A stretch of 64,000 nucleotides of DNA from Sporolactobacillus vineae DSM 21990 = SL153 (GTDB lineage Bacteria; Bacillota; Bacilli; Bacillales; Sporolactobacillaceae). The position numbers and the translations under genes are program-made. The first letter of the stretch is position 1. Each line of letters opens with the position of its first letter. Where the stretch lies: contig NZ_KB899042.1 in NCBI RefSeq assembly GCF_000377985.1, forward strand, positions 1 through 64,000. Reading direction: 5' to 3'. Shown here in pieces: positions 1 to 64,000 of the stretch. The notes below the pieces were generated by a model. That model made no database searches. It worked only from the letters and a program-made list of their open reading frames with translations, and was not told where the DNA came from.

Positions 1-171
1 TTTAATGACTGGCGACGGTTCAAAGGCACCGCTCTGGAACCAGGAATCAGCCTGCAGGAACAGGTTAACCGTCTTTTGACAGAATGGGTTCAAATGAAAC
101 AAGAAATAGAAGAGCTAAACTATAAGATCACTCAATTAGAGCAGAAACAAACTGGAGAACCTCCATTCTGA
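1..171 (+). CDS. C-terminal end of an unidentified protein (partial)
   Basis: The frame is open from the first base of the window and ends at a TGA, giving 56 residues of C terminus; the start lies outside the window. The last 30 residues are rich in Glu, Gln, Lys and Leu with heptad-like spacing (LLTEW, MKQEIEEL, ITQLEQK) and look like a short coiled coil. I do not recognise the family. It is followed by paired repeats and an integrase, so it probably belongs to mobile DNA. If the repeats are an IS21-type end this would be the last gene of that element, but the tail does not resemble the IstB C termini I know. Confidence 0.5.
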   Translation, partial: FNDWRRFKGTALEPGISLQEQVNRLLTEWVQMKQEIEELNYKITQLEQKQTGEPPF

Positions 172-211
172 TCTGGCAATTAACATATCCCTCCTATTTA
201 CCAAATATTAG

Positions 212-250
212 TGGGGGATTTTTAAATGACTAAATGGGGGATTTTTAAAT
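212..250. repeat. Two 16-bp direct repeats, 23 bp apart
   Basis: TGGGGGATTTTTAAAT occurs at 212-227 and again at 235-250. Both copies are followed by a GAC or TGAC. They lie between the end of the partial gene and the integrase promoter. They are either terminal repeats of an insertion sequence or protein-binding sites of the integrative element. Confidence 0.8.
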
Positions 251-280
251 TGACAAATACACAGAAATCAATGTTATCAT
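250..280 (+). promoter_or_regulatory. Candidate integrase promoter
   Basis: A perfect TTGACA (250-255) is followed after 18-19 bp by TTATCA or TATCAT (about 274-280), and then by the AGGAGGT ribosome binding site of the integrase (284-290). The -35 box coincides with the outer end of the repeat segment, so an insertion sequence may be supplying it. Confidence 0.45.
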
Positions 281-297
281 AACAGGAGGTTTTTATC

Positions 298-1404
298 ATG
301 GCCAGCTTTCGTAAGCGCGGAAACAGATGGGAATACCGAATTATGTACCGGGATCCTGTGACGGAAAAATATAGAGAGAAAACAAAAGGAGGATTCCGTA
401 CAAAGAAGGAAGCACAAGTTGAAGCATCAGACATTGAAGAGAAAATTTACCTTGGTCAGACTACGATTGTTAAAAGTCGAGACATGCTTATCAAGAATTG
501 GCTTAATGAATGGTTTGAAGTCTATAACGAGGGCATTACAGAAAAAACACGTTCTTACCGCCAGCATTATCTTCAAGACATCATTATCCCCATATTGGGT
601 GGTTACCGCCTGGCGACACTCACTAAAACGAAATATCAGAGATTCATTAACCAACTGATGAAAAAATATAAAAGAAGGACCGTTCAGTCAATCCATTCCA
701 TCTTCTGTACAGCCATAAATAAAGCTGTTGAATTGGAAATGCTACCTTTTAACAAATTTCAAAATGTGTCCATTACAACGAAAGACGACGTTATAAAAAC
801 TAATTATTTGACCAAAGACGAGGTCAAGACTTTTATGGATGCAGCAGGGACATCACCTTTTCACCATTTTATCATGGTATCATTACTTTTACGAACAGGA
901 ATGAGAAAAGGTGAGATGCTTGCTCTCACATGGGGCGATGTCGATTTGATACATAAAAGAATTAAAATCACGAAGTCAAGAGATAATACCGGATGCCATC
1001 CTCCTAAGACCGCATCAAGTATTCGGACGATCGCCATTGATGATACACTCATTGCTCAATTGAAGAAATATCAGACATGGCAGAAGAAAGAGCGTCTCAA
1101 GCATAAATTTTGCTTTGACTCTGATTATATGTTCACCATTCCAAACGGACGTGAGATGGGCGAGTATGGCGTGAATAAGATTGTTAACTTAATTCTTGCA
1201 AAGACAAGCCTTCACCACATCACACCGCACGGCTTGCGCCACACACACGCGATCATGCTTCTGGAGAGCGGTGCGGATATTAAATCTGTAAGCGTACGAT
1301 TGGGGCATAGTAGCGTTGAATTTACTGCTAACGTTTATGTTCACTTCACACGTAATCTAGAGAAAACAATGCTTTCAAATCTCGATTCGTATCTAGAAAA
1401 ATAA
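298..1404 (+). CDS. int: Tyrosine recombinase / phage-type integrase
   Basis: This 368-residue protein has the three-part build of integrases from phages and integrative elements of Firmicutes. There is an N-terminal arm-type DNA-binding domain (about 1-55), a SAM-like core-binding domain (about 60-160) and a C-terminal catalytic domain. The catalytic set is complete: R203 (in GMRKGE), K237, H311 and R314 (HGLRH), H337 (LGHSS) and nucleophile Y347. AGGAGGT stands 7 bp before the ATG. Base composition is clearly more AT-rich than the core genes beside it. The gene points at the 3' end of mutL, which is 54 bp away, so the element probably lies to the left and an attachment site is near 1405-1460; its partner is outside the window. 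No excisionase gene is visible. Confidence 0.93.
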   Translation: MASFRKRGNRWEYRIMYRDPVTEKYREKTKGGFRTKKEAQVEASDIEEKIYLGQTTIVKSRDMLIKNWLNEWFEVYNEGITEKTRSYRQHYLQDIIIPILGGYRLATLTKTKYQRFINQLMKKYKRRTVQSIHSIFCTAINKAVELEMLPFNKFQNVSITTKDDVIKTNYLTKDEVKTFMDAAGTSPFHHFIMVSLLLRTGMRKGEMLALTWGDVDLIHKRIKITKSRDNTGCHPPKTASSIRTIAIDDTLIAQLKKYQTWQKKERLKHKFCFDSDYMFTIPNGREMGEYGVNKIVNLILAKTSLHHITPHGLRHTHAIMLLESGADIKSVSVRLGHSSVEFTANVYVHFTRNLEKTMLSNLDSYLEK

Positions 1405-1458
1405 AAATTACATGGGCAAATTATGGGCTAAGGGCTTATCGGTGGTTCATAAATCCCT

Positions 1459-3339
1459 TTACTGTACCCGTTTAAACATCTTTTCCATTTCGTAGGGGGT
1501 GAAGTGCACCAGGACCGGCCGGCCATGCGGGCAGGTGAACGGATCCCGGGCCCGGCTTAAATGGTCGAGCAGGGCCTGAATTTCATCGGGGCGCAGGTAG
1601 TGATTGGCCTTGATCGCCCGTTTGCAGGACATCATTTTCGCCAGTGCTTCCCGGAGTTTCTTGATTGATACTTTGCCGCTCTCAATCAGCTGCTGGACGA
1701 TGTCCTCGATCATCTGCGGCTCTTTTCCCTTCGGCATCCAGGTCGGATGGGCCCGGACGATCAGTGAACGCGCGCCGAACGGTTCAAAATTCAGGCCGAT
1801 CTCTTTAAGATAGTCGTGAAACTGCATGACGGTTTCATATTCCGCATCGGTGAACTCGAACGTCATCGGGACGAGCAGTTCCTGGACTTCCCGGGCGTTT
1901 TCGCCGACTCTTTCCCGGTAATATTCGTAGTTGATTCGCTCCTGAGCGGCGTGCTGGTCGATAATATAGAGCCCATCCTCGTTCTGGGCAAAGATGTAGG
2001 TGCCATGCATCTGTCCGATCGGATATAATTTCGGCATCCGCCGCGGCTTTTCCTGCTCAGCTTCAGGAAGATCAGGAACGTCATTTCCCCTTTCATCCTG
2101 AGGCGCACCCGCTTCCGCCGCAGCGGCCATCTGTGAGGCTCCGGGTTCTGCCGTTTCCGCATCATTGGTTCCGTTCTCATGAACCTGTTCGGCAAAAATA
2201 TTAGGCACAGCAGAAAAGTGCTTCTGCGGTTCCGCTGAGCCTCCTTCACTGGACAGATCCGGGCCGATTGCCACGTCCGGTGAGAAGTCCAGTGACTGCT
2301 GCATGTTCTGAGGCCGGGCCTGACGCTCCCTGGTATCAACCGACGGAATCAGCCGTTCGCGATGGAACGCTTCACGAATCGTCCGGGTGATCAGGTCGCA
2401 CAGATCTTTCTCCTTGCTGATCCGCGCTTCGAGTTTCGCCGGGTGCACGTTGACATCGATCAAAGTCGGATCCATTTTTATATGAATGACGCAGATCGGG
2501 TATCTGCCGATCATCAGCAGCGTATGGTAGCCCTCCATGATGCTGTTGAAGATCGGATAGTTGCGAATAAACCGGTCGTTGACAAAAATATAGACGTACT
2601 GCCGGCCGGCCCGGTTGATCTGCGGATTGACGGCCAGACCGCTCACGGAAAAATCAAGCGATTTTCCCGAAAAAGGGACAGCCGACTTTGCCGTTCTCAG
2701 GCCATAGACGGCGGCCAGCACGTGGGCCGGATCGCCGCTGCCGTTCGTCTGAAACACCGGTTTGCCGTCGTGCGTCAGGAGAAAGCGGACGTCCGGATGG
2801 GAAAGTGCCATCCGGTTAACGACATCGGTGATTTTCCCCAGTTCTGTATGAATACTCTTTAAATATTTTAACCGTGCCGGCGTGTTGTAAAAAAGCCGGC
2901 TGACGGTAATTTCTGTTCCCTGACGGCTCTCGGTGTGTCCGGACTGAATCACATGGCCGCCCTGCAGCACCAGATGCGAACCGGGATGCGCCCCGTCGGA
3001 AGTTTTCAGTTCCGTATAGGAGACGGCAGCAATACTCGGCAGCGCTTCGCCGCGGAAACCGAGTGTATGGATATGGAACAGATCTCTGTCCTGACTGATT
3101 TTACTGGTCGCATGCCGTTCAAAGGCGAGTGTGCAGTCTTCGGGGGCGATACCGCGGCCATTGTCCGTGACCCGGATCAGCTTCATGCCGCCTTCTTCGA
3201 TGTCCACACGTATTGACGTTGCGCCCGCGTCGAGTGAATTCTCCGTCAGTTCCTTTACTACGGAAGCCGGCCGTTCGACCACTTCCCCGGCAGCAATTTT
3301 ATTGGACAGTGTCACACTGAGCTTCTGAATCACGCCCAT
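1459..3339 (-). CDS. mutL: DNA mismatch repair protein MutL
   Basis: MutL couples mismatch recognition by MutS to strand incision. The 626-residue protein has the N-terminal GHKL ATPase motifs ELTENSLDAGA (30-40), DNGRGI (59-64) and GFRGEAL (94-100). An acidic, Ala/Pro-rich linker (about 340-440) leads to a C-terminal endonuclease domain with DQHAAQE (461-467), SCKRAIK (571-577) and CPHGRP (603-608). These are the metal-site motifs of nicking MutL proteins from organisms without MutH. The start ATG has AAAGAGGG upstream. It follows mutS by 24 bp in one operon. The 3' end is intact despite the adjacent integrase, but I see no terminator after it. Confidence 0.97.
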   Translation of the reverse strand: MGVIQKLSVTLSNKIAAGEVVERPASVVKELTENSLDAGATSIRVDIEEGGMKLIRVTDNGRGIAPEDCTLAFERHATSKISQDRDLFHIHTLGFRGEALPSIAAVSYTELKTSDGAHPGSHLVLQGGHVIQSGHTESRQGTEITVSRLFYNTPARLKYLKSIHTELGKITDVVNRMALSHPDVRFLLTHDGKPVFQTNGSGDPAHVLAAVYGLRTAKSAVPFSGKSLDFSVSGLAVNPQINRAGRQYVYIFVNDRFIRNYPIFNSIMEGYHTLLMIGRYPICVIHIKMDPTLIDVNVHPAKLEARISKEKDLCDLITRTIREAFHRERLIPSVDTRERQARPQNMQQSLDFSPDVAIGPDLSSEGGSAEPQKHFSAVPNIFAEQVHENGTNDAETAEPGASQMAAAAEAGAPQDERGNDVPDLPEAEQEKPRRMPKLYPIGQMHGTYIFAQNEDGLYIIDQHAAQERINYEYYRERVGENAREVQELLVPMTFEFTDAEYETVMQFHDYLKEIGLNFEPFGARSLIVRAHPTWMPKGKEPQMIEDIVQQLIESGKVSIKKLREALAKMMSCKRAIKANHYLRPDEIQALLDHLSRARDPFTCPHGRPVLVHFTPYEMEKMFKRVQ

Positions 3340-3363
3340 ATCCGTACCCTCTTTCTGTCTCGC

Positions 3364-6024
3364 TTATTTCTTCAATTCCTTTTGCAAAGCATACAGCTGA
3401 TTCATCGCATCCATCGGCGTCATCGTCAAGAGATCAATTCTTTCCAGTTCATGCAGCACTTTCTGTTCATGGCGGCTCAGCTTCTTCTGCTTCTGATTCG
3501 GCTGCGGGTCGGCAAAAAGCGCCAGCTGTTCCGGTCCTTCTTCATCCGATTCATCCGGTTCTTCTCGAGTCGCCGCCGCCTGCTCACGAACCAGCGGCGC
3601 TGCATCACTGGAATCCGCCGCCGGTTCATGCGTACTGTCTTTCTCATCTTCCAGACGCTTAAGTATGTCGTCTGCCCGATCGATCAGTGCATCCGGCAGA
3701 CCGGCGAGTTTCGCTACATGGATGCCATAGCTCTTATCCGCCTGACCGGGCAGTACCTTATGAAGAAAAACGACCGTGCCGTTTTCTTCCATCGCCCCGA
3801 CATGGATATTTTTCAGCCGTTCCAGTTTCTGATCCAGGAAGGTCAGCTCGTGATAATGCGTTGAGAAGAATGTCTTTGCCGAAATGTGCTGATGAATGTA
3901 CTCAACGATTGCCTGAGCGATGGCGATGCCGTCATAGGTCGAAGTGCCGCGCCCGATCTCATCGAGCAGGATCAGGCTGTTCTGGGTCGCGTGGGTCAGC
4001 GCGTACCGCGCCTCATCCATCTCGACCATAAACGTGCTCTGTCCCGATACCAGATCGTCCGCCGCCCCGATCCGGGTAAAGATCTGGTCGAAGATCGGCA
4101 GAACGGCCTTGTCGGCCGGAACGAAACAGCCGATCTGCGCCATGATTGCCGTCAGCGCCGCCTGACGCATGTAGGTGCTCTTGCCGCCCATGTTCGGTCC
4201 GGTGATCAGCAGCATATCGCAGGACTTGTCCATATGAATGTCATTGGCAACAAATGCGCCGTCCGCCATGACTTTCTCGATCACCGGATGGCGGCTGTTC
4301 TTGATTTCGAGTGTCCGGTCTTCTGAAAATTCCGGACGGATATAATTGTTGCGATCACTGACCGAGGCAAAGCTTTGCAGCACGTCGAGTGCACTGACCA
4401 GCCGGGCCAGCTTCTGGAGCGGCGCCGCATAGCCTTTGATCTTCATCCGGACATCATTGAACAGCTGCATTTCGAGACTGACCCGCTTTTCCTCAGCCTC
4501 AAGAATGATCTGTTCTTTTTCCTTCAGCTCCGGAGTGATAAAGCGCTCCGCATTGGACAGCGTCTGCCGCCGTTCATAGCGCCCCTCGGGGATCAGTTTC
4601 AGATTCGGCCGGGAGACTTCAATATAATAGCCGAACACGCGGTTATAACCGATTTTCAGCGATTTGATTCCGGTTGCCTGGCGTTCCCTTGCCTCCAGTT
4701 CAGCGATCCAGCGTTTCCCGTTTTTCGAGGCATCACGATAGCTGTCCAGTTTTTCATTGTATCCTGAACGGATCATCCCGCCGTCTCCCGTGGAAAACGG
4801 CGGATCGTCAACGATCGCCCCGGCGATCAGCGACCGGACCGGTTCACACGGATCCATCTGCGCGCCGTAAGCATGCAGCGCTTCATCGGGAATTTCGTCA
4901 AGCGTTTTTTTGATGCCCGGCACCTGGTCAAGTGACCGCTTCAGCTGCAGGACTTCACGCGGATTGACATTGCCGAAGGAGACACGGCCGACGAGACGTT
5001 CCAGATCATAGACATCGTTCAGCAGTTTACGAAGCGTCTCGCGTTCCAGCATATGTTTTTTCAGCGCAGATACAGCATTCAGCCGGTCTTCGATCTTTTC
5101 CCGGTTCAGCAGCGGTTTCTCGATCCACTGCTTCAGCCGCCGCCCGCCCATCGCCGTCCTGACGTCATCGAGGAGCCAGAGCAGCGAGCCGTAATTCTTT
5201 TTCTCCCGGTTCGTCCGGGTCAGCTCCAGATTGCGCCGCGAATGCGGGTCGATCATCATTGAAGCGCTGATCTGATAGACATCGGCCTGCTGGAGATGAT
5301 CGAGCGACCGCTTCTGTGTCCGAAGCAGATAGTTCAGCAGCCGGCCGAGCGGAGACAGCAGCTTCTCCTGGTCAATGCCGGAAACGATTGCCTGCAGCTG
5401 TTCCGGAACCTGCTCGCTGGCATCTTCTGAAATGGTGACATTCAGCCTTTCGGTCAGCCAGCTCTGTTTCTTCTTATCAAAAGACGGATCGAGCACAATC
5501 TCGCGCACATCATTGGCGTCCAGTTCTTCGACGACGCCGTCCCAGCCGGCGATCATCGTCACTTTCGTCTCGCCGGTCGTCAGGTCGCTCATCGCATATC
5601 CGTAAGAGCCATCGGAAAAAGCGCTGAGCGCCGCCAGATAGTTGTTCTTTTTCGGCTCAAGAGAATCGTCCTCCATAACCGTTCCCGGTGTAATCATCTG
5701 GATGACGCCGCGTTTGACCATGCCCTTGGCCAGTTTCGGATCTTCCATCTGTTCACAGATTGCAATCCGGTAACCTTTGTCAATCAGAACTTTTATGTAT
5801 TGATTCACCGCGTGATGCGGCACCCCGCACATCGGAATATACTCATCCTTGCCGCCGGTGCGCGACGTCAGCGTAATTTCCAGTTCTTTCGATGCCTTCA
5901 GCGCATCGTCGAAAAACAGCTCATAGAAATCGCCGATCCGGTAAAATAAAAAAGCGTCCGGATACTGCGCTTTTACCGACAAATAGTGTTTGATCATTGG
6001 TGTATAACTCATCGACACGTCCAC
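3364..6024 (-). CDS. mutS: DNA mismatch repair protein MutS
   Basis: MutS recognises mismatches and small loops. The N-terminal domain carries the mismatch-probing F-x-E (GDFYELF, residues 31-37). The C-terminal ATPase holds the Walker A GPNMGGKST at about residue 607, followed by a Walker B-like LLDEIGRGT and the STHYHEL segment. The C-terminal 80 residues include a Glu/Asp/Ala-rich linker and a short conserved tail. Length (886 codons) is usual for the family. The first codon is GTG (6024) with AAAGGA about 10 bp upstream; an in-frame ATG at 6012 matches the start of B. subtilis MutS and could be used instead. First gene of the mutS-mutL operon. Confidence 0.97.
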   Translation of the reverse strand: MDVSMSYTPMIKHYLSVKAQYPDAFLFYRIGDFYELFFDDALKASKELEITLTSRTGGKDEYIPMCGVPHHAVNQYIKVLIDKGYRIAICEQMEDPKLAKGMVKRGVIQMITPGTVMEDDSLEPKKNNYLAALSAFSDGSYGYAMSDLTTGETKVTMIAGWDGVVEELDANDVREIVLDPSFDKKKQSWLTERLNVTISEDASEQVPEQLQAIVSGIDQEKLLSPLGRLLNYLLRTQKRSLDHLQQADVYQISASMMIDPHSRRNLELTRTNREKKNYGSLLWLLDDVRTAMGGRRLKQWIEKPLLNREKIEDRLNAVSALKKHMLERETLRKLLNDVYDLERLVGRVSFGNVNPREVLQLKRSLDQVPGIKKTLDEIPDEALHAYGAQMDPCEPVRSLIAGAIVDDPPFSTGDGGMIRSGYNEKLDSYRDASKNGKRWIAELEARERQATGIKSLKIGYNRVFGYYIEVSRPNLKLIPEGRYERRQTLSNAERFITPELKEKEQIILEAEEKRVSLEMQLFNDVRMKIKGYAAPLQKLARLVSALDVLQSFASVSDRNNYIRPEFSEDRTLEIKNSRHPVIEKVMADGAFVANDIHMDKSCDMLLITGPNMGGKSTYMRQAALTAIMAQIGCFVPADKAVLPIFDQIFTRIGAADDLVSGQSTFMVEMDEARYALTHATQNSLILLDEIGRGTSTYDGIAIAQAIVEYIHQHISAKTFFSTHYHELTFLDQKLERLKNIHVGAMEENGTVVFLHKVLPGQADKSYGIHVAKLAGLPDALIDRADDILKRLEDEKDSTHEPAADSSDAAPLVREQAAATREEPDESDEEGPEQLALFADPQPNQKQKKLSRHEQKVLHELERIDLLTMTPMDAMNQLYALQKELKK

Positions 6025-6050
6025 CCCGGAATCCTTTTATCCATCATTTA

Positions 6051-6056
6051 ATTATA
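6051..6056 (-). promoter_or_regulatory. Candidate -10 box of mutSL
   Basis: TATAAT on the minus strand, 27 bp before the mutS GTG. No good -35 box is seen at 16-18 bp, so this is a partial promoter call. Confidence 0.4.
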
Positions 6057-6117
6057 CCACATGGAGCCGGCGCAACGAGCTTTCATCGCGATTCGCACCG
6101 CCGGCGCCGAGTCGTGC

Positions 6118-6123
6118 TATAAT
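6118..6123 (+). promoter_or_regulatory. Candidate -10 box of the MoxR ATPase gene
   Basis: TATAAT on the plus strand, 30 bp before the ATG of the MoxR gene. The matching -35 region is weak. It shares the 129-bp divergent spacer with the mutSL promoter. Confidence 0.4.
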
Positions 6124-6153
6124 TAAAAAAATTATGTAAAAGGTCGGATTCGA

Positions 6154-7098
6154 ATGATCAGAGCGCTTGAGCAGCTTCAGAAAACTATTGGCGGGGTTCT
6201 GGTTGGAAAAGAGGCGCTCGTTGAGAACATCATGATCGCCCTGATCTGCCGCGGCCATATCCTGATGGAGGACGTCCCCGGTACCGGAAAAACGATGCTG
6301 GCCAAAGCCCTCGCCAAATCCATCAAAGGGACATTTCGACGGATTCAGTTCACCCCCGATATCCTCCCCTCCGATATTACCGGAATCAATTTCTTCAACC
6401 CGAAAACCCAGCAGTTTGAAACGCGGCCCGGACCGGTGATGACCCATATCCTGCTTGCGGACGAGATCAACCGGGCCACGCCGCGTGCCCAGTCCAGTCT
6501 GCTCGAAGTGATGGAAGAGCGCCAGGTGACGATCGAAGGACGGACGCTGCCGGTGCCGAAACCGTTTATTGTCATTGCCACACAGAATCCGATTGAATCT
6601 TCAGGGACCTTTGCCCTTCCGGAAGCACAGATGGACCGGTTTTTCATGCGCCTGCACACCGGTTATCCGTCGCTTGCTGAAGAGAAGCGGATGATCCGGC
6701 TCTACCGGGAACAGGACCCGCTCGAACATCTGGAACCGGTCTTTACGCTGGAAACCATTCTGGAGCTTCAGGCAAAAGTACGTGAGATTCGGCTCGACGA
6801 ATCTGTCGAAGATTATCTGCTTAGGATTATTCAGGCGACCCGAACCCATGAGTGGACCGCGAGCGGAGTCAGTCCGCGGGGGACACTCGCACTGATGCGC
6901 GGTGCACAGGCACGGGCATTTCTGAACAGCCGCGACTACGTTGTTCCTGAAGACATCAAAGCAGTCGCGCCGTACATACTCCCGCACCGGCTCGTCCTGT
7001 CGATGGATGGGGAACTTCATACGACCAAAGAGAAATTGATCGCGGATCTGCTGGACAAAGTCGACGTACCGGTGGAATCGGGAGCGCGGCGCCAATGA
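6154..7098 (+). CDS. MoxR-family AAA+ ATPase
   Basis: MoxR ATPases act as chaperones, usually encoded next to DUF58 and transglutaminase-like or VWA-domain proteins. The 314-residue protein shows Walker A GTGKTMLAK (about 47-55), Walker B LLADEINRA (about 105-113) with the following Ser/Gln-rich segment, sensor 1 ATQNP, and the C-terminal lid. AAAGG stands upstream of the ATG. The reading frame is intact, but the downstream DUF58 gene, its normal partner, is broken, so function may be lost or redirected. It runs against its neighbours, between mutS and cotE, where B. subtilis has no gene. The B. subtilis relative is YeaC. Confidence 0.9.
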   Translation: MIRALEQLQKTIGGVLVGKEALVENIMIALICRGHILMEDVPGTGKTMLAKALAKSIKGTFRRIQFTPDILPSDITGINFFNPKTQQFETRPGPVMTHILLADEINRATPRAQSSLLEVMEERQVTIEGRTLPVPKPFIVIATQNPIESSGTFALPEAQMDRFFMRLHTGYPSLAEEKRMIRLYREQDPLEHLEPVFTLETILELQAKVREIRLDESVEDYLLRIIQATRTHEWTASGVSPRGTLALMRGAQARAFLNSRDYVVPEDIKAVAPYILPHRLVLSMDGELHTTKEKLIADLLDKVDVPVESGARRQ

Positions 7099-7817
7099 AC
7101 TGGTCGGTCAGTGGTCAGAAGACGCAAGTCCGCACACTTTTCCTCTATTCCGGTCTGACGCTGTCCGTGCTTGGATTTCTGACCGGCACTTCGGTCATTC
7201 TTGCCGCCGGTATCTTTTTCCTGCTGGCGTCTTGCGCTGCAAAATATTATCTTTTCTATCTGATTCGCCATCTGGCCCTTGTGAATAAATAACTCAGTGT
7301 CAGCCTCTCCGCCGGGGAAACGGGGACGCTTGTCCTTCAGTTTGTCAGCAGTGCCCGTTTGCCGTTCTATTCTGTCCGCGGCCGGATCACCGGTGAACCC
7401 TTGTTTTCTTTCTCGGAGCATCGTGAGCAGGATACTCAGGAATTCCGCTTTCGCATGACCGTCCCGGCGATGAAGCACATCGCCGTCTCCTGTCCTGTTT
7501 ATGCCCTTCGGCGCGGGACGGGAAGAATCCGCGTGCTCGAACTGAAATGCGAGGATCCGTTCCGCATATTCGGCTGCACGCTGACGCTGAATGACATGGT
7601 CAAAAGTAAGATCATTGTCTATCCGAAGCCGAAATCCGTTCAAAACAGCCGAAGGCGCATTCATGATTGGGTGGGGCCCTCATTTGTTCCGCGGTCCCTG
7701 TTTCATGATGAAACTGCGCCGGCGGGGACGCGGGATTACCAGTCATCGGATTCGTTTCGCCAGATTCACTGGAAAGCCAGTGCGCGGCTCGGCAAAGAGT
7801 GTGACTGCTGGCGGTGA
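7095..7817 (+). pseudogene. Broken DUF58-domain protein gene
   Basis: The gene starts ATG overlapping the moxR stop (ATGA). Its first 65 codons encode two hydrophobic segments typical of the DUF58 N terminus. An in-frame TAA at 7290-7292 interrupts it. The same frame then continues with DUF58-like sequence up to the family hallmark, RDYQSSDSFRQIHWKASAR, shortly before 7800. Similarity stops right after this motif and the frame ends at 7817, so the conserved C-terminal part of roughly 150-200 residues is missing. About 50 unassigned bases follow before the cotE terminator. A transglutaminase-like gene, often third in such operons, is absent. Premature stop plus 3' deletion indicate a decaying gene; a sequencing error could explain the stop but not the truncation. 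Confidence 0.85.
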
Positions 7818-7868
7818 AATCTATGGACTGAATCTGCAGGACGCAGAGCTTTTCCAACTTAGCTGCTG

Positions 7869-7896
7869 AAAAAAGAGCGAAGGCATGCCTTCGCTC
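7869..7896 (-). terminator. Intrinsic terminator of cotE
   Basis: Perfect 10-bp stem GAGCGAAGGC / GCCTTCGCTC with a 2-base loop, followed on the minus strand by six T. The cotE stop codon overlaps the stem. Confidence 0.9.
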
Positions 7897-8440
7897 ATTC
7901 GTCTTCATCAGTCAGCAGTTCGGAATCCAGACCGCTCAGCTCTTTATCCAGATCATCTTCTTCTTCGATTTCTGTTTCTTCCAGTCCTTCGCCTTCGACC
8001 TGGACCTTCACTTTGGTATCGCCGATGACCTCGACAAGAAATTCACGTTCCACTTCGGCTTCGACCTTCGTTCCGTTCGACGAGATCTTCGCTTCCAGGC
8101 AGTTCGGTTCCTGGAGCGGCCGGCAGGTGACCTCCACCTTGTCGGACACCAGATTCTTGTCACGCAGCGTCAGCCGGACTTTATCCCGGTAACTCACCGT
8201 ATCCACAGCGACCTCTGTCCGTGTATTGTTGTTATAGGAGTACCACGTGTTAATGTCGTAGGTTCCTTCGACAACCACCGCATCCTTCTGATAGTGCGTC
8301 TTGTATCTATGGTTGATGACCCAGCATCCGAGGATGTTTGAGGGCTTATGTGCCGGTGTTACGGAATGTGTGGACCGGCCCGATTTCTTACCTTTCCCGC
8401 AAATAGCCCTGGTAATAATTTCTCTGTATGCGTCTGCCAA
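7895..8440 (-). CDS. cotE: Spore outer coat morphogenetic protein CotE
   Basis: CotE directs assembly of the outer spore coat. The 181-residue product matches B. subtilis CotE throughout: YREIITRAICGKG near the N terminus, the central ILGCWVINH and the YDINTWYSY segment, EPNCLEAKIS, and a highly acidic C-terminal tail (about 150-181) that in CotE recruits coat proteins. The start is TTG at 8440, with AGGAGG 9 bp upstream. It occupies its usual place next to ricA and miaB, but is separated from mutS by the opposite-strand MoxR/DUF58 insert. A sigma-E or sigma-K promoter is expected in the 110-bp gap to ricA, but I could not identify one convincingly. Confidence 0.96.
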   Translation of the reverse strand: MADAYREIITRAICGKGKKSGRSTHSVTPAHKPSNILGCWVINHRYKTHYQKDAVVVEGTYDINTWYSYNNNTRTEVAVDTVSYRDKVRLTLRDKNLVSDKVEVTCRPLQEPNCLEAKISSNGTKVEAEVEREFLVEVIGDTKVKVQVEGEGLEETEIEEEDDLDKELSGLDSELLTDEDE

Positions 8441-8500
8441 AAGATTAAACCTCCTTTGCCTTCTTCACTGACATGTTATGCAAGGCAAATGACACGTGTG

Positions 8501-8527
8501 AAAAAAACTCTCCGCAAGAGCGGAGAG
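8501..8527 (-). terminator. Intrinsic terminator of the miaB-ricA operon
   Basis: Stem CTCTCCGC / GCGGAGAG with a 4-base loop, followed on the minus strand by seven T. It isolates cotE from miaB-ricA. Confidence 0.9.
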
Positions 8528-8551
8528 CTGAAGGCAGAGGCAAGTGTCCCG

Positions 8552-8944
8552 TTAAAGTTCATCGTGACGCTGTCCGTCATCATTTTCTTCGGAAGCTTTT
8601 TCAATCTTATGGGAAACCAGATTGACGATTAACTGCAAAAAGTCGTTGATTTCTCCCTGTGACTGTTTGAATTCCTGAACAACCGGGATCGCATCGAGCT
8701 CTTCCTGCAGCCGGCTGATGACGGCTTCGTTTTGTTTGTAGGCTTCATGTTTCTGATAGTGCTGAAGGTTCACCGATTCCTTTTGATGCTGCTTAATCGC
8801 GTCAACAAGCTGCTGCACTTTCTGGTTGCCGCTGATCTTGGCTTCAGCCTGTCTGTAGAAACGCACCTGATCGGTTGATCCGAGATGGTTTGCGACTTCT
8901 CTGGCTCTGGCAATGATTTCGTCGCTTGAGTAGTGCCTGCTCAT
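8552..8944 (-). CDS. ricA: RicA (YmcA) regulatory protein, cysteine-free
   Basis: In B. subtilis RicA works with RicF and RicT in a complex that supports mRNA maturation by RNase Y and affects sporulation, competence and biofilm formation. The 130-residue helical protein keeps the family core: [23 protein letters not shown], and the [11 protein letters not shown] segment, in the YlbF/YmcA fold. It starts with an ATGA overlap with miaB, so the two are translationally coupled. Unusually, the protein contains no cysteine, whereas B. subtilis RicA has C-terminal cysteines linked to the iron-sulfur clusters of the complex. Its tail here is short and charged. Confidence 0.92.
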
Positions 8945-10428
8945 TTTCCGGCGACCTCGGGTTCACGCTGCCATTCGCCGTCCAGCGACCACATCTTTGT
9001 TTCAGTGATCTTCACGTTTACCAGCTGCCCGATCAGCGACTTCGGTCCGACAAAATTGACCACTTTATTGGTCCTCGTATGCCCCGAAAGGACCTGATCA
9101 TTTTTCCGGCTCGTACCTTCGACAAGCACCTCAACCACCTGATCCTGATATTTGGCATTGCTTTCTGAAGCATACTGATCGATCAGCCGGTTCAGACGCT
9201 GCAGCCGCTCTTTCTTCACTTCCATCGGTATGTTGTCTTTCATCCGTGCCGCCGGAGTGCCTGCGCGGGGTGAATAGATAAAAGTATAGGCACCGTCAAA
9301 CCGGCACTCTTTCACGAGCGACAGTGTGTCCTCAAACTGCGCTTCCGTTTCGTTCGGAAAACCGACGATAATATCGGTGGTAAACGCCGCGTTCGGTACC
9401 GTATTTTTAATTTTATGGAAAAGATCAAGGTAGCGTTCACGCGTATAGCCGCGGCCCATGATCTTCAGAATATCCGAATTTCCCGACTGAACCGGGAGAT
9501 GGATGTGTTCGCACAGATTGCCGCCCTTGCCGAGCACTTCGATCAGATGATCGTCAAAATCTTTGGGATGGCTCGTCATGAACCGGACCCGTGGAATGCC
9601 GATTTTTCTGATTTCGTCCATCAGATTGCCGAGTCCGTAGTGGTCAAGATCTTTCAGGTCTTTCCCATAGGCATTGACATTCTGCCCGAGCAGCGTCACT
9701 TCTTTATAGCCGCGGCGCGCCAGATCACGGACTTCACTGATGATTTCCTCCGGTCGGCGGCTGCGCTCCTTGCCGCGAGTATACGGTACGATGCAGTACG
9801 TACAAAATTTGTCACAGCCGAACATGATATTGACCCACGCCTGGAAATGGCCGTGACGGGCAACAGGCAGGTTCTCGACAATGTCCCCTTCCTTGGACCA
9901 CACCTCAACGACCATTTCCTTGCTGAACAGGGCTTCCTGAAGCAGCTGCGGCAGTCGGTGTATATTATGCGTACCGAAGATCAGATCGACCTGAGGATAA
10001 GTACGAAGCACCTTGTTGACCACCGTTTCTTCCTGGGCCATGCACCCGCACAGGCCGATAATCAGACCTGGTTTTTCCAGTTTCAGCGGTTTCATACGTC
10101 CGATGTGCCCGAAAACGCGGTTTTCTGCATTCTCGCGGATCGCGCATGTGTTGACCAGAATAACATCCGCAAGGGCCGCATCCTCAGTCGGCCGGTAACC
10201 CATGGCCTCAAGAATGCCGGCCATCACTTCCGAATCTGCCTCATTCATCTGACAGCCGTATGTTTCGATCAGATAGTTCTTGCCTTTGCCGATGGTTTTC
10301 ATTTCTTCCGGAATACTGAAATTATTTATTATATGAACCGGTTCTCTGCGGCGCCGTCTGGCGTCTTTCAGAGAAGGCGGCTGAAAGTATTTCGAAAAAT
10401 CAACCTTGCTGAATGTTGATTTGCCCAC
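8941..10428 (-). CDS. miaB: tRNA-2-methylthio-N6-dimethylallyladenosine synthase MiaB
   Basis: MiaB is a radical-SAM methylthiotransferase that modifies A37 of tRNAs reading UNN codons. The 495-residue protein has an N-terminal domain beginning around residue 54 (ETYGCQMN), the radical-SAM CxxxCxxC motif (GCDKFCTYC) near residue 205, and a C-terminal TRAM domain (about 430-490). The start is GTG at 10428 with GGGAGGA 7 bp upstream. About 60 residues precede the catalytic fold, as in other Bacilli. It is first in an operon with ricA. Confidence 0.97.
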
Positions 10429-10525
10429 TGCTGTTCCTCCCTAACCTGGCTGTTCGTCAGTCTGAAAATTCCCGACAGTTTCTCCTGCCCCCGGACGAAC
10501 AAACTTGTAAAATATTCATTTATCA

Positions 10526-10531
10526 ATTATA
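10526..10531 (-). promoter_or_regulatory. Candidate -10 box of miaB-ricA
   Basis: TATAAT on the minus strand, about 100 bp before the miaB start. The -35 region is T-rich without a close match to TTGACA. Confidence 0.4.
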
Positions 10532-10571
10532 GCAAAGTGCTGAAAGCAATAAAAGCAAGCCGGCTGTGAAT

Positions 10572-10589
10572 CGCACGGCTCGCCGTGCG
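10572..10589. promoter_or_regulatory. Perfect palindrome before the two-component operon
   Basis: CGCACGGC-TC-GCCGTGCG is a perfect 8-bp inverted repeat with a 2-base centre, located just upstream of a TATAAT (10615-10620) that probably serves the response-regulator gene. No T-run follows on either strand, so it looks more like an operator than a terminator. Autoregulation is a guess. Confidence 0.45.
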
Positions 10590-10614
10590 TTTACGCCGTG
10601 TATGCCGTAAGGAT

Positions 10615-10620
10615 TATAAT
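10615..10620 (+). promoter_or_regulatory. Candidate -10 box of the two-component operon
   Basis: TATAAT, 36 bp before the regulator ATG. The -35 candidate is TTACGC at 10591-10596 with an 18-bp spacer, a weak match that fits an activated or autoregulated promoter. Confidence 0.4.
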
Positions 10621-10656
10621 AAAATTTGGAATCATGATGAAAATGAGGTTAAATCA

Positions 10657-11337
10657 ATGAAAATTTTAATCGCCGAGGATGACCGGCGGCTCGGAAAACT
10701 GATGGTCAAAATGATGAAGCGGGAACAGTTCACCGTCGACTGGGTCGAAGATGGGGTCAGTGCCAGAGATCAGGCACTGTCGGGTGACTATGATGTGGTC
10801 ATCCTTGACTGGATGCTGCCCGGGATGGACGGTGTGACGATCAGCCGATCGCTCCGTGAAGAAGACTACAGCGGTGCGATTCTGATGCTGACTGCCCGTG
10901 GTGAGCTGGATGACCGCGTCAGCGGACTGGACGCCGGTGCTGATGATTATATGGTTAAACCGTTTGCCTTTGAAGAATTGTTTGCCCGGATCCGGTCGCT
11001 TTCCCGGCGGAATTTCTTTCCGGTGGACCATAATGTCTTGAAATCCCATGACCTGACGATTGACCTGCAAAACCACATTACAAGACGCGGGGAGGAAACG
11101 ATTCCGCTGACGCCGAGGGAATTTCAGCTGCTCGTCTATTTTGTGAAAAATCCCGGCCGCACCCTGTCAAAAGACCAGATTATCGCCAGGGTATGGGAGG
11201 AAGAAAGCGACGTGACATTTAATACGATGGAAGCTTTCGTCAAACTGCTTCGAAAAAAACTGGGGCAGACCAAGCGCAACAGTTATATCAAAACTGTCCG
11301 CGGATTCGGGTATATGTGGGTGGACGATCATGTTTAA
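10657..11337 (+). CDS. OmpR/PhoB-type response regulator
   Basis: The protein has an N-terminal receiver domain with acidic pocket EDD (residues 7-9), phospho-acceptor D51 in LDWMLPGMDG and the switch Lys in MVKPF, followed by a winged-helix DNA-binding domain (about 125-225) ending KTVRGFGYMW. The ATG at 10657 is chosen because it matches the family start MKILIAEDD and has GAGG upstream; the frame is open 24 codons further back without family similarity. It overlaps the kinase gene by 8 bp, so the pair is coupled. The regulated process is not evident; a DUF2231 membrane protein gene follows. Confidence 0.93.
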   Translation: MKILIAEDDRRLGKLMVKMMKREQFTVDWVEDGVSARDQALSGDYDVVILDWMLPGMDGVTISRSLREEDYSGAILMLTARGELDDRVSGLDAGADDYMVKPFAFEELFARIRSLSRRNFFPVDHNVLKSHDLTIDLQNHITRRGEETIPLTPREFQLLVYFVKNPGRTLSKDQIIARVWEEESDVTFNTMEAFVKLLRKKLGQTKRNSYIKTVRGFGYMWVDDHV

Positions 11338-12589
11338 ACAGCTTCAGAGGAAACTGAGCCTGACCTACAGTCTGACTTTCTTTCTGACAATGGCCGCCAT
11401 CTTATTTCTGCTGTTCTTTCTTTTTAAGAGCATGATCTATCAGTCTGTCCGCTGGCAGGTCGACGATCTGGCCCGTGACCAGGCGAGTGAGTTTTCAGAA
11501 ACGCAGCGTCTTGAAGGAGGCCCTTTACGGCGTTCCGTATTTCTGTCTGCCTATCTCTCCAGCCAGGGAAAAGATATCCTTTATAAAGGATCACTGCGGA
11601 ACCGGATGAGAAGCGAACTGATCGGGCGGCTGAAACACGGAGAGAAGACCGGGCTGCTTTCAGCCCAAGAGCCATCGGGAAAGACGACCCTGATCGTCTA
11701 CGCGATGGAGCCGGTGCGCCATGATGGAAAAACATCCGGTTACATCGTCATTGCCAAAGAAATCCTGAAGACGCATGAACAGATTGAATTCTGGTTTAAA
11801 GTATTGTTTCTGCTTGGCGTTGCTACGGCGATTCTGTCCGTGATCATCGCCCACTTTCTGGCTCGGCGTGCCGTTGCTCCGGTGAAAAAGAATTATGAGC
11901 GGCAGCGTGCGTTTGTCGCCGACGCCAGCCATGAGATGAGAACGCCGCTCAGTGTGTTCTCCGCGTCACTCGAGTTTTTCGAAGCCGAAGAAAAGGATCG
12001 CATGTCGGTCTCTTCGAAGGAAACGCTTCAGGATCTTAAAGACGAAGTCGCTGATATGAATCATCTGATCAATCAGCTGCTGACGATGGCTAAAGCGGGT
12101 AACCGACCGGCAACGGAGAACCTGAAACATTTTCCGCTGTCCGAAGCGGTCCGCACAATGAACATCTATTACAACCAGAAAGCCTCCGGTGAGGGAAAAA
12201 AATTCAGTGCACACCTTCCGGAACAGGAACTGATGCTGCATGCCAATCCGGGGGAGATCAAACAGCTGCTGACCATCTTTCTTGATAACGCGTTCCGGTA
12301 CACGAAAACAGGGGATCACATCCGTCTGAAGATCTGGGCGGACCAGGAGACGCGTCAATTCTGTTTTACGGTCGCCGATACCGGCATCGGGATACCGGAA
12401 GATGCCCGCAGACATATTTTCGAACGGTTTTACCGCGTTGATAAAGGACGGTCGCGGCAAAACGGCGGCTCCGGTCTTGGGCTGTCCATTGCCCGTGAAA
12501 TTGTCGACGCCTATAAAGGATCCATTAAAGTCGATGGAAATCACGGCAGCGGCACTGTTTTCACCATCAGACTACCCGTATTAAGCTGA
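11330..12589 (+). CDS. Membrane sensor histidine kinase
   Basis: The 419-residue kinase has one transmembrane segment near residues 13-38, an extracytoplasmic domain of about 110 residues, a second segment near 155-180, then the H-box DASHEMRTPLS with the phosphorylated His near residue 201. The N-box IFLDNAFRYTK, G1 VADTGIGIP, F-box IFERFYRVDK and G2 GGSGLGLSI follow. The link between the second membrane segment and the H-box is short, so a full HAMP domain is doubtful. It is the partner of the preceding regulator. The signal sensed cannot be told from sequence. Confidence 0.93.
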   Translation: MFKQLQRKLSLTYSLTFFLTMAAILFLLFFLFKSMIYQSVRWQVDDLARDQASEFSETQRLEGGPLRRSVFLSAYLSSQGKDILYKGSLRNRMRSELIGRLKHGEKTGLLSAQEPSGKTTLIVYAMEPVRHDGKTSGYIVIAKEILKTHEQIEFWFKVLFLLGVATAILSVIIAHFLARRAVAPVKKNYERQRAFVADASHEMRTPLSVFSASLEFFEAEEKDRMSVSSKETLQDLKDEVADMNHLINQLLTMAKAGNRPATENLKHFPLSEAVRTMNIYYNQKASGEGKKFSAHLPEQELMLHANPGEIKQLLTIFLDNAFRYTKTGDHIRLKIWADQETRQFCFTVADTGIGIPEDARRHIFERFYRVDKGRSRQNGGSGLGLSIAREIVDAYKGSIKVDGNHGSGTVFTIRLPVLS

Positions 12590-12660
12590 TCCGGGATATT
12601 CAGTTTCTTTTCAGTTTTCTTTAGTAATCTGGCTAAGGAAAATTAAAGGAGACGATTCAG

Positions 12661-13110
12661 TTGTTAAACACGCCTTTACACCCCTTGCTGGTACACTTTC
12701 CGATCGCTCTGCTGCTTGTCGGGACTGCTTTCCAGATCATTGCGCTGCGCCGTAGAGCATTTTTCGACCGGGCTGCTTTTGTTCTGCTTTTGCTCGGTTT
12801 TCTGTCCGGTGTTGCTGCGTTCCTGTCCGGATCCGGCGCGGAAAGATTCGCATCCGCCCACTGGGGAAATGCCTATCTCTCGATTGTCCATATTCATAAA
12901 GTGTACTCTGCCGTCACCATGCTGCTCTTCGGCGGTGCACTGGCCTTCAGAATGCTTCAGTATTTGACGAAGATCAGGTGGGTAATGCCCCTGGTTCTGA
13001 TCTTGTGCCTGGCCGGATCATTTACTCTGGCCATGACCGGGCATTATGGCGGACAGATGGTTTATGTTCAAAAGCACGCGGAGATGCTGATCAGCAGTCA
13101 GATCCGGTAA
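12661..13110 (+). CDS. DUF2231 family membrane protein
   Basis: The 149-residue protein has four hydrophobic segments (about 10-28, 37-55, 80-100 and 106-125). It carries the family's conserved motifs HPLLVHFPIALL near the N terminus and TGHYGGQMVY near the C terminus; the His residues may bind haem or metal in this family. The start is TTG with AAGGAGA 7 bp upstream. It lies 71 bp after the kinase gene on the same strand and may be cotranscribed. A terminator follows at 13159. Function is unknown. Confidence 0.75.
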   Translation: MLNTPLHPLLVHFPIALLLVGTAFQIIALRRRAFFDRAAFVLLLLGFLSGVAAFLSGSGAERFASAHWGNAYLSIVHIHKVYSAVTMLLFGGALAFRMLQYLTKIRWVMPLVLILCLAGSFTLAMTGHYGGQMVYVQKHAEMLISSQIR

Positions 13111-13158
13111 AATGTTCCCTCTCATGCCAATATATGTACGATCCGGGAACAGGAAAAA

Positions 13159-13200
13159 CCGGCGACATGGGATATATAGATTCCCGTCGCCGGCTTTTAT
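13159..13200 (+). terminator. Bidirectional intrinsic terminator
   Basis: Stem CCGGCGAC / GTCGCCGG extended by GGG / CCC, with CTTTTATTTTT on the plus side and GTTTTTCC on the minus side. It ends the plus-strand DUF2231 transcript and the converging CBS-protein transcript. Confidence 0.85.
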
Positions 13201-13236
13201 TTTTATTTTCATTGGAAAGCAGCAGTCATGTTTGAA

Positions 13237-13704
13237 TCATTTGACGTACAGGGCCTGTCCGACGATATGGCGGATGATATCGCTGCGGCTGATGATGCCG
13301 ATCACTTCATTATGATCGTTAACCACAGGCAGCTTCTTGATATGTGCGCGACCCATTTGTTTTAAAGCCGCGTCGAGATCTTCATCCGGGCGGACAGAAT
13401 AAAGATGTTTCCGGGTCATCACATCGCGAACTTTACCCTCGAGGAGATCCGAGAGCCCCTCATGAGTGACCTCAAGGCGGACTGCGGAAATCATGCTGTA
13501 CGCATCATAGATCGCCTGATGTTTCGGTATCAGGGCACGAAGAATATCCCCGTCACTGACGAATCCGGTCAGTTTGTTCTCAGCATCAACGACCGGAACC
13601 CCGCCGACACGCTTCGCCGCCATCATTTTAATCAGAGATTCAACCGTATCGTCGTGATGGGCGAGAACAACTCCTTTGATCATCAGATCGCCAATTCTCA
13701 TCAT
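13237..13704 (-). CDS. Tandem CBS-domain protein
   Basis: The 155-residue protein consists almost entirely of two CBS domains. The first (about 5-62) contains VGGVPVVDAENKLTGFVSDGD and the second (about 90-150) contains IKKLPVVNDHNEVIGIISRSD. Such pairs bind adenosyl ligands and report energy or nucleotide status. No catalytic or membrane domain is attached, so the partner is unknown. The start ATG has GGGAGG upstream; a second ATG follows immediately. A cre-like sequence sits about 50 bp upstream. Confidence 0.85.
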   Translation of the reverse strand: MMRIGDLMIKGVVLAHHDDTVESLIKMMAAKRVGGVPVVDAENKLTGFVSDGDILRALIPKHQAIYDAYSMISAVRLEVTHEGLSDLLEGKVRDVMTRKHLYSVRPDEDLDAALKQMGRAHIKKLPVVNDHNEVIGIISRSDIIRHIVGQALYVK

Positions 13705-13788
13705 CTTCCGCCTCCCCTGCGCAGCTTACACTTTAAGTATACACTAAATCGACGTGGAAACGCTTTACCGATAAAAAATCAAGCAAGC

Positions 13789-13826
13789 AAAAAGTACCTG
13801 GCTGCCGCTCAGGGTGTCAGGTACCT
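13789..13826 (-). terminator. Intrinsic terminator of spoVS
   Basis: Stem GTACCTG / CAGGTAC with a 17-base partly paired loop, followed on the minus strand by TTTTTGCTTG. Confidence 0.8.
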
Positions 13827-13835
13827 TTTCATACA

Positions 13836-14096
13836 TTATCTTGGTTCAATAATCAGTTTGATTGCCGTCCGTTCCGCTCCGTCGATCAGTATATCCGTAA
13901 AAGCCGGAATGCAGATCAGATCCAGACCGCTCGGAGCAACAAATCCGCGGGCGATGGCTACGGCTTTGACTGCCTGATTGAGTGCGCCCGCTCCAATCGC
14001 CTGAATTTCGGCCGTTTTTTGTTCCCGCATGGCATGCGCCAGGGCTCCGGCAACAGAGTTAGGTATCGATTTTGCTGAAACTTTCAACACGTCCAT
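13836..14096 (-). CDS. spoVS: Stage V sporulation protein S
   Basis: SpoVS is a small Alba-like protein needed for septum and coat formation in sporulation. The 86-residue product is nearly identical in pattern to the B. subtilis protein: VSAKSIPNSVAGALA, EIQAIGAGALNQAVKA, IARGFVAPSGLDLICIPAF. AAGGAGA lies 13 bp before the ATG. It forms its own unit between ymdB and a terminator, with a near-consensus sigma-H promoter upstream, as expected for an early sporulation gene. Confidence 0.97.
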   Translation of the reverse strand: MDVLKVSAKSIPNSVAGALAHAMREQKTAEIQAIGAGALNQAVKAVAIARGFVAPSGLDLICIPAFTDILIDGAERTAIKLIIEPR

Positions 14097-14139
14097 TTTC
14101 CCATTGTCATCTCCTTATGAGGATTGCCCATAATAAACT

Positions 14140-14169
14140 ATATTCCACATAAAAAATGACTATGCCTTT
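14140..14169 (-). promoter_or_regulatory. Sigma-H promoter of spoVS
   Basis: On the minus strand AAAGGCATA (14161-14169) is followed by a 12-bp spacer and GTGGAATAT (14140-14148). Against the B. subtilis sigma-H consensus RnAGGAwWW-N11-12-RnnGAATww, only one defined base differs (C for A in the -35 element). spoVS is a known sigma-H gene. Confidence 0.8.
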
Positions 14170-14210
14170 CATTATCAGGGAAATGGACAGATCCGTATGC
14201 CTGAAGACGG

Positions 14211-15005
14211 TCAGTCAAAAAAAGGGTGATCGTCGTTGATCAGGATCCGGTTGATTGCTGTAGCCTTAGCTGTCTTAGGGTCGACTGTAATCAGCACGGC
14301 GCCCAGCTGGCCCGAGCCCTGTTCGCTTTCAAAACGCACCGGCATGGAAGTCAGGAAACGCCGGGTTACCGCGGCCCGGTCGACGCCGATAATGCCATTA
14401 TACGGTCCGGTCATGCCGACATCGGAAAGATAGCCGGTGCCACGCGGAAAGATCCGCTCATCAGCCGTCTGAACATGCGTATGTGTTCCGACAACTGCCG
14501 AAACACGGCCGTCAAGATACCAGCCGAGCGCCAGCTTCTCACTGGTTGTTTCTGCGTGGATGTCCACAAAAATAACCGGTGTTTCCTTTCTTGCTTTGGC
14601 GACCAGCCGGTCCGCTGTACGGAACGGATCATCCAGCGGCGGAAGAAAGACGCGCCCCTGAAGATTAATCACCGCAATCTTCGTCTGATTCACCTGAATC
14701 ACACGTAATCCGGTTCCCGGCGTCCCTTCTGGAAAATTTGCCGGCCGGACAAGCCTGTCAGCGTGGTCAATAAATTCAAAAAGATCCCGGTTATCCCAGG
14801 TATGATTCCCCATCGTCAGAATATCCGCACCCATGGCGAGCAGCTGATGATAAATCTTCTCCGTGATGCCTTTGCCATGTGCGGAATTTTCAGCATTAAC
14901 AATGGTAATATTCGGATGGAACCAGCTTTTCATCCTGGGGAGATATTCCTGAAGCATCTCTCTTCCCGTTTTTCCGTAAATATCGCCGATAAATAGCAGT
15001 TTCAT
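14211..15005 (-). CDS. ymdB: Metallophosphodiesterase YmdB
   Basis: YmdB is a dimetal 2',3'-cyclic nucleotide phosphodiesterase that influences biofilm and motility gene expression in B. subtilis. The metal-site motifs are all present: FIGDIYGKTGREML at the N terminus, NAENSAHGKG, MGNHTWDNRD, VDIHAETTSEK and GTHTHVQTADE. The ATG at 15005 is preferred to an in-frame TTG one codon earlier; only a weak purine-rich stretch precedes it. It lies directly downstream of rny, as in B. subtilis, with the rny terminator between them. Confidence 0.95.
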   Translation of the reverse strand: MKLLFIGDIYGKTGREMLQEYLPRMKSWFHPNITIVNAENSAHGKGITEKIYHQLLAMGADILTMGNHTWDNRDLFEFIDHADRLVRPANFPEGTPGTGLRVIQVNQTKIAVINLQGRVFLPPLDDPFRTADRLVAKARKETPVIFVDIHAETTSEKLALGWYLDGRVSAVVGTHTHVQTADERIFPRGTGYLSDVGMTGPYNGIIGVDRAAVTRRFLTSMPVRFESEQGSGQLGAVLITVDPKTAKATAINRILINDDHPFFD

Positions 15006-15045
15006 CAAATCCGCTCTTTTCTCTTCCGATTTACTCAGCTTAATA

Positions 15046-15081
15046 GTAAAAGAAAGCAGCGTATTGGCTGCTTTCTTTTAC
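15046..15081 (-). terminator. Intrinsic terminator of rny
   Basis: Perfect 15-bp stem GTAAAAGAAAGCAGC / GCTGCTTTCTTTTAC around a 6-base loop. The U-rich 3' arm serves as the tract, and the rny stop codon lies inside the stem. It could partly terminate or attenuate readthrough to ymdB. Confidence 0.8.
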
Positions 15082-16634
15082 TTTGCATAATCTACTGCAC
15101 GTGTTTCCCGGATCACAGTAACTTTGATGTTCCCCGGATAATCCAGCTCATTCTCAATCTTTTTGGTAATATCATGAGCTAACTGGAATGATTTCGTATC
15201 ATCAATCACATCAGGCTGAACGATAATCCGTACTTCACGTCCGGCCTGAATCGCATACGACTTTTCAACGCCATCAAACGACTCGGAAATTTCCTCAAGT
15301 TTTTCCAGTCGATGAATGTACGTCTCAAGCGTCTCGCGACGGGCACCGGGACGAGCTGCCGACAGCGCATCAGCTGCCGCAACGAGTACCGAAATAACCG
15401 AAGTCGCTTCCGTATCGCCATGATGCGATGCGATACTGTTAACCACAACCGGATGTTCTTTGTACTTCGTTGCCAGCTCGACGCCGATCTCGACGTGGCT
15501 GCCCTCCACTTCATGGTCAATCGCTTTTCCAATGTCATGGAGCAGTCCGGCACGTCTGGCCAGCATTTCGTCTTCACCCAGTTCAGCTGCCATCATCCCC
15601 GCCAGGAACGCAACCTCCACGGAATGTTTCAGTACGTTCTGACCATAGCTGGTGCGGAAATGCAGACGACCGAGGATCTTGATAAGATCCGGATGGAGTC
15701 CGTGGATACCCACTTCGAAAGTGGTTTGTTCGCCATAGTCGCGAATCTTTTCGTCGACCTCATGGCGTGCTTTTTCAACCATTTCCTCAATCCGTGCCGG
15801 ATGAATCCGCCCGTCCTGAACAAGTTTTTCCAGAGCAATTCTGGCAATTTCACGACGGATTGGATCGAAACCGGAGAGGATGACGGCCTCAGGCGTATCA
15901 TCGATGATCAGATCAATACCCGTCAGTGTTTCAATCGTCCGGATATTTCTGCCTTCACGACCGATGATTCTGCCCTTCATCTCATCATTGGGCAGATTGA
16001 CTACAGATACCGTTGTCTCGGCAACATGGTCTGCTGCGCAACGCTGGATTGCGAGAGAAATGATACTCTTCGCTTTCTTTTCCGCGTTGTCTTTCGCCTC
16101 AGTTTCGATGTTTTTGGCAATCTGGGCTGCCTCCCGGGATGTTTCCTGACGGACATCCTGAAGTATCAGCGATTTCGCCTCCTCAGTGGTCAGACCGGAA
16201 ATCCGCTCCAGCTCACTCTGCTGTTTTTGTACCAGTTCCTCCACTTTGCTTTGTGTCTCTTCAATTTGTCGATGTTTTTTGCTAAGTGCGTCCTCCCTTT
16301 TATCCAATGAACTTTCTTTATTGTCAAGAGACTCGCTTTTGCGATCCAGCAGGTCCTCTTTCTGGACCAGACGATTTTCCTGCTTCTGAAGTTCATTTCT
16401 GCGTTCCCGGGCTTCATTTTCTGCCTGAGATCTGATCGAATGAATCTCATCTTTCGCTTCAAGCAGTTTTTCCTTTTTCAATGCTTCTGCATCGCGGTGT
16501 GCATCTTCGACGATCTGCTGTGCGGCAGCTTCAGCGGAAGCAATCTTAGCCTCGGCAATTTTTTTTCGAAAAAAATAACCAGCAATCAGACAAACTACAG
16601 AGATCAGCGCAATGGAGATGATTAGAAGAATCAT
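15078..16634 (-). CDS. rny: Ribonuclease Y
   Basis: RNase Y is the membrane-bound endoribonuclease that initiates mRNA decay and works with the Ric complex. From the chosen ATG (16634, with GGGGGTGAA 5 bp upstream) the protein is 518 residues, the family length. It has one N-terminal transmembrane segment (about 3-22), a long charged coiled coil (about 30-190), a KH domain with [12 protein letters not shown], and an HD domain with [10 protein letters not shown] and [12 protein letters not shown]. The frame is open 22 codons further upstream, but that extension lacks a ribosome binding site. A strong promoter about 245 bp upstream gives a long leader. Confidence 0.97.
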
Positions 16635-16878
16635 GATTTCACCCCCTTGCTTTTCCAGATGACGAACAGTACGTTCATTGCTCTCAACCATAATCGGCAC
16701 ATTAACCGGCGCATCCGGGATACTTGAGGCTGCCGGGGAATGTATAGAGATGCCCCGGTCATTATCTTTTTCCCAACCCGGTCATCGATCGGATCAGGAC
16801 GGTGTTCACTGGGTCAAGTGCCTTCCGGTAAAAAAGTTTACATATTCATCACATCAGTAACCTGACAGTTACAAGTTT

Positions 16879-16907
16879 ATTTTATATTTGCCATTTTGGG
16901 TTGTCAA
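16879..16907 (-). promoter_or_regulatory. Sigma-A promoter of rny
   Basis: TTGACA (16902-16907), a 17-bp spacer and TAAAAT (16879-16884) on the minus strand. The predicted transcript has a leader of roughly 240 nt before the rny start. The leader contains a GC stem CCGGGG / CCCCGG at 16733-16758. The rest of the 404-bp recA-rny gap holds only the recA terminator, and I see no gene in it. Confidence 0.75.
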
Positions 16908-16974
16908 CTTTGCATCACCTCCCCGGCAATAAAGTCGGCTGACAGACAACAGTAACCTTTTTTGATCTGTAAAC

Positions 16975-17002
16975 GAAAAACCGCCTTCTCACAGGAAGAC
17001 GG
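16975..17002 (-). terminator. Intrinsic terminator of recA
   Basis: Minus-strand stem CCGTCTTC / GAAGGCGG (one G-U pair) followed by TTTTT. Confidence 0.85.
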
Positions 17003-17038
17003 CTCCGAAACAATTATTCTCTTTTCATATTGGGACGC

Positions 17039-18103
17039 TCACTCGGTATCCTTGCCTGCCGGTTGCGTCTCTTTCGCTTTTTCCGGTTCCTCGGTATCTG
17101 TTTCATCATCGTCGAGGTGATAATGCGTCCGGATCGCTTTCTTAATTTTCTCTTTGACCGGTTCATTTTCCTGGAGGAAGAGCTTCGCATTCTCGCGTCC
17201 CTGGCCGAGCCTTTCTTTGTTATATGAGTACCATGAACCGCTCTTCTCCACAATGTCCAGGTCCGAACCGATATCCAGAATCTCCCCTTCGGACGAGATG
17301 CCCTTTCCATACATAATATCGACTTCAGCCTGTTTAAACGGCGGCGCCACTTTATTTTTGACAACTTTAATTCTTGCCCGGTTGCCGACGATGTCGTTGC
17401 CCATCTTCAATGTTTCGGCACGTCTGACTTCAAGGCGAACGGAAGAATAAAATTTCAGTGCACGTCCCCCGGGTGTCACTTCCGGATTGCCGAACATGAC
17501 GCCGACTTTTTCACGAATCTGGTTGATAAAAATCGCAACGGTTTTTGATTTGCTGATTACTCCGGAAAGTTTCCTCAGCGCCTGAGACATCAGACGTGCC
17601 TGAAGCCCTACGTGAGAATCCCCCATCTCGCCCTCAATTTCCGCTTTCGGAACAAGCGCGGCCACAGAGTCAATCACAATGATATCAATCGCACCGCTTC
17701 TGACCAGTGCCTCCACAATTTCCAGTGCCTGTTCGCCGGTATCCGGCTGGGACAGCAGCAGCTCATCGATATTCACACCGAGATTTTGTGCATACACGGG
17801 ATCCAGGGCATGTTCGGCATCAATAAAGGCGGCCTGACCGCCGGCATTCTGCACTTCAGCAATGGCGTGGAGGGCAACCGTCGTTTTACCCGAAGATTCA
17901 GGACCGTAAATCTCAATGATTCTGCCGCGGGGATAGCCGCCGACCCCTAACGCAATATCCAAAGCCAGTGAACCGCTGGACACCGTAGACACACGCTGAT
18001 CCGGCTGTTCGCCCAGTCTCATAATCGAACCTTTTCCAAATTGCTTTTCAATCTGGCGCAACGCACTGTCCAGCGCTGCCTTTCTTTCCTTGTTTTCAGC
18101 CAT
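17039..18103 (-). CDS. recA: Recombinase RecA
   Basis: RecA forms the strand-exchange filament and activates LexA self-cleavage. The protein, 354 residues from the chosen start, has Walker A GPESSGKT, the conserved DAEHALDP, the L1/L2 loop segments and [17 protein letters not shown]. The acidic C-terminal tail is Glu/Asp/Thr-rich. The ATG at 18103 starts [11 protein letters not shown], as in relatives, with AGGAGA 11 bp upstream; the open frame extends 24 codons further without family similarity. It has its own promoter with a LexA-like box, downstream of cinA. Confidence 0.98.
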
Positions 18104-18136
18104 TGTCCCAGTCATCTCCTCATGCTTCGTATTATT

Positions 18137-18165
18137 ATCATACCTTTTTTTATAAATAAGCACAA
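18137..18165 (-). promoter_or_regulatory. recA promoter
   Basis: TTGTGC (18160-18165), 17-bp spacer, TATGAT (18137-18142) on the minus strand, 34 bp before the recA ATG. A LexA-type palindrome lies just upstream. Confidence 0.7.
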
Positions 18166-18174
18166 CTGTTCCCA

Positions 18175-18188
18175 CGAATATATATTCG
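18175..18188. promoter_or_regulatory. LexA (SOS) box upstream of recA
   Basis: CGAATATATATTCG is a perfect 14-bp palindrome. It keeps the CGAA and TTCG ends of the Bacillus LexA operator (CGAAC-N4-GTTCG) and resembles the B. subtilis recA operator, which also has T at position 5. Its place upstream of the recA -35 box supports SOS control. Confidence 0.7.
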
Positions 18189-18208
18189 CTTTTTGCACAT
18201 TCTGTCTG

Positions 18209-19453
18209 TCAGTGCAGATCCGGAAGGTGGGAAAGGTATCTTCTGACCATATCCAGACCGGTTTTGACCGAGCGGATCCGGATCATCCGGCGTGTTCCGC
18301 TGAGGTGGCAGAGAATGCTCCGTGCACCCCTCTGATCCGCAAACCCGATATAGACCGTACCGACATCCTTCCCCTCACTCTTGTCCGGACCGGCGACGCC
18401 TGTGAAACCGACGCCGATATCTGCATGGCACAGTGAGCGGACGGATGAAGCCATAAGTTCTGCACAGCGGGCACTGACCGCCCCGTCGTGATCGAGAACT
18501 TCAGCAGGAACATGGAGTACATCCTGCTTCACCGCATTCGTATAGCAGACCACGCCGCCCATCAAAACGGATGACGCACCGGGGAATGCTGTGATCCATT
18601 CGGAAGCCATGCCGCCCGTCAGACTCTCGGCAAACGCGATGGTCTTTTTCTCAGCCTTTAGTTTCCGGAATACCACGTCAGCCAGTGAATCCTCGCCATA
18701 GCCGTATAAATAGGCACCGACGCGCTGATCGATCGCCTGTTCTGTGCGGTCGAGCAGTTTCTTCGCTTCCTGCGGCCGGTCATGACGGGCCGTCAGCCGG
18801 AGGGTCACTTCGCCCTCCTTGGCCAGCGGTGCGATCGTCGGATTGGACTGGGCATCGATCAGATCAATGAGCCTGGTCTCAAGCTGAGATTCACCGATGC
18901 CGAAGAAACGCAGCACACGTGAATGAATCTCAGGGGCATGATTTTTGGCCAGATAGCTTCCGGCAAAATCGAGAAACATCGGTTTCATTTCTGAAGGAAC
19001 ACCCGGCATCAGCAGGAATGTCTTGCCGCTGTTTTCAATAATCATGCCCGGCGCCATCCCGTGTCTGTTGGGAAGTATCGTGCTCCCGTCGACGACGAGC
19101 GCCTGTTTCCGGTTATTTTCCGTCATCTCACGGCCTGTTGTCTTGAAATAATTCCGGATCTCGTCCATGGCCTGAGTGTCCAGAACCATTTTCCGTCCAA
19201 GCACTTCTGCTACCGTTTCTTTTGTCAGATCATCCTCCGTCGGTCCCAACCCGCCTGTAAAGATCAGCAGATCGGCACGCGATTCGGCAATCCGGATCGA
19301 CTGAATCAGCCTGGTCCTGTTATCACCGACAACCGTCTGAAAATACACATTGATTCCCAGACCGGCCAGCTGTTCCGAAATAAACTGAGCATTCGTATTG
19401 GCGATCTGACCGAGGAGCAGTTCCGATCCGACCGCGATAAGTTCTGCATTCAT
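18209..19453 (-). CDS. cinA: CinA family protein
   Basis: The 414-residue protein combines an N-terminal MoaB/MogA-like domain (about 1-170, beginning MNAELIAVGSELLLGQ, with FTGGLGPTEDDLTKE) and a C-terminal CinA domain (about 255-410, with FAESLTGGMASEWIT and GVTGVAGP-like sequence). Relatives act in NAD recycling as nicotinamide mononucleotide deamidase and ADP-ribose pyrophosphatase, and cinA is a competence-induced gene next to recA in many Firmicutes. It starts at an ATG 86 bp after pgsA and ends just before the recA LexA box. Confidence 0.93.
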   Translation of the reverse strand: MNAELIAVGSELLLGQIANTNAQFISEQLAGLGINVYFQTVVGDNRTRLIQSIRIAESRADLLIFTGGLGPTEDDLTKETVAEVLGRKMVLDTQAMDEIRNYFKTTGREMTENNRKQALVVDGSTILPNRHGMAPGMIIENSGKTFLLMPGVPSEMKPMFLDFAGSYLAKNHAPEIHSRVLRFFGIGESQLETRLIDLIDAQSNPTIAPLAKEGEVTLRLTARHDRPQEAKKLLDRTEQAIDQRVGAYLYGYGEDSLADVVFRKLKAEKKTIAFAESLTGGMASEWITAFPGASSVLMGGVVCYTNAVKQDVLHVPAEVLDHDGAVSARCAELMASSVRSLCHADIGVGFTGVAGPDKSEGKDVGTVYIGFADQRGARSILCHLSGTRRMIRIRSVKTGLDMVRRYLSHLPDLH

Positions 19454-19539
19454 TAAGCCTTACTCCTGTCTTTTTAACCATTCAATCAGTCTCTCAATTC
19501 ATTATCAGCCACTCAGCTGTCAGCTGCAACTCCCGATAC

Positions 19540-20118
19540 TTATTTAGACCGAAGCAGCACCTGACGATTTTTGATGAAATAATCGGCTCCGGACAAGATG
19601 GTCAGTACAACGGCGATCCAGAGCAGGATCTGTTCCAGGGGAAAGCCGCTGAGACCAAAGGGAATATTATTGAAAAGGAAAAAAATGATGGCGAGCATCT
19701 GAAAAAGCGTCTTCCATTTTCCCATTTTGCCTGCCGCAATCACGTCGCCCTCGCCTGCCGCAACAAGCCGCAAACCGGTTACCGCAAATTCTCTGGCCAG
19801 TATCACAATCACCATCCATGATGCCATCCGGCCCATACCGGCGAGCGACACGAAGGCACTCATGACCAGCAGTTTGTCAGCCAGCGGATCGGAAAACTTT
19901 CCGAAATTAGTAATCAAGTGCCGTTTTCGGGCAATTCGGCCGTCAAACCAGTCGGTTACTGAGGCAAGAACAAAGATGATGCCGGCTATGGCCTGCGAGA
20001 CAGGAAGGGTATAGGTTCCGGAACCCAGAGTACCCAGGTGCATCGGCACAAGCAGGAAGATCAGAAACACGGGGATCATAAACATACGGGTCACTGTTAA
20101 TTTATTAGCGATGTTCAC
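19540..20118 (-). CDS. pgsA: CDP-diacylglycerol-glycerol-3-phosphate 3-phosphatidyltransferase
   Basis: PgsA makes phosphatidylglycerol phosphate, the first committed step to phosphatidylglycerol and cardiolipin. The 192-residue membrane protein has several hydrophobic segments. It shows the CDP-alcohol phosphotransferase signature D-G-x2-A-R-x8-G-x3-D-x3-D, seen as DGRIARKRHLITNFGKFSDP and onward. The start is GTG with AGGAGGA 9 bp upstream. It lies between rodZ and cinA as in B. subtilis. Confidence 0.96.
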   Translation of the reverse strand: MNIANKLTVTRMFMIPVFLIFLLVPMHLGTLGSGTYTLPVSQAIAGIIFVLASVTDWFDGRIARKRHLITNFGKFSDPLADKLLVMSAFVSLAGMGRMASWMVIVILAREFAVTGLRLVAAGEGDVIAAGKMGKWKTLFQMLAIIFFLFNNIPFGLSGFPLEQILLWIAVVLTILSGADYFIKNRQVLLRSK

Positions 20119-20197
20119 GGCAAAATCCTCCTATTCAGACCAACAAAGATTCTTTCTTTTTCCACAGTGACACAGAAATGTCACATGGCCATGCCAT

Positions 20198-20233
20198 AAA
20201 GAAACGGAGCCGCCTGTTCCTGCTGACTCCGTT
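20198..20233 (-). terminator. Intrinsic terminator of rodZ
   Basis: Minus-strand stem AACGGAG / CTCCGTT with a 17-base loop, followed by TCTTTATG. It lies between rodZ and pgsA. Confidence 0.65.
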
Positions 20234-20245
20234 AGTTATACAAAG

Positions 20246-21154
20246 TTATTTACTGTAATTAATCACAATGTTCTGCACGGTATTGCCACTGGGGAATGTA
20301 AAATTCTGACCATTGATTTTGAGCTGCGTATAAGGCACCGCCCCAAAGCTCAGCTTCAGTGACTGCACATTAGCGGCATTAATGTGAACCGACTTCGGCC
20401 CGGCCGTCGAGACAACCCCCTGCTTGATTACCTTGCCTGATTTAGCGTCACTTGCCTCGAACCAGGCTTTCGGCCCGTTTTTCAGAGCGACGACAACATC
20501 GAATTTCTGTGTGCCGGTCAGTGTGTAAGTTGAGGTTGTCCCCTGCGTGCTGTCCTTCTTAAGCGTCTGCTGTACTGAAGAAGATGAAGATGACGAACCG
20601 GCCGTACTCCCTGAATCCGACGAAGCTGCACTGCTGTCTGAACTGGAGCTGCTGCCGCTGAACGAGACCGACGAACCGCTGTTCGGGCTGCCTGCTGTTC
20701 CGTTATTTCCTTTATTGCTCATGACCCCGGTAATCAGCAGATAGGCCACCATCAGGATAATGAGCACGATGACGACCACGAGTGCCCGGTTGATAAAGGA
20801 GGACAGCCGGACAGACCCTCCTCTGCCTTCGCCACTGCCGGACCTGCTTGTCCGCGCAGTCTGAGCAGGTTTTGCCCCGCTCGGCGGAAGTGTCCGAATC
20901 TCCGGCTGATCATGATGCAGCGTCGGTATTTCCGAACCATATTGTTGAATCAGAGCACTGAAATCAAGACCGACTGTCTCGGCGTAGCTCTTGATAAACG
21001 CACGGATATAAAAAGTGCCCGGCAATTGTTTATAATCCCCATCTTCAATTGCTTTCAGATAACGCTTCTGAATCTTTGTCCTTTCCTGCAGATCATCCAG
21101 AGAAAGCTCTTTCTGCTCACGGGCTTCCTTCAACGCCTGACCTAATTCACTCAC
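20246..21154 (-). CDS. rodZ: Cell-shape protein RodZ (YmfM)
   Basis: RodZ links the MreB cytoskeleton to the cell-wall elongation machinery. An N-terminal Cro/Xre-like helix-turn-helix domain (about 1-70, LSLDDLQERTKIQKRYLKAI) is followed by a basic linker and one transmembrane segment (about 125-150, ALVVVIVLIILMVAYLLI). A Ser-rich low-complexity stretch of about 50 residues leads to the extracellular C-terminal DUF4115 domain. I chose the GTG at 21154 (protein begins SELGQALKEAREQ), with CAGGTG 6 bp upstream, over an in-frame GTG three codons earlier that lacks a ribosome binding site. Confidence 0.92.
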   Translation of the reverse strand: MSELGQALKEAREQKELSLDDLQERTKIQKRYLKAIEDGDYKQLPGTFYIRAFIKSYAETVGLDFSALIQQYGSEIPTLHHDQPEIRTLPPSGAKPAQTARTSRSGSGEGRGGSVRLSSFINRALVVVIVLIILMVAYLLITGVMSNKGNNGTAGSPNSGSSVSFSGSSSSSDSSAASSDSGSTAGSSSSSSSVQQTLKKDSTQGTTSTYTLTGTQKFDVVVALKNGPKAWFEASDAKSGKVIKQGVVSTAGPKSVHINAANVQSLKLSFGAVPYTQLKINGQNFTFPSGNTVQNIVINYSK

Positions 21155-21503
21155 GAATAACACCTGCCATAATTAATTAACAAAATCAGATCCGGATCGG
21201 TCTGTTTCACTGCCTTCTGTCATTAGCCCGTGTTCCTCCGGCACAGAGCCTTCACAGCACCTGTCTCCTGCGGATAAAAAAGCGACGAGCAGACGACGTA
21301 CACTTTCAGCCAATCCATGAAAACGCAGCCTTCAGACCGAATCTTTCCACTCCCTGTTAATATTATCATATTCCTTACTTTTTAACGATAGGATCCGCCA
21401 AACTTGTCTGCTGTTTTTCGGGTCAGGCACTCGCTTTCCCGCGGGGAATGTGTGCGCCGCCATAATGGTTCGTTCACTCGCGGCAAACGGAATATGCCCT
21501 CCT
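21155..21503. other. Gene-free spacer between rodZ and the reductase gene
   Basis: No convincing gene is visible in these 349 bases. B. subtilis carries ymfJ (DUF3243), ymfK (DUF3388) and ymfL in this interval, and none is recognisable here. An AT-rich patch around 21358-21385 contains TATGATAAT on the minus strand, which may be the -10 region of the rodZ promoter. Confidence 0.6.
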
Positions 21504-22241
21504 TCAGCAGTACCAGGCCCCGTTCTCCGAGATCACCTGACCATTCAGATAGCCGGCATCCGGTCCGAGCAGGAACTGAACCAGTGCGGCAATCTCTTCC
21601 GGACGGGCAAAACGGCCGGCCGGGATTTCCGATCTTACCTCCTCCTGATCCGATTCACTGAAAAGCTTCATCATCGGCGTATTCACTGCGCCGGGTGCCA
21701 CCGCATTTACGGTGATATGGCTCGGCGCCACTTCCTTGGCCAGTGCCTTGACAAACGTGTTCTGGCCGCCTTTGACCATCGAATAGAGGACTTCTGTCGA
21801 TGCACCGGTCAGGCCCCATATTGAGGTGATGAAGACGATCCGGCCGTCCTGTTCTCTGATCATCGGCTGAATCAGCGACTGGATCAGACGAAACGGACTG
21901 GTCAGCTGCAGCTGAACCAGTTCGCGGACCACCGGTTCCGGAGTATCCTGAAACAGCCCGACTTCACTTTTCCCGCAGTTGTAAACTACACCGGTCACCG
22001 GAAGCCGGATCTGACGGAGCAGCTTGTCCGGACCGTCCGGCTCAGAAAGATCGGCCTGAACACAGCTGAAGACCTGATCCGGATAAGCCTTCTCAAGACC
22101 ACGGGCAAGTTCAGCGGCACTTTTCCTGTCCTGATGGAAATGGAGATATAATGAATTGCCTGACCCGGCCAGTTTCCGGGCAATCGCCCGGCCGATCGTT
22201 CCACTGGCACCGGTAATCAGTATATTTTTCAGCTCAATCAT
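21504..22241 (-). CDS. ymfI: Short-chain dehydrogenase/reductase (YmfI-like)
   Basis: The protein has the Rossmann nucleotide motif ITGASGTIGRAIA near the N terminus, the central NCGKSE, catalytic Ser near ITSIWG, and the Y-x3-K pair in YSMVKGGQ. It matches FabG-like reductases, and its position between spoIIIE and rodZ corresponds to B. subtilis ymfI, whose substrate is unsettled. The ATG at 22241 matches the family start, but no clear ribosome binding site precedes it. In-frame starts at 22259 (ATG) and 22295 (GTG) are possible. A terminator-like hairpin overlaps the upstream region. Confidence 0.82.
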   Translation of the reverse strand: MIELKNILITGASGTIGRAIARKLAGSGNSLYLHFHQDRKSAAELARGLEKAYPDQVFSCVQADLSEPDGPDKLLRQIRLPVTGVVYNCGKSEVGLFQDTPEPVVRELVQLQLTSPFRLIQSLIQPMIREQDGRIVFITSIWGLTGASTEVLYSMVKGGQNTFVKALAKEVAPSHITVNAVAPGAVNTPMMKLFSESDQEEVRSEIPAGRFARPEEIAALVQFLLGPDAGYLNGQVISENGAWYC

Positions 22242-22248
22242 CCCCGGG

Positions 22249-22280
22249 AAAAAAATCATCCGGCCGCTAAGAAACGGCCG
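22249..22280 (-). terminator. Likely intrinsic terminator of spoIIIE
   Basis: Minus-strand stem CGGCCG / CGGCCG with an 8-base loop, then GATGA and seven T. The tract is offset by five bases, so strength is uncertain. It lies between spoIIIE and ymfI and would make ymfI depend on readthrough or its own promoter. Confidence 0.5.
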
Positions 22281-22325
22281 ATAGAAAATATTCACTTAAT
22301 AAATATTCGGTCAGAAAACCACGAC

Positions 22326-24629
22326 TCAGCGGGTAGTTGCTTCATCAGTCGGTTTCGGGATCAGAACAGCACGCGGTTTGCTGCCTTCATAGGGACCGAC
22401 GATATGCCGCTCTTCCATCGCATCGATCAGTCGCGCCGCGCGTGTATACCCGATCCGGAACCGGCGCTGGAGCATGGAAACACTCGCCGTCTGGACACTG
22501 GCGACCAGCTGCACGGCATCATCATAAAGTTCGTCATCCACTTGCTCTTCTTTGCGGCTCTCCGGATGCTCATCGGGGATCATATCCTGCCGATAATGAG
22601 CCTTCTGCTGACCGATGACATACTGAACCACTTTTTCCACTTCATGGTCCGAAAGAAAAGCACCCTGAATGCGAATCGGCTTCGACGCACCGATCGGTAA
22701 GAACAGCATATCCCCCTTGCCCAGCAGCTTCTCCGCCCCTCCGGAGTCCAGAATCGTCCGTGAATCCATCATCGATGAAACGCTGAACGCGATTCGTGAC
22801 GGGATATTTGCCTTGATCACACCGGTGATGATATCCACTGAAGGTCGCTGTGTGGCGATAATCAGGTGGATACCTGCTGCTCTGGCCATCTGTGCCAGCC
22901 GGGTCACAGTTTCTTCGACTTCCTTTGATGCGACCATCATCAGATCGGCCAGTTCATCGATAATCACAACGATATAGGGCATCAGCGGCTGCTTCTCGTC
23001 ATGCTCCGCATTGTATTTTCTGACCGCTTCATTATAGCTTTCCAGATTGCGCGTCCCGCTCTCGGAAAAAAGCTCATACCGTCGTTCCATTTCCCCAAGC
23101 ACATTATTCAGGCCCTGGGCCGCTTTCGCCGGATCGGTGACGACAGGCGTCAGCAGATGCGGAATCCCGTTATAGACATTGAGTTCAACCATTTTCGGGT
23201 CGATCATGAACAGTTTGACCTCACTTGGTTTGGTTCGCATCAGCAAGGTCACGATAATGCTGTTGATACAGACACTCTTGCCGCTGCCGGTCGCTCCGGC
23301 AACAAGCAGGTGCGGCATCTTATTCAAATCGGATAAGATCGGTTCACCGGATATGTCGCGTCCGAGCCCGATGGTCAGTTTGGATTTTGCCCGCTGTGCA
23401 TTTTTCGACTCGAGTACTTCACGAAGCCCGACCATCGCCACTTCCTGATTCGGGACCTCCACGCCGACCGCCGACTTGCCGGGAATCGGCGCTTCAATCC
23501 GGATCTCCTTGGCCGCCAGCGCCAGTGCCAGGTCGTCGCTCAGACTGAGAATCCGGCTGACTTTAACGCCGGCTTCAGGATAAACCTCATAGCGGGTGAC
23601 TGCAGGTCCGAGGTGAATTTCCCGGACAGCCGCATGCACACCGAAACTCTCAAAGGTCCGTTCCAGAATTTTAGCATTCTCGGCAATGCGTTTACGCTCA
23701 TTATTCTGCGCATTCTTCTTCGGAATATTGAGCAGGTCCAGCGGCGGAAGTGTGTAATCCTCATTTTCTGCCGTCTCTGTCACAAATTCATCAGCCGTCT
23801 CATGCTCCGGAGCGGAGGAATGATCTTCAGCAACCGGCTGCTTCGGCGGCTGCACGTCCGCCGCCATCGTCTGCCGCTCATTGAAATCATGAATTTCCGG
23901 TTCCGGATAAGGAGGCTCCTCCTGGAGAGGGTTAATGGGTGCCTCCGGTTCAGACGGCTTGCGCCTTCTTTTCCGTGTCTCCTTCTTTCTCTGCAGCATT
24001 TCCCCGATGGATTTCCGGATCCCGGTCAGGCTCTGAACGATACTGCGGAACAGGCCGCCGAACAGCTTCTTCAAGGTATCGCGCAGCGACCGGCCGGTGA
24101 TCAGTATTCCGGAGATCAGGATCAGCAGAGCAGAAATAAATAACGTACCTGTTGTCGAAAACAGGTAATGAGAAAAGGCGAAGAAAACGGCGCCGATCAT
24201 ACCGCCTCCCAGACCATGCGGCGGCATGGAGCCGGTCAGCTCACCGCGAAAAAGCAAAAATGTATTAAAGATGACGGAACGGTTCTGCCACTGATTCACT
24301 GCAGACAGTGTTTCAAACAGCCGGACATGCCCGATCAGCATCAGTGATAAAGAGAGTATGTAGAAACCGGTCAGCCGGCGCGTAAAAAAGACCGGCTGGC
24401 GGCGAAACAGTACGTAATAAACTGAAAGCGCAAGCGAATACAAAAGCAGGATGATCCACCAGTCTCCGGCAAAAAAGCGGCAGACTTCCTTGATGACCTG
24501 ACCGGCAGCGCCAAGCGCGCTGATCCCGATACAGGTCAGAGCAAACATGCAGAGTCCGCCGACTTCATAAATCAGCGTCTCTTTCCATCCTTTTCGTGCA
24601 CGTGCGCGTTTCTGCTTTTTGCCCGACAT
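22326..24629 (-). CDS. spoIIIE: DNA translocase SpoIIIE/FtsK
   Basis: SpoIIIE pumps chromosomal DNA across the sporulation septum. The chosen ATG (24629) has AGAGGTG 5 bp upstream and gives 767 residues. Four transmembrane segments lie in the first 170 residues, followed by a Glu/Pro-rich linker (about 200-310). The RecA-like motor has Walker [10 protein letters not shown] and Walker [14 protein letters not shown], and the C-terminal winged-helix gamma domain (about 695-760, [17 protein letters not shown]) reads polarity sequences. Its location next to rnjB and dapA is that of B. subtilis spoIIIE. Confidence 0.95.
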
Positions 24630-24728
24630 AGTTACACCTCTGGAAATAGTAAGAGTCACCGTTTCCCGCCCGATTTGCAATGCGCTGATCAAATCGAGGC
24701 GAGCCACCTGATACAAACACCTCATTCT

Positions 24729-24757
24729 AATTTACTCTATTATTATCAGTCTCGCAA
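24729..24757 (-). promoter_or_regulatory. Candidate spoIIIE promoter
   Basis: TTGCGA (24752-24757), 17-bp spacer, TAAATT (24729-24734) on the minus strand, about 100 bp before the start codon. Confidence 0.45.
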
Positions 24758-24840
24758 AGTCCGGCTGAACCCTTTATTCGTTATCCGCTGCAAATATTCC
24801 TTCCGTGCGCATAAAAGAGTATGAATGAACGAAGATCGAA

Positions 24841-24869
24841 AAAAATCAGGCCCTCAGGACCTGATTTTT
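24841..24869 (-). terminator. Intrinsic terminator of rnjB
   Basis: Stem AAAAATCAGG / CCTGATTTTT around a 9-base loop. Its 5' base includes the stop codon of the rnjB-like gene. Confidence 0.85.
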
Positions 24870-26535
24870 AAAATTCCATGATAATTGGCAGTATCATTGG
24901 ACGGCGTTTGGTTTGATCAAAAAAGAAACGACTCAGTGCATCACGGATTCCATTTTTCAGCGATGACCATTCGGAAACGTGCTGCGTCAATGCTTTTGAC
25001 AACACTTCGGAAACAATCTGATTTGCCTTATCCAGCAGGTCTTCCGACTCCCTGACATAGACAAATCCCCGAGTAATGATTTCCGGTCCGGCAAGAATCC
25101 GTTTTGTTTTTCGGCCCAGAGTGACGACAATGACTACTGTACCGTCCTGCGAGAGCAGGCGACGATCCCTGAGCACAATATTACCGACATCACCGACACC
25201 CAGACCGTCAACGAGCAGCTGCCCGGCAGGTACCGAATCGGTCTGCCTTGCTTCGCCCTCAGTAAATTCGACAACATCGCCGCGGTCGAGCAAGAATACC
25301 CGATCAGCCGAAATTCCCATCGATTCGGCGATCTCCTGATGAACACGCTGCATTTTGAATTCACCGTCAATGGGAACCAAATATTTCGGACGAGTGAGCT
25401 GAAGCATTAATTTAATGTCTTCTGCAGATCCATGACCGGAAACATGTACCGGTTTGCCGAAAATTACATCTGCCCCGTCGCTCATCAGTTGATCGATTGC
25501 GTTCGTGACCGTCTTTTCATTGCTTGGTGTCAATGAAGCGGCATAGATAATCAAATCGTTTTCTCTGAGTTTTAATTTTTTATGCACATGATTAGCCATA
25601 CCTGTTAAAGGCGTCAGTGGATCCCCGTCCGGTCCGCTGGTCAGAACGGCCAGCTTCTCAGCAGGATAACCCGACGCTTTTTCCCAGCTCAGAAAAGCAT
25701 TGTCAGGTGCCTTCAAAAAGCCATCTTTAATCGCGAACGAAATGGTATTCTCCAGAAATTTACCATCGACGGCAACTTTACGTCCGTGCCGCACACACGC
25801 ATTGACAAACTGCTGGATGCGATAAAGATTGGTTGCATGAATGGCCACAATGACCCGGCCGGCCGCCGTATAGAGAATATTGTTAAACGCATCTCCAATT
25901 GCTGAATCCGACGGTGCCTTTCCGGGAATTTCCGAGTGCTTGCTGTCGGCCAGAAGGCAAAGCACACCTTCGTCCCCCAGCGACGCCAGTTTGCTGACTT
26001 CCGTCCGCACGCCGCCGACAGGTGTAAAATCGAACTTGTAGTCGCCTGTGTGGACGATATTGCCCTGCGGTGTATGAATGGCAATACCGATGGCATCCGG
26101 AACACTGTGATAGGTCCTGAAAAAGGAAAAACGATACTGGCCGATCTTTACTTCCTGATCCGGATCTATCGTGATCAGGGAAACATTCTTATCGCTTTCT
26201 CCGGCACTTTTCAAGCTTTCCTGAACCAGTTGCAGTGTCAGCCTGGTTCCATAAACGGGAACATTTAATTCTTTCAACAGATACGGCAGCCCGCCGATAT
26301 TCGCCAGGTGGCCATGTGTCAGCAGCACAGCCCGGACCTTACTCTTCTTCTCCACCAAGTAAGATACATCCGGAATGACTGTATCCACACCCAGCATATC
26401 TTCGTGCGGGTGCATCAAACCTGCATCAATAATATAAATGTCATGACTTGATTCAATGACCGTCATATTATTTCCAATTTCGCCAACGCCGCCCATTGCG
26501 TAGATTCTGATGCCATTACGCTTCGAATGTGACAA
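24868..26535 (-). CDS. rnjB: RNase J2-like beta-CASP protein with altered active site
   Basis: The 555-residue protein has the RNase J layout: metallo-beta-lactamase fold, beta-CASP insert and C-terminal domain. Its place between spoIIIE and dapA is that of B. subtilis rnjB, so it is called RNase J2. The metal-binding motif HxHxDH is degraded: residues 74-79 read HGHLAN. The later motifs keep HTGDYKFD and SGHGS, but IHATNLYR and YAASLTPSNE have lost the His residues usual in RNase J1. It is therefore probably a weak or non-catalytic partner of RNase J1. The start is TTG with AGGAGGA 7 bp upstream. Confidence 0.9.
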   Translation of the reverse strand: MSHSKRNGIRIYAMGGVGEIGNNMTVIESSHDIYIIDAGLMHPHEDMLGVDTVIPDVSYLVEKKSKVRAVLLTHGHLANIGGLPYLLKELNVPVYGTRLTLQLVQESLKSAGESDKNVSLITIDPDQEVKIGQYRFSFFRTYHSVPDAIGIAIHTPQGNIVHTGDYKFDFTPVGGVRTEVSKLASLGDEGVLCLLADSKHSEIPGKAPSDSAIGDAFNNILYTAAGRVIVAIHATNLYRIQQFVNACVRHGRKVAVDGKFLENTISFAIKDGFLKAPDNAFLSWEKASGYPAEKLAVLTSGPDGDPLTPLTGMANHVHKKLKLRENDLIIYAASLTPSNEKTVTNAIDQLMSDGADVIFGKPVHVSGHGSAEDIKLMLQLTRPKYLVPIDGEFKMQRVHQEIAESMGISADRVFLLDRGDVVEFTEGEARQTDSVPAGQLLVDGLGVGDVGNIVLRDRRLLSQDGTVVIVVTLGRKTKRILAGPEIITRGFVYVRESEDLLDKANQIVSEVLSKALTQHVSEWSSLKNGIRDALSRFFFDQTKRRPMILPIIMEF

Positions 26536-26600
26536 TGGGCATTCCTCCTATTTAATTAAACAAACAGTCATCGCTTTGACCCGAACTAATCATTGCCCTT

Positions 26601-26630
26601 ATTATAACCAAACGGCTGATTAAAGTACAA
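26601..26630 (-). promoter_or_regulatory. Promoter of the rnjB-like gene
   Basis: TTGTAC (26625-26630), 18-bp spacer, TATAAT (26601-26606) on the minus strand, about 65 bp before the TTG start. Confidence 0.65.
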
Positions 26631-26721
26631 TGATTCCGCCGATCTCCCTGAAACTAGCCGGATGCTTCATCAGTGAGACGGCAGAAAGTCATTTGCAGCA
26701 TCCGGTACTTGAAAACGCGCA

Positions 26722-26758
26722 TGAAAAAGAGGCAAATAAGAATCGGTCCTTACTTGCC
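26722..26758 (-). terminator. Intrinsic terminator of dapGA
   Basis: Minus-strand 10-bp stem GGCAAGTAAG / CTTATTTGCC (one G-U pair), 8-base loop, then TCTTTTTC. Confidence 0.85.
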
Positions 26759-26776
26759 CCTGAATCATCGATCAAA

Positions 26777-27685
26777 TCATTTTGATGTCTGACCGGCTGC
26801 GTTTCCTTCAGTTTCTTCGTATTTCCGGTATATGGCCGACAACTTGTTGAATTCAGCCGCTGTAAGTGGAACCATCGGCAGCCGCACACCACCGACAGAG
26901 ATGCCGAGACTGTCGAGCATCGCCTTGACCGGAGCCGGACTGGGCTGAGCAAACAGTGCCCGCATAAACGGCAGCATCGCCCGGTGCTCTGACGCTGCAG
27001 CATCATGATCCCCATTCAGGAAATGACCGATCATCTGTTTCATTTCCGGACCGATGATGTGTGAAGCGACAGAGATCACGCCCTGACCGCCGATCGACAT
27101 AATCGGCAGCGTCAGCCCGTCATCCCCGCTGTAAAGATGGAACCGGTCATCCGTACCGCTGATGATTGCAGCCATCTGATCCAGATTACCGCTTGCTTCC
27201 TTGACCGCAACAATGTTCTTGATCTTTGACAACCGGATAATCGTTTCAGCCTCAATATTCACTTTGGAACGTCCCGGAATGTTATAGATGACCACAGGGA
27301 CATCGACACTGCCGGCAATGGCCTTGTAATGTTCAAAGATGCCTTCCTGGTTCGGCTTATTGTAAAATGGCGCCACGGCCATGATCGCGTCGACGCCAAG
27401 CTTTGCCGCTTCTTTCGAAAATTCGACGGAGTGATGCGTATTATTCGTGCCGGTGCCGACGATGACTTTAAGCCGCCCGTTCGATACATTGACGACGTGC
27501 TTGAAAAGTGCCAGTTTCTCATCATCGGAAAGGGTCGGTGATTCGCCGGTCGTCCCGGCGACGACAACTCCGTCTGATCCGGTTTCGATAAGATGTTCCA
27601 GTAATGCCGTCGTTCTTTCCAGACTTAATGCTCCATGTTCATCAAATGGGGTAACAATTGCTGTCAGCAATCTCCCAAAATCCAT
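26777..27685 (-). CDS. dapA: 4-hydroxy-tetrahydrodipicolinate synthase
   Basis: DapA condenses pyruvate with aspartate semialdehyde, the first step of the lysine/dipicolinate branch. The TIM-barrel protein shows TAIVTPF at the N terminus, GTTGESPTL, the catalytic Tyr in YNIPGRS and the Schiff-base Lys in AVKEASGN. The ATG at 27685 is chosen: AGGAG lies 8 bp upstream, inside the end of dapG, and the protein then begins MDFGRLLTA as in relatives. An in-frame GTG three codons earlier overlaps that site. It follows dapG directly. Confidence 0.97.
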   Translation of the reverse strand: MDFGRLLTAIVTPFDEHGALSLERTTALLEHLIETGSDGVVVAGTTGESPTLSDDEKLALFKHVVNVSNGRLKVIVGTGTNNTHHSVEFSKEAAKLGVDAIMAVAPFYNKPNQEGIFEHYKAIAGSVDVPVVIYNIPGRSKVNIEAETIIRLSKIKNIVAVKEASGNLDQMAAIISGTDDRFHLYSGDDGLTLPIMSIGGQGVISVASHIIGPEMKQMIGHFLNGDHDAAASEHRAMLPFMRALFAQPSPAPVKAMLDSLGISVGGVRLPMVPLTAAEFNKLSAIYRKYEETEGNAAGQTSK

Positions 27686-27690
27686 TTTTC

Positions 27691-28938
27691 TCACTCCTGT
27701 TTTGGATGTTCCAGATTCACTGTTTTGCGGTCGGTTTCAAGATGAAAGGCATGATGCAGCGCATTGACCGCAAGTTCCATTTTATCCTGACGGACAAGAA
27801 CCCAGATGGTGTTGTGTGAATCTGATGACTGGAGAATCCGAATGCCTTGATCGGTCAATGCATTGACGATCCGCGAGGCAACGCCCGGCATGCCGGCCAT
27901 GCCGGCACCGACCGCCGATACTTTGGCACAGCCCTTCAAAACCTCAGGTTCATAACCCATCGAACGCAGTATCCGGACGGCACGGTCCGTCATCTTTTCC
28001 ATGACTGTATAAACGACACCGTTCGGGCTGATGTTAATCAGGTCCACACTGATTTCCTGCTCCGCCATGGCTTTGAAGACCTTGGCCTGCAGATCGTAAT
28101 CGTTCTTTCCTGCCCGGACGCGGATCTGAGTCACGCCCTTCACGTACGTAATCCCGGCCACCGGCAGTTCGGTCATGTCCCTGCCCCGCTCCGGGCGGTT
28201 GATCATTGTCACCAGCGTTCCCGGACTGTCCGAACCGGTTGAACGGATATGAAGCGGAATCTTGGCCTGCATCGCAATTTCCACGGCACGCGGGTGAATG
28301 ACCTTTGCGCCCTGATAGGCCAGATTGCAGACCTCACTGTATGTCAGAACAGATAATTGCCGTGCATCCCTGACAATCCGGGGATCGGCAGTCATCACGC
28401 CGTCGACATCCGTGAAGATATCAATCCATTCCGCATCAACGGCTGCCCCCAGAGCTGCAGCCGAGGTGTCGCTGCCGCCACGGCCAAGCGTCGTGATTTC
28501 ACCGTCACGTGTCTGTCCCTGGAAGCCGGCAACAACTACCGCATCAAGCTCTTCCAGACGTTTCAGAAGAGGATTGACCTTCATTTCAATAATCTTGGCA
28601 TCGTTAAATGAATCATTTGTCCGGAATCCGGCCTGAGCACCCGTCATCGCCTCTGACTGGATACCGGCCGCCTTTAACAGCCCTGAGAAGACGATCATCG
28701 AAATCGTTTCCCCGCAGGACATGAGAATATCCCGTTCACGAGGTGAACTAAGGGATTCATTTACCAGACTGAGCAGCGTATCTGTGGCATAAGGATCACC
28801 TGTCCGGCCCATCGCCGAGACAACCACGATGACCTTATAACCTCTCTTTACGGCACGCAGCACATGATTTACTGCATGTTTCCTCATTTCTTCGTTCTGG
28901 ACCGAAGTCCCGCCGAATTTTTGTACAATGATTTTCAA
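27691..28938 (-). CDS. dapG: Aspartokinase I
   Basis: DapG phosphorylates aspartate; the B. subtilis isozyme is feedback-inhibited by diaminopimelate. The 415-residue chain has the kinase domain with VQKFGGTSV, VSAMGRTGD, GRGGSDTSA and FTDVDGVMTADPR, then two C-terminal ACT domains (about 265-400). Single-frame fusion of catalytic and ACT regions is usual. The start is TTG (28938) with AAGGGG about 10 bp upstream. In B. subtilis asd lies immediately upstream; here a 307-bp gap separates it from dpaB. Confidence 0.95.
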   Translation of the reverse strand: MKIIVQKFGGTSVQNEEMRKHAVNHVLRAVKRGYKVIVVVSAMGRTGDPYATDTLLSLVNESLSSPRERDILMSCGETISMIVFSGLLKAAGIQSEAMTGAQAGFRTNDSFNDAKIIEMKVNPLLKRLEELDAVVVAGFQGQTRDGEITTLGRGGSDTSAAALGAAVDAEWIDIFTDVDGVMTADPRIVRDARQLSVLTYSEVCNLAYQGAKVIHPRAVEIAMQAKIPLHIRSTGSDSPGTLVTMINRPERGRDMTELPVAGITYVKGVTQIRVRAGKNDYDLQAKVFKAMAEQEISVDLINISPNGVVYTVMEKMTDRAVRILRSMGYEPEVLKGCAKVSAVGAGMAGMPGVASRIVNALTDQGIRILQSSDSHNTIWVLVRQDKMELAVNALHHAFHLETDRKTVNLEHPKQE

Positions 28939-29245
28939 TCTCTAACCGCCCCTTCAGTTCCACAGGATGATCGGTGTCTGTGCCATCTTCCGGCGTCCGT
29001 CCCGACTTTACTCCTGTCTGAACCCTTTTCTGTCCGGATTTCAGGAAGCACACCATCATTTGAAGCAGCATTTTCAGGTAAATGCCATTCCTTCTGAACC
29101 GGCCTCTGCGGGTTTGTCATTTTTTTATTATATAATCATTGCAAGTTGAAGAAAAGGGAGAATCCGGTCTAACCTTTTCATCTCCCTGATAACCTTCATT
29201 ATTTTAGCATATTCCAATCGAATTGGCTGAACTGAAATTTGGATA
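28939..29245. other. Spacer between dpaB and dapG (position of the absent asd)
   Basis: No recognisable gene. B. subtilis has asd at this place; translations here show no aspartate-semialdehyde dehydrogenase motif. Features seen are a hairpin after dpaB, a minus-strand TATAAT at 29127-29132, and a 61-codon minus-strand frame (28935-29120) whose TGA overlaps the dapG TTG. That frame has no ribosome binding site and unusual composition, so I do not call it a gene. No lysine riboswitch is evident. Confidence 0.6.
29151..29187 (-). terminator. Likely terminator of dpaAB
   Basis: Minus-strand stem AGGGAGA / TCTCCCT with a 19-base loop, followed by TTTTCTTC. Confidence 0.5.
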
Positions 29246-29836
29246 TTACTGATTTTTGGGCACAAGGACCGGCTGCAGCTGTCTGCCCTGGATGGCCGAC
29301 TCAACAGTGTCCTGAAGCAGATCCATTTTCCCGACCAGCGAGTTGGGTTTTTTTACCGGATCATCCTGACCGAAAGGGATAAAATAAATATTCTTTGCCA
29401 CAATCAGCTTCGCAATATTCTGCAGGCTGAGACTCAGGCCATCGTTGGTTGAAATGCCGAGCACCACCGGCTTACCGTTTCTAAGCGTCGCTTTTGCAGC
29501 CATCAGAACTGCCGAATCGGTCTGAGCGTTCGCCATTTTGCTGAGTGAATTACCCGTGAGCGGCGCGATCACCATACAGTCCAGCGGTGTGCTCGGGCCA
29601 TACGGTTCGGCATCGACAATGCTGCTGACTACCGGCCGGCCGGTCAGAGATTCCACCTTCGCCACCCAATCCTTCCCGTCACCGAAGCGGGTGACGGTAT
29701 TCGCCACGGTATAAGTCACAAACGCCGTCACCTGAGCTCCGGCATCGATGAGCTTCTGCACCTGGGGCACGACCTGGCTGTAAGTGCAATGTGAACCTGT
29801 GATACCGAAACCGATATGTGTCTTTGAAAGTGTCAC
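29246..29836 (-). CDS. dpaB: Dipicolinate synthase subunit B
   Basis: DpaB (SpoVFB) is the flavoprotein-like subunit of the enzyme that oxidises dihydrodipicolinate to dipicolinic acid, the calcium-chelating spore core solute. The 196-residue protein has the flavoprotein fold with GFGITGSHCTYSQ near the N terminus, and the central DCMVIAPLTGNSLSKMANA. Its start overlaps the dpaA stop by 4 bp, so the two subunits are translationally coupled. Expressed in the mother cell in relatives; a sigma-K promoter lies before dpaA. Confidence 0.96.
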   Translation of the reverse strand: MTLSKTHIGFGITGSHCTYSQVVPQVQKLIDAGAQVTAFVTYTVANTVTRFGDGKDWVAKVESLTGRPVVSSIVDAEPYGPSTPLDCMVIAPLTGNSLSKMANAQTDSAVLMAAKATLRNGKPVVLGISTNDGLSLSLQNIAKLIVAKNIYFIPFGQDDPVKKPNSLVGKMDLLQDTVESAIQGRQLQPVLVPKNQ

Positions 29837-30729
29837 TCTGACTCTTCCCCCTTTAATTTATCCTGAAGCAGTTCGGCGATCACATTGGCGATGATTCTGC
29901 CGGCTGTTTTCGGTGCGACCAGTCCCGGCAGTCCCGGAACAAGCAGCGCTTTGATCCCGCGTTTTTTCGCATAACGAAAATCGGTGCCGCCGGGCTTCGA
30001 AGCGACGTCAACAATAAGACTGTCCGAGGGCATTCTGGATAGGACGCGGCTCGTCAGGACGAGCGCAGGTATCGTGTTGATACAAATCTCGTTATCCTGA
30101 ACTTCCTTTTCCAGTTCTTTCAGGTGAAATGCGGCCACACCCATCTCTGTTGCCCGGGCAATGTGTTCCGGTTCCCGGTCGCCGACCTTCACCTGTGCGC
30201 CAAGGGCATGAAACGCCCTGGCCAGACTCATGCCGGTTCTGCCGAGTCCGAGCACGATGATGCGTGCACGATGGATGGTGATGTCCGTATTCTGAATCAC
30301 GACCATAAGGGTCCCTTCCACTGTCGGGATCGAATTATAGATGGATACGTCGTCACGCTCAAAGAGACGGATCACTTGTCTTTTCGTTTCCTTGGTAAGT
30401 TGATTCAGGAATGCAGTTGCAATCCCCGAATAAATCACACAGTGTTCAGGAGTTTTTTCGACCCAGTCCCTGGTCAACCGGATCGTTCCATTAGAAAATG
30501 TGGTTTCGATCTGACCTTGATCGTCTGTACCGCTTACAGGCAGAATGAGACTGTCAATTTCTTCCGGATGCAGCTCATCCATTGCTACCTTGGCAGCACC
30601 ATTGAAGTTCCTGTCAAGCTGATCAAAGCCGACAAGCGAGATACGGGCATCCAGGCTAATCAATTTCTCAATCACCTGAATCTGCCGTGCATCGCCTCCC
30701 AGGACCACAATATGCCTGTTTGTCAGCAT
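29833..30729 (-). CDS. dpaA: Dipicolinate synthase subunit A
   Basis: DpaA (SpoVFA) is the NAD(P)-binding subunit of dipicolinate synthase. The 298-residue protein begins with a first nucleotide-binding-like region (VVLGGDARQIQVIEKL) and has a second, canonical Rossmann motif VLGLGRTGMSLARA near residue 160, then NTIPALVL, and DVASKPGG. GGAGG lies 10 bp before the ATG. It precedes dpaB in a two-gene operon. B. subtilis has ymxH between mlpA and dpaA; it is not present here. Confidence 0.96.
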   Translation of the reverse strand: MLTNRHIVVLGGDARQIQVIEKLISLDARISLVGFDQLDRNFNGAAKVAMDELHPEEIDSLILPVSGTDDQGQIETTFSNGTIRLTRDWVEKTPEHCVIYSGIATAFLNQLTKETKRQVIRLFERDDVSIYNSIPTVEGTLMVVIQNTDITIHRARIIVLGLGRTGMSLARAFHALGAQVKVGDREPEHIARATEMGVAAFHLKELEKEVQDNEICINTIPALVLTSRVLSRMPSDSLIVDVASKPGGTDFRYAKKRGIKALLVPGLPGLVAPKTAGRIIANVIAELLQDKLKGEESE

Positions 30730-30799
30730 CTGGCCTTAACCTCCGCATCAGCCGATCTCGGAACCTTTTCCGCATCAGCCGATAATTCATTCAATACTT

Positions 30800-30827
30800 T
30801 ATCGTATGACAAAAGCCTGCCGACGTG
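30800..30827 (-). promoter_or_regulatory. Sigma-K promoter of dpaAB
   Basis: On the minus strand CAC (30825-30827) is followed by 16 bp and CATACGATA (30800-30808). This matches the sigma-K consensus mACm-N16-17-CATAnnnTA. The start codon is about 70 bp downstream. Dipicolinate synthesis is a late mother-cell function, so the assignment fits. Confidence 0.75.
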
Positions 30828-30839
30828 AGAACGGCAGGC
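30811..30839 (-). terminator. Intrinsic terminator of mlpA
   Basis: Minus-strand perfect 8-bp stem GCCTGCCG / CGGCAGGC with a 9-base loop, followed by TTTTG. The -35 element of the dpaAB promoter sits in the loop. Confidence 0.75.
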
Positions 30840-30929
30840 ACACAAAAAGGGACCAGACAAAACCGGACCCCGTTTACACAAAAACATTAAGTTGACTATC
30901 GCACAAAGCGAAACAGATCGTGAAGGAAA

Positions 30930-32165
30930 TCAGATGGCTTCAGGCAGCCGGCCGGTCGGACTGACCACGGAACACGAATAAGGAGTATTGAATATCCGTT
31001 CGGCCGCTTTCTGCACCTCTTCAGGCGTCACCGCATCGATTCTGCGGATCATCTCGTCAACCGAGCGGTCGTGCCCCAGAATCAGTTCGTTCTTTGCATT
31101 CCGGCTCATCCGGCTGTTCGTACTCTCCAGGCCGAAAATCATACTTCCCTTGATCTGCGCCTTGCTGCTTTGCAGTTCCTCATCCGTAAGGCCTTCGTCA
31201 ACCATCGTATGAATCGTTTCGATCATTGTTTTTCCGAGTTCGCCAACCTTGTCTGCCGCCGTACCGCCGTAGACGGTCAGCAGACCGCTGTCTTTGAATG
31301 CCGTATGGAAGGAGAAAATCGAATAGGCCAGGCCGCGTTCCTCACGCACTTGCTGAAACAGCCGGCTGCTCATCCCGCCGCCCAGTGCATTGTTCATAAC
31401 GATCAGCGGAATGATTTCTTCATTATTACTGGATACACCTTCAAAGCCGAAACAGATATGTGCCTGCTCCGTTTCTTTCTTCCTGGCAATTTTTCCAGGA
31501 CTGAATGAAGGGGCGGGCTGGCGCTCTGCTCCTTCCGGCACCGTATATTGAGCGAATAGCGCATCGATCTCCGCAATAAAATCCTCACTGATATTTCCGG
31601 CGACCGAGACAACAATATTGTCCGGAGTATAGTGGGTGTGCATATGCTTTCTCAGATCATCCGGCTTAAAATCAGCCAGTGTCCGCTTTGTGCCCAGAAT
31701 CGGATACCCGAGCGGATGATGCGCGAAACTCGCCGAACTCAGTAAATCGTGCACCAGGTCATCCGGCGTGTCTTCGTACATTTTTATTTCTTCTCCGATC
31801 ACTTTTTTCTCTTTATCCATATCGGCGACATCAAAGCGAGAATGAAAGAACATATCGGCCAGAATGTTCAGTGCATAGGATGCATCCCGGTCCATAACCT
31901 TAGCATAATAGCACGTGCATTCTTTGGACGTAAACGCATTCACCTGTCCGCCGATGCGATCAAACGCTTCAGCGATCTGCTTGGCCGTCCGTGTCTTTGT
32001 GCCCTTGAACAGCATATGCTCAATAAAATGTGAGATCCCGTTATTGGCCGTATTTTCATAACGCGACCCTGTACCGACCCAGATTCCAAGACTGACGGAC
32101 CGGACGTAAGGTATTCTTTCAAGGAGAATACGGACGCCGTTGCCTGCGACATGTTTGATAACCAA
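30930..32165 (-). CDS. mlpA: M16-family zinc protease MlpA (YmxG)
   Basis: The 411-residue protein is an insulinase-like (pitrilysin, M16) metallopeptidase. The inverted zinc motif HxxEH is at residues 46-50 (HFIEHMLFKGT), with the downstream Glu in EEIKMYEDTPDD. A second M16 domain follows from about 180. No signal peptide is seen. The start is TTG with AGGGGGA 8 bp upstream. In B. subtilis the neighbours are ylxY and ymxH; both are missing here and an accessory island lies upstream. It has its own promoter and terminator. Confidence 0.93.
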   Translation of the reverse strand: MVIKHVAGNGVRILLERIPYVRSVSLGIWVGTGSRYENTANNGISHFIEHMLFKGTKTRTAKQIAEAFDRIGGQVNAFTSKECTCYYAKVMDRDASYALNILADMFFHSRFDVADMDKEKKVIGEEIKMYEDTPDDLVHDLLSSASFAHHPLGYPILGTKRTLADFKPDDLRKHMHTHYTPDNIVVSVAGNISEDFIAEIDALFAQYTVPEGAERQPAPSFSPGKIARKKETEQAHICFGFEGVSSNNEEIIPLIVMNNALGGGMSSRLFQQVREERGLAYSIFSFHTAFKDSGLLTVYGGTAADKVGELGKTMIETIHTMVDEGLTDEELQSSKAQIKGSMIFGLESTNSRMSRNAKNELILGHDRSVDEMIRRIDAVTPEEVQKAAERIFNTPYSCSVVSPTGRLPEAI

Positions 32166-32214
32166 AAATAAATCCCCCTGTGTCTCTATGAAACAATCAT
32201 TTAAATTACATTAT

Positions 32215-32243
32215 AATATAGCACGTAAAAAAATATGAGACAA
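32215..32243 (-). promoter_or_regulatory. mlpA promoter
   Basis: TTGTCT (32238-32243), 17-bp spacer, TATATT (32215-32220) on the minus strand, about 50 bp before the TTG start. Confidence 0.65.
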
Positions 32244-32274
32244 TGCAAGATTATTTTTGTGCGGGTGCCGGCAT

Positions 32275-32345
32275 GGAAAAAGCCGTCTTAGGGATCGGTC
32301 AAGTCTGACGCATTGATCCAGGTCATATCCCTTCGGCTGCTTTTG
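32275..32345 (-). terminator. Long hairpin, likely terminator of the ATPase-Fnr operon
   Basis: Two stacked stems, AGCCG / CGGCT and AGGGAT / ATCCCT, enclose a 31-base inner region. On the minus strand the structure is followed by TTTTTCC. It lies beyond the plus-strand ygbA-like gene, so minus-strand readthrough from the Fnr-like gene would cross that gene antisense before stopping here. The plus strand also has a T-rich flank, so a structured RNA is an alternative. Confidence 0.45.
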
Positions 32346-32354
32346 TTTTACGAT
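32313..32354 (+). promoter_or_regulatory. Fnr-like box and -10 before the ygbA-like gene
   Basis: TTGAT-CCAG-GTCAT (32313-32326) matches 8 of 10 bases of the Fnr core TTGAT-N4-ATCAA. A weak -10 TACGAT (32349-32354) lies such that a start site near 32361 would put the box at -41.5, the usual class II activator position. Assigned by eye. Confidence 0.4.
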
Positions 32355-32440
32355 ACAGTCAGATACGATTTACTCCCCGCGTTACGCCTGCATCCTATCG
32401 GCGCCGACACGGCATACTCTCATAAAAGAAGGAATGCACT

Positions 32441-32782
32441 TTGCCTAGGAAAATAAACGATGGCCCGGTGATCCGAGAAGAACAAGAAACCGTTGTGAAA
32501 ATGATCGGCATCTACTGCCGCAAGAAACACCGTCGTAAAGACTTGTGCGAAAGCTGCCGTGATCTGGAGCGTTACGCGCTGATGCGGCTTTCGTACTGCC
32601 CTTTCGGGGAGAACAAGGGCGCCTGTTCCAACTGCAAAGTCCATTGTTACCGGCCGGAATACCGGAGAAAAATAAAAACTGTGATGCGCTATTCCGGTAA
32701 GTGGATGCTGCTCTGCCATCCCATTTTTTCAATTACGCATTTAATGAAGAAAAAAAAGGCGATCACGACCCATCGGTCATAA
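32441..32782 (+). CDS. YgbA-type 'nitrous oxide-stimulated promoter' family protein
   Basis: The 113-residue protein matches the YgbA_NO family. Conserved features are IYCRKKH near residue 25, an array of Cys residues (CESCRDL, CPFGE, CSNCKVHCYRP) and the closing VMRYSGKWMLLCHP. The Cys set suggests metal or iron-sulfur binding. In E. coli ygbA belongs to the nitrosative-stress regulon, which suggests but does not prove a similar role. The start is TTG with AAGGA 8 bp upstream. It converges on the Crp/Fnr gene, overlapping its 3' end by 6 bp. Confidence 0.85.
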   Translation: MPRKINDGPVIREEQETVVKMIGIYCRKKHRRKDLCESCRDLERYALMRLSYCPFGENKGACSNCKVHCYRPEYRRKIKTVMRYSGKWMLLCHPIFSITHLMKKKKAITTHRS

Positions 32783-33436
32783 CCGCGTCATTTCTTCGAG
32801 TTTCTGAGGCTCACAGATCGTTATGCGACGCCATTTCCGTTGAATCAGCCCTTGTTCCTCAAGCTGGCGGAAGGTCCGGGACAGTGTTTCTGCGGTTGTC
32901 CCCAGAAATCCAGCAAGTTCTTTCATCTTGAGCGGCAACTGGAATGTGGCTCCGCTCTCCGTTTTATTTAAGTTGGTCAGATAAGTGGCCAGCCGTGACG
33001 CCACCGTTCCGAGCATCAATAAACGTGCCTGTTCTTCAATAGAAACGATTTTCGCAGCATTGCTTTCCAGCAGCTTGAGGCTCAATTGAGGATCGTCCTG
33101 CAGCAGCCGGACAAAATCCTGTCGCCGCAGAATGCAGGCTTTTGTTTCCTGTAAAGATTCGGCAAACAGATTGTTGTTTTCGGCGCCCAGCAGTGCCGCT
33201 TCACCTTCGTAGCTTCCGGGCCCGATGATACGCAGCAGCTGTTCTCTTCCTGAAGGTGACAGCTGATACACCTTCATTGATCCGCCTGCCACAATCACCA
33301 GTTGCGGCTCCCCGTCCGGACGGATGATCTGCTCGCCTTTATGGTAGGTGCGATCATAGATCCGGTTGTTAATCTTGTCCAGATCCCGATCTTCAAGATG
33401 GCTGAATAATGGTACCAGAGTGGCACAATGCTGCAT
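32777..33436 (-). CDS. Crp/Fnr-family transcription regulator
   Basis: From the ATG at 33436 (GGAGGTGAT 8 bp upstream, better than the in-frame GTG five codons earlier) the protein has 219 residues. There is an N-terminal cyclic-nucleotide-binding-like beta barrel (about 10-120), a dimerisation helix and a C-terminal Crp-type helix-turn-helix (about 165-200, MKELAGFLGTTAETLSRTF). Only one Cys (residue 4) lies near the N terminus, so it is not a classical four-Cys Fnr; it resembles Flp-like regulators of lactic acid bacteria. It is probably the regulator of the flanking island, where two Fnr-like boxes are seen. Confidence 0.9.
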   Translation of the reverse strand: MQHCATLVPLFSHLEDRDLDKINNRIYDRTYHKGEQIIRPDGEPQLVIVAGGSMKVYQLSPSGREQLLRIIGPGSYEGEAALLGAENNNLFAESLQETKACILRRQDFVRLLQDDPQLSLKLLESNAAKIVSIEEQARLLMLGTVASRLATYLTNLNKTESGATFQLPLKMKELAGFLGTTAETLSRTFRQLEEQGLIQRKWRRITICEPQKLEEMTRL

Positions 33437-33460
33437 CGCGATCACCTCCACTTCACGGAA

Positions 33461-33991
33461 CTAATCCTCTTCATCCGCCGCCGTTTCGAATTTTGTGCCG
33501 GTATACGCGTGAATCAGCCGGTTCTGGTGATTCATCCAGCCCTGAAGCCCGATCAGAAAATGCTGCAGCGGGAACGCTCCTTCTTGTTCCGCCAGTTTGA
33601 TCCCGCGAGTCAGAAAAAGAAGCTGTGTGTCAAAATCCTTCCCTGCAGCTTCCAGCATTGCCGGGGCAGATTCATACTTGAATTTTCCACTCTCTTCAAT
33701 CATAGAATAGCGGGTGAATTCAGCCGATGTTGTCGGAATCACTTCATGTTCATCTAACATCAATTCGGCCAGCCGGTCAAATTGCCGGTCTTCTTCCAGA
33801 GCCAGACCCTGAAAAAAGCGGCGGACCAACGGGCCCCTGTCTCCTGAAACAAAATATGCCCCCTGACTGAGCTTATTGCGATGTATCTTCAGGTTCGCTA
33901 ATATATGACCGACCATTGCTCCGGCCGTCGGGGTGTGATGATCTCTCTCACTCTGTGCCAGCTCTGTCTGATACTGTTCATCGATCGTCAT
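33461..33991 (-). CDS. Dps/ferritin-like protein
   Basis: The 176-residue, mostly helical protein has the spacing of Dps-type ferritins: a first helix with HILANLKIHRNKLSQGAYFVSG, then LEEDRQFDRLAELML and a C-terminal helix ending NHQNRLIHAY. Dps proteins store iron and protect DNA under oxidative stress. The usual ferroxidase signature (HxxHWxxxGxxFxxxHxxxxE) is poorly kept, so catalytic iron oxidation is uncertain. It sits between the Fnr-like regulator and the HMA chaperone in one minus-strand operon with gaps of 7-25 bp. Confidence 0.7.
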   Translation of the reverse strand: MTIDEQYQTELAQSERDHHTPTAGAMVGHILANLKIHRNKLSQGAYFVSGDRGPLVRRFFQGLALEEDRQFDRLAELMLDEHEVIPTTSAEFTRYSMIEESGKFKYESAPAMLEAAGKDFDTQLLFLTRGIKLAEQEGAFPLQHFLIGLQGWMNHQNRLIHAYTGTKFETAADEED

Positions 33992-33998
33992 CGTCCAT

Positions 33999-34226
33999 TC
34001 ACACTCCTTGTTTCATTTTGACAGACTGAACCGCAAAACCCAGCTTTTCAATAACAGCGGACAGTTCAGATGCTGTGACCTGGTCAGGATCAATGGTGGC
34101 CTTGACCTTGCTCGCATTAAACAGGACGCGCACGTCTTCGACCCCTTTTTGTTTCTTAAGCGCCGTGTCAATCTTCTGCATACATGAGGGACAGGTTAAT
34201 TCATCCAGTTGCATGATTATTTTCAT
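33999..34226 (-). CDS. Heavy-metal-associated (HMA) domain protein, CopZ-like
   Basis: The 75-residue protein is a single ferredoxin-like HMA domain with the metal site LTCPSCM (CxxC at residues 12-15). Such proteins carry Cu(I) or other soft metals to P1B ATPases. It lies 62 bp downstream of the ATPase gene, 7 bp before the Dps-like gene, and is probably the chaperone of that pump. The metal is not determined by the motif alone. Confidence 0.88.
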   Translation of the reverse strand: MKIIMQLDELTCPSCMQKIDTALKKQKGVEDVRVLFNASKVKATIDPDQVTASELSAVIEKLGFAVQSVKMKQGV

Positions 34227-34288
34227 TCTTTTCTCCTCCTTTTTAAATTAAGCATAAGTCCGTTCACATCCGGATAAATTGATCGTCA

Positions 34289-36193
34289 TCAAGTTCTTGC
34301 CGATTTCCGGAATCTTCCCGGCCGGTAGCCGAGCAGGCGCATCGCATTAGCTACAACGATCAGAATACTGAGCTCATGAATCAGCATTCCGCCGGCCATG
34401 TCAATCATTCCGGCAATGAGTCCGGCCAGCAGCAGCAGAACCGTAGCAAGTGCAATGCCAATGTTCTCTTTCATGTTTCCCACCGTCTTCCTCGTCAGCC
34501 CATAAGCATGCACCAATTCGGAAAAACGGGAACGCATCAGAACGAGGTCGGAGGTCTCCACAGCCACGTCTGTCCCATGACCCATAGCAATCCCAATCTC
34601 CGCCGCTGCGATCGACGGGCTGTCATTGATTCCGTCGCCGATAAACGCAACGTAATGACCGTCCTTTTTTAACTTTTCAACATAAGCAGCCTTATCTTCC
34701 GGGAGTAACCCGGCACGAATCTTATCAATCCCCGCCTGTTGTCCGATCGCTTCAGCCGTCTGCCGGTTGTCTCCGGTCAGCATGATCACCTGGCGAATCC
34801 CATGCTTGCGCAGCCAGGCCAGTGCTGAGGGAACATCGTCCCGAAGCCGGTCAGCCACGGCAAAAATACCAATTAGGCTGTCAGTTCCGGCAAAGAGAAC
34901 CGTCGAAACGCCTGCACGGCGCATCTGGTCCAGTTTGCGAAGCTGTGCCGCTTGCAGACGGATGCCTGCTCCCGTCACCAACTGCTCGCTTCCGATCAGA
35001 TAGATCCGGCCGTCCGCTTCCGCACGAATTCCTTTTCCCTTGATCACCATGGTTTTCCGGACTGCGACTGGGCGGAGCAAGGCTTTTTTCTCTGCATAAG
35101 CAACAATCGCCCGGCCCAGCGGATGATCAGACTCTTTTTCTATGGCTGCCGCAACAGCAAGAAGATCGTCAAAATCGTCACGATATGCAGCAACATCGGT
35201 CACTTCGGTCTTGCCGCGAGTGAGTGTTCCTGTCTTATCGAACACCAGCGTATCGACCCGGCTGAATTTGCTCATGATCTCGCCGCCTTTGATCAGTACA
35301 CCATGTTTTGCACCGTTTCCGATGCCGGCGACATTTGATACCGGAACGCCGATCACCAGTGCCCCCGGACATCCCAGCACCAAAAGCGTGACGGCCAGGC
35401 GCAGATCCCGCGTCCACAGCCAGACCGCCAGTGTGAGCAGCAGCACGATCGGCGTATACCCCCTGGAAAACCGGTCAATGAATCGTTCTGTATGCGACTT
35501 GCTGTCCTGGGCTTCTTCAACGAGTTCGATCATCTTACCGAACGTCGTATCCTCTCCGATCCGCTCGGCTTCAATGTGTAAGGTCCCGTTATCAAGAAAA
35601 GTACCCGCAAACACCATCTGCCCCGTTTCCTTCCTGACCGGCCGCGACTCGCCGGTGACACTGGCTTCATCAAGATAGCCGGAGCCGCTGATAATCCGGG
35701 CGTCCACCGGTACCTGAGCCCCCGTTTTCACGAGCAGATGATCTCTCTTCTGCACCTCATCGACGTCAACCTGAACCCATTGGTTGCCCTCCTTCCGCCA
35801 CGCTGTCGACGGGACCATTTCTGTCAGTTCTCTTACCGATTGTCTCGTCTTTGCCAATGCTTTACGTTCGAGGATGTTGCCGAACAGGAAGAGAAAAGTC
35901 ACGATCGCCGACTCGGCAGCCTCACCGATCAGAAATGCGGCGGTAACGGCAATGCTGATGAGCAGTTCGATACTGATCGTGTGTACTCTCAGCGCCTGAA
36001 CCGCGCTCAGAAAAACAGGCAGAAAACCAATCAGGGAAGCGATGCCGAGGCTCAAGAGATAGCCTGGCTGCCAGTGAAGCAAAAGAAGGCTCAGATAACC
36101 TGCGGCAATCCATCCCCCGCAGCTCCAGGTAATCGCCGCCAAATTGCGCTGCGTCCATTGAAGTAATTTCATCATTTTCTCACGCCCTTTCAT
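34289..36193 (-). CDS. P1B-type heavy-metal-transporting ATPase
   Basis: The product (634 residues from the ATG at 36193) has about six to eight transmembrane segments, the actuator TGES (about 180), phosphorylation motif DKTGT (Asp about 319), the P1B-specific HP pair in SDHPLG, and GDGINDSPS. The intramembrane metal motif reads CPG (Cys about 275, GCPGALVIG) rather than CPC, CPH or SPC, so the substrate cannot be assigned; company with a Dps-like protein and an HMA protein suggests iron or copper. No N-terminal HMA domain is present. An ATG at 36175 with AAAGGG upstream is an alternative start, and fits the predicted promoter better. First gene of a four-gene operon ending in the Fnr-like regulator. 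Confidence 0.9.
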   Translation of the reverse strand: MKGREKMMKLLQWTQRNLAAITWSCGGWIAAGYLSLLLLHWQPGYLLSLGIASLIGFLPVFLSAVQALRVHTISIELLISIAVTAAFLIGEAAESAIVTFLFLFGNILERKALAKTRQSVRELTEMVPSTAWRKEGNQWVQVDVDEVQKRDHLLVKTGAQVPVDARIISGSGYLDEASVTGESRPVRKETGQMVFAGTFLDNGTLHIEAERIGEDTTFGKMIELVEEAQDSKSHTERFIDRFSRGYTPIVLLLTLAVWLWTRDLRLAVTLLVLGCPGALVIGVPVSNVAGIGNGAKHGVLIKGGEIMSKFSRVDTLVFDKTGTLTRGKTEVTDVAAYRDDFDDLLAVAAAIEKESDHPLGRAIVAYAEKKALLRPVAVRKTMVIKGKGIRAEADGRIYLIGSEQLVTGAGIRLQAAQLRKLDQMRRAGVSTVLFAGTDSLIGIFAVADRLRDDVPSALAWLRKHGIRQVIMLTGDNRQTAEAIGQQAGIDKIRAGLLPEDKAAYVEKLKKDGHYVAFIGDGINDSPSIAAAEIGIAMGHGTDVAVETSDLVLMRSRFSELVHAYGLTRKTVGNMKENIGIALATVLLLLAGLIAGMIDMAGGMLIHELSILIVVANAMRLLGYRPGRFRKSART

Positions 36194-36205
36194 TTTGCTG
36201 CCCCT

Positions 36206-36247
36206 AGTGTAAGCCGGCACCGCAGCAAAAAAATTGACGGGCATCAA
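36206..36247 (-). promoter_or_regulatory. Fnr-like box and -10 of the ATPase operon
   Basis: On the minus strand TTGAT-GCCC-GTCAA (36234-36247) matches 9 of 10 bases of the Fnr core TTGAT-N4-ATCAA. A weak -10 TACACT (36206-36211) gives a start site near 36199 and places the box at -41.5. No -35 box is present, as expected for an activated promoter. Start at 36199 would favour translation from 36175. Confidence 0.5.
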
Positions 36248-36270
36248 GATGATCGAAAGTTTAACCGGGC

Positions 36271-36301
36271 GAAAAAAAAAGAACCGGCACAAAGCCGATT
36301 C
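36271..36301 (-). terminator. Intrinsic terminator of pnp
   Basis: Minus-strand stem GAATCGGC / GCCGGTTC (one G-U pair) followed by nine T. Confidence 0.9.
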
Positions 36302-36321
36302 CCGATGAACCGCAAACAGGA

Positions 36322-38454
36322 TTATTGCTGACGATCTGCCGATGCATTGTCCGGCAGCAGTGCTTTCCGGGATAATTTGATCCGGCCCTGCCGGTCGACA
36401 TTCAGCACTTTGACGCGCATTTTCTCTCCAGGTTTCACGATATCCTCAATACGATCTATTTTTTTATGATCCAGTTCCGAAATATGTACAAGTCCCTCTT
36501 TGTGGCCGAATAAGCGAACAAAGCAGCCGAAATTTTCAATTCTCGTGACCGTTCCGTTATAAATTTCACCGGTTTTGACTTCCCGAACCAGATCTTCGAT
36601 GATCCTTTTCGCCTGTTCGCCTTTATCTTCACTCACAGAAAAAATCATAATTGATCCGGTTTGCTGAATATCAATTTTCACACCGGTTTGTTCGATGATC
36701 TTGTTGATTACCCGTCCGTTTGAACCAATCACATCACGGATTCTGGACGGATCGATGGTCATTCGCAGAATTTTCGGGGCAAAAGCCGACAGGTGAGGAC
36801 GCGGCTCAGAAATGGCCGCCGACAGTGTCGCGAGAATCTTCAGTCTCCCTGCTCTTGCCTGTTCCAGCGCCTGCGATAAAATCTCACGAGTAACACCGCT
36901 TATTTTGATGTCCATCTGCAATGCGGTTACGCCCTTTTCTGTGCCCGCGCATTTAAAGTCCATATCGCCCAGCGCGTCTTCCATGCCCTGAATATCAGTC
37001 AGGATGACGATATCCTCGCCATGTTTCACGAGCCCCATGGCAATGCCGGCGACCGGTGCCTTGATCGGTACCCCGGCATCCATTAAAGCCAGTGTGCTGC
37101 CGCAGATGCTGGCCTGTGACGATGAACCGTTGGATTCGAGCACTTCGGAGACGCAGCGTATCGTGTAAGGAAAAGCTTCAGCAGACGGAATGACCGGCGC
37201 AAGAGCACGTTCGCCGAGCGCGCCGTGTCCGATTTCCCGGCGACCCGGTGATCGCGACGACCTGGTGTCCCCGGTACTGAAACCCGGAAAATTGTAATGA
37301 TGAATAAACCGTTTTGTATGCTCCGCGGAAAATCCGTCCATGATCTGTTCCTCACTGAGCGGCGCCAGTGTACAGGTACTGAGTGCCTGAGTCTGGCCGC
37401 GCGTAAACAGCCCTGACCCATGGACCCGCGGAAGCAGCCCGACGCGCGCAAAGAGCGGTCTGATTTCATCGATCCTGCGGCCATCCGGACGGCGATGCTC
37501 CCGAACAATCATTCGGCGTACTTCTTCCTTAAGCAGGTCATGCAATAATTCTTCGACGATTTCCGGATGCACAGCTGGCTCGCGATCCTGATACTCGGCG
37601 GCGATCTGAGTCATAACAGCATGATTGACTTCGCTGATCGCCGCATCCCGCGCCTTTTTCTCCTCAACCCGCATCGCCTGATTGAGCTTTTCTCCAGCCA
37701 GTTCACGTACCCGGGCCGCCAGTTCATCATCTGCTTTATAGATCGTTGGCGTCATTTTCTTCCTGCCAATTTCGGAGACGATCCTTTCTTCAAAAACGAT
37801 CAGTTTCCGGATTTGCTCCTGGGCGAACATTAATGCGTCCAGAATCACTTCCTCCTGGACCTGATCGGCGCCGGCTTCAACCATATTAATCGCATCTTTT
37901 GTTCCGGCAACGGTAAGATGCAGATCACTGACCCGTTCCTGAGCAAGCGTCGGATTCACAACGAATTGACCGTCAATTCGTCCGATGATGACGCCGGCAA
38001 CCGGGCCGCCGAACGGAATAGCCGATAGCGACAGGGCGAGTGATGAACCGATCATGGCAGCCATCTGTGCACTGCAGTCAAAATCAAGGCTCAGCACCAT
38101 ATTGTCGACCAGCACTTCATTTCTGAACCCTTCAGGAAACAGCGGGCGGAGCGGGCGATCAATCAGCCGGGCCGAGAGCGTTGCCTGATCAGCGGGACGG
38201 CCCTCCCGTTTCAGATATCCGCCCGGCAGCTTGCCGACAGCGTAGGAACGTTCCTCAAAGTTTACCGTCAACGGAAAAAACGAACTGTCCTTAGGTTGTT
38301 TCGATGCTGTTGCTGTCGACAGCACTACCGTATCGCCATAATAAACCAGAGCGGCTCCGTCAGCCTGTTTGGCCACTTCGCCGCATTCGATACGGAGCGG
38401 ACGTCCGGCCCAGTCCAGTGTATATACCGATTTCTTCTGCTGCTCCGATTCCAT
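36322..38454 (-). CDS. pnp: Polyribonucleotide nucleotidyltransferase
   Basis: PNPase is the 3'-5' phosphorolytic exoribonuclease of mRNA decay. From the ATG at 38454 the protein has 710 residues, with two RNase PH-like domains (about 15-215 and 320-545). The second holds the catalytic segment [19 protein letters not shown] domain follows ([11 protein letters not shown], with GSNG in place of the usual GKGG), then an S1 domain (about 625-695). AAGGAGGTG lies about 13 bp before the start; the open frame reaches 14 codons further without homology. Downstream of rpsO as in B. subtilis. Confidence 0.96.
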
Positions 38455-38537
38455 TCCTCTGAGGCACCTCCTTTCTCTCGATCCATACAATGGCAAAATA
38501 GATCATCCGATACCGAATCATCTAAAATCCGGCTAAC

Positions 38538-38560
38538 AAAAAAGCGGGAATGCTCCCGCT
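38538..38560 (-). terminator. Intrinsic terminator of rpsO
   Basis: Minus-strand stem AGCGGGA / TCCCGCT, loop GCAT, then six T. It may act as a partial terminator before pnp. Confidence 0.85.
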
Positions 38561-38576
38561 CTTTTTCAATCCCTTG

Positions 38577-38846
38577 TTATCGGCGCAGACCCAATTTATC
38601 GATCAGCACGCGATATCTTTTGACATCTTTACCGCGCAGATAAGTCAGCAAATTACGGCGCTTACCAACCATCTTCAACAGACCGCGGCGAGAATGAAAA
38701 TCCTTCTTATGCACCTTCAGATGTTCGTTAAGCGTGTTGATCTGTTCGCTAAGTACGGCAATCTGTACTTCCGGTGAACCGGTATCGTTCTCATGTGTCT
38801 GAAAATCGTGAATCAGCTGAGTCTTCTTGTCTTTCGTTAAAGCCAT
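38577..38846 (-). CDS. rpsO: 30S ribosomal protein S15
   Basis: S15 binds the central domain of 16S rRNA and nucleates the platform. The 89-residue protein is typical throughout: [38 protein letters not shown] and [27 protein letters not shown] precedes the ATG. A promoter overlapping the 3' end of ribF gives a leader of about 100 nt; S15 autoregulates through its leader in several bacteria, but I did not identify a binding fold. Confidence 0.98.
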
Positions 38847-38953
38847 CAGCTTTCACCTCCCTTTTTAAAATCCCCGCAAGCTCCGCTGCCGCCGGTGATA
38901 CGGCCAGCCGGGCAAGGGTTCCTAATAACCGGCATAAAGCCAATTATGATTTA

Positions 38954-38982
38954 ATTTTATATGTTTCTTCCGAATTAATCAA
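38954..38982 (-). promoter_or_regulatory. rpsO promoter
   Basis: TTGATT (38977-38982), 17-bp spacer, TAAAAT (38954-38959) on the minus strand. The -35 box overlaps the last codons of ribF. Confidence 0.65.
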
Positions 38983-39949
38983 GTGATTTTTTCTCATCCG
39001 AATCGTGCAGTGAACGGAAATAAGCCTCAGTATTCACTTTATCCTTATCCATTTGCTGAATTAAAGCTTCCGATCCGGAGAATTTTATTTCCTCACGAAG
39101 CCGTTTATACCAGTCAACGGATACCTGCTTGTCGTACAGATCCCCTGAGAAATTCAATACATAGACTTCAACGGTGGTTTTTGCATCAGGCTGCCGGTAA
39201 AATGTCGGACGTGTCCCGATACTGCAGATACCGTCCAGCGACCGGCCGTCGACATTCAGGCGGACCGCATAGACACCGTTTGCCGGCATGACAAAAACCT
39301 GCTCCGATGCGACATTGGCTGTCGGAAAGCCGAGTGTTCTGCCCCGTTCGTCGCCATGAACCACTTTTCCGGTGATCCGGTAAGGACGTCCCAGCAGTTC
39401 GGCTGCCTCGTCGACGGCTCCTTCATGGATGCGTTCACGGATATGCGTCGTGCTGACTTTCTCCCCGAAACGTTCGACTTTAGGGACGACCGTGTAGCTG
39501 AACATGCTGCGCGAAAACTGATCGATGTTCTTCATGTTCCCTTCAGCTTTCCTGCCGAAGGTGAAGTCATAGCCGGCAACAATATGTTTTGCATGAAATT
39601 TGATCAGGTATTGATCGATAAATTCCTGCGGAGACAGCTGACTGAGCGCCAGATCAAAGTGGATAAAAATCAGCAGATCCACACCCATTTTCTCAATGAT
39701 CTCAGTTTTAAGTTCCGGCGGCGTCAGACTGTCTTCCCGCTTTTTAGACGGACTGAGCACGACAGACGGATGCGGATAAAAAGTCATTACGGCAGATTCG
39801 AGATTTTTTTCAGCGGCAATTTTCACGGCTTGTTCAATGACATCGCGATGGCCGAGATGAAGTCCGTCAAAATAGCCGAGTGCAATCACTTTCTCATTGC
39901 TGTCCTTATCTTCGATGTACGGCTTGTGGTCTAAATAAATCGTTTCCAA
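38975..39949 (-). CDS. ribF: Bifunctional riboflavin kinase / FAD synthetase
   Basis: RibF (RibC in B. subtilis) converts riboflavin to FMN and FAD. The N-terminal adenylyltransferase domain has GYFDGLHLGHRDVI and the later HIRERIHEGAVD; the C-terminal kinase domain (about 180-310) has GERGRTLGFPTANV and CSIGTRPTF. Length (324) is normal. The start is TTG with AAGGTG 5 bp upstream. It follows truB by 52 bp. Confidence 0.95.
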   Translation of the reverse strand: METIYLDHKPYIEDKDSNEKVIALGYFDGLHLGHRDVIEQAVKIAAEKNLESAVMTFYPHPSVVLSPSKKREDSLTPPELKTEIIEKMGVDLLIFIHFDLALSQLSPQEFIDQYLIKFHAKHIVAGYDFTFGRKAEGNMKNIDQFSRSMFSYTVVPKVERFGEKVSTTHIRERIHEGAVDEAAELLGRPYRITGKVVHGDERGRTLGFPTANVASEQVFVMPANGVYAVRLNVDGRSLDGICSIGTRPTFYRQPDAKTTVEVYVLNFSGDLYDKQVSVDWYKRLREEIKFSGSEALIQQMDKDKVNTEAYFRSLHDSDEKKSLD

Positions 39950-40001
39950 TTCGGCACCTTCTCACTCTCTGACACTGACAAAATGGCAACAACACATCTG
40001 G

Positions 40002-40913
40002 TTACGCTCTGACTGCGAGGACCTTTCTCGGCTTAATAAAGCCCTTTTTCACCGGATGGCGTTCATAAATAGCCAGGCAGCAATGGTTCCGGTCAAAGAC
40101 AGCAAACAAAGGACTATCCGGCGCGTCTGCCTGCGGAAGAACTGCTCCGTGGACAACTTCCTCGGCCGTCCGGTCATCCACCGTCCATTTATCCATATGT
40201 GACAAACCGCATTCGATCGGTTTGAGGCAGTCACAAAAATGCCCTGAGTCCAAAAGCGATTCAATCCGGTCGAACGACCAGCAATCGGCAAGCGTAAAAG
40301 ACCCGGCCTGAACACGGGTCAGGGACTTCAAATGCGCCGGATACCCCAATTTCCTGCCGATATCAACGGCCAGAGTCCGGACATAGGTTCCTTTACTGCA
40401 TGAGACAAAAAAAGGAATGTCAGAGCGATAAACTTCCGCGTTTCCGGTCAGTTTCAGTTCATAAATATGGATTTCACGCACGGGACGCGCCACGGATAAG
40501 CCTTCTCTGGCATACTCGTAGAGTTTCTTCCCGTTGACTTTTACAGCCGAATAGATCGGCACGGTCTGCCGAACGTTGCCGGTAAATGACTGGAATACCT
40601 GTTCCAGATCCCGGCGAGAAAAATCTTCTCCCAGTTCGCGGCTTTCGGTTACTGCCCCTGCTTCATCTTCTGTTGTGGTTGCTGTCCCGAGACGAATTGT
40701 CCCCTCATAGGCCTTATTGAATTCAAGAAGATACTGAGCAATTTTCGTCGCCCTTCCCAGACAGAGAACCAGCACACCGTCAACTTCAGGATCCAGCGTT
40801 CCGGTGTGCCCGATTTTCTTGAATTTCAGCAACTTGCGAAGTCGGGCCACACAGTCGTGGGACGTCATCCCCCGGGGTTTATAGAGCGGCAGCAACCCGT
40901 TATAGTCGATCAT
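40002..40913 (-). CDS. truB: tRNA pseudouridine-55 synthase
   Basis: TruB makes pseudouridine 55 in the T loop of tRNAs. The 303-residue protein has the catalytic Asp41 in GHTGTLDPEVDGVL, the motif YEGTIRLGTATTTED and CSKGTYVRTLAVDIG. The C-terminal 70 residues form a PUA-like region. Located between rbfA and ribF in the conserved infB operon. Confidence 0.96.
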   Translation of the reverse strand: MIDYNGLLPLYKPRGMTSHDCVARLRKLLKFKKIGHTGTLDPEVDGVLVLCLGRATKIAQYLLEFNKAYEGTIRLGTATTTEDEAGAVTESRELGEDFSRRDLEQVFQSFTGNVRQTVPIYSAVKVNGKKLYEYAREGLSVARPVREIHIYELKLTGNAEVYRSDIPFFVSCSKGTYVRTLAVDIGRKLGYPAHLKSLTRVQAGSFTLADCWSFDRIESLLDSGHFCDCLKPIECGLSHMDKWTVDDRTAEEVVHGAVLPQADAPDSPLFAVFDRNHCCLAIYERHPVKKGFIKPRKVLAVRA

Positions 40914-40958
40914 GTACGGCCATCCCTTTACTGATGATTAGGATCATTCATCACCGGC

Positions 40959-41309
40959 TCAGTCTTCGCTTCGGTGAAGATCATTGATCAGCCGGTCGAT
41001 ATGGCTGCCATAGTCCATCGATTGATCGAATTTGAACTGGATCTCCGGTGTCTTACGCAGACGGATCCGCTTCCCGATCTCTGTGCGGACAAAGCCCTTC
41101 GCTTTATTCAGCCCTTCCAGCGTTGCTGCCTTCTTCTCATCATCGCCCAGAACACTGATATAAACTGTCGCATCCTGCAGATCACCGGTGACATCAACTC
41201 CGGTGACGGTCACAAAACCAACACGGGGATCTTTCAACCGGTGTTCGATAATGTCGCTCATTTCTTTTTTCATCTGCTCGGCGACGCGATTCACCCTTAA
41301 TCTGGCCAT
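40959..41309 (-). CDS. rbfA: Ribosome-binding factor A
   Basis: RbfA is a cold-adaptation and 30S-maturation factor binding near the 5' helix of 16S rRNA. The 116-residue KH-like protein shows [18 protein letters not shown] and the C-terminal [25 protein letters not shown] lies upstream of the ATG. It follows ylxP by 15 bp. Confidence 0.96.
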
Positions 41310-41324
41310 GGGGTCACCCTCCTT

Positions 41325-41606
41325 TTAGAACCATTCATAATGCGTATTTGTCCGTTCAATATCTGTGCGGCTGTCAATGAACGACAGCGCACGGTTTAAT
41401 TCCCTTTCAACACTTACTTTTGCCGTTCCAACGCTGACAAAAGCCAGCTCGGTCCGCTGCCATTTGTCCTGATATCCGGTCTCGCTGGCGGACAGGTTAT
41501 GGTTATTTGTCGCTCTCCTCAGAATACTCAGGATCACGGAGCGTTTTTCTTTTAGAGAATGGGCATCCTGCAGCAGGCAGTCACACTGCACCAGCCCGAT
41601 GATCAT
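41325..41606 (-). CDS. ylxP: YlxP family protein (DUF503)
   Basis: A 93-residue protein of the DUF503 family: [24 protein letters not shown] at the N terminus and [13 protein letters not shown] near the C terminus. Its role is not established; its constant place between infB and rbfA suggests ribosome assembly. It overlaps the infB stop by 4 bp. Confidence 0.9.
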
Positions 41607-43924
41607 TTTGGCTGAACTTCTTCCATAACATAGGCTTCCATAGTGTCGCCCTCTTTAATATCGTTAAAGTTCTCCAGTGTGATCCCGCACTCAAGTCCGG
41701 CTTTGACCTCTTTCGCATCATCTTTGAAACGTTTGAGTGTATCGACGTGCCCTTCATAAATGACGACGCCGTCGCGGACAAGACGAATCCCTGCATTTCT
41801 TGAAACAATACCGTCGGTGACGTAACATCCGGCAATGGTCCCAATCCTGGAAACTTTGAAGGTGGTACGGACATCCAGCTGTCCGATAACTTTCTCCTTG
41901 TACTCCGGATCGAGCATGCCCTTCATCGCTGCTTTCATCTCATCAATGGCGTCGTAGATCACACGATACAAACGGATGTCGACTTTTTCCTGTTCGGCAA
42001 CTTCTTTTGCATGATTATCCGGACGCACATTAAAGCCGATGATAATCGCGTTTGAAGCAGAGGCAAGGATGATATCCGATTCACTGATCCCGCCGACACC
42101 TTCATGAATAATGTTGATCTTCACGCCGTCAACATCGATTTTTTTCAGGGATCCGGAAAGTGCTTCAACCGAACCCTGAACGTCTGCTTTAATGACGATA
42201 TTAATCTCTTTCATGTCGCCTTCTTTGATCTTTTCAAACAGATCATCCAGGCTGACTTTATTTTGTGTTTCTTTGCGTTCGGTGATCAATGCCCGTTCTG
42301 CACGGGTTTCACCAATCTGACGGGCTTTCTTTTCGTCCTCGAAGACCATAAACTGGTCCCCGGCCTGCGGCACATCGTTCAGACCGGTGATTTCAATCGG
42401 TGTGGACGGAGCGGCTTTCTTGACGCGCCGTCCGGCATCATTCAGCATTGCGCGCACGCGGCCGTACGTATTCCCGACAACAACCGAATCACCAATGCGC
42501 AACGTGCCGTTCTGGACAAGAAGCGTTGCGACAGGTCCCTTTCCTTTATCGAGTTTAGCTTCAATGACCGCTCCTCTGGCCGGTTTTTCCGGATTGGCCT
42601 TATACTCATTGACTTCTGCTTCGAGCAGGATCATCTCGAGAAGATCATCGATCCCGATACCTTTCTTTGCGGAAATCTTAACAAAGATGGTATCGCCGCC
42701 CCAGTCTTCCGGAACGAGCCCCTGTTCAGACAGTTCCTGCATCACATGATCCGGATTGGCGTTAGGCTTGTCGATCTTATTGACGGCAACGATAATCGGC
42801 ACTTTCGCTGCACGTGCGTGATGAATGGCTTCAATCGTCTGCGGCATGACACCGTCATCCGCTGCAACAACCAGAACGGTAATATCGGTGATCTGGGCAC
42901 CGCGCGCACGCATCGTTGTAAATGCGGCGTGTCCCGGTGTATCCAGGAAGGTGATTTTCTTTCCTTCATGAATGACCTGATAGGCACCGATGTGCTGCGT
43001 GATCCCGCCGGCTTCTCCGGCAGTCACTTTCGTATGGCGGATGGAATCAAGCAGGGTCGTCTTTCCGTGGTCGACATGGCCCATAATCGTGACGACCGGC
43101 GGCCGGATAACCGCTGTGGCTTCATCAATTTCCAGGCCTTTATCTTCGAAACTGGCTTCATCCACGACCACTTTGTGTTCGACTTTAACACCGTAGTCGT
43201 CGGCCAGCAGCTCAATGGTGTCTTCATCGAGATTCTGGTTCTTTGTCGCCATTACCCCGAGCGACATCAGTTTTTTGATAATGTCCGTGGACGGGCGGCC
43301 CAGTTTCTCAGCAAACTGGCCAACCGTCATCGAACCCGAAATCATGATCTTTTCAGGCAGCCTGATTTCCATTCTCTGACGTGCGGCAGCACTGCTTGCG
43401 CCGCGGCGGCGCTGATTATTGCGCCCGCGGCGTCCCTTACCGCGGCGGTTGGAGGAACCACGTTCCACAAAGTTGCTGTGGCCGGTATTGTGTCCGGCAT
43501 TATGGCTAGCATTATGGCTGGCATTATGGCTGGCATTATGGCTGGCATTGTGTCCGGCATTCTGACTGTTACTGTTTGAATGTGAATTTCCGGTTCTGCT
43601 GCTGCTGTGCTCGCCTGACCGGAAATTCGTTGCCTTTCCGTTGTGGCTGTTTCGATCATTTGTCCTTTGATTCGGTCGTTTGTCTTTCGATTTAGTCTGA
43701 TTCACATTAACCTCTGTTTTCTTTTTTTTAGGTTCCGTTTTTGTCGCGACAGCGACCGGTTCCTTTTTCGGATTGAATTTACGGTTCAATTGTTTAATGG
43801 CATTGTCCTCAATGACGGACATATGGCTCTTCACCTGAAACCCGAGCCCTTCAAGTATTTCAATGACCCTTTTACTGGTCACGTGATTTTCCCTGGCATA
43901 TTCATAAATTCGCATTTTGCTCAT
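41603..43924 (-). CDS. infB: Translation initiation factor IF-2
   Basis: IF-2 places initiator tRNA on the 30S subunit. The 773-residue chain has a short N-terminal helical domain (1-55), a long basic, Asn/Ser/His-rich linker (about 55-190) and a conserved IF2N domain ([20 protein letters not shown]). The G domain has GHVDHGKT (about 283), DTPGHAAF and NKID, followed by domains II-IV. The linker holds seven tandem 12-bp repeats encoding a His-Asn-Ala-Ser/Gly tetrad. GGGGTGG lies before the ATG. Confidence 0.97.
43482..43565. repeat. Seven 12-bp tandem repeats inside infB
   Basis: Unit ctggcattatgg and close variants repeat seven times in register (43482, 43494, 43506, 43518, 43530, 43542 and 43554). 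On the minus strand they encode His-Asn-Ala-Ser or His-Asn-Ala/Thr-Gly tetrads in the IF-2 linker. Units 3 and 4 are identical, which indicates slippage or recent duplication. Confidence 0.9.
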
Positions 43925-43943
43925 ATAGCCACCCCCGTATTGT

Positions 43944-44252
43944 TCATCCGAGCCGCTTGATCAGCCCCTTTGCAAACCCGGCATCCGTTACAGCAGCCAG
44001 CACCCTTGCCGGCTGGCCGATCGCCCGTCCAAGCTGCTCCCTGTCCGGTACAGATAACAGCGGGACGTGATAAAACGTGCATTTATTTGAAACGGTTTTT
44101 CTGGTCCGGTCAGAGGCATCCTTCGACAGGATTACGGCACCTGCCCTGCCTTCCCGGATCACCCGGATCACCGTGTCTTCTCCAGAAACAATCTTACCGG
44201 CACGCTGTGCAAGGCCCAGGAATGAAACCCAGTCTTTATTATTCTGCAGCAT
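43944..44252 (-). CDS. ylxQ: L7Ae-type K-turn-binding protein YlxQ
   Basis: The 102-residue protein belongs to the L7Ae/L30e family ([32 protein letters not shown]). B. subtilis YlxQ binds kink-turn RNA. It overlaps the ylxR 3' end by 14 bp, which indicates coupled translation, and precedes infB by 19 bp. Confidence 0.92.
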
Positions 44253-44523
44253 GTGCCTGTTCCCCTAATTCCGTGATCATCTGATCAAATACCTCTTCAG
44301 GTACGGCCACACCCAGATGTCTGGAAAGCAGATTTTTATCCTTGGCTTTTTTCACGCAGCTTTCTTTTTTGGACAGGTAGGCGCCGCGACCGTTCTTTTT
44401 TCCAGTGGGATCCAGACTTACCTCGCCCTCCGGTGAGCGGACGACACGGAAAAGATCTTTTTTCTCAGCCGCTTCCTGACAGACAACACACTTGCGCATC
44501 GGTACTTTCCGCTTTTTCACCAC
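44239..44523 (-). CDS. ylxR: YlxR family RNA-binding protein (DUF448)
   Basis: The 94-residue basic protein shows the YlxR pattern [28 protein letters not shown] and [12 protein letters not shown]. Roles in RNase P regulation have been proposed for relatives. It starts with tandem GTG codons after GGAGG. It lies 14 bp after nusA. Confidence 0.93.
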
Positions 44524-44537
44524 GATCTCCGGCCTCC

Positions 44538-45716
44538 TTAGCTTTCCTGATGATCCGACGATTCCGGCTGTTGACCGTCAGTCTGATCGTCAGACGTGTT
44601 CGCATCGGTCGCATCGGCACTTGCAGCAGCATCCGGTGACGTCGGAGCAGCAGTATCCTGATCGTCATCGAACAGGCCGTTTTCTTCTGCTTCCGTCTCG
44701 CTTTTGATATCGATCTTCCACCCCGTCAGTTTGGCGGCGAGCCGCGCATTCTGGCCTTTCTTACCGATAGCCAGAGAAAGCTGATAATCGGGAACGATAA
44801 CCGTCGTCGCCTTTTCCGCTTCATGGACGATCACCTTGACGACTTTTGACGGGCTGAGTGCGTTCGCAACATAAATGACAGGATCCTCGGACCAGTTGAC
44901 AATATCGATTTTCTCGCCCTTCAGTTCATTGACAATGGTCTGGACACGGGCACCTCTCTGGCCGACACAGGCACCGACAGCATCGACTTCCGGATCTTCG
45001 GCATAAACAGCGATTTTAGAGCGGTCGCCGGCTTCACGTGAAATCGATTTGATTTCAACTGTTCCATCGTAGATTTCCGGAACCTCAAGTTCAAAAAGTC
45101 TTTTCAGCAGTCCCGGGTGGGTTCTGGACACCGTAATCATCGGGCCTTTTTTGTTGTCTTCCACTTTCGTCAGATAGACCTTGATCCGGTCGTGCGGCCG
45201 ATAGGTTTCATTGGGCATCTGTTCCGACTGAGGTAGAAGCGCTTCGACACGGCCGAGATCCACATAAATGAACCGGTGATCAATCCGCTGAACGATACCG
45301 GTCATGATGTCGTCCTGCCGGTCGATGAATTCAGAATAAATGACGCCGCGTTCGGCTTCGCGGACACGCTGCGTCACGACCTGCTTCGCTGTCTGGGCGG
45401 CGATCCGTCCGAAATTGCGCGGAGTGACTTCGATTTCCACCGTATCGCCGATCTGATAATTGGAATTGAGCTTTTTCGCATCATCCAGTGAGATCTGCAG
45501 GTTCGGGTTTTCCACGGCTTCGGCGACTTCTTTACGCGCGTAGACTTTGATCTGCCCGAGAGTTTCATCAATCGCGACACGGACATTCTGTGCCTGTTCA
45601 AAGTTACGCTTATATGCAGAAATCAGGGCTGCCTCCAAGGCATCGAGCAGTACTTCCTTGCTGATTCCCTTGTCTTTTTCCAGCGCCGTAATCGCTTCAA
45701 CTAAATCACTGCTCAT
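44538..45716 (-). CDS. nusA: Transcription termination/antitermination factor NusA
   Basis: NusA modulates RNA polymerase pausing and intrinsic termination. From the ATG at 45716 (AAGGAG 8 bp upstream) the 392-residue protein has the N-terminal polymerase-binding domain (1-125), an S1 domain (about 130-200) and two KH domains (about 200-345, with [12 protein letters not shown] and [13 protein letters not shown]). A low-complexity acidic tail of about 50 residues, rich in Asp, Ala, Ser and Thr, follows and is longer than in B. subtilis NusA. The open frame extends 12 codons upstream without a ribosome binding site. A leader hairpin upstream of rimP may allow NusA-dependent autoregulation. Confidence 0.96.
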
Positions 45717-45748
45717 TTCTTTCTCTCCTTTTCCATACATCCGATTCA

Positions 45749-46219
45749 TCAAAAAATAATGGCCAGTCTGCCGCTTGCAATCTTGCTGAAGGGCAGAGTT
45801 ACTGGAATCTCTCTTGTCTTCTGACGAACGGCAAGAATCACCTCTGTATCGCTGACTTTCTCAAGCCGGCCCTCAAACACCTTGGAACCGTCGACGGGTT
45901 CATAGGTGGTCAGATGAACATCCTTCCCCACAAAGCGCAAATAGTCCTGTTGATTTTTCAACGGACGCTCCGCACCGGCTGAAGATACTTCGAGGAAATA
46001 AGCTTCCTTAATCGGATCTTCCCTGTCGAGAATTTCACTCAGCTTCTCGCTGACTTTCTCGCAGGTATCCAGATCCACACCGGCCGGTGAATCAATAAAA
46101 ACCCGCAAAAAGCGGTTTTTTCCTTCCTTAACGAATTGGATATCCACGAGTTCCAGATCCAGGCTGCTCAGAATCGGCGACACCAGTTCGCCTGTCCTCT
46201 TCGCGATTGTGCTTGCCAT
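45749..46219 (-). CDS. rimP: Ribosome maturation factor RimP
   Basis: RimP assists 30S maturation. The 156-residue protein from the ATG at 46219 (AAAGGAGG 6 bp upstream) has the two-domain family pattern: LELVDIQFVKEGKNRFLRVFID and SPGVDLDTCEKVSEKLSE-like sequence, then VSSAGAERPL and a C-terminal Sm-like domain. The frame is open 67 codons further upstream, but that part covers the promoter and leader hairpin and is not coding. First gene of the rimP-nusA-ylxR-ylxQ-infB operon. Confidence 0.95.
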   Translation of the reverse strand: MASTIAKRTGELVSPILSSLDLELVDIQFVKEGKNRFLRVFIDSPAGVDLDTCEKVSEKLSEILDREDPIKEAYFLEVSSAGAERPLKNQQDYLRFVGKDVHLTTYEPVDGSKVFEGRLEKVSDTEVILAVRQKTREIPVTLPFSKIASGRLAIIF

Positions 46220-46241
46220 GTCAAGCCTCCTTTTGAAAACG

Positions 46242-46266
46242 AAAGAGTGGGAAAATCCCACTCTTT
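46242..46266 (-). promoter_or_regulatory. Leader attenuator hairpin of rimP-nusA
   Basis: Perfect stem AAAGAGTGGG / CCCACTCTTT with a 5-base loop, followed on the minus strand by a U-rich CGTTTTC. It lies between the rimP promoter (46299-46327) and the ribosome binding site, so it is in the leader. A weak terminator here would fit the NusA-dependent attenuation described for the nusA operon of B. subtilis. It may also terminate polC-directed upstream transcription. Confidence 0.6.
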
Positions 46267-46298
46267 GCGCACGAACTATTTCCAGTATTTCCTTCACC

Positions 46299-46327
46299 AC
46301 TATATCATACCCGGGAAATCTAGGCAA
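46299..46327 (-). promoter_or_regulatory. rimP-nusA operon promoter
   Basis: TTGCCT (46322-46327), 17-bp spacer, TATAGT (46299-46304) on the minus strand, about 80 bp before the rimP ATG. Confidence 0.7.
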
Positions 46328-46374
46328 GAATACCCTGATTCCGGCGTATTCAGGAAGAAGCGGACCATTTCTGA

Positions 46375-49300
46375 TCAGAAAAGAGACAGCTGGTTGGAGT
46401 CCGGCATCCCTTCCAGACAACCCTGATCATCGAGATACTCCAGGATGGTTTTGGATATTTTGGAACGTTTCTGCAGATCTTCCTTGGAAAGGAATTCACC
46501 CTGATCTCTTGCCGCCGCAATCGATTTGGCTGCGTTTGTTCCGATACCGGGAATCGCATTGAACGGCGGGATCAGCGACTTGCCGTCGACCAGAAAGCGT
46601 GTCGCATCCGAGCGGTACAGGTCGACCGTCTGAAAACTGAAGCCGCGTTCGCACATCTCCAGGGCAACTTCAAGCACCGTCAGCAGACTTTTCTCCTTCG
46701 GCAGCGCGTCATTGCCCTTCTGATCGATCTCATCCAGTTTCTCGCGGATCCGGTCCGGTCCCTGATGCATGACGTCGACATCGAAGTCGTCGGCACGGAC
46801 AGAGAAATAAGTCGCATAGAACAAAATCGGATAGTGAACTTTGAAATAAGCGATCCGAAAGGCCATCAGGACGTACGCCGTTGCATGGGCCTTCGGAAAC
46901 ATGTACTTGATTTTCAGACAGGACTGTAAATACCAGTCCGGTACGTTGTTTTCCTTCATCTCATTGATCCAGTCGTCATTGAGCCCTTTTCCCTTCCGGA
47001 CGGACTCCATGATTTTGAAGGCATGGGAAGGCTCAAGTCCCTGATGCATCAGATCGATCATAATGTCGTCACGGCAGGAAATGACGTCTTTGAGCACGCA
47101 CGTGCCGTCGTTGATCAGGATCTGCGCATTGCCCAGCCAGACATCTGTACCGTGTGACAGCCCGGATATTTGCACCAGTTCGGCAAAGGTCGTCGGTTTG
47201 GTGTCGTCAACCATCTGACGGACAAAACGCGTACCAAATTCCGGAATGCCGAGCACGCCCGTTTTGCAACGGATCTGTTCTGGCGTGACGCCCAGTGTCT
47301 CCGTTGAACTGAAAATCTTCATCGTGTCCTTATCGTCGACCGGAATCTTTTTCGGATCGATCCCGCTGAGATCCTGAAGCATACGGATGACCGTCGGATC
47401 ATCATGGCCGAGAATATCGAGTTTCAGAATATTATCATGGATGGAATGGAAGTCGAAGTGCGTTGTCTGCCATTCCGCCGTCTTGTCGTCAGCAGGATAC
47501 TGAACCGGCGTGAAATCATAAATTTCCATGTCGCGAGGAACAACGACGATACCGCCCGGATGCTGTCCGGTTGTGCGTTTGGCACCGGTACACCCGGCCG
47601 CCAGCCGGTCCCGCTCAGCGCCGCGCAGTTGTTTCCCCGTGTCCTCTTCATAGCCCTTGACATAGCCGTAAGCCGTCTTATCGGCAATCGTGCCAATCGT
47701 TCCGGCCCGGTAGACTTTATCCGCACCGAAAATTTCTTTTGTGTAGTTGTGGGCAACAGGCTGATAGTCGCCGGAAAAATTCAGGTCGATATCCGGCACT
47801 TTGTCGCCTTTGAACCCCAGGAATGTTTCGAACGGAATATCATGTCCGTCCTTCTTCATCGGTGTACCGCATTCCGGACAGTTTTTATCCGGCAGATCAA
47901 ACCCGCAGGCAACAGAACCGTCGGTGAAAAACTCGACATGATGGCATTTAGGACACAGGTAATGCGGCGGCAGCGGATTAACTTCCGTGATTTCCAGCAT
48001 CGTCGCCACCAGCGACGAGCCGACCGACCCACGGGAACCAACCAGGTAACCGTCTGAAAGTGATTTTTTCACCAGCTTATGGGCAATCAGATAAATTACG
48101 GAAAAACCATTTCCAATAATACTCTTCAGTTCCCTAGCCAGCCGTTTTTCCACGAGATCCGGAAGCTTTTCACCGTAAAGATAATGGGCGCGTGCATACG
48201 ATTTTTCCCTGACCTCATCTTCTGCCCCGTCGATCGTCGGTGTATAGAGGCGGTCTTTGACCGGATGCACTTCATCGATACTGTCGGCAATCGCATTCGG
48301 ATTGGTGACGACGACTTCCTTCGCCTTTTGCGCACCGAGAAAACTCATGCAGTCCAGCATCTCGTCTGTGGTGCGGAAATGGACATCAGGTAACGTCTGT
48401 CGGTTGAGCGGATTGCCGGCTTGCGACCGAATCAGGATTTCCCGGTAAATCGCATCGTGCGGATCAAGGAAATGAACATCTCCGGTGGCGACCACCGGCT
48501 TATCCAGCTTTTCCCCGAGCTTAACCAGTTTGGTCATGATATCCTTTAAAGCCAGTTCATCCCGGACAATACCCTTCTCGACCAGATGCCTGTAATTGGA
48601 CGGAGGCTGAATTTCAATATAATCGTAGAAACCGGCTACTTTCTCAGCCTGTTCCGCAGACTTTTCCATCATCGTCTCAAACAGTTCGCCTTTGTCGCAG
48701 CCGGATCCGATAATCAGTCCGTCACGATATTTTGTCAGCAGCGATCTGGGAATTCTCGGAACCCTGTAAAAATACTTGACATGTGCATAGGAAACGAGTT
48801 TGTACAGATTTTTCAGCCCGGTCTGGTTTTTGACAAGCAGGATCACATGCGTTGGACGAACCCGGTCAAGATTTCCTTTGCCAAGGTTATCGTTCAGCTG
48901 ATCGTGGTAGAGCATCCCCTTTGCGGCAGCATCCTGAAGCATTTTCCAGGCCAGATAGCCGGTCGCTTCCGTATCGTAAATTGCCCGGTGGTGGTGGGTA
49001 AGTTCAATATGAAACGCTTTGCAGAGTGTATCAAGCTTATGGTTCTTAAATTCCGGATAGAGAAAACGCCCGAGCTCCAGCGTATCAATCACCGGATTGG
49101 CAGCTTCATCAAATCCGAGCTTTTTATAACCGGCATTGAGAAACCCCATATCAAAAGTTGCGTTATGGGCGACAAGTATGGCGTCGCCGGTAAATTCACG
49201 GAAATCGGTGATGACTTTCCCGGCATCGGGTGCATCGGCCAGCATTTCATCGGTGATACTGGTCAGCTCTGTGATCTTTCGCGGCAGTGGATGATGTGGA

Positions 49301-50676
49301 TTGGCAAATTGGTCAAACTTGTCGATCACTTTGCCGTCCTTGATCTTCACGGCCGCGAGCTCAATGATCGTGTCATATACCGCAGACAGTCCGGTCGTTT
49401 CCGTATCATAAACGACATAGACAGCTTCCGACAGTTCACGGTGCTCAAGGTTATAGGCGATCGGCACGCCGTCGTCGATCATGTTCGCTTCCATGCCGTA
49501 CAGGACTTTCATAGCGTATTTCTTTCCGGCATTGTACGCCTCGGGGAAAGACTGAACCACGCCGTGATCGGTGATCGCAACGGCGCGGTGGCCCCATTCT
49601 TTCGCCTGTTTGATCAGCGCTGTCGCTGTCACAACGGCATCCATTTGGCTCATCACCGTATGGGCGTGGAGCTCGACACGCTTTTCGCCGTCCGGTGCCT
49701 GATCCTCCCGTTTTATCGGTCGGATCTCTTCAATGTCGTTGGCAATCATCACGAGGTCACGGGCAAAGCTGTCATTTTGCACCCCGCCGCGTACCCTGAC
49801 CCAGATTCCTTTATGCAGCTTCTGGAATTGGGCGGCATCTTCCTTGTCGCGGGAAAATGCTTTGACCAGCAGTGAGTCCGTATAATCGGTCACTTTGAAA
49901 AGGAGCAGCGTCCGGCCGCTGCGCAGTTCGCGCGTCTCGCAGTCAAAAATATAGCCCTGGATCGTCATCCGGCGTTCTTCATCCTGGATGGTTTCGATCG
50001 ATACAGGTTCATCATGAATATCGTAACCGAATTTGAACGGGCCTTCCGGTGCCGCATCCGCTTCTTCTTTACTTTTCTGCTGCTCGAGCATCGCCTGGAG
50101 TACTTTCTGATGGTCTTCTTCCTGACGCTGCCGGACAAAATCATCATAGGCTTTCGACTTGTCCTCGGGATTGATTTTTATCTCAAGCGTAAATGGCGGG
50201 AAGCCGAATTGTCTGAACTGTTCATTGAGTTCGTGCGGCAGCTTCCGTTTCATCAGCCCGGCTTCAGATTCATTTGTCGCCGCCAGTATCAGCTGTCTGC
50301 CGTCCGCATGCGGTTCCTGGCCGGAAAGGCAATTTTTCATCAGCGGGAACTGAGCCGACAGAGCTTTGGAAACCATCGGCCAGTATTCGCTCACTTCATC
50401 CCCGGCGTTCATTGCGGCACGTGTTTCGATAGAAAAGGTAATCTCAGGAACAATATGGTGAAAAGCCTGATCAAGACTGCTTTGCAGCCACTTATAGACC
50501 GTCAGCGGTAAAATCCGGTCAATCCGGAAAGCGAAGTGCCAGCATTTTTCTTTACGAAAAACGGTTAGTTTTTCAATTTCACCATTCTGAAAATAATCCG
50601 TCATCCATTTTTCCGGAGCATTGATCTGTTCCATCAGGACAGACCATCTTGAGGATCCGGCTTCATCTTTGGCCAC
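46375..50676 (-). CDS. polC: DNA polymerase III alpha subunit PolC
   Basis: PolC is the replicative polymerase of low-G+C Gram-positives and carries its own proofreading exonuclease. The 1433-residue chain contains an N-terminal domain, an OB fold, the PHP domain starting near ELHAHT (about 333), the inserted DnaQ-like exonuclease ([10 protein letters not shown], about 423), a second PHP part, a zinc site with CPKCHH and CPECG (about 910-940), palm and fingers, and a C-terminal helix-hairpin-helix. The start is GTG with AAAGGAGA upstream. The same order, proS-polC-rimP, is seen in B. subtilis. Confidence 0.97.
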
Positions 50677-50793
50677 CCTCAGGCATCTCCTTTCACAATC
50701 TTATTCTCTCATTCTACTAAACTTCGCCCCTCTGAAGCGATACCCCAAAGAATTTTTTTAATGCAGCTTCAGATTCTTCAGCTTATGTCAAAC

Positions 50794-50819
50794 AAAAAGA
50801 GGGATCTCATTGATCCCTC
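50794..50819 (-). terminator. Intrinsic terminator of proS
   Basis: Stem GAGGGATC / GATCCCTC with a 5-base loop, followed on the minus strand by TTTTTG. Confidence 0.88.
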
Positions 50820-50840
50820 AGCCTTGACTGACATTCCGAC

Positions 50841-52496
50841 TCATTTTGCTGTTTCCAGCAGCTGATCGACTGTCCGAAGCAATTCAGAAGCCGGAAATTC
50901 TGTTCTTCCCTCAGATGCATTCTGCCTTGATCCGGCCTCAACCAGATCCTGGCCGGCACCCTTTCCGACAACAAGCTGTACCGGACAGCCGATCAGATCA
51001 CTGTCGGCGAATTTTACACCGGGACGTTCTTTACGGTCGTCCCAGAGTACATCGAATCCGTGGCTGAGCAGCTCCTGATACAGTTTCTCAGACAATTGTG
51101 CCTGTTCCTGTTTTTTCGGATTGACGGTAATCAGATGAACCTGGAACGGCGCCAGTGCTTTCGGCCACATCAGGCCATTCTCATCATGATACTGTTCACA
51201 GATGGCCGAGAGTGTCCGGGAAACACCGATTCCATAGCAGCCCATGATCAGCGGGTGCGACTTCCCCTGATCATCAAGAAAAAGCGCGCCCATCGCTTCG
51301 GAATATTTGGTGCCGAGTTTGAAAACCTGCCCGACTTCAATTCCTTTGGCAAACCGGATCGTTCCCTTGCCGTCCGGAGAAGGATCGCCTTCTTTAACGA
51401 ACCGCAAATCGTGATAATGAGTAATCTGAAGGTCGCGTTCCGGATCGACATTTATGTACGTCGTATCATCCGCCTGATTGTAAAACCCTGCTCCGGTCAA
51501 AGTCCGGATGCCCTGATCCGCAAGAATCCTGACTTTGTCGTCATGATAAAATGGATCCGGAAGCTGATCATTTTCAATAGGTTCAAGGAGATCCGTGCCA
51601 AGTACATTTTTCACCTTGACATCGTTTACTTCATCTTCCGCCCGGACCAGGACAAGAATGGTTTCTGTACGTGTCTTGAATCCATATAAAGCCAGCTCCT
51701 GACCGGCTGGAACCGGCTGTCTGCCCCGCTGGCCGATCCGTTCCTGCGCGGTATGCCGCGAACCTTCCACTGACTGGCCGACTACCGGTGCCATTTCCAG
51801 GTTGGCGGCATAATCGGACTGATCCGAATAGGCGATTGTATCCTCCCCGATTTCAGCCAGCGCCTGGAACTCATGCGTATCCTTGCCGCCCATCGCGCCG
51901 GAGTCGGCAAGTACAGCACGATATTTCAGTCCGCAGCGGTCAAACACATGCTTATAAGCATTAAATATTTTCCAATATGCCTCATCGAGACTCTCTTCAT
52001 CGGCATGAAAAGAATAAGCATCCTTCATAATAAATTCTCTGCCGCGGAGCAGGCCGAATCTTGGCCGCTTCTCATCACGGTATTTCGTTTGAATCTGATA
52101 AACAGCCATCGGCAATTTCTTATAGGTATTCAGTGTATCTCGTACCAGGCTGGTGACCAGTTCTTCACCGGTTGCTCCTAAAGCAAAAAAACGGCCGTGC
52201 CGGTCTTTAAGGCGCATCAGTTCGGGACCGTAGACATCCCATCTGCCCGATTCATGCCATAACTCCGCCGGCTGCATGGCCGGCATGAGCAGTTCCTGAG
52301 CACCCGTCCGGTCCATCTCTTCACGAATGATCTGCTCGATTTTCTTAATGATTTTATAGCCCAGCGGAAGATAGGAATAAATTCCCGCCGCATTCTGACG
52401 GATGAATCCGCCGCGCAAAAGCAGACGGTGGCTGGCTGATTCCGCGTCGGCAGGAACCTCCTTCAATGTCGGAATAAACATTTTGCTTTGTCTCAT
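50841..52496 (-). CDS. proS: Prolyl-tRNA synthetase
   Basis: ProS charges tRNA-Pro. The protein has the class II motifs, with FIPTLKEVPADAE at the N terminus, motif 2 within KYRDEKRPRFGLLRGREF, and the editing INS domain (about 230-390) typical of bacterial-type enzymes. Motif 3 GCYGIGVSRTL and a C-terminal anticodon-binding domain follow. The ATG at 52496 matches relatives; an in-frame TTG five codons upstream lacks similarity. Only 63 bp separate it from rseP, too little for a T-box leader. Confidence 0.96.
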   Translation of the reverse strand: MRQSKMFIPTLKEVPADAESASHRLLLRGGFIRQNAAGIYSYLPLGYKIIKKIEQIIREEMDRTGAQELLMPAMQPAELWHESGRWDVYGPELMRLKDRHGRFFALGATGEELVTSLVRDTLNTYKKLPMAVYQIQTKYRDEKRPRFGLLRGREFIMKDAYSFHADEESLDEAYWKIFNAYKHVFDRCGLKYRAVLADSGAMGGKDTHEFQALAEIGEDTIAYSDQSDYAANLEMAPVVGQSVEGSRHTAQERIGQRGRQPVPAGQELALYGFKTRTETILVLVRAEDEVNDVKVKNVLGTDLLEPIENDQLPDPFYHDDKVRILADQGIRTLTGAGFYNQADDTTYINVDPERDLQITHYHDLRFVKEGDPSPDGKGTIRFAKGIEVGQVFKLGTKYSEAMGALFLDDQGKSHPLIMGCYGIGVSRTLSAICEQYHDENGLMWPKALAPFQVHLITVNPKKQEQAQLSEKLYQELLSHGFDVLWDDRKERPGVKFADSDLIGCPVQLVVGKGAGQDLVEAGSRQNASEGRTEFPASELLRTVDQLLETAK

Positions 52497-52559
52497 TAAC
52501 CCGCACCCCAATATATAATCGTTTCATTGTTTCCGCTATGAACATTGTCTCTGCCTGCA

Positions 52560-53819
52560 CTAACGCATGAAAATATTCTGTAAATCGTTCCAGGTTACCA
52601 GAATCATCAGCAGCATCAGCAGAGCAAAACCGATAAAGTGAACCATTGCTTCCTTCTGCGGTTCCACCGGTTTCCCGCGAAGTCCCTCAATCACCAGAAA
52701 CAGCAGACGCCCGCCGTCCAGTGCCGGAAGCGGAAGCAGATTGATAACAGCCAGGTTGACACTCAGGAAAGCCGTCCAGTTGAGCACAAGTACCAGCCCC
52801 TGAGAAACAACCTGGCCGGTCATGCTGTAGATACGCGCCGGACCGGCAAGATCATTCAGATTAAATCCACCGGTGACCATCATCTTTAACCCCTGTAGTT
52901 CCATACCGATCCAGTATCCGGTCTGTTTCACACCGGCAAGAAACGCCTCAGGGATTGAGTGCACGGTCGGTCCGTAAGCACCGATCACGCCTTCATTGCC
53001 GTCAGTTCCCTTGCGTTGCCCGGTCACAAGGACAATGGTTTTCGTCGCGGAATCACGGTTAACGACCAGTGTCAGCTTCTCTTTTGGATGTTTCTGGACA
53101 AATCCGACGATCTGATTCCAGCTGGACATACCCTGACCATTGATGCTGACAATCCGGTCATCAGCCTGTAAACCGGCTTTCTGTGCCGGATAATCCGGAA
53201 GCAGCTGCCCGAGCTTCGGCGCATCGGAGGGGATCCCCTGAATGCTGTAGAAAACAATAAAAACAACTACAGCAAGAACAAGATTCATGAACGGTCCGGC
53301 AAAAATAGTCAGAAACCTTTTCCAAAGCGCCTGCGAGGCAAACTGCCGGTCAAGCGGTGCAATCTGAAATTCCTGATTATCCGAAACATAAGTTGCACGG
53401 CGATCCAGATCATACCGGACTAAAGGGCTGTTCTCCTGCTCATACCCGGCAAGATACAGGTCCTTTTCAAGATCGCAGTGTTCCACGGTCATCAGTCTGG
53501 CATCCGGATATTTATCCAGATGATCGGTGATCAGTCGGCTAACCTTGCCCTCGTTATTGAAAAACAAGCCGACACGCTGGCCCGGCTTCACTTCGACAAT
53601 TTCCGGATCCTCTCCGGCCATCCGGACATAGCCGCCGATGGGCAGCAGACGGAGGGTATACACCGTCTCTCCTTTTTTCACAGCGAACAGTTTCGGACCA
53701 AATCCGATCGCATATTCACGACAGAGAATGCCGCTCTTCTTTGCGACAATCAGATGCCCGAGTTCATGAATCGACACCAGCAGCCCGAAAATAATCACAA
53801 CGACGATCAGCGTCTCCAC
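52560..53819 (-). CDS. rseP: Site-2 zinc metalloprotease RseP/RasP
   Basis: An intramembrane protease that cleaves anti-sigma factors and leftover signal peptides; in B. subtilis RasP activates sigma-W and is needed for division and sporulation. The zinc motif HELGH is at residues 18-22, in the first membrane segment. A PDZ domain (about 195-285) precedes the late membrane segments, the second of which carries NLLPLPALDGGR. Length (419) is normal. The start is GTG with AGAGGTG 8 bp upstream. It lies between dxr and proS. Confidence 0.95.
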   Translation of the reverse strand: METLIVVVIIFGLLVSIHELGHLIVAKKSGILCREYAIGFGPKLFAVKKGETVYTLRLLPIGGYVRMAGEDPEIVEVKPGQRVGLFFNNEGKVSRLITDHLDKYPDARLMTVEHCDLEKDLYLAGYEQENSPLVRYDLDRRATYVSDNQEFQIAPLDRQFASQALWKRFLTIFAGPFMNLVLAVVVFIVFYSIQGIPSDAPKLGQLLPDYPAQKAGLQADDRIVSINGQGMSSWNQIVGFVQKHPKEKLTLVVNRDSATKTIVLVTGQRKGTDGNEGVIGAYGPTVHSIPEAFLAGVKQTGYWIGMELQGLKMMVTGGFNLNDLAGPARIYSMTGQVVSQGLVLVLNWTAFLSVNLAVINLLPLPALDGGRLLFLVIEGLRGKPVEPQKEAMVHFIGFALLMLLMILVTWNDLQNIFMR

Positions 53820-53845
53820 GAGCGTTCACCTCTGTAACCTGAATT

Positions 53846-54994
53846 TTATTTAATCCGTGAATGAACAAATGCACGTGTACGCCTGTCCGCTTCCTCAATG
53901 GCGTCCAGATCCGGCGAAGCAATGATCTGATGGTGGTCCAGTGCATCGCCGACCAGCGGTTCAATATCAAGGAAACGAATTTTCCCGTCAAGAAACAGAT
54001 CAACTGCCGTCTCATTGGCTGCATTAAGTACGGTCGGCATCGATCCCCCGGCCTTTCCTGCCGCATAAGCCAGTGCCACGGCAGGATACCGTTTCAGATC
54101 CACTTTCTGAAAATGCAGCGTTCCCATTTCCCATAAGTTTAACCTTTTTGTCTGCTTCAGTTCAAGTCTTGAGGGGTAGGTCATGGCATATTGAATCGGA
54201 ACGAGCATACTGGGCACGCCAAGTTGGGCAATCATGCTGTGATCAGCATATTCCACAAGTGAATGAACAATGCTTTCTCTGTGAATCAGGGTCTCGATCC
54301 GGTCATAAGGCACACCAAATAACCAGTGTGCCTCGATGACTTCCAGCCCTTTATTCATCATGGTCGAACTATCGACGGTGATTTTTGCCCCCATCGACCA
54401 GTTGGGATGCTGCACCGCATCAGCAACTGTGACATCTTGCAATTCATCCCGCCGCCGGTCCCGGAACGTCCCGCCGGAAGCCGTCAGAATCAGCCGGGTG
54501 ACGGCTGATTTGTCCTGCCCCTGCAGAGACTGGAAAATAGCCGAATGTTCACTGTCAATCGGAAGCACCGGAACGTTGCGCCTCTTTGCCTGTTCCATGA
54601 CAAGATGTCCGCCTGTAACCAGCGTTTCTTTGTTTGCCAGACCGATCGTCTTCCCTGCTTCGATGGCTGCCAGTGTGGGTTCCAGGCCGATACTGCCAAG
54701 CACAGCATTCACGAGCATATCACTCGGTCCGTAGGCAGCAGCTTCAATCATGCCTTCAGGGCCGTAGACGACTTTACTGTTTCCACTGAGTTCGATGTGC
54801 AGCCGATCGGCAACTGCTTTATTTTTAACGGCAATTAATTCCGGCTTGAATTCACGAATCAACGGGAGTGCCTTACGGATATTGGCACCGAAAGCAAAGG
54901 CCGAAACCGAAAATACATCCGGATGTTCCCGGATGACTGCCAATGTCTGTGTACCGACGGATCCGGTGGCACCAAGCAAACTAATCTTTTTCAT
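53846..54994 (-). CDS. dxr: 1-deoxy-D-xylulose-5-phosphate reductoisomerase
   Basis: Dxr forms 2-C-methylerythritol 4-phosphate, the committed step of the MEP isoprenoid pathway. The 382-residue protein has the NADPH motif [10 protein letters not shown], the metal-binding region [19 protein letters not shown] and [16 protein letters not shown]. It sits with uppS and cdsA, linking isoprenoid and lipid-carrier synthesis. Confidence 0.97.
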
Positions 54995-55009
54995 TATTCT
55001 CCTCCTGCT

Positions 55010-55804
55010 TCAGCTGATCATTCCGGCCAGGTATAAGACAGGGAGGACAAAGATCAGACTATCGAAGCGGTCAAAAAACCCTCCGTGTCCCGGCAATATG
55101 TCGCCGGAGTCTTTAACCCCGAAATGGCGTTTCACTGCAGATTCTGCAAGATCGCCGACCTGGCCGAGTACAGAAATAATCAGCGTCACGGTCACAAATA
55201 GCCCGGCTGATGCAAACAGCGGCCTCCGGATGATGAATTGAAAAACAGCAGCGACAAGAAAAGCAGCAGCAACGGCTCCGATTGAACCTTCCACCGTCTT
55301 ATTCGGACTGATGTGGGGCGCTAGTTTATGCCGTCCTAATTTTCTCCCGACAAAATAGGCACCTGAGTCGGTCGCCCACATGGTAATCTGAACAAAAAGC
55401 ACCAGAAGCAGGCTCTCGAGGCGGAGCTGGGCCAGAAGGTAAAAGGAAAAGCCTATGTAACTCACGAAAAAGAAGAGAAAGGAAGCCTCTTCAATCTGAA
55501 AACGGTTCTTTGAAAATACGACGGCAGCCAGTAAAACCAGTACCAGAAGAACCAGAAGCCGAATGAAATACGTCTGGAACTCCGAACCTTTCAGAAAGGG
55601 CGCAGCGAAGACAAGTGCGGCAGTGAATGCTGCACTAAGCAGAACCCCCGGAGATCGCAGTGAAATATGTTTCATGGCTGCCAGTTCCAGCAGTGTAATA
55701 ACGGCGATAATGGTTGCAAGAAGGACGAACGGAACAGATCCGACGAAAAGGATTGCAAGATACATTGCCCCGGCGATGAAACCCGTCGTCATCCTCAGCC
55801 TCAT
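55010..55804 (-). CDS. cdsA: Phosphatidate cytidylyltransferase
   Basis: CdsA makes CDP-diacylglycerol, the precursor used by pgsA. The 264-residue membrane protein has about seven to eight hydrophobic segments and the C-terminal family signature with GQVGDLAESAVKR, KDSG and PGHGGFFDRFDS. Its start overlaps the uppS stop by 4 bp. Confidence 0.96.
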   Translation of the reverse strand: MRLRMTTGFIAGAMYLAILFVGSVPFVLLATIIAVITLLELAAMKHISLRSPGVLLSAAFTAALVFAAPFLKGSEFQTYFIRLLVLLVLVLLAAVVFSKNRFQIEEASFLFFFVSYIGFSFYLLAQLRLESLLLVLFVQITMWATDSGAYFVGRKLGRHKLAPHISPNKTVEGSIGAVAAAFLVAAVFQFIIRRPLFASAGLFVTVTLIISVLGQVGDLAESAVKRHFGVKDSGDILPGHGGFFDRFDSLIFVLPVLYLAGMIS

Positions 55805-56589
55805 TTGTTCTCGCTTCCTTTATCCTTAATCCCGCCGTATCTTCTCTGCCGCCTTGAAAATTCATAGACCGCGCTTTTCAAATCTTCCTCTTTAAAATCC
55901 GGCCAGAACACTTCAGTGAAATACAATTCCGTATAAGCCAGCTGCCATAACATGAAATTGCTGAGACGTATCTCCCCGCCCGTACGTATCAGAAGATCCG
56001 GATCAGGCAGTGAAGGACTCAGCAGATTGTTTGCCAGAAGCTGTTCATCAATCGATTCCGGTGCAATCCTTTTCTCCTGCACTTTCCTGGCAATTGTGCG
56101 AACGGCATGAATGATTTCCGCATGCCCCCCGTAATTGAGTGCGAAATTCAGAATCAGTCCGCTATTGCTCTTCGTCCGGTCGATAGCCTGGCGGACCGCC
56201 CGCATCGTATTTTCCGGGATACGGCTCATATCCCCCATCACCCGGACCTGAACATTTCTTTCAATCAATTCAGCCAGATAGGAATGAAGAAACTGTTCCG
56301 GCAGTCTCATCAGAAAATCTACTTCTGATTTTGGCCGTTTCCAGTTCTCAGTAGAGAAAGCATAAAGTGTCAGTACCTTTACGCCGAGGTGCTGTGCTTC
56401 ATAAGTGATCCGCTTAATCGTCTTCATCGCTTCGCGATGTCCGGCAATTCTGGGCAGCCCGCGTTTCTGCGCCCATCGACCGTTGCCGTCCATGATGATT
56501 GCGACATGCTGCGGTATTTTTCCAGTTTCGGCAGTCGGTTCATTCTGAATTGCTTTTCCTTTATTAAAAAAGGGAAATTTATCGTACAT
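55801..56589 (-). CDS. uppS: Isoprenyl transferase (undecaprenyl diphosphate synthase)
   Basis: UppS builds the C55 lipid carrier for cell-wall synthesis. The protein has IIMDGNGRWAQKRG (catalytic Asp), LTLYAFSTENWKRP and the C-terminal LLIRTGGEIRLSNFMLWQ with ELYF. It is 262 residues, slightly extended at the N terminus. It is followed by cdsA and dxr. Confidence 0.97.
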   Translation of the reverse strand: MYDKFPFFNKGKAIQNEPTAETGKIPQHVAIIMDGNGRWAQKRGLPRIAGHREAMKTIKRITYEAQHLGVKVLTLYAFSTENWKRPKSEVDFLMRLPEQFLHSYLAELIERNVQVRVMGDMSRIPENTMRAVRQAIDRTKSNSGLILNFALNYGGHAEIIHAVRTIARKVQEKRIAPESIDEQLLANNLLSPSLPDPDLLIRTGGEIRLSNFMLWQLAYTELYFTEVFWPDFKEEDLKSAVYEFSRRQRRYGGIKDKGSENK

Positions 56590-56677
56590 CCTGAGTCCCC
56601 CATTTACTGCGCAGATGTGGATTCTTTGCAGCTGGATGAAAATCTGACTGTTTTACCGGGACCTGCTGCCTCGATCA

Positions 56678-57238
56678 TTATATATCCATCATTTCTTTTT
56701 CTTTGTCCTTCGTCAGCTGATCCACACGTTTGATCGTCGTATCGGTCAGTTTCTGTGTCTCTTCCTCAGATTCACGAACGTCGTCTTTCGTCAGCTCGTT
56801 GTTCTTTTCCATTTTCTTGATCTGTTCATTCGCTTCACGACGAATATTCCGTACGGCGACTTTTGCCTCTTCGGCGAATTTATGAACAACCTTTACCAGC
56901 TCCGCCCGTCGTTCCTCAGTCAGCGGCGGAATGGCAATCCGGATCACCGTGCCGTCGTTCGTCGGCGTTATCCCAAGATCGGATTTCAATATACCACGCT
57001 CGATATTTGCCAGAGCGTTCCGGTCATAGGGCTGGATCAGCAGCAGCCGTGCTTCCGGAGCAGTCACTGAAGCAATTTGTTTCAGCGGTGTTTCCGCACC
57101 ATAGTATTCGACGGTTACTTTATTTAACAGTGACGGATTGGCACGCCCGGCCCTGATTGTTACAAGTTCACGCTGGAAAGACTTTACCGATTTGTCCATC
57201 CGTTCTCTGGCTTCTTTTAATACGCTGTCCTGTGCCAT
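56678..57238 (-). CDS. frr: Ribosome-recycling factor
   Basis: RRF splits post-termination ribosomes with EF-G. The protein keeps the typical [43 protein letters not shown] and the long C-terminal helix. Two ATG codons are adjacent; the second (57238) has better spacing to GGGGAGA and gives [10 protein letters not shown]. The first (57241) overlaps the pyrH TAA. Confidence 0.97.
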
Positions 57239-57240
57239 CA

Positions 57241-57966
57241 TTATCTCCCCTTAACGACCGTGCCGATGTTTTCGCCAAGCACCGCACGTTTGATATTTCC
57301 TTCAACTGACAATGAGAAAACAACCAGCGGGATATTATTGTCCATGCTGAGTGAAGATGCAGTAGAATCCATCACTTGCAAGCCTTCATTCAAAACACGG
57401 AGATAAGAGATTTCCTTATATTTCTTCGCGTCTTTATCCACTTTCGGATCGGCCGAATAAACGCCGTCGACATTATTTTTGGCCATCAGGATGACATCAG
57501 CTTCAATTTCAGCTGCTCTGAGTGCTGCTGTCGTATCCGTTGAGAAATAAGGGTTACCCGTACCGGCAGCAAAAATCACCACGCGACCCTTCTGAAGATG
57601 GCGAATCGCACGACGTCTGATATAGGGTTCAGCCACCTGCCGCATATCAATGGAAGTCTGAACGCGGGTTTCCACACCCAGTCCCTCCAGGCTGTCCTGA
57701 AGAGCGAGCGCATTTAGCACTGTCGCCAGCATGCCCATATAATCCGCCTGAGCCCGGTCCATGCCCATCTCGCTGCCGGTTTTGCCCCGCCAGATATTTC
57801 CGGCGCCGACCACGATAGCCACCTCCACTTTCAAATCAACAACATCTTTGATCTGTTTGCTGATCGACCGGATCACTTTCGGGTCGATGCCAAAGCCGCC
57901 GTCTCCGGCCAGTGCCTCGCCACTCAATTTCAGAATCACTCGTTTGTACTTTGCCTTCTCCGGCAT
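57241..57966 (-). CDS. pyrH: UMP kinase
   Basis: PyrH phosphorylates UMP and is allosterically regulated by GTP and UTP in bacteria. The 241-residue protein from the ATG at 57966 (AGAGGAG upstream) shows [28 protein letters not shown] and the C-terminal [15 protein letters not shown]. The open frame extends 52 codons further upstream through the tsf terminator and is not coding. First gene of the pyrH-frr-uppS-cdsA-dxr-rseP-proS string. Confidence 0.97.
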
Positions 57967-58012
57967 CTTCAATCGGCTCCTCTCGAATTTCAGCACTAAA
58001 AGCGATAATTTC

Positions 58013-58044
58013 AAAAAAATGGGACACGTGAAGCGTGCCCCATT
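58013..58044 (-). terminator. Intrinsic terminator of tsf
   Basis: Minus-strand 11-bp stem AATGGGGCACG / CGTGTCCCATT (one G-U pair) followed by a run of T. Confidence 0.85.
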
Positions 58045-58137
58045 GTGTCCATTCTTTATCTCACAGAGGTGCTGTGAAGTCCGGGTACGGAACATGAATG
58101 GATCACCGCCACCCCACAACACACTTACAGGCGCAAA

Positions 58138-59022
58138 TCATTGCTTCATTTGAGCTTTGACTTCGTCAGCAAAATTTTCTTCTTTCTTTTCAATGCCTTC
58201 GCCAACCTCATAGCGAACGTATGCGTTGACGGCGGCGTTATGATCTTTCAGGTATTGAGCCACTGTGATGTCTCCGTCCTTGACAAACGGCTGATCCACA
58301 AGACAGATTTCCTTGAAATACTTTTTCAGGCGACCGACGATCATCTTCTCGACAATGTTCTCCGGCTTTCCTTCACTCAGTGCTTCTTTCTTCAATACTT
58401 CTTTTTCATGAGCGACAACATCTTCAGGAATAGCCTTCTCAGTCAGGTAAAGCGGTTTGCTCGCCGCAATATGCATGGCAACATCCTTGGCCACACTTTC
58501 ATCTCCACCGCTGATTTTCACCAGTGAAGCGATGCGGCCGCCCATGTGGAGGTAAGCCCCGAAAAGTTCGTCATCATTTTTCTGAAGAACGGTAAAACGG
58601 CGAAGTGAAAGCTTCTCACCAATTTTGGCAATGGCAGCCGTGATGTGATCTCCAACCGTTTCATCGCTCCCGTTCAGCTTTTGACCGAGGGCGGTTTCCA
58701 CATCTGCCGGTGTTTCACGGAGCAGATGATTTGCGAGCGTGTCGATCAGTTCTTTGAACTGTGCATTCTTCGCCACAAAGTCTGTTTCCGAATTCACTTC
58801 AAGGGCAACTGCCTTGTTCTCCTTGATTTTAATCTCAGCCAAACCTTCAGCAGCAATCCTGCTCGATTTCTTGGCGGCTTTGGCAATGCCTTTCTCGCGA
58901 AGAACGTCCACCGCCTTTTTCATATCTCCGTTGGTCTCCGTAAGCGCATGCTTACAGTCCATGATTCCGGCACCCGTCATGTCCCGCAGTTCTTTAACAA
59001 GTTTTGCACTAATCACTGCCAC
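58138..59022 (-). CDS. tsf: Elongation factor Ts
   Basis: EF-Ts recycles EF-Tu-GDP. The 294-residue protein begins with the UBA-like domain containing VKELRDMTGAGIMDCKHAL, followed by the nucleotide-exchange core with VNSETDFVAKN and the C-terminal coiled domain. The start is GTG with AGGAGG upstream. It is downstream of rpsB, with a hairpin in the gap. Confidence 0.97.
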   Translation of the reverse strand: MAVISAKLVKELRDMTGAGIMDCKHALTETNGDMKKAVDVLREKGIAKAAKKSSRIAAEGLAEIKIKENKAVALEVNSETDFVAKNAQFKELIDTLANHLLRETPADVETALGQKLNGSDETVGDHITAAIAKIGEKLSLRRFTVLQKNDDELFGAYLHMGGRIASLVKISGGDESVAKDVAMHIAASKPLYLTEKAIPEDVVAHEKEVLKKEALSEGKPENIVEKMIVGRLKKYFKEICLVDQPFVKDGDITVAQYLKDHNAAVNAYVRYEVGEGIEKKEENFADEVKAQMKQ

Positions 59023-59063
59023 TTGATTTCCTCCTTACATGAATTGTTTTTTTCGCTAAAAGA

Positions 59064-59091
59064 GTGATAAAAGGGCAGTCCCTTTTATCAC
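59064..59091 (-). terminator. Hairpin between rpsB and tsf
   Basis: Perfect 12-bp stem GTGATAAAAGGG / CCCTTTTATCAC with a 4-base loop, followed on the minus strand by TCTTTTAG. It probably acts as a partial terminator or processing site setting the S2/EF-Ts ratio. Confidence 0.65.
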
Positions 59092-59111
59092 CCTGTCAAA
59101 ATGTATCCTGC

Positions 59112-59867
59112 TTATTCAGCTTTTACAGTTTCCGTATCTGCTGCATGGGCCGCCTGTTCCGGAGCCTGAGCCTGTTCGTTTTCTTCTCCCTGGTGGGCTT
59201 CAAGAACGGCATCTGCCATTTTACCGGTCAGCAGTTTCACGGCACGGATAGCATCGTCATTGCCCGGAATAACAACATCAATTTCATCCGGATCACAGTT
59301 CGTATCAACGATTGCGATAATCGGAATCTTCAGTTTCCTTGCTTCAGCAATGGCAATCCGTTCTTTGCGCGGATCAATAACAAACAGTGCCTGAGGAAGG
59401 CTCTCCATGTTCTTGATTCCGCCCAGGAATTTTTCGAGACGCGCCCATTCTTTCTTGAGACCAACGACTTCCTTTTTCGGAAGCACGTCAAAAGTACCGT
59501 CTTCAGACATTTTTTCAATGTCCTTCAGACGTTTGATTCTTTTGCGAATCGTTTCGAAATTAGTCAGCGTGCCGCCCAGCCAGCGCTGATTGACATAAAA
59601 CTGACCGGAACGTTCTGCTTCAGCTTTCACTGAATCCTGAGCCTGCTTCTTGGTACCGACAAACAGGATTTTTCCACCATCTGCAGCAATATCGCGAACA
59701 AATTTGTACGCTTCCTCAACCTTTTTAACGGTTTTCTGCAGGTCGATAATGTAGATTCCGTTCCGTTCCGTAAAAATATACGGTTTCATTTTTGGATTCC
59801 AGCGGCGGGTCTGATGACCGAAATGAACACCGGATTCCAGTAATTGTTTCATTGAAATAACTGCCAT
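59112..59867 (-). CDS. rpsB: 30S ribosomal protein S2
   Basis: S2 is a late-assembling small-subunit protein. The 251-residue product from the ATG at 59867 (CAGGAGGA upstream) has [28 protein letters not shown]-type sequence and [24 protein letters not shown] low-complexity Glu/Ala/Gln tail of about 30 residues ends the protein. The upstream leader is about 110 nt; it has a GCCGG / CCGGC pairing possibility and may mediate S2 autoregulation. Confidence 0.97.
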
Positions 59868-59981
59868 TCTGTGATTCCTCCTGTTGGTTTTATGCCTCCG
59901 CCGGCTTCCTGTCCGCAAACAACTGATCAGATCAGCACCCGTTCACGAATCAACCGGCGTGTGTGATTGACACCAAACGTT

Positions 59982-60010
59982 AATATATCACAATATACGT
60001 GCAAAGACAA
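59982..60010 (-). promoter_or_regulatory. rpsB promoter
   Basis: TTGTCT (60005-60010), 17-bp spacer, TATATT (59982-59987) on the minus strand. Confidence 0.65.
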
Positions 60011-60012
60011 GA

Positions 60013-60594
60013 TTACAATTTTTTCTTTCCCTGAAACTTCAGAAGCAACTCGATTTCTTCTTTTCCCGTCTTCAATTCTTTCGCAATTTGTGTTGCAGTA
60101 TACCCTTTTTTCTTTAATTTTAACGCTTGAAGCGGCAGCGATTCTTCCAGCTGATCCTGTATCTCATCAACCGGGGGCACCCAATTGTCGGCAGCATGAT
60201 CATCTGCCGGCTGTGAGCGGGTTGTTTTCTTTCCGACAGGGTCCTGCTGTGCTGTCTCGTCTTTCAATATCTGTCGAAAGGACGGGACTTTTTCCGCTTT
60301 CCCGGACTCAGAAGGCGCTGATGCGGCCGTTTCCGATCGGACCGGCCTGCTTGCCCGCGGGGCCGTCCTACGTCGGGAAACCTGCTTGTCTCCTGTTGCT
60401 TCGCTCAGGGCCTGGATAAACCGGTCATTTTCTTTCTGCAGGTCCTCAAGATAGGCCGCAAATAATTTTTCAAGCTCGCCGGTTTCCTGTTTCGCCTCGG
60501 ACTGCTGCAGCCTGACGCGTTGAAACAACTGCAGAATCAGATAGAAGGCAAGAACGATCAGCAGGAAATTTAATGTCATCCAGATGGCTGTCAT
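60013..60594 (-). CDS. swrB: SwrB/YlxL-like membrane-anchored protein (DUF6115)
   Basis: The 193-residue protein has one N-terminal membrane segment (about 5-24), a short coiled coil (about 28-65), a Ser/Ala/Pro-rich low-complexity middle, and a C-terminal helix-turn-helix-like segment (about 155-190, LKKKGYTATQIAKELKTGKEEIELL). This layout, and its place between sigD and rpsB, match B. subtilis SwrB, which promotes flagellar basal body maturation and sigma-D activity. Sequence outside the C terminus is not conserved, so the assignment rests on architecture and synteny. Confidence 0.78.
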   Translation of the reverse strand: MTAIWMTLNFLLIVLAFYLILQLFQRVRLQQSEAKQETGELEKLFAAYLEDLQKENDRFIQALSEATGDKQVSRRRTAPRASRPVRSETAASAPSESGKAEKVPSFRQILKDETAQQDPVGKKTTRSQPADDHAADNWVPPVDEIQDQLEESLPLQALKLKKKGYTATQIAKELKTGKEEIELLLKFQGKKKL

Positions 60595-60655
60595 CAGGGG
60601 GTCACCGCCTTTTTATTTTGTTGCGCGCCGAGCGTTGCATGGAAACGTGATTGTT

Positions 60656-61426
60656 TCAGTGTTCACTCAGGCGATGCTCGGACAGGAACTGTCTCAGTTT
60701 AAATAGTGCTTTGGAATGGATCTGTGAGATGCGGGAAGTGGACAAACTGAGTACCTGGCCGATTTCCGTCAGGGTCAGACCTTCGTAATAGAACAGTGAA
60801 ACCACCGTTCGTTCCTTCTCGTTGAGCCGGTCTATTTCTCTGGCCAGTGCCCTTCTGTCTTCTTCCTCAATCAGATGCTGGTCCGGAAGCGTAGCTGCCT
60901 GGTCTTCGATCGCGCCCTGAACATAATCGCTGCCTCCGGCGGATGTCCCGTCATCCAGTGACAGAAGATTGGTCAGCAGCCCTTCTGAAACAACCTGAGA
61001 AACCTCTTCAATACTCATCCTGCACTTCTTTGCCACTTCTTCTAGGGTAGCCGCCCGTTTCTGTTCCTGTTCAATTTGTTCCGAAGCCCGTTCAATCCGT
61101 TTGCTTTTTTCACGGACAGAGCGGGGCATCCAGTCTTCCTTGCGCAGGCCGTCGAGAATGGCTCCCCGTACACGAAAAGACGCATATGTATCAAACTTCA
61201 GGTACCGTTTCCGGTCAAATTTCTCCAATGCATCATACAGACCGATCATACCGTAGCTCTTCAGCTCACTCCGGTCCACATTTTTCGGCAAGCCGGCACT
61301 GATTCTCTGCACATGATACTGAACGAGAGGCATATATAGCTGAAGCAGCGCATCCGCTGCACTTTTATCCCGGGATTTGTTCCAGCGCTCCCAGTATTCC
61401 AGCTCCATTACATCCGGCTTTGTCAC
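60656..61426 (-). CDS. sigD: Flagellar/motility sigma factor SigD (FliA type)
   Basis: Sigma-D directs late flagellar, chemotaxis and autolysin genes. The protein shows region 2 (MPLVQYHVQRISAGLP and SFRVRGAILDGLRKEDW), region 3 and a region 4 helix-turn-helix (LTLTEIGQVLSLSTSRISQIH). I chose the GTG at 61426, which follows AGGGAGGGG by 5 bp and yields TKPDVMELEYWERW as in relatives. An in-frame ATG at 61453 would overlap the end of cheD. No anti-sigma factor gene is in the window. Confidence 0.95.
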   Translation of the reverse strand: MTKPDVMELEYWERWNKSRDKSAADALLQLYMPLVQYHVQRISAGLPKNVDRSELKSYGMIGLYDALEKFDRKRYLKFDTYASFRVRGAILDGLRKEDWMPRSVREKSKRIERASEQIEQEQKRAATLEEVAKKCRMSIEEVSQVVSEGLLTNLLSLDDGTSAGGSDYVQGAIEDQAATLPDQHLIEEEDRRALAREIDRLNEKERTVVSLFYYEGLTLTEIGQVLSLSTSRISQIHSKALFKLRQFLSEHRLSEH

Positions 61427-61452
61427 CTCTACCCCTCCCTCTCTTAATGGCA

Positions 61453-61935
61453 TCAGATCCTCTGTTCGCCGCGCAAAATGGTCCGGATGACCAGCATTCC
61501 GTTACCCGGATCAAATTCAATGGTACGTCCGAAATCATGTCCTGTTTCGGCAGCGACGAGCGGTACCCGGTATTTACTCAGCTGATTGCCGACGGCCTCA
61601 GCGTTTCTCTTCCCAATGCTCATTGTGCTGTATCTCTGTGATGCCCGGAACATCTCGGCTCCGCCGGCCATTTTTGCTTTTAACTCAGCCATCGGGAGCC
61701 CATGGATGACGGTCATCAGACGAATCAGCGCCGGAACTGCCGTATCGGCATATTTCCCGGGTGAAAAAGATCCGGAACACGACAGAGATGAATCCGGCAG
61801 CATCACATGTGCCATTCCTGCGCAGTGCGCGCGGTCGCTGTAGAGAATCACACCGATACAGGAGCCGAGGCCCAGGGATTTCAATGTCTCCGGACTTTCC
61901 GCAAACTTAATTTCCGACAAACCGACCAGAATCAC
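61453..61935 (-). CDS. cheD: Chemoreceptor glutamine deamidase CheD
   Basis: CheD deamidates receptor glutamines and, with CheC, adjusts adaptation. The 160-residue protein has the catalytic Cys26 in LGLGSCIGV and His43 in GMAHVMLPDS, and the later GGAEMF and GHDFGRTIEFD. It overlaps cheC by 4 bp. Confidence 0.95.
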   Translation of the reverse strand: MILVGLSEIKFAESPETLKSLGLGSCIGVILYSDRAHCAGMAHVMLPDSSLSCSGSFSPGKYADTAVPALIRLMTVIHGLPMAELKAKMAGGAEMFRASQRYSTMSIGKRNAEAVGNQLSKYRVPLVAAETGHDFGRTIEFDPGNGMLVIRTILRGEQRI

Positions 61936-62546
61936 AGCGATGTCTCCCCCGCCGCAAGGCTGAAAATCAGATCAAGCGATCCAGGATAGGGCATAAAAAG
62001 GAATTCTCCAGAAAGTTTATCTTGCTGTTCCTGATGAAATAAGGCCGTATCGATCATCAGTACCGAGTCATCGTACAGAGACAATTCATTCAAAGCCTCA
62101 CCCAAAATGGCCCCTTCCATGTCCACGGCAAAATCCGGAGGCGACTGAATCAGCCGGGTATCAAGCATCGATGAGATCGCTGACAGATAAGAACCGCAGA
62201 GAATATTGCTGATTTCACAAAATGCAGAACTGCCCATCCCGCCATCATCCACTGTTCCGGACGGTATAAGCCGGCTGATCAGGCTGTTTGCCTGCTGTTC
62301 CCCGAAAATCATGACATAGCAGCCCTTCAGTCCGCCGGTGACTTCGATAAACGTCGCTGCGACGTACTTTTCAGCATCTTTCTTCATCAGCTCATTCATC
62401 GGCATGATCGTCACTGACGGGACGTTCATTTCAATACGTTCATGCAGCAGTGTCGACAATGCCGTCGCAGCGTGTGCCGCACCAATGTTTCCAGCTTCTT
62501 TCAGCAGATCAAGGTGAGTCGGGGTGAGGTCTGATAATTGATGCAT
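61932..62546 (-). CDS. cheC: CheY-P phosphatase CheC
   Basis: CheC dephosphorylates CheY-P and is stimulated by CheD. The 204-residue protein holds two CheC-type E-x2-N motifs, one in LKEAGNIGAAHAATALS near residue 16 and one in SAFCEISNILCGSYL near residue 110, as in B. subtilis CheC. It lies 4 bp after cheW and overlaps cheD, so the cluster is tightly coupled. Confidence 0.95.
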   Translation of the reverse strand: MHQLSDLTPTHLDLLKEAGNIGAAHAATALSTLLHERIEMNVPSVTIMPMNELMKKDAEKYVAATFIEVTGGLKGCYVMIFGEQQANSLISRLIPSGTVDDGGMGSSAFCEISNILCGSYLSAISSMLDTRLIQSPPDFAVDMEGAILGEALNELSLYDDSVLMIDTALFHQEQQDKLSGEFLFMPYPGSLDLIFSLAAGETSL

Positions 62547-62550
62547 CGGC

Positions 62551-63024
62551 TCAGTCCTTCAGCGACTTCAGATCATGAACATCCTGATCGCTCAACACTT
62601 TTTCAAGATTGAGAAGAATCAGGAGACGGTCGTCGTCCAGTGAAGCAATCCCTCTTATAAATGCAGCATCAAGCCCACCGACAATGTCCGGTGCCTGTTC
62701 AATCTGGCGGGTACCGAATTCAACGACTTCCCTGGCTGTATCGACAAGCATGCCGACCGTCAGATCGCCGCTGGTCACCACAATCACCCTGCTGTCCTTA
62801 GTGGCTCCGGCTGTTTCCATCCCGAACCGTTTCCGGACATTAATCACCGGTATGATCGATCCCCTGAAATTCATCACCCCTTCAACGAAGTCGGGTGCGT
62901 CAGGGACACGGGTCGCTGATTCCGGACGGACAATTGAAACAACCTGATCGATCGGGACCCCGTATGTATTTTCACCCAGTGCAAACAAGATAACTTTTTG
63001 TGTACCCATTTCATCGTTTTCCAT
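62551..63024 (-). CDS. cheW: Chemotaxis coupling protein CheW
   Basis: CheW links receptors to CheA. From the ATG at 63024 the protein has 157 residues and the SH3-like fold pattern KVILFALGENTYGVPIDQV, GVMNFRGSIIPVINVRKRFG and IRGIASLDDDRLLILL. GGGGGCGG lies about 10 bp upstream. The open frame reaches back to 63084 over the end of cheA, but that start lacks family similarity. Confidence 0.95.
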   Translation of the reverse strand: MENDEMGTQKVILFALGENTYGVPIDQVVSIVRPESATRVPDAPDFVEGVMNFRGSIIPVINVRKRFGMETAGATKDSRVIVVTSGDLTVGMLVDTAREVVEFGTRQIEQAPDIVGGLDAAFIRGIASLDDDRLLILLNLEKVLSDQDVHDLKSLKD

Positions 63025-63043
63025 ATTGTTCGCCGCCCCCATA

Positions 63044-64000
63044 TTAAGCATTTTGCGCTGATGCGTTTCGCTTTTGCGTCTCAACCAGTTCCTGGCAGTC
63101 CAGAATCAAGGCGACTTTACCGTCTCCCAGTATCGTAGCGCCGGAAAACTTGTGCACATGGCTTAAATAATCGCCGAGCGGTTTAATCACAATATCCTGA
63201 TAGCCGGCCAGCAGATCGACAAGCAGCGCAATGTGCTTATCCCCGTGACGGATCAGTACGATCGACCGGGAACCGGCGACCGGTTTGCCAGAATCGGCGC
63301 ACACCGGAACTTGAAGATAATCCTTCAGATCAATTACAGGTATGTAGTGATCCTGGTAGTGCATGACCTGCTGACGGCCGACGGACTGAATCCGGGTCTG
63401 TCGCTCCAGAGCTGTTTCGACAATTGAGCTCATCGGTATCGCATACGTTTCGTTTCCGGTCCGGATCAGCATCGCGTTAATAATCGAAAGTGTCAGCGGC
63501 AATTTTATCGTAAACTTTGATCCTTCTCCTTCAGCAGAAGTGACCGAAACGGTACCGCTGAGACTGCGAATCTTGCTTTCGACGACATCAAGACCGACAC
63601 CCCGTCCGGAAATGTCTGATATTTTGTCCGCTGTGCTGAAACCTGAAGCAAACAGGAGATGATAGATCTCCTTATCGGTCAGTTCTGAAGCCTGATCCGC
63701 AGCGACCACACCTTTTTCGACCGCCTTAGCAAGCACTTTTTCACGGTTGATCCCGGCGCCGTCATCTTCAATTTCGATGTACACATGGTTTCCGCTGTGA
63801 TAGGCACGCAGGTTCAGTGTCCCCTCAGGGTCTTTCCCTGCCTTCCGGCGAACATCAGGATGTTCAATCCCGTGATCCATGGAATTTCGGATCATGTGCA
63901 TCAGTGGATCGCCGATCTCATCGATCACAGTGCGGTCCAGCTCTGTTTCGGCACCGGAGATTTCAAGGCGGACTTTCTTGTTCAGCTTCCGGGAAAGACT
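63044..64000 (-). CDS. cheA: Chemotaxis histidine kinase CheA (C-terminal part, partial)
   Basis: CheA autophosphorylates and feeds CheY. The frame is open to the window edge; the N-terminal P1-P3 domains lie beyond 64000. The visible part begins in the P4 kinase domain (RKLNKKVRLEISG, then ELDRTVIDEIGDPLMHMIRN, N-box DHGIEHP, G1 EDDGAGI, and LLFASGFSTADKISDISGRGVGLDV) and ends with the CheW-like P5 domain (about the last 130 residues). It starts the cheA-cheW-cheC-cheD-sigD order of B. subtilis. Confidence 0.96.
   Translation of the reverse strand, partial: SLSRKLNKKVRLEISGAETELDRTVIDEIGDPLMHMIRNSMDHGIEHPDVRRKAGKDPEGTLNLRAYHSGNHVYIEIEDDGAGINREKVLAKAVEKGVVAADQASELTDKEIYHLLFASGFSTADKISDISGRGVGLDVVESKIRSLSGTVSVTSAEGEGSKFTIKLPLTLSIINAMLIRTGNETYAIPMSSIVETALERQTRIQSVGRQQVMHYQDHYIPVIDLKDYLQVPVCADSGKPVAGSRSIVLIRHGDKHIALLVDLLAGYQDIVIKPLGDYLSHVHKFSGATILGDGKVALILDCQELVETQKRNASAQNA

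Follow-up and report, generated by a model that had tools for sequence, protein, structure and literature searches.

Gene calls and profile searches of the window, the 64,000-nt stretch of Sporolactobacillus vineae DNA analysed here, place a five-gene island of ~4 kb between mlpA and pnp. In coordinate order, the island encodes a YgbA_NO family protein on the plus strand (32441-32782, TTG start; PF11756, 1.4e-37) and, on the minus strand, an FLP-like Crp/Fnr regulator recognized by profile matches and alignment (32777-33436, with ATG at 33436 and a possible GTG at 33451), a Dps-like protein of the Lactococcus lactis DpsA/DpsB type with replaced ferroxidase histidines (33461-33991; PF00210, 5.1e-9), an HMA metallochaperone-like protein with a TCPSC motif (33999-34226; PF00403, 1.6e-11), and a P1B-type ATPase with CPG in M4 and HELS in M6 (34289-36175, with its start ATG at 36175, 36172 or 36193; TIGR01525, 1.5e-165). 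These profile matches agree with the gene content given in a preliminary description of the locus. A candidate terminator, a consensus match only, lies at the 3′ end of the regulator gene (32759-32786, minus strand), and no RNA element was found over positions 30000 to 40000.

The preliminary description had located the island where B. subtilis has ylxY. The mlpA/pnp site stands, but not the ylxY place, for which there is no room in 12 of 14 other Sporolactobacillus genomes: there mlpA follows pnp, with a gap of less than about 0.5 kb (of the other two genomes, one has a different gene at this site and one a contig end). Given this narrow gap, the island is most simply read as an insertion in the S. 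vineae genome. It is not a compositional outlier, its GC content of 47-56% being similar to that of its flanks, and no direct repeat of ≥16 nt was reported around it as a terminal repeat.

Pattern searches located three Fnr-type boxes, each 22 nt ahead of a -10 hexamer and centred at -41.5 relative to the start site predicted from that hexamer: TTGATCCAGGTCAT upstream of YgbA (32313-32326, plus strand; TACGAT at 32349-32354), TTGATGCCCGTCAA upstream of the ATPase gene (36234-36247, minus strand; TACACT at 36206-36211), and TTGATGACGATCAA, a perfect box that overlaps the ATPase stop codon and precedes the HMA, Dps and regulator genes (34279-34292, minus strand; TATGCT at 34251-34256). Two boxes at this distance had been reported before, and both are real, with their positions and plausible -10s borne out, but the count was short: the internal box TTGATGACGATCAA, a predicted promoter element of the HMA-Dps-regulator genes, had been overlooked. 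The three -10 hexamers are weak (4/6 matches), and the YgbA box, with its TCAT end and no T tract, is the weakest of the boxes.

A lone box is uninformative, since the window holds 55 sites at ≤2 mismatches against 45 ± 6.7 in shuffles (7 of 100 shuffles reach 55) and the whole 2.86-Mb genome holds 209 at ≤1 mismatch; the box alone was therefore ruled out as evidence. The genome-wide motif search proposed earlier thus finds the box itself to be common, but its combination with a -10 to be concentrated in the island: the composite TTGAYN4RTCAW-N22-TANNNT occurs five times in the genome, three of them inside the 4-kb island, for a pattern that, like the stricter ones used below, was derived from the boxes themselves and is not independent of the genomes supplying them. 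A reversed-pattern control (21 sites) was set aside, being thought biased by stop-codon-like words.

With up to 7 candidates scored in each, at least 62 of 398 genomes of the class are positive for the regulator, and the regulator-positive genomes sampled were 38 (best scoring first, then spread over families) together with G000 and G004. A rule-based survey covered 65 stretches, of which 44 have the regulator together with ATPase or HMA, 16 have only the regulator and 5 lack it; one or more boxes were detected in 41 of the 44, versus 5 of the 16. In line with the gene-neighbourhood survey that had been suggested, the module and its boxes recur in many related Bacilli and also on plasmids. Of the 77 unique boxes that the rule gathers before module genes (S. 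vineae, other Bacilli and plasmids), 72 have TANNNT exactly 22 nt further on, against 17 at the next commonest offset; the 22-nt distance is also kept by 26 of 26 boxes on a hand-made list that omits near-identical copies (HMA in G006, CRP in G014) and other two-mismatch hits before the same genes. No conserved -35 hexamer is present (mean ≤2.2 of 6 matches), and only 4 of 72 promoters carry an extended -10. Because the 22-nt spacing is fixed and a conserved -35 is absent, the predicted architecture is that of a class II activator.

A stricter pattern was found in 25 of the 62 (at least) genomes in which the regulator is detected, versus 8 of 336 without it (p = 3e-16, a value that ignores kinship). 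By our own tally, 17 of the 42 strict sites in the 398 genomes are not at module genes, and a strict site is absent from 10 of 32 genomes chosen mostly for the module. Within the genus, 15 sites in 7 of 15 genomes have RTCAA running straight into TTT and a -10 at +22, the other 8 genomes having none, and all 15 sites are promoters of the module (both judged by eye). Module-type promoters also precede a gene for an Fe-S-repair-like protein (L257) and flavodoxin genes (L240, L264), which hints at stress.

The regulator combines a cNMP-binding domain (PF00027, 7.1e-15) with a Crp-type HTH (PF13545, 3.1e-20) and an Fnr-type recognition helix, TTAETLSR. We aligned regulators from the 44 module stretches and from L047 and L048, 46 in all, alongside 14 more; many of the aligned sequences are closely related to one another. 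Cys4 and Cys101 are kept in 46/46 module regulators, so the single Cys near the N terminus noted previously is present but is an incomplete account; the window protein has one further cysteine, Cys208, which is not conserved. In CRP numbering, the 46 never have Arg180 and always have Glu181 and Arg185, and the helix would thus match the box type, as no Arg180 with Glu181 is what the residue correlation for TTGAC-N4-GTCAA specificity calls for (available part of PMC1274295). Excerpts of PMC5039431 describe four cysteines as holding the cluster of FNR proper and a two-Cys habit among Gram-positive FNR-like proteins; having no such four-Cys set, the protein does not fall under FNR proper, the 4Fe-4S oxygen sensor. 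Judged by cysteines, helix and domains, the protein appears FLP/FlpA-like; its best 25 plasmid relatives are all from Lactococcus (47-49% identical). Regulation of the island by its own Crp/Fnr protein is well supported on sequence grounds, and its proposed role as candidate direct activator at -41.5 gains from the promoter geometry, the helix, and the conservation of the box with the module across Bacilli.

YgbA scores 128.8 bits against PF11756 (cut-off 25) and also exceeds the NF007714 cut-off; we know of no described mechanism for it. TTGATCCCTGTCAT stands at the corresponding position before YgbA in Sporolactobacillus G006 and G014, and the box is present in all three genomes of the genus that have YgbA and the regulator. 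Sporolactobacillus G012 has YgbA without the box, and encodes other Crp/Fnr proteins but not the island-type regulator. In other Bacilli the box is absent from all 18 YgbA loci examined (one below the family cut-off, one a fragment), which rules it out as an ancient trait; a relative of the regulator is present in 11 of these 18 genomes.

The preliminary description also had metal storage in the island. The homology of the Dps-like protein to Dps is clear among solved structures (1zs3, DpsA, 1.9e-29; 1zuj, 1.1e-27), but storage is doubtful because, at the alignment positions that we take to be the ferroxidase His/His/Asp/Glu, both histidines are replaced, with Asp and Glu kept. The Listeria and Enterococcus module proteins retain all four. 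The CP[ST]C motif is present in 45/45 module HMA proteins. CPGALVI occurs in 44/46 module ATPase frames, some of them partial, and the M6 motif HE.S in 46/46 (HELSI in the window), an unusual CPG/HExS signature. The C-terminal part of the ATPase best matches 7qbz, which we take to be sCoaT, and shares the M6 His-Glu with PIB-4 ATPases (7qbz; FrvA type). Unlike those pumps, which the accessible part of PMC8880997 gives as having SPC in M4 and HEGxT in M6, the island ATPase has CPG in M4, and with HExS it apparently differs in M6 too. Next to the module lie FetAB-type iron-export genes on one plasmid, from Listeria, and fetB on another, from Enterococcus, a hint of iron; FetAB was ruled out as a box target in the one stretch examined (L191), where no box precedes it.

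We consider it probable that the island is a self-regulated, FLP/FlpA-type metal-export module. The two-Cys regulator, encoded by the last gene of the module, would bind TTGAY-N4-RTCAA and bring RNA polymerase to three class II promoters, in which the box at -41.5 replaces the -35, and so drive the ATPase, HMA-Dps-regulator and, in the Sporolactobacillus lineage, YgbA genes; the HMA-Dps-regulator promoter would give positive autoregulation. Its active form may be set by the Cys4-Cys101 thiol state, or by NO or iron acting there. We favour thiol redox, to which the two invariant cysteines point, or NO, to which YgbA and an Fe-S-repair-like gene in one other genome point, as the presumptive signal; a general thiol switch is weakened by S. 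suis FlpS, where the C129S substitution made no visible difference (excerpts of PMC5039431). The HMA protein and the CPG-type ATPase would pump out a divalent metal that such stress has released or rendered toxic, Fe(II) being the likeliest candidate and Zn(II) a possible one, while Dps may shield DNA and YgbA may aid recovery after NO damage.

The boxes could instead answer to a different cellular Crp/Fnr protein, with the island gene a bystander or acting elsewhere. The genome encodes at least two further members (C2 and C3), and the recognition helix of the one on C3 (228 aa), PETVSR, is of Fnr type, with a perfect box lying 82 nt upstream, so that cross-binding is possible; moreover, in Sporolactobacillus G007 the ATPase has its box, but no regulator or Dps was found in that genome, whose contig ends just past the ATPase. 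This is rather improbable, as the RTCAA-TTT sites of the genus lie only at the module's promoters, the boxes adjoin the island-type regulator's gene across Bacilli, plasmids included, and YgbA has no box in G012. Crp/Fnr repressors exist, and a box spanning -48 to -35 could obstruct polymerase until metal or redox stress relieves it. We give repression little credence, however: there is no conserved -35 hexamer to repress, the -10s in the window are weak, and a blocking site would not need the fixed spacing of 72/77 boxes.

The system could instead be a zinc (or copper) homeostasis module, not an iron/redox one, with YgbA incidental. Work on L. lactis FlpA/FlpB reportedly concerned zinc, not iron; ZntA is the nearest solved relative of the ATPase overall (1.7e-97), and the CPSC motif of the HMA protein can be counted for this reading, as can the copper chaperone and copper ATPase labels that annotators give to relatives (a table in the accessible part of PMC5663981). 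Against it stand CPG rather than CPC, an HExS closer to PIB-4 pumps than to ZntA or CopA, the FetAB and Dps neighbours, and a two-Cys Fnr-type regulator, which is not the usual zinc or copper sensor. We regard it as possible but unlikely, the exported metal being presumably iron or zinc. 'Copper' labels on such food-bacterium plasmid genes may misname the metal, and they say nothing about control.

The promoter rule (TTGAY-N4-RTCAA, 22 nt, TANNNT) is specific enough that probable targets of this class of regulator can be picked out from sequence, and the signal of FLP-type proteins and the metal of the module are therefore directly testable; YgbA also gains a regulatory context outside enterobacteria. 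More tentatively, and with less than even confidence, we propose a widespread, also plasmid-borne FLP regulon of Bacilli that links thiol-redox or NO stress to iron efflux by a separate, uncharacterised CPG/HExS P1B-ATPase subgroup with a dedicated HMA protein, to which lineages independently add genes for NO or Fe-S damage (YgbA in Sporolactobacillus, the Fe-S-repair-like protein in a second family and flavodoxin in one more).

FLP of Lactobacillus casei and FlpA/FlpB of L. lactis likewise combine the Crp/Fnr fold with two conserved cysteines only (Cys5 and Cys102 of FLP presumably being the counterparts of Cys4 and Cys101) and an Fnr-type helix. In L. lactis, dps and flp lie together in operons, as the DpsA/DpsB-type Dps and regulator genes do here; unlike those systems, the island adds the ATPase, YgbA and three class II promoters. 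The enterobacterial NsrR regulon, which includes ygbA, ytfE, hmp and hcp, places ygbA under stress control as well, through a different regulator family and with no metal exporter. Among plasmids of Lactococcus, Staphylococcus, Enterococcus, Listeria, Leuconostoc and Ligilactobacillus, 8 of 9 stretches carry regulator, HMA and Dps, 7 of these 8 with the ATPase in view, and their box/-10 promoters are spaced at 22 nt, one at 21; they differ from the island in a varying gene order, in Dps ferroxidase residues that are intact in 6/8, and in having no annotated YgbA. The available parts of the RegPrecise account of Lactobacillales place FlpA under metal homeostasis and, unlike the island, mention no YgbA (PMC3616900). 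A combination not seen described, as the preliminary description put it, is thus in part familiar, from FlpA-controlled metal homeostasis and the L. lactis-type Dps (1zs3, 1zuj). In the open-licence literature we found no description of the YgbA addition, of the three-promoter architecture, or of the ATPase-HMA-Dps-regulator module as a unit, genes of its type being listed singly in the table of PMC5663981, as far as accessible. The island is the Sporolactobacillus-lineage form of a known FLP-type metal module.

Gene and profile reading of the window places five genes between mlpA and pnp (32186-36250), as the preliminary description had it: P1B ATPase, HMA, Dps-like and Crp/Fnr regulator genes, in that order on the minus strand, and a convergent YgbA_NO gene on the plus strand. 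Because under about 0.5 kb separates pnp from the mlpA that follows it in 12 of the 14 other genus genomes (one of the remaining two has a different gene between them and in the other the contig stops), the island is most simply read as an insertion in the S. vineae genome (2.86 Mb, 45 contigs). Its GC content is not unusual. The minus-strand interval from pnp to the ATPase box contains a hairpin resembling a terminator, by consensus match only (36279-36303).

Both Fnr-type boxes described earlier were recovered, each with a TA...T hexamer exactly 22 nt downstream, which centres the box at -41.5. A third box, missed at first reading, is better than either: a perfect TTGATGACGATCAA before HMA, overlapping the ATPase stop codon and followed at the same spacing by TATGCT. 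Bare boxes are common (209 genome-wide at up to one mismatch; 55 in the window at up to two, vs 45 ± 6.7 in shuffles), whereas the composite, a box followed after 22 nt by TANNNT, is rare, with five sites in the entire genome and three of them inside the island. The fourth site, a perfect TTGATCTCGATCAA box (G000:C3:164955-164968; L057 6956-6969), lies 82 nt upstream of another Crp/Fnr gene (228 aa, helix PETVSR) on the opposite strand and is probably that regulator's own site. Behind the fifth, 1.5 kb of sequence holds no reading frame as long as 80 codons.

The composite pattern was drawn up after these boxes were seen, and relatives are therefore the better test. Across 15 genus genomes, a version of the composite in which TTT comes immediately after RTCAA was found only at promoters of this system (list read by eye), with 15 sites in seven genomes and none in eight. 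Across 398 class genomes, a strict version of the pattern is present in 25 of the 62 that have the regulator (E ≤ 1e-25) vs 8 of the 336 that lack it (Fisher p = 3e-16; counts tallied by hand from two lists, kinship not corrected). By hand count, module genes account for 25 of the 42 strict sites, spread over 18 of the 62 regulator genomes and two of the eight without it (L263, L272); the other 17 stand before genes or near no evident gene. Of 32 genomes selected mainly for carrying the module, 22 contain a strict site, and 29 of the 32 sites fall inside the module.

The gene-neighbourhood survey found the module with its boxes recurring in the genus and in distant families, where gene order is altered and boxes are retained. 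Counting the window's own genome, the ATPase is encoded in seven genus genomes (62-63% identity in the other six) and the regulator in six (54-60% in the other five), and boxes precede ATPase and HMA in the genus stretches read. In two genomes (G006, G014), the regulator is located away from ATPase and HMA with its own box, the ATPase and HMA boxes are kept, and YgbA, about 8 kb off, still has one; in G007, the ATPase has its box, regulator and Dps were not found, and the contig stops just behind the ATPase. A rule-based collection from 65 stretches, reaching up to 220 nt ahead of each ATPase, HMA, Dps or regulator gene, yielded 77 unique boxes, with TANNNT at +22 in 72 and at +21 in one more. 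Of the 44 stretches that hold the regulator together with ATPase or HMA, 41 had at least one box, vs 5 of the 16 with regulator alone. Given the fixed 22-nt spacing, no conserved -35 hexamer among the 72 boxes, few extended -10s (4/72) and a T-rich tract 3' of the box (at least three T in five in 57/72), the design is, as judged from sequence, that of class II activator promoters.

The regulator combines cNMP-binding and Crp HTH domains. The cysteine noted earlier near the N terminus is Cys4, and there is a second conserved one, Cys101; both occur in 46/46 module regulators (wider relatives: Cys4 in 13/14, Cys101 in 14/14). The cysteines of FLP are Cys5 and Cys102. Since this pattern resembles Gram-positive FNR-like proteins, which often have just two cysteines (PMC5039431, citing FLP of L. 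casei and FlpA of L. lactis), and the four-Cys FNR type is excluded, we call the regulator FLP-like, a label assigned by cysteines and helix type. A thiol switch is not assured, because the same paper reports no visible effect of C129S in S. suis FlpS and a described Fe-S cluster in FlpA. The position equivalent to CRP 180 is never Arg, and 181 is Glu, in 46/46 module regulators (Arg180 in 6/14 wider relatives), a pair linked to TTGAC-N4-GTCAA sites by Rodionov et al. (PMC1274295). Activation by the island's own Crp/Fnr protein, as first suggested, thus gains ground: 22-nt geometry, helix type and co-occurrence in relatives make a regulon of the FLP-like regulator well supported at the sequence level.

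YgbA is present in 4/15 genus genomes; the three that also have the regulator all show, ahead of YgbA, a box with a -10 placed 22 nt after it, and G012, with neither FLP-like regulator nor box, is the fourth. Sporolactobacillus sp. THM7-4 retains a broken C-terminal remnant convergent with the regulator (L046 6455-6556), as if YgbA had been lost. Because no box precedes YgbA at 18 loci from other Bacilli genomes (11 with a regulator relative), the gene was apparently recruited to the regulon in the Sporolactobacillus lineage only. Module-type promoters also precede flavodoxin genes in two genomes from a single genus (L240, L264; box at sense-strand position 1501; profile applied to L240 only) and, once, a 97-aa protein partially similar to Fe-S repair RIC/ScdA proteins (L257 1501-1908; TIGR03652 2.8e-11, far under the model cut-off). 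With the same promoter before such genes, the signal leans toward redox or NO damage, the direction, short of proof, of the nitrosative or redox stress link proposed earlier; single sites may be chance matches. In three related genomes, each with a regulator relative, a strict site (L267-L269, box at sense-strand position 1501) precedes a frame of at least 455 codons whose start resembles a helix-turn-helix domain.

The module is also found on plasmids. Listeria pLM58 carries cupin, FetAB-type iron export, Dps, regulator, HMA and ATPase genes in a row (L191 1405-8462), and each of the last four has its own box, 22 nt ahead of a -10. On an E. faecalis plasmid, an ATPase-HMA-Dps-regulator set (L195 2168-8344) is located upstream of genes for an IS6 transposase and, by prediction, for streptomycin resistance. 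On an E. faecium plasmid, a box with -10 at 22 nt is directed at nrdI (L189 4942-4955) beside a regulator 41.5% identical, with no ATPase or HMA nearby.

The Dps-like protein matches L. lactis DpsA (1.9e-29) and 1zuj (1.1e-27), presumably DpsB. Both ferroxidase histidines, retained in module Dps of Listeria and Enterococcus, are missing, so the storage role first proposed is unlikely for iron and DNA protection would be more likely. The exported metal may be iron or zinc. Zinc would agree with the ATPase's nearest solved relative overall, ZntA, and with L. lactis literature that connects this kind of system with zinc. For iron speak the PIB-4-like M6, the Dps in the module, and the adjoining FetB (Enterococcus plasmid) or FetAB-type genes (Listeria plasmid), although no box precedes FetAB on the latter. 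The C-terminal helices best match 7qbz, which we take to be the PIB-4 pump sCoaT; PIB-4 ATPases have SPC and HEGxT where the island enzyme has CPG and HExS, by motif a distinct subgroup.

The combination, not seen described at first reading, is known in part. PMC3616900 already places the FlpA regulon of lactic acid bacteria under metal homeostasis, and a plasmid table in PMC5663981 enters module genes singly. In open-licence papers we found no description of YgbA controlled by an FLP-type regulator, of the arrangement with three promoters or of a subgroup formed by the CPG ATPase.
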